IMG/VR virus record: IMGVR_UViG_3300025000_000326
Span: 1 to 30,215 of that record
DNA length: 30,215 bases
From: a virus
Direction: 5' to 3' (one strand)
The notes under the pieces were generated by a model. The model saw only the letters and a list, made by a program, of their open reading frames with translations, searched no databases and was not told the origin of the DNA. The translations under genes were made by a program, and so were the position numbers. Within the stretch, counting starts at the first letter, position 1, and each line of letters opens with the position of its first letter. Shown here one piece after another: positions 1 through 30,215 of the stretch.

Positions 1-2
1 GC

Positions 3-443
3 CTGTATTATGCCGGACTGCGGCGGAACGAGGCGGCGACGATGACAGTTGAGCGGATCCACCTCGACCGCGGCGTGTTCATTGTCCTGGGAAAAGGCAA
101 CAAGGAACGGGCCGTGCCGATTGCCGGCGACCTATTCCCCTATCTGCGGCGGCGGCTGTCGGAGGTGTCAACTGGCCTGCTCTGGACGTCGAGTAAAGGG
201 AATCCCCTGGTTGACCTGCGGCCCCATATAAAATGGGCGAAGCGGCGGGCCGGGATTACCAGGCGGTTCTATCCGCATCTGCTGCGCCATGCCTTCGGGA
301 CGCACTCGACGATGGATGGCATCGGTATCAGATCGCTGCAGCGGATGATGGGACACACGGTATCGACGACGACGGAGATTTATACCACGCTCTCCGATCA
401 GTTTCTCGTCGATGATATCAAGAAGTTTGGCAGTAAGCGGTGA
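3..443 (+). CDS. Tyrosine recombinase/integrase, C-terminal catalytic part (5' partial)
   Basis: The reading frame is open from base 3 with no start in view, so the gene begins left of the window; the first Met at 42 is internal. The visible 146 residues are the catalytic half of a tyrosine recombinase, an enzyme that cuts and rejoins DNA through a 3'-phosphotyrosine. Box I is GLRRNE with its catalytic Arg. The beta-hairpin GKGNKER supplies the Lys. Box II HLLRHAFGTH carries His and Arg, MMGH carries the last His, and TEIYTTL holds the nucleophilic Tyr. The C-terminus ends about 20 residues after the Tyr, as in phage integrases and XerC/D. It stops 22 bases before tRNA-Leu. Whether this is a phage or element integrase or a host Xer-like enzyme cannot be decided, because the N-terminal arm-binding domain is missing. 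Confidence 0.93.
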   Translation: MYYAGLRRNEAATMTVERIHLDRGVFIVLGKGNKERAVPIAGDLFPYLRRRLSEVSTGLLWTSSKGNPLVDLRPHIKWAKRRAGITRRFYPHLLRHAFGTHSTMDGIGIRSLQRMMGHTVSTTTEIYTTLSDQFLVDDIKKFGSKR

Positions 444-465
444 AGGGGATGATGGATAATGGATT

Positions 466-552
466 GCCCCGATGGCGGAATTGGGAGACGCACGTGGCTT
501 AAGCCCACGTTGTCGAAGGACAGTGCCGGTTCGATTCCGGCTCGGGGTACCA
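466..552 (+). tRNA. tRNA-Leu (anticodon UAA)
   Basis: This is a complete class II tRNA. The acceptor stem GCCCCGA pairs with TCGGGGT, with a terminal G-U pair, followed by discriminator A and encoded CCA at 550-552. The anticodon stem CGTGG/CCACG encloses the 7-base loop CTTAAGC, so the anticodon is TAA. A long variable arm follows (TTGTC GAA GGACA), then the T arm GCCGG-TTCGATT-CCGGC. The long variable arm is typical of Leu, Ser and Tyr tRNAs. tRNA-Leu 3' ends are common phage attachment sites, and phage DNA does begin to the right of it. No second copy of the 3' end is in the window to prove an att site. Confidence 0.97.
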
Positions 553-706
553 ATAAAAAATTCCCAGGGACTGACAACGGTCAGACCTCTATAGATTGAA
601 AAATGAAAAACCGGCTGGGGAACCCATGGCATTTTTCAACGCACGAAGCGACGCGAAAAACGGTTCTCATCACCACACAGGGCCGGAGAGCCCAAAGGAG
701 GAAGCA
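553..706. other. Spacer after tRNA-Leu; possible attachment-site flank
   Basis: This 154-base stretch shows no convincing gene or terminator. It begins with an A-rich run right after the CCA end. If the phage is integrated at the tRNA, the host/phage junction should lie in the last part of the tRNA or at the start of this spacer; that is inference. The end of the stretch carries the strong AAAGGAGG ribosome binding site (694-701) of the next small gene. Confidence 0.4.
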
Positions 707-880
707 ATGAATATATTCAGAATCATTCGGCAATTCTTCTGCATCCATTCATGGGGAACGAATTATTTCGGAAAAGGCTGCACTCATCGCATCTGCTGGC
801 GCTGCAAGGCTGACCAGATCGCGGTGAAGCTACAGGGCCGTGAAGTACGTTGGATCGACTACAGGAAAGAGGAATGGTAG
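707..880 (+). CDS. Small Cys/His protein, DUF1660-like prophage protein (57 aa)
   Basis: I chose the ATG at 707 rather than the longer open frame from 596, because AAAGGAGG lies five bases upstream and the upstream part looks non-coding. The 57-residue product starts with a hydrophobic/basic stretch (MNIFRIIRQFF). It carries CIHSW near the N-terminus and HRICWRCK around residues 25-32. That is a C-x-H plus C-x2-C arrangement which could bind zinc. Short phage proteins with C-x-H-x-W followed by C-x-R-C (DUF1660-like) have a similar layout, so the resemblance is by pattern only. It is on the strand opposite to the late operon and separated from it by a promoter region, so it probably belongs to a different transcription unit, perhaps a moron. 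Function is unknown. Confidence 0.7.
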   Translation: MNIFRIIRQFFCIHSWGTNYFGKGCTHRICWRCKADQIAVKLQGREVRWIDYRKEEW

Positions 881-957
881 CGGTTCCCCGTCACTCACCA
901 TGGCCGGCGAGAAACACACAGCATGAAAACAGAGCAACCATTTTCCCTTTTAATTCC

Positions 958-967
958 AAGTGCTTGA
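958..967 (+). repeat. Direct repeat AAGTGCTTGA, copy 1 (overlaps -35 box)
   Basis: This is identical to 1011-1020. The two copies are 53 bases apart, about five helical turns, so they would face the same side of the DNA. The reverse half-site CACTT also occurs at 976-980, inside the promoter spacer. The arrangement looks like an operator for a dimeric repressor, but no regulator gene is in the window. Confidence 0.55.
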
Positions 968-992
968 CAACTAGACACTTACGTCTTAAAAT
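964..992 (+). promoter_or_regulatory. Sigma70-type promoter pointing rightward
   Basis: A perfect -35 box TTGACA (964-969) is followed by a 17-base spacer and the -10 box TAAAAT (987-992, five of six consensus bases). Transcription would start near base 1000 and run to the right. No + strand gene lies there, so the transcript would be a small RNA or antisense to the last genes of the late operon. The -35 box overlaps the first copy of the repeat AAGTGCTTGA, which suggests control by a repressor. Confidence 0.6.
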
Positions 993-1010
993 CGTCTGTA
1001 TCTATAAAGT

Positions 1011-1020
1011 AAGTGCTTGA
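1011..1020 (+). repeat. Direct repeat AAGTGCTTGA, copy 2 (downstream of promoter)
   Basis: This is the second identical copy of the 10-base element. It lies about 20 bases past the -10 box, where a bound protein could block initiation or elongation. It is preceded by AAGT, so the AAGT half-site is repeated directly (AAGTAAGTG). Confidence 0.55.
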
Positions 1021-1054
1021 ATTAAGAGAAGAAAACAGAAGTTAATCAACCCTT

Positions 1055-1074
1055 ATTTTCATACATTTTCATAC
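1055..1074. repeat. Perfect 10-bp tandem repeat (ATTTTCATAC x2)
   Basis: Two head-to-tail copies of ATTTTCATAC have a period of one helical turn. They lie between the putative promoter and the last gene of the late operon. They could be a protein-binding site or simple slippage; nothing decides between these. Confidence 0.5.
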
Positions 1075-1096
1075 ACCCATCTCCGCCTGCCGAGCA

Positions 1097-1180
1097 TCAC
1101 ATCGGCCCACCAATCAGCCACAGCACTGCCGTCAGTTCGATGATCAGCACGACGAGCAGGGTATTGATTATGTGGGTCAT
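1097..1180 (-). CDS. 27-residue single-span membrane protein
   Basis: This ORF is short but well supported by context. Its ATG (1178-1180) overlaps the TGA stop of the preceding fibre gene (1177-1179) as ATGA, the same coupling used throughout this operon. The product has a short polar start (MTHIINT), then a hydrophobic span LLVVLIIELTAVLWLI with a single Glu in the middle, and ends GGPM. A single buried acidic residue in a membrane helix is typical of small oligomerising membrane peptides. It is the last gene of the late operon, where lysis genes or morons are often found. It might be a holin-like or accessory membrane peptide, or a type I toxin-like peptide. No family is recognised. Confidence 0.5.
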   Translation of the reverse strand: MTHIINTLLVVLIIELTAVLWLIGGPM

Positions 1181-1959
1181 ATATTTTTGAATATCTCTGT
1201 GCCCCAAAACAGTCGCTTAGTCATCAATGGTCGAGTCTTGAACCAATGCGAAGTTGCCAACCTTCCAGTTAACCCGAAGCGATCAGCAACCCATTTATCC
1301 AGGCGCATCATGTCATATACGCCAGGGTCTTGAGTGCAGAAGTAGGCCATAGCTAGTACGCCTGTAAAATTTCGGCTATTCTTGTAGTGGCATCCAAGGT
1401 TCATTCGGTTGAAAGTCTCTGGCTCGTTGTAAGCTGCACCGTGAGAAACAACGCCATTCTTCATGAATGAAGATCCGTTAGCACCTCCACCACGGGCTGA
1501 GGTAAAGTGCCACTGGCTGTCATTGAGATGGCCTGAGACACCACTCATCGATACGCTTTCATTTGAGTATGTAGTGGTGTTCCCTCCGCCTGTTTCAATC
1601 CTTGAAAAAAACTTATCAGCCGGATCGAAATACCGAGTAAGCGCAACAGGGTTTTTCCAATCCTGAGCCGTATTGGAATAACACAAGCAGCCGTAGGCAA
1701 ATCCGTTGCCGGAAATATCACCAATGTTCTTGGTCATCATGGAGGCATTGCTTGAAATATTGAAAGCATTACCGTTGATGCTTCCGATGAGAACTATCGT
1801 CGGAGTAGTGCCGTAGTTTGCAAACGATCCCGAGCCATACTGAGCAGCCCACGAGGACGCAGATATGTTGGTTCCATCTACGTAGATGTGCATTCCGGTC
1901 ATCATCCCCGGATTCCAGCCTGACCAGAAGTTTAAAGGTTTGGATACGTTGGCTGCCAT
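1177..1959 (-). CDS. Tail-fibre/receptor-binding candidate, paralog B (260 aa)
   Basis: This protein is the tandem paralog of its upstream neighbour. The N-termini match (MAANVSK here, MANNVSK there), and the C-termini share SHW-x-K, K-x-LFWG-x-E and a final Phe-rich tail. The cores differ strongly. The middle is rich in Gly, Ser and Asn with predicted short beta-strands, and the pattern before the C-terminus (LAMAYFCT, then RLDKWVADRFGL) fits the end of a concanavalin/LamG-like jelly roll, where the last strand precedes a helix. It probably forms part of the tail tip that contacts the host surface. It is separated by 9 bases from the upstream gene and overlaps the 27-residue ORF. Base composition is AT-rich compared with the head genes. 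Confidence 0.7.
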   Translation of the reverse strand: MAANVSKPLNFWSGWNPGMMTGMHIYVDGTNISASSWAAQYGSGSFANYGTTPTIVLIGSINGNAFNISSNASMMTKNIGDISGNGFAYGCLCYSNTAQDWKNPVALTRYFDPADKFFSRIETGGGNTTTYSNESVSMSGVSGHLNDSQWHFTSARGGGANGSSFMKNGVVSHGAAYNEPETFNRMNLGCHYKNSRNFTGVLAMAYFCTQDPGVYDMMRLDKWVADRFGLTGRLATSHWFKTRPLMTKRLFWGTEIFKNI

Positions 1960-1968
1960 TCAGCCCCC

Positions 1969-2781
1969 CTATGCCGCTGAAGCAAAAGCTTCAGAACCCC
2001 AGAAGAGCATTTTTGAGAGCGGCTTAATATTTTTGTGCCAGTGAGTACTTGGCAATGCACCTTTTCTCCCAAACTTATCGGCCAAGAAGCCTTCAAGTGC
2101 TACACGGTTAGCCTCGATCAATGTGGTGTTAAATACCATCATCTCATATATAGTTAGGTTGCCATAATATGTTGCCGCACTTTCCTTGCACATCTGCATG
2201 AGTGCAGTATTTGTTGCTGTCGGCGCTGTAGTATATGTTGCAGTACCTTGTGCATTACCATCTTGATGATATGTCATGGTATTTGCGGCATCATTCCATA
2301 CATACTCAAGCATAAAAGCAGTATCAACTCCAAGAGCACTGCTACTAGGGTCCATCCAAGCGACGCTAGCGTTAAGACCTCTCATTTTACCATCTGCCAG
2401 AGGGCCATTTATAGCATAGGAAACACCAGAACCACTAGCTACACATAACATCCTCCCGTTGTTACCTGTGTGTACTGATGGAGTCCTAACAACGGCTATA
2501 ACCGACGATGTGCTGTATATAGCACTGTTCTGTATTCCTGTTGTGAGCCAGTCATTACTGCCGTCAAAGTACACCCCCTTATAGCCATTCAAAAGATTCG
2601 CACTAATGACCGGCTGGGAGGCCCCTGTTGCCTGAGTTGCATTAGTCCCCACGTTTGCTGTCCATGTAGCTACTGCACCGCTTGCCGGGAGTTCCTCCGG
2701 CCTGAAACGGGCTACTAACCCAGGAACAGTATTAGGGTTATAGTCATAAAATCCTGCCGCCTTACTTACATTATTCGCCAT
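1969..2781 (-). CDS. LamG/concanavalin-like tail-fibre protein, paralog A (270 aa)
   Basis: After the conserved MANNVSK start, the protein has a LamG-type lectin-like pattern. It reads VPGLVARFRPEEL, then a run of alternating strands, GVYFDGSNDWLTTG (about residues 69-82), and near the end LTIYEMMVFNTTL followed by a helix (EANRVALEGFLADKFG). That final strand-helix pattern is common in bacterial and phage LamG-like domains. The last 25 residues match those of the next gene (STHWHK, KMLFWGSEAF). A role in binding host glycans is inferred. Its ATG overlaps the TAA of the large fibre gene as TAATG (2779-2783). Codon use is AT-rich. Confidence 0.75.
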   Translation of the reverse strand: MANNVSKAAGFYDYNPNTVPGLVARFRPEELPASGAVATWTANVGTNATQATGASQPVISANLLNGYKGVYFDGSNDWLTTGIQNSAIYSTSSVIAVVRTPSVHTGNNGRMLCVASGSGVSYAINGPLADGKMRGLNASVAWMDPSSSALGVDTAFMLEYVWNDAANTMTYHQDGNAQGTATYTTAPTATNTALMQMCKESAATYYGNLTIYEMMVFNTTLIEANRVALEGFLADKFGRKGALPSTHWHKNIKPLSKMLFWGSEAFASAA

Positions 2782-4694
2782 TATGCCACCTCCGCTAATA
2801 CAAGTTTTGCGTCCGAAATCACCTTAGCGTTCACTTCGATGAAGCATTGGGCGGTTCTATTTGGCGCTATCCCTGTTACTGAGTAAACCATGAAGTTCAG
2901 TTCGGTACCTATCGTATCCCTGAACCTGAACCCTTCAGACTGGTAGGCTGCTGCGGGGAATACCAGTGATTGATTAGAAACATGGAATTGATAGCCTACG
3001 GAGTTCAGGGACTCACCTACGTTCAGTTCGATCAAATCACCGGCAGCCAGGTTCAGAGTCACGCCGTTTCTAACAACGCTGGTATTGATGGCTACTTCAA
3101 TATTGAAAGCGGTCTTGAAATGCACAACAGCGCTTCTTTGTACCGGGATATGATCAGAGTTGAGATGATCCACGGTCAATAGGTAATCCGTAGCTCCTGA
3201 GAGTTTTTTCTCCGTGGGCACGGTATAGGACAGGCCATCAACCGTTTCATCTATAACTGCCATATGGGTTTCAGCCCGGATAAGTCGAACCCTAGATTTT
3301 GCTATGTCGTAGTCCAACTTCTTACTGGTAACCTCCTCTATCGACATCCAAGTGCCGTCAGAACGCGCGGTAAATGTGCCGCCGCTTATGAAAGTACAAC
3401 GCAGTTTAACTTGGGTATCCACGGCGGGAGTATAGATTGCTAAAGCCGTCCCCTCAAATGCATACCCATTGGCATTACCAACAGAAACTAAATGACCTGC
3501 CCCTGAATTAGGTAAAGCAACGTTAGATGAGTTAACGAATTTATAGTTTATATCGGCAGCTACATCTGTAAAAGTCGCGCCAATGCCAGCAGACAGCCTA
3601 TATGTAACTCCAGCCTTCAAGGTTACATAAGGCGACGTGAACCCTAGATTACCAGACATACTGTCAAAAGTGATATCTGAATTGGCCCCAAGGCCAGCCT
3701 GGCCGGTTGTTTTCAGACATACTAGATATCCTTGGGTCTCTCCCTTAGCACTCGTAATCGTCGGCGTCAACGACTGCCCAACCGAGTTATCTGCCGGAGC
3801 CGTCACGTTGATCGCCGGAAAGATCAACTGCGTAGGAGTCAGGGCAATATGCTCCTCGGTGATCACATCAATCGCCCGCCACGGTAGAGTCTCGTCCTGG
3901 TTGGTATAAATTTTGAAGGTCTCAGCTGGATCAATCGTCTTAATCCACCAGGTCATTGCCTCGCCTTCAGGGTAATCGGCCTCATCTACATTGATGAAAA
4001 GTTCCTGCCGTTGGGTATATATAGACAAGTCTTCTGCATCCATATCGGCGGGAGTTTTCAATTTATCGTAGAATTTAATATCATCATAGAGTCCAGTTCC
4101 AGCAGTCTCGTCAGCCTCCAGAGCGGTAAGCTGGATGTTGCCATAGTATGCCCTGACTCTGACACCGGCGTGGGCCTGCACTTCCGCAAGAGTCATCCCG
4201 AGGTGATAATAAATCCTTTGCAGTATGTACGTTACGGCAGGCACTGCCAGATATCGGTATGAACTGGTTTCAAGAAGGTGCGTGAAATCTTGCACCACCA
4301 ACGGAGCAGCACCATCGACAGGTACTCCCCACGTACCATCAATCAGGCCGCTCTTGTCTCCAGCGTTGCCATGGGTAACAACCCGCTTTTCGAGCGGCCC
4401 CATTTTTGGCATGTAGACCGTGCCGTTGCCACCTGCAGTGGTCCATGGGGTTCCAGGAAGGATAGACTCGTATTCGTGGCCTGCAACTTGCACTGCAAGG
4501 TGATGACCTTTGAGCCGGATTTTGCCCACGCCGTGAAGGTCGAGGCCAGCAGATGGCAATAACGAACCCACAGCAACGCTTTTACTCGACCCCTCAGGCC
4601 CCATTGTGGTATCTGAAGGATCGATTACGTGCATTCGAGCGTTGGCTATTTTCGTCGCATCAGTTAATTCGGTATATTCTGATAATTTTGACAT
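2781..4694 (-). CDS. Tail fibre with C1q/TNF-like domain (637 aa)
   Basis: The N-terminus (SEYTELTDATKIANARMHVI, then DPSDTT) is the short repeat-like anchor seen in many phage fibres, where a SELxxAT motif precedes the shaft. A region around residues 80-290 has no recognised family. A proline-containing linker (NVTAPADNSVGQ) leads to a beta-rich part. Within it, LKAGVTYRLSAGIG and later VDTQVKLRCTFISGG, then TWMSIEEV (about 363-458), match the C1q/TNF-like trimerising fold: YRLSA strand, long loop, tTVxLr strand and a final IEE strand. The C-terminal domain is again beta-rich. The start has AAAGGA upstream. This is probably the main side or tip fibre. Confidence 0.78.
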   Translation of the reverse strand: MSKLSEYTELTDATKIANARMHVIDPSDTTMGPEGSSKSVAVGSLLPSAGLDLHGVGKIRLKGHHLAVQVAGHEYESILPGTPWTTAGGNGTVYMPKMGPLEKRVVTHGNAGDKSGLIDGTWGVPVDGAAPLVVQDFTHLLETSSYRYLAVPAVTYILQRIYYHLGMTLAEVQAHAGVRVRAYYGNIQLTALEADETAGTGLYDDIKFYDKLKTPADMDAEDLSIYTQRQELFINVDEADYPEGEAMTWWIKTIDPAETFKIYTNQDETLPWRAIDVITEEHIALTPTQLIFPAINVTAPADNSVGQSLTPTITSAKGETQGYLVCLKTTGQAGLGANSDITFDSMSGNLGFTSPYVTLKAGVTYRLSAGIGATFTDVAADINYKFVNSSNVALPNSGAGHLVSVGNANGYAFEGTALAIYTPAVDTQVKLRCTFISGGTFTARSDGTWMSIEEVTSKKLDYDIAKSRVRLIRAETHMAVIDETVDGLSYTVPTEKKLSGATDYLLTVDHLNSDHIPVQRSAVVHFKTAFNIEVAINTSVVRNGVTLNLAAGDLIELNVGESLNSVGYQFHVSNQSLVFPAAAYQSEGFRFRDTIGTELNFMVYSVTGIAPNRTAQCFIEVNAKVISDAKLVLAEVA

Positions 4695-4718
4695 TTATTT
4701 CATTCCTTTATTGAAAGG

Positions 4719-5468
4719 TTATAGTGTCCAATCACTGAACACTGAACCATCCTCAAACTGATAAATTGATCCGTCCTCGAAACGGTTGGCAGTTGCCATA
4801 AACCCGTTCCAGATATCTACCTCTTTAACATACTGGAATGCTTTACTTATGATACTCTCTGGCGTATCGTAGACGTAAAGCAACAGCCTATCCTCTGATT
4901 CTGTCCCCAGCATTGACCAAGTATTTAACAGCGGGCTTGCCAATGCTAGGTCGATGGCGTCGGCGGTTGGCCTCAGTGTAATTTTGTCAATGAAAAATAT
5001 CGGTCGTAAAGTAGGCTCTACACGGTCATAGTCCGCGACTGATAAGCCGATAACATCAACCCAGCCATCAGCAGCCAAAGCCAGAAACGCCAACCCCTCA
5101 CCAACCAACCCATCAACTCCGCCAGTGCTCAATATCCACGGCACGGTCACGCCGTTAAATACAAGGTTGAAGGTCAGCACCACATCGGGTCCAGGTGAAG
5201 CCGTAGCCCGCACCTTGCACTTCTTCGACGCAGGCCAGACTCGATCACCAGCAGTCAGCCAGGTGGTGCCGTCAAACGACAACGCGGAGTTAGCCGGGAT
5301 GGTGTAGTCCTGTCCTGCTGTAATTCTGGGATAAAACCAGCGGGATTCGACTTGTGCGAGGGGTTCGGCGTTGAGGCGGAGGCCAGGAGTGCGGTGGCGA
5401 CCAGTATTAGGACGTTTAGTCGGAACTCCAGCTGTTCTACCTACTGGCGAGAAGGCGCCCATTGTCAC
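4719..5468 (-). CDS. Tail-tip/fibre-associated protein, unrecognised (249 aa)
   Basis: Start choice: GTG at 5468 overlaps the upstream stop (GTGA), and an ATG two codons later (5460-5462) has GGGGTG before it; either may be used. The N-terminal 35 residues are basic and disordered-looking (RTAGVPTKRPNTGRHRTPG). The rest is beta-rich with FDGTTWLTAGD around residue 65. The C-terminal end carries a short duplicated motif, RFEDGS then QFEDGS, ending in FSDW. Such FEDGS repeats could be strands of a small trimeric tip. No family was recognised. Position between small tail genes and the large fibre suggests a fibre connector. Confidence 0.72.
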   Translation of the reverse strand: MTMGAFSPVGRTAGVPTKRPNTGRHRTPGLRLNAEPLAQVESRWFYPRITAGQDYTIPANSALSFDGTTWLTAGDRVWPASKKCKVRATASPGPDVVLTFNLVFNGVTVPWILSTGGVDGLVGEGLAFLALAADGWVDVIGLSVADYDRVEPTLRPIFFIDKITLRPTADAIDLALASPLLNTWSMLGTESEDRLLLYVYDTPESIISKAFQYVKEVDIWNGFMATANRFEDGSIYQFEDGSVFSDWTL

Positions 5469-5770
5469 ACCCCGGAGGTGACGACTCTAAGGCCGCAGTC
5501 TGCTGTCGTTTCTGATTTGTGTGGGCGGATATATGCAGGGGAGTAAAAGGTGACTTGGTCGTGGCCGAGGTATATCTTCAACGCTTCCCCGTCTATACTG
5601 GCGGTGCGCCAGCCGCCGACGGCGGCGGGGTCCTCGACCTCGAATACAATAGACTCTTCACCTTGTAAGGTGCCGATAATTTGGAAAGTAACCACACGGT
5701 CGCGGATAAGCATGGGGTCGAGGGCGACCTCGTCTTGGGTGGGGACAATCAAAGGGTCGGGCAAGCTCAT
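5465..5770 (-). CDS. Small tail protein, unrecognised (101 aa)
   Basis: The ATG has a good GGAGG six bases upstream. The protein begins with proline-rich LPDPLIVPTQDEVALDP, followed by a compact beta-rich domain: VTFQIIGTL, SIVFEVEDP, then GWRTASIDGEALKIYLG. That reads like a short immunoglobulin-like or tail-associated beta-sandwich, although no family is clear. It overlaps the next gene by four bases. An 80-base gap precedes it, the largest non-coding gap in the tail-tip part, so a separate promoter is possible. Confidence 0.72.
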   Translation of the reverse strand: MSLPDPLIVPTQDEVALDPMLIRDRVVTFQIIGTLQGEESIVFEVEDPAAVGGWRTASIDGEALKIYLGHDQVTFYSPAYIRPHKSETTADCGLRVVTSGV

Positions 5771-5849
5771 AGAATACCTCCGGATAGTTGTTGCACAACG
5801 CTACCATAGTTAGGCTAACGAGTAAACTAATTGTTTTGTTATCAAAGGA
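5771..5849 (-). promoter_or_regulatory. Intergenic region with palindromes upstream of the fibre genes
   Basis: This gap is unusual in an operon where genes otherwise overlap. It holds the imperfect palindrome GTTAGGCTAAC (5809-5819, arms GTTAG/CTAAC) and GTTG-TTGCA-CAAC (5787-5799). I did not find a convincing -35/-10 pair on the - strand. It may hold a promoter or operator for the fibre cassette or mark a module junction. Confidence 0.3.
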
Positions 5850-6080
5850 TTAAACCTCGTAAACTCTCGGTTTACCCTCCCGTCCGCCTGCATGAACAAC
5901 CTCCTTGTCACGAACAACCACGGGAGTACCAACAGGGTAGAAGTTGACCGACTCCGCATAAGACACCTGGCCCGTGTCGTCTACCAGTTCGTAGCGGGTT
6001 GCCGATAGTCGTTTCGACACTATTAAATATTGGGTTCTCGGGGCCGTATTTTCAAACAGCCTCTTCAACGCGTCTTTCAT
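5850..6080 (-). CDS. Small tail protein, unrecognised (76 aa)
   Basis: The gene overlaps its upstream neighbour as ATGA. The product starts with a basic helix (MKDALKRLF) and continues as a small beta-barrel-like domain: YLIVSKRLSATRYELVDDTG, then a short loop and TPVVVRDKEVVHAG. The strand pattern with repeated Val before basic turns resembles small OB-like or SH3-like phage tail domains, but that is pattern only. Its place between two other small genes suggests a tail-tip accessory part. Confidence 0.7.
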   Translation of the reverse strand: MKDALKRLFENTAPRTQYLIVSKRLSATRYELVDDTGQVSYAESVNFYPVGTPVVVRDKEVVHAGGREGKPRVYEV

Positions 6081-6388
6081 AGTTCCTTCTCCACAGTCAG
6101 GCGGGTATCCGCGGTGAAACGCTCTCCGCTGTCATCCACGGTCAGGGTTAGAGACCAGTAGCGTATTATCCCAGGCCAGCGGCGGTGGCTCTCAGTAATG
6201 CTGGCAAGGCTCCCCGTCGGCATGTATGTGTGGGCCGGGCACTGGCAAGCGATCAGGTCCCGGTCTGTGCCGTTGTAGTCGATCTCCCGCCGCGCTCGGG
6301 CTACGCCCGCCTGATCCGTCGTGAGCAACTCGTCGAGTATATCTGGCCCTTGGAAGTCGGCGGGCTGCCGCTGGACGGTAATCCGCAT
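6077..6388 (-). CDS. Small tail protein, unrecognised (103 aa)
   Basis: The start overlaps the stop of the upstream gene as TAATG, which supports coupling. The protein has an N-terminal strand (MRITVQRQPADF), a helical part rich in charge (DQAGVARARREIDY) and a C-terminal strand pair (YWSLTLTVDD, RFTADTRLTVEKEL). Two Cys are close together (CQC, about residues 48-50). No family was recognised. The gene lies between a hub-like protein group and the fibre group. Confidence 0.7.
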   Translation of the reverse strand: MRITVQRQPADFQGPDILDELLTTDQAGVARARREIDYNGTDRDLIACQCPAHTYMPTGSLASITESHRRWPGIIRYWSLTLTVDDSGERFTADTRLTVEKEL

Positions 6389-6894
6389 TAGTTTATCTCC
6401 TCATACTCAATGACGATATCAGTCGGAAAGTCCTCCCCGTCCGTGATCGCTGCTACGGCCGGGCGGTGGGAGTACTGGACAAAGTTGACAGGATAGGATA
6501 CCTCGCCCAGGCACGGAGCCAGATCAGCCTGAACCTGCCGGCCATCTAAGAAAAGGTTACTCGAGCGCCCGAACCATTCCGCGGATAACGCCCCGGCGGG
6601 AATGTAACCAAGGTCCAGAAGGTGGGCGGGGTGCTGGAAAGACAGCTCTTCCTTCCTAGTCCGTACCACGGGGCCTACCAACTGGATGTCGCCGTCGTCG
6701 GTAGCGCGTAGTCCGAGGACTCTTATTTTTGCTGGGTCGTAGTGCAGCAGGAAATACACGACATCCCCAGGCGCAAACGACGACCGCTCTTCTCCCTCGG
6801 CGTCAAGGTGCATCTGGCCGTCAATCTCAGTATGTAAGGAATCAGAAGAATTACCTTGACCAAAAGTATAGACGGATGTCAGGGTATCACTCAT
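6388..6894 (-). CDS. Tail-tip accessory protein, unrecognised (168 aa)
   Basis: It overlaps the hub-like gene upstream as ATGA. The protein is acidic and mostly beta: SVYTFGQG, then APGDVVYFLLHYDPAKIRVL, IQLVGPVVRTRKEEL and a C-terminal TDIVIEYEEIN. The GDVVYFLLHYDP segment has the look of a repeat-free beta-barrel. Three of the small genes downstream of the hub share such short beta-only architecture. No function can be assigned beyond a virion tail role from context. Confidence 0.72.
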   Translation of the reverse strand: MSDTLTSVYTFGQGNSSDSLHTEIDGQMHLDAEGEERSSFAPGDVVYFLLHYDPAKIRVLGLRATDDGDIQLVGPVVRTRKEELSFQHPAHLLDLGYIPAGALSAEWFGRSSNLFLDGRQVQADLAPCLGEVSYPVNFVQYSHRPAVAAITDGEDFPTDIVIEYEEIN

Positions 6895-8975
6895 AATAGA
6901 ACCAACCTCGGAAAGAATTGTACGTCTTCAGCAGTGTAATCAAAAACAGAAAACCGCCAATATTTAGTCACATAGGTGAGGTACAACAAAGAGTTACCAG
7001 CCGTAGCCGTGGTCACGGTACCATCTTCCTTGACTGTGACTGCCCCTAAATCGGTCTCATTGTAGTCGTGGAAAACCTCCCCGTAATATGGCTTTGCGGT
7101 TTGTCCCGCGCCGCCGACAACCTCAATACGCTCAGACGTTATCGTTTCTTCCTTTATACCTTGGTCGATTACCATGACCCGGGCGGGGGCACCAGAGTGG
7201 TCGAGGGCAATTTTGTATCTCTCATCCCATGGCACCTGATAGACCTGGTACTCGCCCTCCCACGGGCCTATGGTCGACGACTCCATCCTCAACCCATCCC
7301 CAGACAGCTGCTGGTCGGACACCATGAAAATGTTGTAGCCAGGCCGCGATTCGGGAGCGCCATCGATCTGAAAAAAGTCATCCTGGTCAGTCAGGTGATA
7401 GTCGGGCTCCGCCTCGGCCCACTGGTTGACCGAGACCGGGTACTCCGGCTCACAGACCAACATATTCTCCGGATCAGTTTGGATCACGCCGCCGACAGCC
7501 TCAACAATCCGGCGGATAACACCGATCGCGGCGTCGCCCTCGTTCACGGCCAGACGCCCGGGCGAAATAAACCAGTCGACCAGCCGCCAGGAAACAGTAA
7601 ACGGCGCCGCCAGGGTCGCGACCAGGGCCGAGGCCATGCCGGACAATTCTCCCGCGGCCAGCCGGCTATGCGGCGTATCGAGCAGTTTGGTTCGACTCAC
7701 TAGCGGCACCACATAGGTGGTCAACCCGGGCTGCCTGGTCTCCCGGGGCACCTCCGGCATCAGGTGACACTGCCAGCCATCGACGGTGAGCACCACCTCC
7801 GAGCTGTACTTCTTGTAGTCGAGGTACTCCGTCTCGTCATAGAGCTGTAGCTCTCCGGCAATAAAATATTGTCCGCGGTCCTGCTCAATATTGATGTTGG
7901 CGTAGTATGTATGGGCTTTGCCGTCGCACTTAACAGTGATATCAAATCTCTGCACCAAAGCCTCGCCGGCGGCGATGACATAAAGCATATCCAGGACCTG
8001 GCGGACCAGGTCTTTGTCCTGCAGGTCATTGAGCTGGTCGAGGACAGCCCGGACTTTGCCTTCGGATATCGAGTAATTTTGGTCCAGGGCTTGGCGTAGG
8101 CCGGCGTGCAGATTGTAGAGCTGGTTAAGGGCTGCGCGGTAGCGTGGGGTGTTGCCGTAGAGCTGGTCGAGGTTCCGGCGGATCTTGGCGGCGCCTGCAT
8201 ATCGTTGATCAAGGATTGCGCGGAGATTTGGAGCATCCCCATAATATTGAGTAAAAGCTGCCAATAACCGTAAACCGTAAATTTGATCAAGTTGTGCGAC
8301 AAAACTAGACGTGAAGGCGTATTGTTGTTCGAGAATGGTTCTATTTATATTTAACAACATACCGTATGGCATTTCCAAACAAGCCCTGACAGCACTGGTT
8401 GGCGGCGCTGGTGCATCAGACCACGGCACAAAATCCGTAGGTGCGGCATAAAGTTGATTATCCGAACCAGATAGGATCTTGTATGCCATCGCAGTCTCTG
8501 ATCCACTGACATACGGCATCGCCGCAACATGCAGTTCCCCCGCCGCCATGGTCATTATCTGATTTATGCCGGCCGTTGGATCCCCGCTATTTGCCCAGGC
8601 ACCCCCATTTTTCCTTCCCCATATTTTCCCTGTGTCAGCATCGACGGCAAAACCGAGGATATCTCCAGCTACCCACCCCCCTAAAGTGATAGCGATACCA
8701 GAAGGAAAAGCGTTACCACCACTGGCCCAACTGGCAGAACTCGAATCTCCTGCCTGGCCTGGAAAACTATCAGGGGATAATGCTGGAGTGGCAAAACCGA
8801 TGACAGAATTAGAGTCAATGGCACCAATAGGCTGTATCTCGACATACCATTTTCCCGCGGAATGGCCCAGGGTAGATTGACTCGAACCTATGTCTGAGGC
8901 ACTGTTCCACAAAATTAGACCGTCGAGACTCTTACGATGCGTCGATTTGCCAAGTGTCCACGTATCCAGTGTCAT
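6891..8975 (-). CDS. Tail hub/tip protein with SPRY domain and LDQxY repeats (694 aa)
   Basis: Three parts are visible. Residues about 20-165 form a SPRY-like beta-sandwich: GKWYVEIQPI, then SVIGFATP, GDILGFAVDADTGKIW and KNGGAW, as found in several phage fibre proteins. Residues about 200-343 are a run of roughly ten degenerate copies of LDQxYxxxxxxRxx, period mostly 14. Residues about 360-694 resemble a tail hub or tip protein: IRRIVEAVGGVIQTDPEN, then EPEYPVSVNQW, then YHLTDQDDFFQIDGAPE and GYNIFMVSD. That order of Cys-less beta motifs is common in gpJ/late-D-like hubs that hold the tip together. The protein probably closes the tail tip and contacts the host. Its start overlaps the zinc-ribbon gene as ATGA. 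Confidence 0.78.
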   Translation of the reverse strand: MTLDTWTLGKSTHRKSLDGLILWNSASDIGSSQSTLGHSAGKWYVEIQPIGAIDSNSVIGFATPALSPDSFPGQAGDSSSASWASGGNAFPSGIAITLGGWVAGDILGFAVDADTGKIWGRKNGGAWANSGDPTAGINQIMTMAAGELHVAAMPYVSGSETAMAYKILSGSDNQLYAAPTDFVPWSDAPAPPTSAVRACLEMPYGMLLNINRTILEQQYAFTSSFVAQLDQIYGLRLLAAFTQYYGDAPNLRAILDQRYAGAAKIRRNLDQLYGNTPRYRAALNQLYNLHAGLRQALDQNYSISEGKVRAVLDQLNDLQDKDLVRQVLDMLYVIAAGEALVQRFDITVKCDGKAHTYYANINIEQDRGQYFIAGELQLYDETEYLDYKKYSSEVVLTVDGWQCHLMPEVPRETRQPGLTTYVVPLVSRTKLLDTPHSRLAAGELSGMASALVATLAAPFTVSWRLVDWFISPGRLAVNEGDAAIGVIRRIVEAVGGVIQTDPENMLVCEPEYPVSVNQWAEAEPDYHLTDQDDFFQIDGAPESRPGYNIFMVSDQQLSGDGLRMESSTIGPWEGEYQVYQVPWDERYKIALDHSGAPARVMVIDQGIKEETITSERIEVVGGAGQTAKPYYGEVFHDYNETDLGAVTVKEDGTVTTATAGNSLLYLTYVTKYWRFSVFDYTAEDVQFFPRLVLL
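7947..8378 (-). repeat. Protein repeat array, ~10 copies of LDQxY motif
   Basis: This stretch encodes residues about 200-343 of the hub-like protein. Clear copies are LDQRYAGAAKIRRN, LDQLYGNTPRYRAA, LNQLYNLHAGLRQA and LDQNYSISEGKVRAV. Weaker copies lie on both sides (LEMPY, LEQQY, LDQIY, FTQYY, LDQLN, LDMLY). Spacing runs from 12 to 16 residues and is mostly 14. Leu at position 1, Gln at 3, Tyr at 5 and Arg near 12 are the conserved positions. The DNA copies have diverged, so the array is old rather than a fresh slippage product. Confidence 0.8.
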
Positions 8976-9340
8976 CTCTGCAGCTCCGTCACGGATTTAA
9001 TGCTCAAGGAGGTGTACATGCAGGCACGGTTGCCGCATTCAAGTGAGGTTTTCCAATTGCCGCCAATATTGGTGCAGCGGGAAATATTAACTGGTCGTAA
9101 TATCAAGAGAGACCCACACTCATGGCATGTCAGAACTGGAGGTGCTTTCTTCCGGGGAGGGAGGGCGGTTTCGGTCAAATGAGCCCTGCTCTCAAAGTCT
9201 TTCTGCAATATGACCACTATATCATTCATATTCAGGCCGAAAGTGTCAGCCTCTATTGCCAAAGTGAGCAACATAACTTTTTGCTGCTCACTGAATGGTC
9301 GTAAAAAATCAGCCGCCAGTTTGTCTGGTTTATCGGTCAT
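8972..9340 (-). CDS. Zinc-ribbon tail-region protein, unrecognised (122 aa)
   Basis: I chose the ATG at 9338-9340, which overlaps the previous stop as ATGA; an in-frame upstream start is less likely. Residues 1-65 are helical (DKLAADFLRPFSEQQKVMLL, then ADTFGLNMNDIVVILQKDF). A C-terminal zinc-ribbon-like part follows: CHECGSLL, SRCTN, then SLECGNRACMYTSLS. There are five Cys, with C-x2-C and C-x4-C pairs plausible as metal ligands. The layout resembles other small zinc-finger proteins in phage structural regions, such as Com-like proteins, but the sequence match is weak. It sits between the Cys-rich triplet and the hub gene, so it could be a tail assembly factor. Confidence 0.72.
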   Translation of the reverse strand: MTDKPDKLAADFLRPFSEQQKVMLLTLAIEADTFGLNMNDIVVILQKDFESRAHLTETALPPRKKAPPVLTCHECGSLLILRPVNISRCTNIGGNWKTSLECGNRACMYTSLSIKSVTELQR

Positions 9341-11319
9341 GGGCACACCCACTCAGCTACAAATTGTAAAAATTCAGCCATCCCGATAGGATCGTTTCCT
9401 GGCCGCAGGCAGTATCCGTTTATTAGTTCGCCCACAAATGGATGATCACAGGGCTTGTGCAAACTGCCGTGGTCGGTGCCACATGGGCACATATCGCACG
9501 GTGCCGCCGGATTCAGCGTGGTGGTCCGCACGTCGGATATTATATCCAGCACATTCGTTAAGGTGCGATAAACAAATCTGTTATTATAGATCGACTGGTA
9601 CACGAGGACGCTATTAGCCGTACTCCAGCCGGCCACCGGTGCGCACTCTTGACCAGCCTCGGGGCCCACCGTTTCCCATTTTCCTACCGTGATTTTTACC
9701 TGGCACGTTGCCACATCAGCGCAAGAGTCGCTGACCGCCACCGTAGCTTGGCCACAAGCATCCAGCGGCACATAAAACAAGCCCCCGCCGGCGTTAATCA
9801 GAGTGTCTGAGCTGTACGTATACGGCGCGACACCTCCGGTGTGGTAGACCACCACATACCCCCCAGGGGCCACGACCATCGACTCACAGTTTGTTATTTC
9901 TAAAGGGACAGCATCGCCACTTAACGGCATCGTCAGCACGCTGCAGCCGTCAGCCAATCTCACCATGTTATTTGCACAGGCACCAGAAGCGGCAAACACC
10001 CACTGTTCCGCCCCCCCGCGAATAACATTACTGCCATTAACAAACCTAAGGGCAGCACTTGCGGTCCAGACCCACGACCCAACCTTTGATCCATCCCCTC
10101 CAGATGTTTTCAGCAAAACTGAACCGCCTGCGGAAATAGATGTAGGATTGTCTGGATGCGCTTCAAGGGGTGGTATATCATCACAACAGGCCTTACGATC
10201 GACTCGTAAATGATAATAAACAGTCCCGCAGCCTTCAGCACCACTAGGTGCCACAGGGTGAAATGACGTATTCGGATTAATAGCCAAATACTTATCTATC
10301 ACCTCTTGCGGCAGACTTTTCCCGCCAGGGTTTGGCTCAGTCCACTCCAGGCAAGATGGCGGGGGCGGTGTAGGGTCGTAATGGCAGCAAATAGCCTTAT
10401 ATGTTTCCTGTGAGGCCAACTTATCATCCCATCGTTGACAGCCATACTCCGGGGGCGGCGGAGGTTCCGGCAGGGGACCTTCGTCATCATCATCATCATC
10501 ATCATCAGTAGTACCAACCCCACCGTCTTCCATATATCCACACAGCCGCAGTAGATAATCGGCAGTGATAGTGTCGTCTCCGGCCGGTGCCTGGATGTCG
10601 CCTTGAAACACCATCATATGGTAAAACGCCAAAAGCTTAACATCCTGCGGCATCCCCAACTCCGACCCCGGAGAGTTGGGGATGCCGGGAATTTCAAAGG
10701 TGATCAAATCGTACTGGGTGGCAAACTCAACCCTGATGGTTCCAGTAACCGATTCCGTCCAATACAGAGTATTGCCAGACCGCTTTATTTCCGGAGCCTC
10801 AACAATACCTGATGCGCCGATCACCAACCCGAGCCAGCCGGCGGCAAAGGGGCCGTCAACCGGATATTCCAATTCAACAGACGTGTCGCCCTTGATGTCG
10901 ATGTTGAGGCTGAGCTGCTCCGAGGCAACCACGGTCTGCACCACTTCACCAGCCGATAACACCAGCCGATAACCCTCTGCGGGATGGCTACGATACAGGC
11001 GGGCGGTCGCGGTGTAGTCGCCGGACAAGGCCCTGCGACAGGCCAGCAGACCATCGCCAAACACCTCCCTGGCGGCGCTGAGCAATTTCTCTTCGTCAGG
11101 CCCGGCCGCTGTTTCTTCCTCTGGTTCCGCGCTATTCTCATCTTCAATTACGATACAGGGATCAATATCATAGAGCGCGTCCGCCACCTCTGCCACGTCC
11201 CCGGTGGTGGCCAGGTCATCCTCCCGTTCCTGCTCTATCCGCAGCCAATACGACGGATTGACCGCAGAGTCCGGCACGTCAGAGGCGCGCTCGATGCGCA
11301 GCGACATAAACCCGCTCAT
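9337..11319 (-). CDS. Distal tail protein, paralog 3, Cys-rich with poly-Asp and Ig-like region (660 aa)
   Basis: The ATG at 11317-11319 overlaps the upstream stop as ATGA. The N-terminus MSGFMSLRIERASD and SYWLRIEQERED match the other two paralogs upstream. Residues about 90-250 are beta-rich, then comes a run of eight Asp (about 271-278), a Pro-rich segment (PLPEPPPPPEYG) and a second one (DPTPPPPSC). The C-terminal half has about 20 Cys, including CC pairs and CDMCPC. An Ig-like/BIG-type pattern follows the Pro-rich part (SISAGGSVLLKTSGGDG, then APGGYVVVYHTGGVAPYTYS). The region may bind metal or form disulphides after release. No family was recognised. It is probably a tail-tip component. 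Confidence 0.75.
   Translation of the reverse strand: MSGFMSLRIERASDVPDSAVNPSYWLRIEQEREDDLATTGDVAEVADALYDIDPCIVIEDENSAEPEEETAAGPDEEKLLSAAREVFGDGLLACRRALSGDYTATARLYRSHPAEGYRLVLSAGEVVQTVVASEQLSLNIDIKGDTSVELEYPVDGPFAAGWLGLVIGASGIVEAPEIKRSGNTLYWTESVTGTIRVEFATQYDLITFEIPGIPNSPGSELGMPQDVKLLAFYHMMVFQGDIQAPAGDDTITADYLLRLCGYMEDGGVGTTDDDDDDDDEGPLPEPPPPPEYGCQRWDDKLASQETYKAICCHYDPTPPPPSCLEWTEPNPGGKSLPQEVIDKYLAINPNTSFHPVAPSGAEGCGTVYYHLRVDRKACCDDIPPLEAHPDNPTSISAGGSVLLKTSGGDGSKVGSWVWTASAALRFVNGSNVIRGGAEQWVFAASGACANNMVRLADGCSVLTMPLSGDAVPLEITNCESMVVAPGGYVVVYHTGGVAPYTYSSDTLINAGGGLFYVPLDACGQATVAVSDSCADVATCQVKITVGKWETVGPEAGQECAPVAGWSTANSVLVYQSIYNNRFVYRTLTNVLDIISDVRTTTLNPAAPCDMCPCGTDHGSLHKPCDHPFVGELINGYCLRPGNDPIGMAEFLQFVAEWVCP
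10483..10507. repeat. Trinucleotide microsatellite (GAT on - strand)
   Basis: Consecutive GAT codons ending in GAC encode the eight-Asp run of the Cys-rich tail protein. Trinucleotide runs like this can change length in whole codons by slippage without breaking the frame, so the length of the acidic linker could vary between isolates. Confidence 0.85.
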
Positions 11320-12269
11320 AATAACCCCCTCAACCACGGACCAGGATCTTGCTGCAACTCAACCCGGGTGCAATACCGCTGCGGATCGAGACCGTTACAA
11401 ACCTTCAGCACTTCCCCGGTACAGGTGGAGTAATACACCTGGGTGCTGCTCACCTCATGACACCAATCCAAAACAAAAAGGGGATTGCCGGGACACCAGT
11501 TGAGTATATCCAGCACGCACTGCGGCACTTCCAGACGGAGTTGGTCCGTGTCGGTGTTATTGTTTTTTACCCCCAGCCAGAAGGCGGTAACAGTGGCCTC
11601 GATATTGGATATCTTATTACTGTTGGTGGTGTTTTCCGGCAGTTGGTTGATAAAGGTTTTGTCCCCCTGAACCTGCTCAGGAGCCGGCGCGTTCGGCTCA
11701 TTCCACAGGCCCTTGTCAACCTCAACCGCCAGAACATGGTAACCGCCCACCGCTTTGCCGGAGATGCGCAACGCCCCGAAGATCTCATGGCTCAGCTTAA
11801 GATGGTTGCCCATGTTGACAACCTCCGGCTCCTCGATCTGCTCGCCGTATCGATCATAAACCGGTGTTTCCCACACCACCGTCACGTCCACCATATAGCA
11901 TTCCAGGTCGATGATCGTGGCGTTATTCGCAAAAGCGGAAAACTCGCGGGGCAGCTCAACCAGTTGCTGCGGTCCGACCTGGCCGATAGTGGTGGTCAAT
12001 TGGTACGGCAATTCTGGATCTGATGGCCAGGCATAAAAACCAAGGAAAAAACGGACAACTGTTCCGTCAAATTCAACAGGGCAACCTGACATCCTCACCC
12101 GACTTGCCGACTTTCCGGAGGCGGCATACATCCAAGAGCGGTATAGATCGGCCAGGCTTGCATAACGCTGGGTTTTGGCCGGCACAATCTGTTCCAGCCG
12201 TACCCATAGATTGCCGGCAGTACCTTGGCCTGCAGATCTGGTGATGCGCAGAGATGCGTATTCGCTCAT
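11316..12269 (-). CDS. Distal tail protein, paralog 2, Cys-rich C-terminus (317 aa)
   Basis: The ATG at 12267-12269 overlaps the previous stop as ATGA. The start MSEYASLRITRSAGQG followed by NLWVRLEQ repeats the pattern of its two neighbours. Around residues 170-200 a stretch LKLSHEIFGALRIS then YHVLAVEV is similar in position to RIAQAVYGTMLVIYRVVRHS in paralog 1. The last 80 residues hold several Cys (QCVLDILNWC, DWCHEV, STCTGEVLKVC, RYC). No known family matches. The three paralogs are consecutive, so they probably form one layer or a heteromeric part of the tail tip. Confidence 0.75.
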   Translation of the reverse strand: MSEYASLRITRSAGQGTAGNLWVRLEQIVPAKTQRYASLADLYRSWMYAASGKSASRVRMSGCPVEFDGTVVRFFLGFYAWPSDPELPYQLTTTIGQVGPQQLVELPREFSAFANNATIIDLECYMVDVTVVWETPVYDRYGEQIEEPEVVNMGNHLKLSHEIFGALRISGKAVGGYHVLAVEVDKGLWNEPNAPAPEQVQGDKTFINQLPENTTNSNKISNIEATVTAFWLGVKNNNTDTDQLRLEVPQCVLDILNWCPGNPLFVLDWCHEVSSTQVYYSTCTGEVLKVCNGLDPQRYCTRVELQQDPGPWLRGLL

Positions 12270-13030
12270 GATACCGTCCCGTCGCAATAGTCGACATCAT
12301 AATGCAGATCCTCAGGTCGCACGGATGGCGGCCTGCAGCCATCCGGGCTGTCGATGTCCACATCGTCGCCGTTCAGGTTGCAGCGCCCGCCGTTCTCGAC
12401 AGCCGGCGGCAGCTCATACGCACAATAGTTGGTACCGCCAGGCCATACGGCATAGATATAACTCTGGTACCTATTTTCAGCCGCCTCCGGCCGGGGAGAG
12501 ATGGTCGCCGCATAGCTATGCCGAACAACTCGATATATAACCAGCATGGTGCCGTATACGGCCTGCGCAATCCGGACCCGGCCATCAGTAATACTCACTA
12601 CCGGCCGGGGCAACGCTTCACCGTCAACGGCGAAGGCGTCGGTCACCCACTCCGCGGAAAGAATCTCCCTGGTAGGGTAGCGAAGCGCAGGCTCGGTTAC
12701 GCCCTGAATCTGTAGCAGCTCGGCATAGACCAGGTCGGTGATAACCCTCGGCCCCAACACTCCGTGACTGATCCCAAGGTGGTACCCGAGATCCGGAGGA
12801 TCTGGATAGGCGAAGATATCGCTGGAGACATTGCCCTCCTCATCAACCCCACACCTTTTCTCAACTCCACTTTCCTCACCAAACAGCAACCCGTGCAAAT
12901 AGGCGACCACACCCCCTTTGGTCAGCATCCCGATATACGGGTCCCAACGTTCCTGTTCGAGGAGGATTCGATTCTTCGTCTCCGATCTAGCAAGACTTCG
13001 AGTTATGCGAAATGGCAAAAACTCTGACAT
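12266..13030 (-). CDS. Distal tail protein, paralog 1, Cys-containing C-terminus (254 aa)
   Basis: I chose the ATG at 13028-13030, which overlaps the upstream TAA as TAATG; the longer open frame from 13066 would add twelve residues with no support. The start MSEFLPFRITRSLA then NRILLEQERWD is shared with the next two genes. The middle is a beta-rich domain (RVRIAQAVYGTMLVIYRVV). The C-terminus has Cys at NYC, GRC, DGC and DYC in about 50 residues and an acidic NGDDVDIDSPDG. It is the shortest member of the array. Role by context: tail tip. Confidence 0.75.
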   Translation of the reverse strand: MSEFLPFRITRSLARSETKNRILLEQERWDPYIGMLTKGGVVAYLHGLLFGEESGVEKRCGVDEEGNVSSDIFAYPDPPDLGYHLGISHGVLGPRVITDLVYAELLQIQGVTEPALRYPTREILSAEWVTDAFAVDGEALPRPVVSITDGRVRIAQAVYGTMLVIYRVVRHSYAATISPRPEAAENRYQSYIYAVWPGGTNYCAYELPPAVENGGRCNLNGDDVDIDSPDGCRPPSVRPEDLHYDVDYCDGTVS

Positions 13031-14058
13031 TAGCTTGCCGCCTCGCCAGCCAAAACTTGAGTGCATTTGTTATTAGCGAGCGAGGCCGAACCTGCCGGGA
13101 CAATCCGGCACTGCCCCTGCGGAATGCGGGCAGGGTGAGTGGTAAAGGTCACGGTGTCGCCTGCCTGCCAGGTGCCGCCCCAGAATCCCGCCTCGATAGT
13201 GAAATACGGCCTGGTGAAATCGGGATTAGACGGGGCAAAGTCCGTGCCGGTGTCTCCAGACCCCAACGTGCCGGCAATGGAATCTCCGGTAGCAGTAAAA
13301 TGTGTAGCATCGGTAAAAGTGAGGGCAATGTCCTCGTCAACCGTGCCCTGGTTGTCGAGGATGAGCGGATACGATCCGGCATCGATGGTCCCGGCGGTGG
13401 AGGTCTTGAACGGAGCGGTGTTGCTCGGCTGCACGTCGCCAGGCTCCAGCAACGAGCTGACCCGCACCGAGGCCTGAGTGTACGGCGGCGTCGAGGCGGT
13501 AAAGGCGGTGACAAACTCCTCAGTAACAGTGATGGTTACATCCAGGCCGACATAGGTTGGCGTGCCGGAGATGGTTTTTACCTCCTCCGCGCCATTTGTC
13601 GCCGTGGCCGACGTATGGCTGCAGACCTTAATTTTATAGCCGTCCTTAAAGATGTCTTTCGCACCGCCGGGCAAGAGCGCGGCATTTTTCACCGTGACCA
13701 CAAAGGTCAAAGCGCCGATGGCGATGTTGTTTTTCAGGTAGGCAGTCCCGACTAGGTCGGCCGTGGCTATCTCCGCCTCCAGCCCAGCCTCGGTGGTACG
13801 TTGTCCGGAGAGCCACTTCACCACATAATCGTCAGGTGAAATCGTCGGCGCGTCGTGGTAGTCTTCCGGATCGAGCAGGGGAAGGTTGTCGGTATTGGTC
13901 AAACCGGCAAAGGTTTTTTTATAGGTGTCTAACCCCGCCGCACGCTGGGCACTAGTGACATGGGGAAAAACGTTCTGCACCACTCCGGAGGTGATGACAG
14001 TTGCCCCGCACCGACCATTGGCCAGCGGACGAAACCATTTAATATCAGTTGATAGCAT
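13030..14058 (-). CDS. Distal tail protein with tail-tube-like C-terminal domain (342 aa)
   Basis: The ATG is 1 base downstream of the previous TAG. Residues about 1-110 have no recognised family. Residues about 112-204 look like a beta-sandwich ending YTQASVRVSS, similar in pattern to an inserted domain in the capsid genes. Residues about 241-310 closely match the tail tube protein: DIALTFTDATHF, then FAPSNPDFTRPYFTIEAGFW and GTWQAGDTVTFTT here, against DIWTIVFTGAANY, FAPDNGGNPYFTIPANHF and GTWAADQEQVFATT there. A protein that copies a tube domain and sits after the tape measure may cap or extend the tube at the tip. The C-terminal Cys (CRIV, NKCTQ) are few. Confidence 0.75.
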   Translation of the reverse strand: MLSTDIKWFRPLANGRCGATVITSGVVQNVFPHVTSAQRAAGLDTYKKTFAGLTNTDNLPLLDPEDYHDAPTISPDDYVVKWLSGQRTTEAGLEAEIATADLVGTAYLKNNIAIGALTFVVTVKNAALLPGGAKDIFKDGYKIKVCSHTSATATNGAEEVKTISGTPTYVGLDVTITVTEEFVTAFTASTPPYTQASVRVSSLLEPGDVQPSNTAPFKTSTAGTIDAGSYPLILDNQGTVDEDIALTFTDATHFTATGDSIAGTLGSGDTGTDFAPSNPDFTRPYFTIEAGFWGGTWQAGDTVTFTTHPARIPQGQCRIVPAGSASLANNKCTQVLAGEAAS

Positions 14059-14059
14059 G

Positions 14060-14449
14060 CTATACCTCTTTCAGGGTCAAGGTGCCGGCGCATATCTCAT
14101 CGCCGGCAGGGGTTTTCGAGTATTGACGTAACGGCTCAATGCTGAGGCCGCCCAAGGGGATCATTACGGAACGGGTTTCCGTATCGTAGGTAAGTGTGAG
14201 GATTGAACCATCATCCCGCCAGGCTGCGAGCTGTGCTACCTGAGACCACAGGAACCACCCTGACAGGCGGTTGCCATCGACCTTGGCTTCCAGGATAATA
14301 TCCTGGTTTGTTGGGCCTGCCAGGCGCTGAACCACCAAACGGCCAAAAGTTGCCCGTTCACTACCCCGAGCCCTGTCTTGGCTGCGGTTGGTCCAAATGA
14401 TGTGATGAAGATTTACGGTAACGATCCCATCAGTCAGCGGTATTATCAT
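14060..14449 (-). CDS. Small distal tail protein, unrecognised (129 aa)
   Basis: It follows the tape measure directly with an ATGA overlap, the usual place for a distal tail or minor tail protein. The protein starts with a beta-rich MIIPLTDGIVTVNLHHIIW and contains RLSGWFLWSQVAQLAAWRDD and two strands at the end (SVMIPLGGLSI, AGTLTLKEV). No family was recognised. The length fits lambda gpM-like minor tail proteins (about 110 residues) but there is no direct similarity to claim. Confidence 0.7.
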   Translation of the reverse strand: MIIPLTDGIVTVNLHHIIWTNRSQDRARGSERATFGRLVVQRLAGPTNQDIILEAKVDGNRLSGWFLWSQVAQLAAWRDDGSILTLTYDTETRSVMIPLGGLSIEPLRQYSKTPAGDEICAGTLTLKEV

Positions 14450-17400
14450 GAGCGCCCTTTATGCATCTTCATAAATTCATTCATGACCGACTTCGCCAAG
14501 GTTTTTGCTGAAGCCTGGGACGCTGCTCCAGAATAGCTGAAATGGAGCTGGTAGGTATCGCCGCCAGAAGTAGCGGAGGCCAGGGCATCAACCACTCGAG
14601 AAACCTGGTCCCCAATTCTGGCATCCAATGTACCTAAATTATTTAATGAAGACAATACATTTGTGTTTATCCCCGACTGCGCAGGCACCGGAATCGGCAC
14701 TGCCCGGGAGGTGGGCCCCTTCAACACTGAATTCTTGAGGTACTGGCCTGCTTGGCTCATGGGCTTGTGGACCGCGTTCATAAACCAATCGCCCAAGTTT
14801 CTGGCCCAATATGTGGATTGCTCATCCGGTATCCACCACTCACCCGGCCGCGACAACACCTTCACCTTATCCTTCGGGGACTTCGTGCCCGGGATCCTGC
14901 CGCCGCCGGCCATCGCATAGGTCTGCCCGCCAGCAGCCTTACCCTGGGTAGTGGTTACCGGGATCTCAATTGTGTAACGGCGCTGTGCGTCCCGGACAAA
15001 CTCGCGAATCATTTTCTCAGCTTTCGTGAAATCAAGAGACGGCTCCCCGGGGTATTTGTCTAGGGCCTCTCGAATACTATCCAGTAACGGCTCAACTTCC
15101 TTCTTGGTAGCCGGGCTTATAACCACACTCACCGGGGCACCCTCGAGATTCTCGGTTATATCGAAGTCCTTCATCTCCTGGGCGACGGCCTCGGTGGTGG
15201 CTTGACCCATGACCGCACCCTGTTCCCGTCCTTGCGCCTTCCATTCTTCAAGAGGCACCCCATCGACCTTCACCCCGTCAAACAATCCCTCCCGGGTGCC
15301 GGCGGCAACCTGGTCGCTTACTGCCTTTTTGATCTCTTCCGCCGACATGGTAGTGCCGTCAGTAACTCCCTTCTGGATGCCCTTGGCTGTGGCTATACCA
15401 ACATCTCGCTCGTACTGCTCCCAATTAAAATCAGGAGAGATGCCGCCTCCGGAGTTGTCTGAACCGCCACTCGGCGCCGGGCTGTTGATCACAGCGGATT
15501 GCTGGTTGGCGATCGCCGCGGCCTTTTCCTTGAGCTTGGCGATCTCACTATCAATGTGCTGCATCTCAGCATTGTGCCGAGCCTGCTCTTTCGCCATAGC
15601 GGCTGCATAATAATTGTTAACAGCGTCAACCCGGGCTGTGAACCTGTCCTGGTTCTTCTTGAGAGCTTCGTCCTCTAACTTATTGATCTCGTTAATTTTG
15701 TCTCGATGAAGCGCTTTTTCCTTAGCCAGCTTACTCTGATTCTCAGCAAGCTCTACCTGCTCTTGGGCTTTCCTGGCCTCGATCAAGGCGTCTGTTACCT
15801 GCTGCAGACCAGAGATAGCGCTGGTTGGGTTCTCCAACTGGTCGTAGTAGCCGCCAGCTGACTCTATAAGTTCTTTGGCCCGGTCTATAGCCTCCTTGTC
15901 GTTCTTGGCCTTGGCCTCGGCAAGCGCCTGCTGCCCGGCGGCGAGCCGCTCGGCAGCCGCGGATGCCAACGCGCTTTCCTTGGCTTGGCCCTCGAGACCC
16001 TTCATCCTGATATTAGTAATCTTGTCCTGAAGAGAGTCTTGCAGCCCGGTTATGTCTGCCGCCGCCGACCGCTCAATCTCTACCCTGGCCTTGACCAGCT
16101 CGGCTCTTTTATCCTCGTAATCCTTATCCGCCTCTATCCGCTTGTCCTTGGCGTCGCGAGCGATCTCGACAATCTTGGTAGTGGCCTCTTCCTCCAGCTC
16201 GACAAGTTCCTTTGACTGCTCTTCCCGAAAGTCCAGGACATCCTGGGCCACACTCTTGGCCATCAAACCGGAGGCCTTCTCCAGGGCAGCCAGCTTGTCC
16301 GCTGTCCCTTTCCTATTTTCAAGCACCTTGTCGTCGTGCTTGGCCTCCTCGGCAATTCTCTTCTCCTGCCAAGACGAGAGCTTCTCTTCAATAGCAATAC
16401 GTTTTTGCCCAAATACCTCCAGCTTCTGGAGCCTGACTTGGTTGGCCTTTTCAACTGCGGCGTTAACCATGGTCTGTGCTTCTGTCTGCTGCTCCGGGGT
16501 CCCACCCGCATCCGCAGCCTTGACGTAAGCCTTGGCCACTTCAACCATCTCGTCGTAGGCTTTGATTGTGGCATTGAGCTTTGTGAGTTCCGCTTCTTCA
16601 TGGGCGACGGTGCCTTTGGCCTCAGCCACGGAAATAGCATAGAGTCTTTCAGCAAGCCCCTTTTCCAGTTTTTGGTTGGAAGATTTGAAGTCTATAGTGG
16701 CTATGGATTTGTCAAACTCCTCAGCCAGCTCTAAGCCATCGATTATACCGGCAGCGCCTGCCTTGCCTACTTTGACCATCGCCTGATACGCCGGGTCCTC
16801 CATCGACTTCAGCGCTGCTTCGAGGCCCGCGACCATCTTATCCACTTCATTGGAGGAGAGGAACTTACCGCGCATGGCCTCCCGGAAAGAGGCAACTATC
16901 TGCTTATCCGTAAGCTTTTTTGCCTTACCGTCCCGGATGTACTGCTCGGTATATTTCGCGTTATTCTCACTGAACTGCTTCCGAGTCTCGTCCTCGGCGG
17001 CTTGAGACTGGATAAGTTCCCGGAGGCTCCACTCATATTTTGAAGCCGCCAAGCTGTTGTCGATCAGCAGTTTACTGGTGTTGGCCATCGCCTCACCCAA
17101 CTTCTGCTGGAGGAGGGCTTCCTGTTCCTTCCGGATCTCGCCCAAGACTCTGGCCAGATCCTCCCCGTCGCCCATGGCAGTGCGTAGGGCGGTAGCGAAT
17201 CTGGGGTAGTCAGCAATCAGTTTTTCCAGAGTTTCAGATTGGGCATTCTGGGTAGCTGTGTTTTTCTTAAATACCCGCTCAGCTGCATTCAGCTTTACTA
17301 TCTGGTCCTCAACCTGTGAGGTGACGGCTCGGATCTCAACGGCGTTGTCCTTCAAAGCCTGGGTATAGGTGGTCACTTCATAAATGACGTACCCGATCGC

Positions 17401-20022
17401 GGCAACAATCGCTGTAGGCAGAAAGGTCATGAAACCGGCCTTCAGGCTGTTCAGCGCCATAGTCAAAGCGATGGTACTGGTAGTCGTACTACCCATCGCC
17501 ACTTGGACCGCAGCCAAGCCCAGGGATATTGAAGACAACGCTGAGGTAATAAAGGTGGCGCCTTTGAACCACTGAAAAGCCAGGACCAGGCCGTGGGCGG
17601 CGGCAGCGGCCAGTGTCGCCTGCACGGCAAATCTGACGACTCCATTACTGGCTAAGTCTGTAAGTACGTCCACGGCGCCCCTGGCGACATTGACCATGGC
17701 CTTCAATACACCGGTGAGGCCGCCCTCGCCCATGGCGATCCACAGGTTTTTGACCTTATCCTGAAGGTTCTTGAACATCAACTGCAGACCCTGTAACTGG
17801 ATCTGCGCCATCTCCGCCGCGGATCCCGATCGGCCTATGGAAGCGCCGAGTAGATCAAATTTATCAACATCCTTGATCAGGGCGGTAACCGCAGCAGAGC
17901 CGTAAACCCCGAAGTCAGCGAAGGCCTCCTTGTTGGTGGTCACGACCTTGGATAAGTTGTGGAGTACCCTGGAGATCCCTTGCGAGTTCACATCAAAATC
18001 AGCCAGAGTCAATCCGGCAGCCTTAACGTTTTTCTTAAAGCTCTCCGTCGGGATGGCCAGCTTGGCCAGGATCCGGCGGAAGCCCGTGGCCATGGAGCTG
18101 GCCTTCAAACCGTTGTCGCGCAAGACCATCATCACCCGGGCGGTTTCGTCCAAAGACATGCCGGCGTTGTGGGCCGCGGGAGCGATGTAGTTAAAGGCTG
18201 TCTTAATATCCTCGATCGTCAGCTTAGATTTATTGACGGCGTTGGCGAAGACGTCGGTGATGTAGCCGGTGTCCTTAGCGGCAAGGCCAAAAGCCCGCAA
18301 AGTAGTTGACGTCAGATCCACTACCGTAGCCAGATCCGTCATGGTACCGGTAGCAAGGTTGGTGACCCCGGGGATTGCAGCTACGGTCTCCTTGGCATCC
18401 AGACCGGCCTGGCCAAGAAGCTTCATCCCTTCGGCAGTCTCTGCTGCCGAGAATTTGGTATCGGAGGCCACCTTTTTCATCGTGTCCGCCATCAACGTCA
18501 GATCAGCGTTTGTCGCTCCTGTAATGGCCTGGAGGTCCTTCAGGGACTGGTCGTAAGTGGCGACTGTCGACACCGCCGTCCTGATACCGGCGATAAAAGT
18601 GAAGATGGCTGACGAGGCTACGAGGTAGCCGGCGTAGGAACGAAGTTTGGTTATGACCAGGTTGACAGCTCCGCCGAGTGTGGTGAACCCCCTCTCGGCT
18701 ATTCTCTGCTGGCGCTGCAGGACCCCTAAAGCGGCCCCGGCCTTCCCTATCTCGATATTGTGGGCTCGGATGTTTCCGAGGATCTTGTTGGCGGCCTGGC
18801 CATACCGATCGGTGCTGAGGCGGAGGTCGGCGTATTGTTTCCTGAGGCGCTGGATACCCTCTGACTGCCTACTGTAATCCACGGAGGACTGGGCTTCTCT
18901 CTTCTTGGCCTCGTCCAGCCTTTTCAGGACATTGATCTGTTCTTGATAGGAGAGATTGGTTTTTTGAAGCGCGGCAATTTGTTTCCCGTACTGGGGGAAC
19001 TTCGCATTCAAGCTCTGGAAGGCTGCAGCTGATTTGGTTGCTGCTGTCGTTACTTCCCCAAACTTTTTCTGAAGTTCAGCCAGCCGAGCTTTCAACTCCT
19101 CAATTTTCTTGCTGTCACTTGCTTGGGGTACAAACTGTGCAAAGAGATTTCTGGCGTTCGCTCCAGTAGCCCCCTTAGAGGCGAGTAGCCTACTGTAATC
19201 TCTCGCTAATTTGTTGACGCTTGCTGATGCTTTTTCGTTCAGAGCCGCCGTTTTAATTAACTCCTTATTCGCCTGCCGTTGTTTCGCTTCTTCTTCTGCT
19301 CTTGCTGTCTTAAGTCTTTTCAGGACATTGATCTGTTCCTGATAGGAGAGATTGGTCTTGTCTAGGGCACGTATATGTTTCTCAAACCCGGGGAACTTTG
19401 CATTCAGGCTCTGGAAGGTAGCCGCGGATTTGGTTGCGACCGCTGTCGTCTCTCGATAGCTTGCCTGCAGCCGTTGCAACTGCACCTCCAGAATCTTTGT
19501 CTGCCCACCATCACTGATCTTGGGTAAGGTGGCCTCCCCGTTCTTACCCACTCCAGGGGTCAGAAAAGAAGACAGCAGCGTATTGGCGGATTTCCCTGCA
19601 GACCCGGGGGCGTTCAACACATCGTGGAACTTCGTCTTCAGCACGTCAAGCTGGGCTGCTGCCTTGGCAGATATCAGCGGTGTCTTTTCAAGTTCGGCAT
19701 TGGCCTTCGCCAATTTAGATGCAGCCTTTTCCTGAGCGGCAGCGCCAGCCTCAACCACTGCCCGCCCCTCCACTTGGGCTTTCGACAGCATTTTCGTCGA
19801 GGCTACTTGCTTGTCCAGCCCGGAGGTGAGTTTATTGATGCTCTTGGCGGTGTCCTCAAAGATCTTGGCTGGCGCCTCCTGCCCAACTTTCCGCATTGCT
19901 GCGGCGGAGTCTGACATGGCCTTGGCGATCTGGCGGAACCCGTCGGCTATTGTAGAGAAGGCCTGTTTGGTGCCGGCTTCAATCTTCGACCCCAACCCTA
20001 ATACTGCTGATTGCTCGCCCAT
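14446..20022 (-). CDS. Tail tape measure protein, TP901-type (1858 aa)
   Basis: The ATG at 20022 has AAGGA upstream. The N-terminal 450 residues are helical and contain a duplicated unit (see the repeat entry). Residues about 485-660 form the TP901-type tape measure domain: YDQSLKDLQAITGA, DTKFSAAETAEGMKLLGQAG, then FGLAAKDTGYITDVFANAVN and the AARVMMVL-like segment. Three hydrophobic spans follow at about 796-816, 828-845 and 863-886, as in tape measures that insert into the host membrane during DNA ejection. Residues about 1240-1515 are charged coiled coil. The length sets the tail length; by the usual rule of about 1.5 angstrom per residue it would imply a tail near 280 nm, an estimate only. 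The protein is encoded after the G/T chaperones, as in lambda. Confidence 0.96.
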   Translation of the reverse strand: MGEQSAVLGLGSKIEAGTKQAFSTIADGFRQIAKAMSDSAAAMRKVGQEAPAKIFEDTAKSINKLTSGLDKQVASTKMLSKAQVEGRAVVEAGAAAQEKAASKLAKANAELEKTPLISAKAAAQLDVLKTKFHDVLNAPGSAGKSANTLLSSFLTPGVGKNGEATLPKISDGGQTKILEVQLQRLQASYRETTAVATKSAATFQSLNAKFPGFEKHIRALDKTNLSYQEQINVLKRLKTARAEEEAKQRQANKELIKTAALNEKASASVNKLARDYSRLLASKGATGANARNLFAQFVPQASDSKKIEELKARLAELQKKFGEVTTAATKSAAAFQSLNAKFPQYGKQIAALQKTNLSYQEQINVLKRLDEAKKREAQSSVDYSRQSEGIQRLRKQYADLRLSTDRYGQAANKILGNIRAHNIEIGKAGAALGVLQRQQRIAERGFTTLGGAVNLVITKLRSYAGYLVASSAIFTFIAGIRTAVSTVATYDQSLKDLQAITGATNADLTLMADTMKKVASDTKFSAAETAEGMKLLGQAGLDAKETVAAIPGVTNLATGTMTDLATVVDLTSTTLRAFGLAAKDTGYITDVFANAVNKSKLTIEDIKTAFNYIAPAAHNAGMSLDETARVMMVLRDNGLKASSMATGFRRILAKLAIPTESFKKNVKAAGLTLADFDVNSQGISRVLHNLSKVVTTNKEAFADFGVYGSAAVTALIKDVDKFDLLGASIGRSGSAAEMAQIQLQGLQLMFKNLQDKVKNLWIAMGEGGLTGVLKAMVNVARGAVDVLTDLASNGVVRFAVQATLAAAAAHGLVLAFQWFKGATFITSALSSISLGLAAVQVAMGSTTTSTIALTMALNSLKAGFMTFLPTAIVAAIGYVIYEVTTYTQALKDNAVEIRAVTSQVEDQIVKLNAAERVFKKNTATQNAQSETLEKLIADYPRFATALRTAMGDGEDLARVLGEIRKEQEALLQQKLGEAMANTSKLLIDNSLAASKYEWSLRELIQSQAAEDETRKQFSENNAKYTEQYIRDGKAKKLTDKQIVASFREAMRGKFLSSNEVDKMVAGLEAALKSMEDPAYQAMVKVGKAGAAGIIDGLELAEEFDKSIATIDFKSSNQKLEKGLAERLYAISVAEAKGTVAHEEAELTKLNATIKAYDEMVEVAKAYVKAADAGGTPEQQTEAQTMVNAAVEKANQVRLQKLEVFGQKRIAIEEKLSSWQEKRIAEEAKHDDKVLENRKGTADKLAALEKASGLMAKSVAQDVLDFREEQSKELVELEEEATTKIVEIARDAKDKRIEADKDYEDKRAELVKARVEIERSAAADITGLQDSLQDKITNIRMKGLEGQAKESALASAAAERLAAGQQALAEAKAKNDKEAIDRAKELIESAGGYYDQLENPTSAISGLQQVTDALIEARKAQEQVELAENQSKLAKEKALHRDKINEINKLEDEALKKNQDRFTARVDAVNNYYAAAMAKEQARHNAEMQHIDSEIAKLKEKAAAIANQQSAVINSPAPSGGSDNSGGGISPDFNWEQYERDVGIATAKGIQKGVTDGTTMSAEEIKKAVSDQVAAGTREGLFDGVKVDGVPLEEWKAQGREQGAVMGQATTEAVAQEMKDFDITENLEGAPVSVVISPATKKEVEPLLDSIREALDKYPGEPSLDFTKAEKMIREFVRDAQRRYTIEIPVTTTQGKAAGGQTYAMAGGGRIPGTKSPKDKVKVLSRPGEWWIPDEQSTYWARNLGDWFMNAVHKPMSQAGQYLKNSVLKGPTSRAVPIPVPAQSGINTNVLSSLNNLGTLDARIGDQVSRVVDALASATSGGDTYQLHFSYSGAASQASAKTLAKSVMNEFMKMHKGRS
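18921..19500 (-). repeat. Internal duplication in tape measure, period 132 codons
   Basis: Two stretches encode near-identical segments. One runs SAATFQSLNAKFPGFEKH then TNLSYQEQINVLKRL; the other runs SAAAFQSLNAKFPQYGKQ then the same TNLSYQEQINVLKRL. The DNA copies, around 18921-19045 and 19317-19441, start 396 bases apart, exactly 132 codons. The preceding parts also align loosely (KATxxNARNLFAQF against KSANTLLSSFL). A third, weaker copy may follow (RLRKQYADLRLS). The DNA similarity suggests a fairly recent in-frame duplication that lengthens the tail. Confidence 0.8.
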
Positions 20023-20031
20023 GCGGATTCC

Positions 20032-20400
20032 TTAAGTGTGATACTCTGGTTTCTTCGGCTCCAACATTTTACTCCCCAGCGGCTTCCAGTGTTTCAGCAT
20101 ATTCTGGGTCAACTCGGCACGTTCCTGTTCTGATAGGTGTGTATACTCCGCCGGATCTCCAAACAGCATCTTGGAGCCTGCTCTTTTGGTTGCAACCCGG
20201 GGAGGACCACCAACAGGTTTCTCTGCTGCTGGGGTGTCAATATCGATCCCGTGAATGGCGGCCATGAATCGGTTGCGCCCGTACAGTTGGTCGTCGGCGG
20301 CTTTATGGAGGAAAAGAAACTGCTCATAGGTCACGCCCCCCTCTCGATAGGACTTCGTGTAGAAGTCCTCTATCCGGTAAGCCGGGTAGCTCTGCAGCAC
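20032..20400 (-). CDS. Tail assembly chaperone T part, normally read by frameshift
   Basis: The GTG at 20400 has no clear ribosome binding site, and the frame is open upstream to about 20524, past the end of the preceding gene. That matches the lambda T reading frame, which is translated only as an extension of G. The product has a helical start (SYPAYRIEDFYTKSYREGG), then YEQFLFLHKAADDQLYGRNR and a basic end. Lambda gpGT links the tape measure to the tail tube subunits. Here the frameshifted GT protein would be about 279 residues (125 from G plus 154). It directly precedes the tape measure, as expected. Confidence 0.82.
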   Translation of the reverse strand: MLQSYPAYRIEDFYTKSYREGGVTYEQFLFLHKAADDQLYGRNRFMAAIHGIDIDTPAAEKPVGGPPRVATKRAGSKMLFGDPAEYTHLSEQERAELTQNMLKHWKPLGSKMLEPKKPEYHT

Positions 20401-20405
20401 AAAAG

Positions 20406-20870
20406 CTACTGCGGTGTCAACTCCGGAATTGCTGGACCTGTCGCCGCTTTCTCCGGTCGAAACAGTTTCTTCACCCTCTGCGCCAGGTCCAAGGCCTTTC
20501 CCACGGCGCCCTCGTAGTTGACCTCAAATATTGCATCAACGATGTCGATGAACTGTTCGTTGGTGAGGTCGGCCATGGTGACCTTGTCCATACACTTCTC
20601 GAGGATGTAACCAATGTTCTTCACGATAAGGTCCATGATGATTTTTATTGTCGCCATGTCCTTGTCGTCACCTGGTTCACCTTTGCCTGAGAGGCTCTTG
20701 ACTGTGGAAACAGCAAGATCTCCCGCATCTAGTTTCCCCATCTGAATGACGGCTTCGATAATCTGGTCCGGCAGGGCTAATTGATCTGCCATCGAGAGGG
20801 GATAAAGAACCTCTTCACGGACTTCTCGTACACCAACTTCAACTTTCCTGATTTTAGGACTTAAGGCCAT
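20406..20870 (-). CDS. Tail assembly chaperone, G-like (154 aa)
   Basis: The protein has the order and size of lambda gpG, a chaperone that coats the tape measure during tail assembly. It is helical and acidic in the middle (MADQLALPDQIIEAVIQMGK, then DLTNEQFIDIVDAIFEVNYE) and ends with a short basic tail (QRVKKLFRPEK). The frame holds GGGAAAG (20496-20502) in the right phase for a -1 slip into the downstream frame. Its start is preceded by AGGAG in the region following the tail tube terminator. It sits between the tail tube and the tape measure, the standard place. Confidence 0.85.
   Translation of the reverse strand: MALSPKIRKVEVGVREVREEVLYPLSMADQLALPDQIIEAVIQMGKLDAGDLAVSTVKSLSGKGEPGDDKDMATIKIIMDLIVKNIGYILEKCMDKVTMADLTNEQFIDIVDAIFEVNYEGAVGKALDLAQRVKKLFRPEKAATGPAIPELTPQ
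20496..20502 (-). promoter_or_regulatory. Programmed -1 frameshift slippery site GGGAAAG
   Basis: The codons here read G GGA AAG in the G frame. A -1 slip gives GGG AAA and enters the T frame, which is open from about 20524 to the stop at 20032. The heptamer is identical to the one used in lambda G/GT. It lies 30 codons before the G stop. I did not test for a downstream stimulating structure. Confidence 0.82.
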
Positions 20871-20895
20871 TTTGGTCTCCTGTTGAGGTTAAAAC

Positions 20896-20930
20896 TCAGG
20901 CCGCCTATCTGTATAAGATAGGCGGCCTGA
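20896..20930 (-). terminator. Rho-independent terminator after the tail tube gene
   Basis: A perfect 14-bp stem, TCAGGCCGCCTATC paired with its complement across a 7-base loop, is followed on the - strand by GTTTTAACC. It starts about 20 bases after the tail tube stop and lies before the G gene. It would reduce transcription into the tail assembly and tape measure genes and so keep the tube protein in excess. Confidence 0.82.
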
Positions 20931-20950
20931 CTTGTTACTGCTCAATGCTA

Positions 20951-21850
20951 TCAGCCGCCAAGGAACAGGATCTGGCCGTTCGGCATGTTGTTCCACGCGG
21001 CGTTGCCGCCAGTAGTATCCTCACTGGCGCCCATGGACTTAATTGTCATGGTGACCGCCGCCGCGTCTTCGGGCTGCTGATCGAGGTTCAAGCTCGAAGT
21101 GATATTCGCCCGAGGGAAAACAATTACCATCGAGTAGGCTGGGTTCGGGAAGGTGTATACAGCCTCGACCCTCAGGAATTTCGGCGCCGCCAGGGTGCCA
21201 AGAGGGATATTCCCGAGATGAGCGTTGGTGTAGGCGCTGGTTCCGGAAACAAAAGCTGTAGTGGCGAATACCTGTTCCTGGTCAGCTGCCCAGGTACCAG
21301 TAAAGTGGTTGGCAGGGATGGTGAAGTAGGGGTTACCACCATTGTCCGGAGCGAACGCGGAGGTAATAGCAGAGGTGCCGACGTACCCCGTTATCCTGCC
21401 ATAAACCTTGTAGTTGGCGGCGCCAGTAAAAACTATCGTCCAGATGTCGGTGATAACTCCACCAGCATTGGTAACCGCGATATCATCAACGACGTGAACG
21501 CCGGCAATAGTTTTGGTGGAGAGGATCGTGGCAGCCGCGGCGATATCCGCGAAAGGGTCCATACCTCGGGAAATTGCCAGGCTCTTCGGAGTGATTTCCT
21601 TGAAGGCGCATTCCAGGGTGTTGGTCTCCCGCATCGGGAACGTCGCATCCAAAGACAGCGGAAAGCCCGACTCCAGATCGAAATATTCGGTCTCGGAGTT
21701 GAAGGCGGTAGAAGCCAAGGCACCAAGGGAATCCAGGGCTGTCAGCACCGGAGTCACTGTGGCGATATGCGACGCGGACTTACCGATCCGAATTTGGCTT
21801 AAGCCAAGCTGGACGGTTGAGGCGTCTCTCGTAATAGGTCCTGTTCTCAT
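20951..21850 (-). CDS. Major tail tube protein (299 aa)
   Basis: The start has ACGGAG upstream. The protein is mostly beta, begins MRTGPITRDASTVQLGLSQI and carries ESGFPLSLDATFPMRETNTL (about 60-79), a pattern seen in tail tube proteins of siphoviruses, where the first strands build the ring. Residues about 133-200 hold the PYFTIPANHF then GTW segment shared with the distal tail protein. Position is the main support: it lies before the G/T chaperones and tape measure, and it is followed by a strong terminator, as expected for an abundant virion protein. Length is larger than lambda gpV (246), with the additional domain in the middle. Confidence 0.82.
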   Translation of the reverse strand: MRTGPITRDASTVQLGLSQIRIGKSASHIATVTPVLTALDSLGALASTAFNSETEYFDLESGFPLSLDATFPMRETNTLECAFKEITPKSLAISRGMDPFADIAAAATILSTKTIAGVHVVDDIAVTNAGGVITDIWTIVFTGAANYKVYGRITGYVGTSAITSAFAPDNGGNPYFTIPANHFTGTWAADQEQVFATTAFVSGTSAYTNAHLGNIPLGTLAAPKFLRVEAVYTFPNPAYSMVIVFPRANITSSLNLDQQPEDAAAVTMTIKSMGASEDTTGGNAAWNNMPNGQILFLGG

Positions 21851-21928
21851 AGTGGTTCTCCGTAAAGTTAATTAAGCCGAGGATACTATTCCTGCACAGC
21901 AGGACTGGTTGTACACTTTTGCCTATAG

Positions 21929-22132
21929 TTACCTTTTATTGGGGAAAAAATCAAATATATTAAGATGTCTGCAACTCTTCCTCAGACACAACATCCTGAC
22001 AGATCCGTGGATTTCAATGTCGACCACTGGCTCCTTCCTTGAGCCAAAACGGCCGAACTCAAACCGCCACAGCCCATTATCCTGCCGGACCAGCAGTCGT
22101 TTGCCACACTTCTCACAGTTCGCCTCGTACAT
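21929..22132 (-). CDS. Zinc-ribbon protein, Com-like pattern (67 aa)
   Basis: I chose the ATG at 22130-22132 with TAGG six bases upstream; the longer frame begins with TTG at 22153 and overlaps the preceding gene more. The product has CEKCGKRLL near the start and MLCLRKSCRHLNIF near the end. Two Cys pairs (C-x2-C and C-x4-C) separated by about 35 residues fit a zinc ribbon. Mu Com-type proteins have a similar CxxC-then-CxxCxxxN layout and act as translational regulators, but I claim only the pattern. The gene lies between the tail terminator candidate and the tail tube. Confidence 0.7.
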   Translation of the reverse strand: MYEANCEKCGKRLLVRQDNGLWRFEFGRFGSRKEPVVDIEIHGSVRMLCLRKSCRHLNIFDFFPNKR

Positions 22133-22139
22133 AAATTGC

Positions 22140-22616
22140 CTATATTGTAGCAAATTTTAAACGAATTGGGATCAACCGATAAAGGGTGTTGTCGTCGGCT
22201 TCCTCTTCGTCCGAGGGCTCCCCCAAAGTCACCACCATCCTGGAGCACTCCACATTTGTTAAGTCCAACAAAGGGATAGCCTGAATACCATTCCCCGCTG
22301 GGTCAGTATTAACCAAATAGGCCATGAGCTTGTCCCTGGTCTGGGCCAGGAGATTGCCGGACGAGGCCGTAGCCGAGCCCCGGGAAAAGACGTAGGCCCC
22401 GACCTTCACCACGCTCAGGCCGCCAACAGGGTACGCTCCGCCAAAGAAAAACTTGACCCAGGTATCGTGCTCGATACCAGAAACACTGGCCTTGGGGGTC
22501 ATGTAAATATGCGCGAAGTACACCGGCACCCCATCTACAGCCTTTAAGCCACTGTAGAAGTACTTCTTGATGGAGTACTGGATACATTCTTCACTTAAGG
22601 TCGGATGCAGCAACAT
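22140..22616 (-). CDS. Tail terminator candidate (158 aa)
   Basis: The ATG at 22614-22616 has AAGGAG about ten bases upstream. It overlaps the end of the gene before it by about 26 bases. The protein starts with a helix (SEECIQYSIKKYFYSG) and continues with strands (VPVYFAHIYMTPKASVSG, then DTWVKFFFGG). Size and place just before the tail tube fit a tail terminator (lambda gpU, 131 residues) or a related tail completion protein. The acidic C-terminal loop (EPSDEEEADDNT) is odd. No direct family match. Confidence 0.65.
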   Translation of the reverse strand: MLLHPTLSEECIQYSIKKYFYSGLKAVDGVPVYFAHIYMTPKASVSGIEHDTWVKFFFGGAYPVGGLSVVKVGAYVFSRGSATASSGNLLAQTRDKLMAYLVNTDPAGNGIQAIPLLDLTNVECSRMVVTLGEPSDEEEADDNTLYRLIPIRLKFATI

Positions 22617-22818
22617 TAGGCAGCAGCTCCTTTAGGGTGTCAGCAAGTTCAGGGTAGAAGCGCCCGTGCAGGTAGGCATTGGCCGCGACGTGGGCGGGGT
22701 TGTCCCCGTCCATGTTGAAGGTCATGTTGTCCATGATGATTTTGAGGTGCTTCAGATCGTCAAGGGAATACGCCACGATTATTCTGAACCCGACAGGAAG
22801 GACTTCCAATACTTGCAT
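22591..22818 (-). CDS. Small protein, unrecognised (75 aa)
   Basis: I chose the ATG at 22816-22818, where AAGAGG lies six bases upstream; the longer frame from 22866 runs back over the end of the previous gene. The product starts MQVLEVLPVGFRIIVAYSLD and is helical in its second half (FYPELADTLKELLPNVAA). No family was recognised. It lies between two tail completion candidates and is likely a small connector part. Confidence 0.65.
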   Translation of the reverse strand: MQVLEVLPVGFRIIVAYSLDDLKHLKIIMDNMTFNMDGDNPAHVAANAYLHGRFYPELADTLKELLPNVAASDLK

Positions 22819-22828
22819 GTAATGCCTC

Positions 22829-23854
22829 TTAATCGTAGATGTACTCTCTTGGGATCCTACCACCAAAAGCTATCTCAACGATCTCTGCTATTTTATCAGA
22901 GTTGTAACCACTGCTGGCTAGCTCTTGAAAAAGAATAGGTTTCAATTGGGATTTCTGTGTCGGCGTAAGCGGTGCTGCCCTAGCTGTTTTGTAGACGAGA
23001 TCGGCTGCTACCCTGGACACGGTCTTGGCTAAGTTGTCCAAGCGGTCAGCCTGACGGTTGATGTTGGCCAGAACATCTATCGCACTATTACCACTGGACG
23101 AGTCATCTTCATCATCCCTTGGTATAATGATATCGTCCGCCAGATCCTCTTTCCCACCACGATCACGTTTCATCCAGACGATTTCTCGCATAAGCCGCTG
23201 AAAGGCTATACGCCAAGCATCCGATTGGGTTGCTATCCATCCAAGCATCGAGCCCGTAATTATCGGCCGGCCAGGGATTTTACCAGTTACACCCCCACTG
23301 CCATATTCATGGACATAGACATAATCTGATACCTTCACCCCCGGCACACCAGGAGCTGCTGAAGGGCCTACATAGTCTCCATTAACCGTGATCACGGTTT
23401 TGCCTCCCGCGCTTGTTCGAATACCAAGCGAGGCCAGCGTAGCCCCTGTTAACCGCATCAACGGGGCACCTCTAAAATAGGAGACCTTGTGCTTCCAATG
23501 TGCATACCCCCAACCAGGCCCAGCCTTAGTCCCCTCGCCGTCACTAAGTGGATCCATTGGTGGGCCTTTGTATCTGGGGTTGTTGCCTCCTGCCAGTAAA
23601 GATTTTTTAATGTAATCCAGGGCATGGACAGCCATCGCTGGGGTCAAGGTACCACCACCGCCGTATTTTCCGCTTGGAACAAAGTAGTACATAGACCTAC
23701 CCAGACCTTCAACTCCTCGTCCATATCTCGTAAGATTGCTGGTAAATCGGCCTATTGAATATTCTTGTTTTTTGCCCTCAAAGGTTTGCTCAAATAACAT
23801 CAGGGCACCATACATTGCGCGACCTAACCGCTTTTCTACAATCTTTTTCGTCAT
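22829..23854 (-). CDS. Tail completion / Mu gpG-like morphogenesis protein (341 aa)
   Basis: The ATG at 23852-23854 overlaps the upstream stop as ATGA and has GGAGG before it; the longer open frame has a Cys-rich, implausible N-terminus. A central stretch VYVHEYGSGG, then GKIPGRPIITGS (about 204-230) is the hallmark of phage virion morphogenesis/tail completion proteins (HK97 gp10-like and Mu gpG-like), where a HEYG and PxRPF motif is common. The acidic loop IPRDDEDDSSSGNSA separates it from a helical C-terminus (about 270-341). Its place between the head-tail connectors and the tail terminator supports this role. Confidence 0.72.
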   Translation of the reverse strand: MTKKIVEKRLGRAMYGALMLFEQTFEGKKQEYSIGRFTSNLTRYGRGVEGLGRSMYYFVPSGKYGGGGTLTPAMAVHALDYIKKSLLAGGNNPRYKGPPMDPLSDGEGTKAGPGWGYAHWKHKVSYFRGAPLMRLTGATLASLGIRTSAGGKTVITVNGDYVGPSAAPGVPGVKVSDYVYVHEYGSGGVTGKIPGRPIITGSMLGWIATQSDAWRIAFQRLMREIVWMKRDRGGKEDLADDIIIPRDDEDDSSSGNSAIDVLANINRQADRLDNLAKTVSRVAADLVYKTARAAPLTPTQKSQLKPILFQELASSGYNSDKIAEIVEIAFGGRIPREYIYD

Positions 23855-24501
23855 GCCCTGGTGTCCTCCGTCAAAAACACGGACCTGATACCAATGAAAT
23901 TGTTGTCCTCGATGTGGTCGACCTTGTACACCACACCCCCAACAGCAGAACGCCACTGCATACCCATGGCGATGTCTGTAAAGTAGGAACTGATAAACAG
24001 TTGCAGACGTATCACTGACACATCCATGGACTCATTTGCGGCCGGCTTGGCCATTGAGCGGTACATCTGGTCCATGACCGCGCCGTGGATCTCCACGCCT
24101 GGATAGAGCTGCACCCAGGCGGGCACCGGGTCGTATTTGTTGGCCTCGTTGGCTACGGCGTCTTGATCGTATTTCCAGAAGGCCCCTTTGGCGTTGACCA
24201 CATAGCCGGAGGCGATGTACTCGACAACCTCGTTCTCGAACATCTGCGGAGCAATGGCTGTGAGAATGACCTCGGCTTGATGCGGATCACTCCCCCAGAT
24301 CAAGGTGTCGCCCACTACAGCTGCGGTCGGCGCCTGCAGATTCAAGTCAAAAAAGAAGGCACGGATCATCGGGTTGGTGTGCTCGGTGTGGCTGTTGTCA
24401 TCCAGGAACTCTCCGGTGACAAGAGTGCCGCCGGGTTTCCGGATGGTCATCTCGGATCCCACCTCCTGCAGTACCGCCCGAATTTCGTCAGCTATACTCA
24501 T
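23851..24501 (-). CDS. Head-tail joining protein, unrecognised (216 aa)
   Basis: The start overlaps the end of the previous gene by 14 bases, with AGGATC upstream. The protein starts with an amphipathic helix (SIADEIRAVLQEVGSEM), then strands (GTLVTGEFLDD, IRAFFFDLNL, DTLIWGS, EVILTAIAPQMF). The pattern IGIRSVFLTED near the end fits a small beta-barrel. Stopper or adaptor proteins at the head-tail neck have similar size and order, but no family was recognised. Confidence 0.68.
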   Translation of the reverse strand: MSIADEIRAVLQEVGSEMTIRKPGGTLVTGEFLDDNSHTEHTNPMIRAFFFDLNLQAPTAAVVGDTLIWGSDPHQAEVILTAIAPQMFENEVVEYIASGYVVNAKGAFWKYDQDAVANEANKYDPVPAWVQLYPGVEIHGAVMDQMYRSMAKPAANESMDVSVIRLQLFISSYFTDIAMGMQWRSAVGGVVYKVDHIEDNNFIGIRSVFLTEDTRA

Positions 24502-24937
24502 AGGTCAGATCCTGCCCTATCTGGTCATAAACAAACCCGGCCGGATTGGCCATAAAGCCCTTGGCCAGCAGCTCACTCGTGGCATCATCCAGGGCGCTGA
24601 TGTCCATCAGGGCGGGCTCTTCTTCCATGGCCTTGGCGAACTCCGCGTCCATGGCGCTGATTATCTTGAAGTAGTTGTCAAATTTTTGTTGTAATTTTAT
24701 CTGCTTATATTGGAAACGCTCGGCCTGCAGCACCAGTGTGGTATACAAAGTATGGCGCTTACAACGCTCCACCATCCAATAGGCTTTCCTCGAGACCAAA
24801 ATAGGAAACACCCAACCAAGCTCTTCGCCGGCCTGGGCAATAACCGCCGCCTGCGCGTCCGCGGAAAGGGTCGACCACGCAGACCCCATCAGGGCCGCCA
24901 GCCTCGCTGTCAATTCTGTTGTGTCTGCAATAGCCAT
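24488..24937 (-). CDS. Head-tail connector/adaptor candidate (149 aa)
   Basis: A GGAGG site precedes the ATG. The protein is almost wholly helical (ELTARLAALMGSAWSTL, DAQAAVIAQAGEELGW, LYTTLVLQAERFQYKQIKLQ). This all-helical fold, small size and place after the capsid gene fit a gp6/gp15-type head-tail adaptor, but the match is by pattern only. It lies 11 bases from the gene before it. Confidence 0.68.
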   Translation of the reverse strand: MAIADTTELTARLAALMGSAWSTLSADAQAAVIAQAGEELGWVFPILVSRKAYWMVERCKRHTLYTTLVLQAERFQYKQIKLQQKFDNYFKIISAMDAEFAKAMEEEPALMDISALDDATSELLAKGFMANPAGFVYDQIGQDLTYEYS

Positions 24938-24948
24938 AGGCCCTCCAG

Positions 24949-25230
24949 TTATTCAGCAGGCTCGTGAGATGATGCGGTCGGAGCTACCTTCTCTGGTTCC
25001 GGGTCGGCGGATGTAACTGCCTTCTTAGGGCGCCGTGCTTCTTTAACAGGATGTGCTTGGCGAGGTTTCTCGAACCTGGTCAGGACCTCCTCAACATGTG
25101 GGGAGCCAGCCTCATACTCCTGCTCCAACTGCGGCGGGATGTTGTCGCCCTCGTAGTCCCCCGGGGGGAGGGTGAGGGAGCTGCCAAAGGCCAGGGTTAC
25201 TTTGGTGCGAAGAACTCTTTTTTCTTCCAT
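24949..25230 (-). CDS. Small head-region protein, unrecognised (93 aa)
   Basis: This is the first gene after the capsid terminator. The ATG at 25228-25230 has GAGGA before it. The N-terminal half has a short beta part (RTKVTLAFGSSLTLPPGDYE), followed by an acidic linker and a disordered, basic/acidic, Pro- and Ala-rich tail (KAVTSADPEPEKVAPTASS). No family was recognised. Small beta proteins after the capsid gene often belong to the neck. Confidence 0.65.
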   Translation of the reverse strand: MEEKRVLRTKVTLAFGSSLTLPPGDYEGDNIPPQLEQEYEAGSPHVEEVLTRFEKPRQAHPVKEARRPKKAVTSADPEPEKVAPTASSHEPAE

Positions 25231-25237
25231 AATATCC

Positions 25238-25251
25238 TCGATAGTTATCGA
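25238..25251. promoter_or_regulatory. Small palindrome upstream of the neck genes
   Basis: TCGATA and TATCGA flank a 2-base centre (GT), between the capsid terminator and the start of the next gene. It could be an operator or simply chance; 6-base arms are weak evidence. Confidence 0.25.
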
Positions 25252-25260
25252 CTAAATTAA

Positions 25261-25290
25261 AAGGCCCAACCCAGTGAAGGGCTGGGCCTT
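25261..25290 (-). terminator. Rho-independent terminator after the major capsid gene
   Basis: On the - strand, AAGGCCCAGCCC pairs with GGGTTGGGCCTT (12 bp with one G-U), loop of 6, followed by TTAATTT. The stem starts about 28 bases after the capsid stop codon. The hairpin would cut down transcription into the neck and tail genes. A second terminator follows the tail tube gene. Confidence 0.82.
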
Positions 25291-25317
25291 GGTACGGAGA
25301 CTCCTTGCTGCTTATGC

Positions 25318-26541
25318 TTAGAACACTGTCAGCACATAAGAGCAGTCCGGATGGTAAACAACCGGCAGAGACTTGTTCTGGATACGGACGATAGTGCCTT
25401 CCGGATCGAACTCGTCCTTGGTATCCATGGTCACGCCATAGTTGCCACCGAGGCCAAAAGGCGCCAGGACGTTTTCCGCTATCTTCATACCATCGGCGTT
25501 GGTGTCAGACCACATAATAAACTTGTTGTCCTTGACGATCTTCTCCCGTACCCGCACAGACGACTTGCCCAGGGCGTAAGAGCCAACCAGGGCTACAGAG
25601 AGGGTTATGGTGCCGGCACTGGTGTCGACCGCAGAAACGACCTTGTCCTCCCAGGTATTGGGTTTGGTGTCGTCGTAAAAACGCACCTTGGCACCTACCG
25701 CCACATCCTCGGCATAGGTAACGTAGATAGCGGTGTCGCCGGCGGTGGCCGCGGCGGTAAGCACGATGTCAACCTCATGGAAGTCATCAAAGACCTGCAG
25801 AGGCCCGACACCGAGCAAAGTGCCGATTACCCCCGCCGGGTTCTTGAAGAGATCCCCATCACCAAAGGCCGACTTGGCCAACAGTGCCTGGATGGTGGAA
25901 TCCAACATCAAGGTCTTCAACAGGGTGCTGTTCAAGGTACAGAACTTGGCCTTGATGCCCGCGTCATCCGCCAACACCTGGTTACCGGTAAGCACATCAT
26001 CCAGAATATTTCTGGTCGAACCGCCGTTCCACTTGTAGTTGGTCGTGAGGGTAACCAAGTGGGTGGCCGGGATACCGTAGTTAACGGTGATCCTGGTGCC
26101 GCCTTTTTCAAGATAGGAGAAGCCACCATCAAGAACAGCTTTGGCGGTCATCCACTCACGGCGCCGGTCCATCCTGGCGCGGAGTTTCTGGATCAACCTG
26201 GCAACCTGGCGCTGTCCAGTCTCCTTGGTACGGTCTGTACCCACCGCCCGCAGGTTGTTCAGCACGGACTCATCGAGGAACCCGGCCTCCTTCATATAGG
26301 CGACCTTGGCGGAGCCGTTGCCGATACCGTCACGGCCGACCTTGGGGGCGATGGCACCCGGGGCGACGAACGGGGTCATGCCGGCTGAACCGTATTCGAC
26401 CTCCCACTCGATCGAATCACTCTGTGCCCGGATTTCCGGAAACATATTGGTGAAGGTGAGAGTGGGCGCGGCCGGCAACTTCTGGACCAGCTTATTGAGT
26501 GTAGTGAGTTGGAGTTCGGGAATTCCCGCGGAACCTTTCAT
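25318..26541 (-). CDS. Major capsid protein, lambda gpE-type (407 aa)
   Basis: The ATG has AGGGG upstream. Residues about 28-100 match the N-terminal pattern of phage capsid protein E: FPEIRAQSDSIEWEVEYG, then PFVAPG and MKEAGFLDESVLNNLRAVGT. A helical part follows (RLIQKLRARMDRRREWMTAK) and strands such as RITVNYG. Residues about 262-331 look like an inserted beta domain (AGDTAIYVTYAEDVAVGAKV through SVRV) that lengthens the protein beyond lambda gpE (341). The last part (VLAPFGLGGNYGVTMDTKDE, then VVYHPDCSYVLTVF) returns to the family pattern. It assembles the head shell. It follows the decoration gene and precedes a terminator. Confidence 0.92.
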   Translation of the reverse strand: MKGSAGIPELQLTTLNKLVQKLPAAPTLTFTNMFPEIRAQSDSIEWEVEYGSAGMTPFVAPGAIAPKVGRDGIGNGSAKVAYMKEAGFLDESVLNNLRAVGTDRTKETGQRQVARLIQKLRARMDRRREWMTAKAVLDGGFSYLEKGGTRITVNYGIPATHLVTLTTNYKWNGGSTRNILDDVLTGNQVLADDAGIKAKFCTLNSTLLKTLMLDSTIQALLAKSAFGDGDLFKNPAGVIGTLLGVGPLQVFDDFHEVDIVLTAAATAGDTAIYVTYAEDVAVGAKVRFYDDTKPNTWEDKVVSAVDTSAGTITLSVALVGSYALGKSSVRVREKIVKDNKFIMWSDTNADGMKIAENVLAPFGLGGNYGVTMDTKDEFDPEGTIVRIQNKSLPVVYHPDCSYVLTVF

Positions 26542-26553
26542 ATTCGTTTCCCC

Positions 26554-27225
26554 TTATTTCAGAATGGTGAATTTGCCTCGGGAAACGGCGCCGAGGGCGG
26601 TAATAGCCGCCGCATCCATGCCCACCAAAGCGTTGGTGTACAGTACTGCGTTCGACAGAACGATCGACACGTTGGCGCCGGCGGGGGCCGGGTAGTCAGA
26701 ACTACCAGTATCTACCGCCTGATCGATTATACAGGTGGCCGCCGAGAACTTGCCGTTGGTCAAGGTCTTGTGGTAGACGTTGGCCAGCTTGGCCACGGTC
26801 GCGGTGATGTCGTTCGTCACCGTCACCTTGGTAAGCCCGGGGATCGCATCCACAACTATCGCGGTGATCGGTCCGCCGTCGGTATAGGTGTTGTCGCTAT
26901 CGGAGGAGCAGATGGTCTGACCCACTTTGAACTTCAGGGCCGCGGCGTTGGTCATGTACAAATCCGTGCCCGCTGTAACATCCGCAGCCAGGAAGGACCG
27001 TCCGACATCCGTAAGAGCAATTGTGGTCGGGATGTAGGGCACGGCGTATTCCCCATAGGTGGCCATGACCGTGCCCGCCTTCAGGGGGCCAAAACCGCCC
27101 AGGATGGTCGCGGGCAGGATAAGTGCCTGCTCCCGGTAAGAGTAAAACAACGGCGCGATTCCGGGGGTCCGCCCGGATGCGTTGAACTGCGGAGTAGATC
27201 CGCCAAGTCCGTAAGGCTGATTCAT
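26554..27225 (-). CDS. Head decoration protein, lambda gpD-like with inserted domain (223 aa)
   Basis: A strong GGAGGG precedes the ATG. Position between the protease/scaffold and the capsid gene is that of lambda gpD, the decoration protein on the capsid surface. Residues about 35-60 (LPATILGGFGPLKAGTVMAT) and the last 60 residues (SNAVLYTNALVGMDAAAITA, then GKFTILK) fit a gpD-like fold. Residues about 81-154 look like an insertion with AGTDLYMTNAAALKFKVG and a final TATVAKLANVYHKT, similar in pattern to the inserted domain of the capsid protein. Lambda gpD is 110 residues; this one is about twice that. Confidence 0.75.
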   Translation of the reverse strand: MNQPYGLGGSTPQFNASGRTPGIAPLFYSYREQALILPATILGGFGPLKAGTVMATYGEYAVPYIPTTIALTDVGRSFLAADVTAGTDLYMTNAAALKFKVGQTICSSDSDNTYTDGGPITAIVVDAIPGLTKVTVTNDITATVAKLANVYHKTLTNGKFSAATCIIDQAVDTGSSDYPAPAGANVSIVLSNAVLYTNALVGMDAAAITALGAVSRGKFTILK

Positions 27226-27258
27226 ATCAAATACCCTCCAAAGGATATAGTTAATCGA

Positions 27259-27813
27259 TTACACGGCGGCTGCGGGAGAGACAAATGCCAGCAAGGCGTC
27301 GACCGTAGCGTCGACCTTGGTCAGGTCGTCGGTGTCTTCGTTGCCCTTGGCGCCAAGACCCTTAAGCACCGGCTCTTCTTCTGCCTTGGCCCCAAGTTCC
27401 TTAGCCCAATCGCCAATCTCAGCGCTGATAGAGGTTTTGTAACCCTCGGCATCAAACACGCCGTCCTTGGTAAAGGACTCGGAAGTGGCGCAGGTCCTGC
27501 GCACCTTGTCTTCAAGCCGGCCGGGGATACCCGAGGCCTTAAACACCTCGGAGAACACGCCCTCAGCCTGGACCTGGTTAGCTTTTTCCAAGGCAATCGC
27601 CTTATCCTTCTCCAGGGCTTTCAATCGAGCGTCGTTGGCGGCATTGACCTCAGCTGCCTTATCCAGCTGGCTTTTCAACTGGCTGTTATCCTGCTCAAGG
27701 AGCACGATCTTGGTGGTTGCCGAGGTCAGGTTCGCAGACACCTCCGCGGCCCCCTCGGCCCGGATCGCTTCATACTCTCCGGGAAATTTATCCTTATATT
27801 CAGCTTTCTTCAT
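27259..27813 (-). CDS. Nested scaffold protein, Nu3-like internal start (184 aa)
   Basis: Met299 of the protease (27811-27813) is preceded by GGAG at a spacing of eight bases, giving a plausible internal initiation of the coiled-coil C-terminal part alone (MKKAEYKDKFPGEY through the end). In lambda, Nu3 is made this way and acts as the assembly scaffold inside the procapsid. The evidence is the position, the SD and the fold pattern; no protein data support it here. Confidence 0.5.
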   Translation of the reverse strand: MKKAEYKDKFPGEYEAIRAEGAAEVSANLTSATTKIVLLEQDNSQLKSQLDKAAEVNAANDARLKALEKDKAIALEKANQVQAEGVFSEVFKASGIPGRLEDKVRRTCATSESFTKDGVFDAEGYKTSISAEIGDWAKELGAKAEEEPVLKGLGAKGNEDTDDLTKVDATVDALLAFVSPAAAV

Positions 27814-28707
27814 CTGGTAATCTCCATACGATGAATATGATGTGGTCTCTTCCTTTTCCAATCGATCAAGGAGAGCCTCTAGGGTATCGACGCGATCCGC
27901 CATGCCTGCCGCTACCGCGGCCTCACCGGTGATCATGCCTCCTTGGCCAAAACGCTCCAGTACCGTCTCAAGACTGACTTTTCGACCTGCGGCTACTTCC
28001 TTGGCAAACACCTCGGCGATACTGTTAACCATGGAAAGTATTTCGGTTTCGCCCTCTTTTGATTCAGGGTCCAACCTTTTCTTGGGACTGATGGAGCTTA
28101 CAAACTGCAGTTCTTTCGGGTACTCTTCCGCACCCGCCTTCCGATACTTCGTCATCGACATCACCACCCCGAGGCTGCCGACGGCGGACGTCGGGGAGAT
28201 GCTGATCTGAGTCATCTGCGAGAGAATCCAGTACATGGCGGAGGCGCCCATGCCGGAGACGTGGCCGTAGGTGGGTTTGGTCAGCTGGCGAAGCACAGCC
28301 CCAAACTCATCCACCCCGGTCACCACCCCGCCGGGGGAGTCCGATGGGAACACGATGTGCTTGACATCCGGGTCCATCTCCGCGGCCAGGACATCTGCCG
28401 TCACCAACTCCAAGGAAGTGGCGCCACAGTACTTGGTCATCAGGTTTGCGCGGGGGAATATCGGGCCGCGGATAGGAATCACCGCCACTGGACCCCGGCG
28501 ATACACGCCGCGGTGCAACCGGTAATTGGCGTCCTCATCCTCGTCCTCGTCTTTCTGGGGGATTCCTTTAAAAGCCAGGGAGTTAGCCAAAGCTCCATCG
28601 GTTTGATGGGCTCGGAAAATTGCATACATTTCCTGCAGCCACGACTCCTGGATGGCCCAGGGGCTGTCCAGGAGTACGGCGGCTATTCGGGTAAGAGATC
28701 TCGGCAT
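27259..28707 (-). CDS. S49-family head maturation protease fused to scaffold (482 aa)
   Basis: Residues about 70-290 are an S49 (SppA/lambda gpC-type) peptidase. FPSDSPGGVV (about 120-129) provides the oxyanion loop, GMGASAMYW the catalytic Ser (Ser156) and SISPKKRLDP the Lys (209 or 210). Lambda gpC cleaves the portal and scaffold. The C-terminal 180 residues are charged helix (SQLKSQLDKAAEVNA, RLKALEKDKAIALEKANQ), a scaffold-like coiled coil. This is the lambda C/Nu3 arrangement, where the scaffold is also made alone from an internal start (27813, see separate entry). The N-terminal 60 residues carry an acidic run (KDEDEDEDA). It follows the portal. Confidence 0.93.
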   Translation of the reverse strand: MPRSLTRIAAVLLDSPWAIQESWLQEMYAIFRAHQTDGALANSLAFKGIPQKDEDEDEDANYRLHRGVYRRGPVAVIPIRGPIFPRANLMTKYCGATSLELVTADVLAAEMDPDVKHIVFPSDSPGGVVTGVDEFGAVLRQLTKPTYGHVSGMGASAMYWILSQMTQISISPTSAVGSLGVVMSMTKYRKAGAEEYPKELQFVSSISPKKRLDPESKEGETEILSMVNSIAEVFAKEVAAGRKVSLETVLERFGQGGMITGEAAVAAGMADRVDTLEALLDRLEKEETTSYSSYGDYQMKKAEYKDKFPGEYEAIRAEGAAEVSANLTSATTKIVLLEQDNSQLKSQLDKAAEVNAANDARLKALEKDKAIALEKANQVQAEGVFSEVFKASGIPGRLEDKVRRTCATSESFTKDGVFDAEGYKTSISAEIGDWAKELGAKAEEEPVLKGLGAKGNEDTDDLTKVDATVDALLAFVSPAAAV

Positions 28708-28741
28708 ATGGCTAAGTCCTTATATTTAATGAGTTAGGCGA

Positions 28742-28770
28742 ACCATATAGGGCCAAACTCTCTTTGTCAA
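28742..28770 (-). promoter_or_regulatory. Possible internal promoter before the protease gene
   Basis: On the - strand TTGACA (28765-28770) overlaps the portal stop codon, and a -10-like TATGGT follows after 17 bases (or TATATG after 15). The -35 box is perfect but the -10 boxes are weak. It might boost capsid gene expression, or be a chance match. Confidence 0.3.
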
Positions 28771-30215
28771 GAATTATCCATATCTTCTTGTTCTTCAGGA
28801 ACTTTCTTTTGTTGTGGTGCTGCCCCTGGCTCAGCCACCTTTTCCGCCAACTGCTCGGCCTCAAGCTCGGTTATCAATTTGGGGTACAGTTTCTCCTCGG
28901 TCGCCAGCTTCAGCCTGCTTTTGTGGAGATTCTGGAAACCAATCCGCCGGGCAATATCCTCGCTGGCGATTCCCAAAGTCTGGTTCACGGCCCCATGCTT
29001 GACCCCGAGCAGGGCCTTGACCTTGGACTCAAGGTCCCCTATTTCAGACAGCGGCCAATTAATCGCTATCGTCTCATGAGCCTCGACCGGTATCTTCTTA
29101 AACTTGGCCACGCCGTTCTCAAACTTGTAGGCCTTGTTTTCCGATACGGTCCAGGGCATGTGTCCTGTTTTTGAGTGCAAGAACAAAGCTCCACGCCAGA
29201 AGGTGTAGGTCATAAACCGCTCCAGGTCCGCGACCTGGTCCGCGACCCTGTCCGCGATCGGGCCTCGGCTCATCTTTACCCCGCCGTAGGTCTGACCGGA
29301 GCTGCTGCCGGTCATCATATCCTCGGAGGTGTTGAGGCCGGCCGAGACCATGCGCAGGATGTCGTCGTCCTGGTTGGTAATCGAGGACAACTTCGGGTTA
29401 TTGCAGGTCAGCTTAAACCCGGGTGGTAAAAACACCGTCATCCCCGGGGTCTTAGGCTGCATAAGCCCTGTCTTCTTTCGCTCTTCATCAGACATCCCCA
29501 GCCACAGCCGGAAGGCCGCCCGGTCCACAACCTCGATCGACCACAGATAAGCGCCGGAGGATTTCTTATGATCCAGCTCCCACTTCTTGATGTTGTCGTA
29601 GTGCTCCAGCCACTCCAGGGTGACCTTTAACCTGCCGACGTTTCGCGAGGTCACCAAGCCCTGGTCAAACTGGACCATGAACTGGGTATAGCCGCCCAAC
29701 GGTTTAAATTTTGGGGAGGTGTCTTTGCCTGCGATATCAGCCTCGACCACGGAGGGCCACTCCGGATGCGCCCGCAGAGTTTTCCACAATTCCGGATAAT
29801 AGGCCAGGTTGATCGAAGGGATAAACCGGGCTCGGGTTATGCTGTTGGTTGTGGTTTCTACCCTATAAAGGAGCGGAAACATTGGCTTATTCTCCGGCGT
29901 GAGAATGCCTGAGCCGTTTTGAAAGCCGCTGATAGCTGTAGGACTGATGAAATCGACCTCGACGAAGCCGTCTTTGTGGATGGTAAACACTAGAAAAAGT
30001 TCCCCCTGGATCACCGCCCGGGCAACATATTTGGAAAAGTGCTGGACCAGGAGGTTACGTGGATCCGTCCAGACTTTTCTCATAAACTCATCAGCCTTTG
30101 TATAGGTACTGCCCTGGTCAAAGCCGAACCCGGTCAATCTCCCAGTCGTATCCATCACCGTGGTGAACACGAACGGGTTACGGTTGAATTTTTCCCAGCA
30201 GGCCCGCTGCAGCTG
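28767..30215 (-). CDS. Portal protein (5' partial; runs off the right edge)
   Basis: The frame stays open to the window edge, so the start is outside; the GTG at 30170 is internal. The visible 482 residues match a portal protein by order and pattern. There are helical and strand wing segments (NLLVQHFSKYVARAVIQGEL, then FVEVDFISPTAISGF) and the central DDDILRMVSAGLNTSEDMMT (about 270 onwards in the visible part), a conserved feature of portals where the stem begins. The C-terminus is rich in Glu, Ala and Pro (AEKVAEPGAAPQQKKVPEEQ). The portal forms the dodecameric ring through which DNA enters the head. It is followed by the S49 protease, as in lambda (B then C). Confidence 0.85.
   Translation of the reverse strand, partial: QLQRACWEKFNRNPFVFTTVMDTTGRLTGFGFDQGSTYTKADEFMRKVWTDPRNLLVQHFSKYVARAVIQGELFLVFTIHKDGFVEVDFISPTAISGFQNGSGILTPENKPMFPLLYRVETTTNSITRARFIPSINLAYYPELWKTLRAHPEWPSVVEADIAGKDTSPKFKPLGGYTQFMVQFDQGLVTSRNVGRLKVTLEWLEHYDNIKKWELDHKKSSGAYLWSIEVVDRAAFRLWLGMSDEERKKTGLMQPKTPGMTVFLPPGFKLTCNNPKLSSITNQDDDILRMVSAGLNTSEDMMTGSSSGQTYGGVKMSRGPIADRVADQVADLERFMTYTFWRGALFLHSKTGHMPWTVSENKAYKFENGVAKFKKIPVEAHETIAINWPLSEIGDLESKVKALLGVKHGAVNQTLGIASEDIARRIGFQNLHKSRLKLATEEKLYPKLITELEAEQLAEKVAEPGAAPQQKKVPEEQEDMDNS

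Follow-up and report, generated by a model that had tools for sequence, protein, structure and literature searches.

A related beta-barrel domain predicted in both the major capsid protein and the decoration protein of a phage from IMG/VR

Lambda gpD (HDPD) adopts a beta-tulip fold and forms a trimer at threefold axes, and the I-domain of P22-type coat proteins interrupts the A-domain sheet of the HK97 fold, entering between its strands. Insertion barrels are already known in P22-like capsids and in tailspikes. In LKA1 gp49, an inserted six-stranded barrel is similar both to the P22 coat I-domain (residues 222-345) and to a V-ATPase domain, and helps form a substrate groove (PMC5701251). The barrel of the K1 lyase also resembles the P22 I-domain, with the authors' mutagenesis supporting a stabilising role (PMC8822698). 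Structural roles are described for both the P22 barrel (PMC5701804) and the K1-lyase barrel (PMC8822698). A common origin of the P22 I-domain and phage auxiliary proteins has been put forward as a possibility (PMC5701804).

The window analysed here is the whole of virus record IMGVR_UViG_3300025000_000326 (30,215 bases), with its structural genes on the minus strand; feature coordinates are collected in Table 1. The major capsid protein is of the Phage_cap_E family, with residues 13-224 matching PF03864 at E 4.4e-27 (95.5 bits against a curated cut-off of 22.9), the protein falling in PHROG 29 (major head protein), and hhalign relating it to the gpE family at 1.5e-26. The decoration gene lies upstream, between the protease and capsid genes, the equivalent of the gpD position in lambda, SPN19 and others. 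Its 223-aa product has no Pfam or PHROG match, aligns with the gpD family at P 2.7e-4 and probability 41, mainly over the N-terminal part (hhalign), and belongs to a family in which one of six members gives an HDPD Pfam match, at E 0.71. No gpD structure is among the 50 best PDB matches listed for its model. The gpD assignment is weak; a gpD-like decoration protein would probably sit as a trimer on the capsid. IMG/VR supplied the relatives used below, and a search of genome contigs for the host found no relative. Elsewhere in the window, adjacent minus-strand proteins at 1177-1959 and 1969-2781 are of similar size and appear by eye to be paralogues. On the plus strand, an ORF at 42-443 resembles, also by eye, the C-terminal portion of a tyrosine recombinase; if genuine, this would suggest a temperate phage.

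Table 1. Positions of the features discussed, in the window unless another contig is named
Feature	Positions	Strand	Basis
Major capsid protein, Phage_cap_E family (gpE-like), 407 aa	25318..26541	minus	Pfam, PHROG, hhalign
Decoration protein, gpD-like by gene position, 223 aa	26554..27225	minus	gene order and weak gpD profile match
Inserted beta-barrel of capsid protein, residues ~259-331	25549..25767	minus	profile match to decoration barrel; six predicted strands
Beta-barrel inserted in decoration protein, residues ~77-154	26764..26997	minus	profile match; model strands; common PDB targets
Charged loop of decoration barrel, about residues 112-113	26887..26892	minus	decoration protein alignment
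C-terminal domain (residues ~219-310) of tail protein 13030-14058	13129..13404	minus	hhalign P 4.6e-12 to tail-tube domain
Extra domain (residues ~104-207) of likely tail-tube protein 20951-21850	21230..21541	minus	relatives' lengths
Decoration protein gene of relative L009, compared	764-1777 (L009)		
Tail-tube protein gene of relative L009, compared	6183-7097 (L009)		

The initial annotation of this DNA described a common pattern in one segment of the capsid protein and one of the decoration protein, and profile comparison identifies the two as homologous, with bounds refined to those of Table 1. The segments align at P 1.6e-7 with probability 93.9 (hhalign), and 44 other segment pairs give probabilities of at most 22%, a maximum reached by two segments with residues in common. 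A second profile comparison of the barrels gives P 4.3e-7, a deeper alignment from a larger set of relatives gives P 7.4e-8, and whole-protein comparison keeps the register, pairing capsid residues 254-319 with decoration residues 72-141. Among 79 protein families from related contigs the two are reciprocal best non-self families, the capsid barrel scoring 27.5 with the decoration protein (next 17.4) and the decoration barrel 41.7 with the capsid (next 17.1). Reciprocal hmmsearch matches among 4536 ORFs fall at the correct positions, the best being 5.8e-5 and 7.4e-4, and a PDB sequence search with either barrel gave nothing convincing. As read from these profiles, the resemblance is homology and not chance. 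Both segments are short, beta-rich and abundant in T, V and G, a composition that could favour a chance pattern of beta-rich sequence, but neither the other segments of both proteins nor 77 further families rise above background, and the capsid and decoration models match common structures, leaving that explanation very little probability.

AlphaFold models, built from alignments of 41-42 sequences, have six strands in the capsid domain alone (pLDDT 88) and strands in the barrel segment of the full decoration protein (pLDDT 88). PDB matches listed for the capsid barrel include the tailspikes phi297 gp61, LKA1 gp49, AP22 gp54 and K1 lyase, the phage Mystique tail tube, the Chi distal tail protein, a capsid chain of Vibrio phage VP1 and V-ATPase subunits; the 50 matches listed include no P22 coat chain. 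Matches of the decoration model likewise include the K1 lyase (92 columns) and the Mystique tail tube, together with the distal tail protein of Chi and V-ATPase subunits. Judging by these common targets and by how long the match is, the barrel is taken as the part of the decoration model that is matched. Sequence profiles and common fold matches together support the presence of a related beta domain in the capsid and decoration proteins.

One close comparison is with the P22 I-domain, which the capsid barrel resembles as a predicted six-stranded barrel inserted in an HK97-fold capsid protein; the likeness is drawn by prediction and through its tailspike PDB matches, whose barrels the literature equates with the P22 I-domain. 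Against a P22-like I-domain profile the capsid barrel aligns in a sensible register at P 0.002, of suggestive significance, and the decoration barrel reaches P 0.027 against P22-like I-domains, also suggestive. The P22 I-domain spans ~124 aa with long D- and S-loops, whereas the present barrels span ~73-78 aa, the capsid insert of only ~73 aa leaving no room for such loops. A further difference is that a homologous barrel occurs here in the decoration protein too. Among the matches listed, the barrels of LKA1 gp49, phi297 gp61 and K1 lyase are the closest solved structures to the capsid barrel; those barrels are likewise inserted in another fold, theirs in tail enzymes and the present ones in shell proteins. 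Phage Ig-like (Big) domains are comparable as bolt-on beta domains reused across virion proteins, but the fold predicted here is a barrel and not a sandwich, and a Pfam search at E <= 0.1 with 42 capsid barrels and 41 decoration barrels gave no Ig/Big family, the lone exception being a weak HYR match (E 0.015). Membership of an Ig or carbohydrate-binding family was considered and dropped, no convincing Pfam match being found at the thresholds used.

The insertions lengthen both proteins, as had been noticed from the sequence: the capsid protein has 407 aa and the decoration protein 223 aa, against 338-354 aa and 110-140 aa, respectively, in lambda, SPN19 and seven other gpE-type phages. Lambda/Chi gpE and gpD (YSD1_17, YSD1_16) have the same capsid family and the same gene order of protease, decoration and capsid, but the capsid and decoration proteins of lambda, Chi-type and other gpE-type phages are too short for the barrel, and the relation of the present decoration protein to gpD is weak. 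Deleting capsid residues 259-331 raises the gpE family match from 194 to 217, and with the barrel removed the flanks join, strand VFDDFHEV then leading directly into KIVKDNKFIMWS. The capsid insert therefore occupies a single turn, placed by sequence alignment at about residues 275-279 of SPN19 gpE. In the first set of relatives, to which the counts refer, every capsid protein (59/59) and every decoration protein (55/55) carries the barrel; protein lengths in a wider set are similar. Over most of the range, conservation of the barrel is below that of the core in both proteins; saturation of dS left a codon-rate test of the barrels uninformative.

A third copy of the barrel had been suggested in residues 112-204 of the tail protein at 13030-14058, and there the profile scores are at background, a single-sequence query giving P 0.03 for the capsid barrel and 0.29 for the decoration barrel; the relatives found for a profile of this segment are only 83-100% identical. 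Residues ~154-313 of the protein match the tail-tube family at 3.1e-14, and its C-terminal domain is, by sequence, of the tail-tube extra-domain type and distinct from the shell barrel. Since the protein ends in such a domain, the resemblance is unsupported as a third shell barrel. The protein at 20951-21850 is likely the tail-tube protein, judged by gene position and resemblance and without a family match, and the ~100-aa extra domain of tail-tube proteins is optional, occurring in ~300-aa relatives and missing from those of ~205 aa. On the minus strand at 9337-13066, three successive tail-region proteins start with a similar N-terminal motif, MSGFMSLRIERA, MSEYASLRITRS and MSEFLPFRITRS, which suggests a tandem family.

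The charged loop of the decoration barrel carries nested domains of ~107-111 aa in relatives. In L009 this loop holds a second domain of ~100 aa and tail-tube type, 73.5% identical to the tail-tube domain of its own contig and at most 57% identical to others. The two L009 domains are 73% identical in DNA over 348 bases, with dN 0.21 and dS 0.84, and each copy has a higher G+C content than the remainder of its gene. The nested tail-tube-type form was found in the L009 contig only, so an assembly artefact is conceivable. Because the nested domain is closest to the phage's own tail-tube gene, domain copying between tail and head proteins probably occurs in these phages. A different insert of ~110 aa occupies the same loop in six relatives (L035, L036, L040, L044, L049 and L102); these six match each other, and match no other protein in the loci searched and no Pfam family.

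The initial annotation also spoke of a domain copied between the two shell components. This is not shown for the barrel: both copies are old, and a wider phage pool may be their source, and the only copying indicated concerns a different domain, from tail tube to decoration protein, in the one relative described above. Separate gain of the two barrels from a large pool of structural barrels in phages, with no special relation or joint role, would fit the similar barrels found in tailspikes, tail tubes and distal tail proteins; the capsid barrel also aligns, over 63 columns and at P 0.0012, with the tail assembly protein of BcepNazgul. Separate gain is nevertheless rather improbable, as each barrel is by far the best match of the other among the 79 families and both are present throughout the group. 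That the barrels are paralogues, copied within one ancestral phage and touching on the shell as a like-with-like lock, is a tentative reading, somewhat doubtful on present evidence.

We consider it fairly probable that an I-domain-type barrel provides an extra structural contact on both shell partners. One six-stranded barrel, of the type of the P22 I-domain and the tailspike insertion barrels, would be represented by homologous copies in both proteins: the capsid copy interrupts the HK97-fold protein at a single turn, and the other lies in the gpD-like decoration protein. We infer that both barrels would lie on the outer shell, a plausible exposed position, where they would supply further contacts, either from one subunit to its neighbour or from capsid to decoration protein. 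These contacts would stabilise the particle, a role put forward before for the I-domain of P22 and the barrel of the K1 lyase. The decoration-barrel loop also takes further domains, including, in one relative, a copy of the tail-tube domain.

Binding of host surfaces or glycans, raised in the initial annotation, found no direct support, the domain being fixed in every relative examined and matching structural barrels of the P22 I-domain type. As a rival to the structural-contact reading it is the weaker and, in our judgement, unlikely. It would make the barrels exposed adhesion modules that bind glycans of the host surface, a role suggested for the Ig-like domains of phages, and would be consistent with their probable place on the capsid exterior, with a conservation below that of the protein core over most of the range, with the variable inserts in the decoration-barrel loop and with the contribution of the LKA1 barrel to a substrate groove (PMC5701251). 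Against it, no carbohydrate-binding or Ig family was matched at the thresholds used, the barrel is fixed in every capsid and decoration protein examined, and the roles of the P22 (PMC5701804) and K1-lyase (PMC8822698) barrels are structural.

The literature searched holds no report of one homologous barrel in the capsid and decoration proteins of the same phages. The barrel inserted in both shell proteins of this group of uncultivated phages shows that virus shell parts can have bolt-on domains in common, and L009 appears to catch a tail-to-head domain copy before saturation of synonymous sites. The two barrels offer a concrete case in which to test whether I-domains and auxiliary proteins are linked as proposed, and the paralogue lock, if true, would bear directly on their proposed common origin (PMC5701804).
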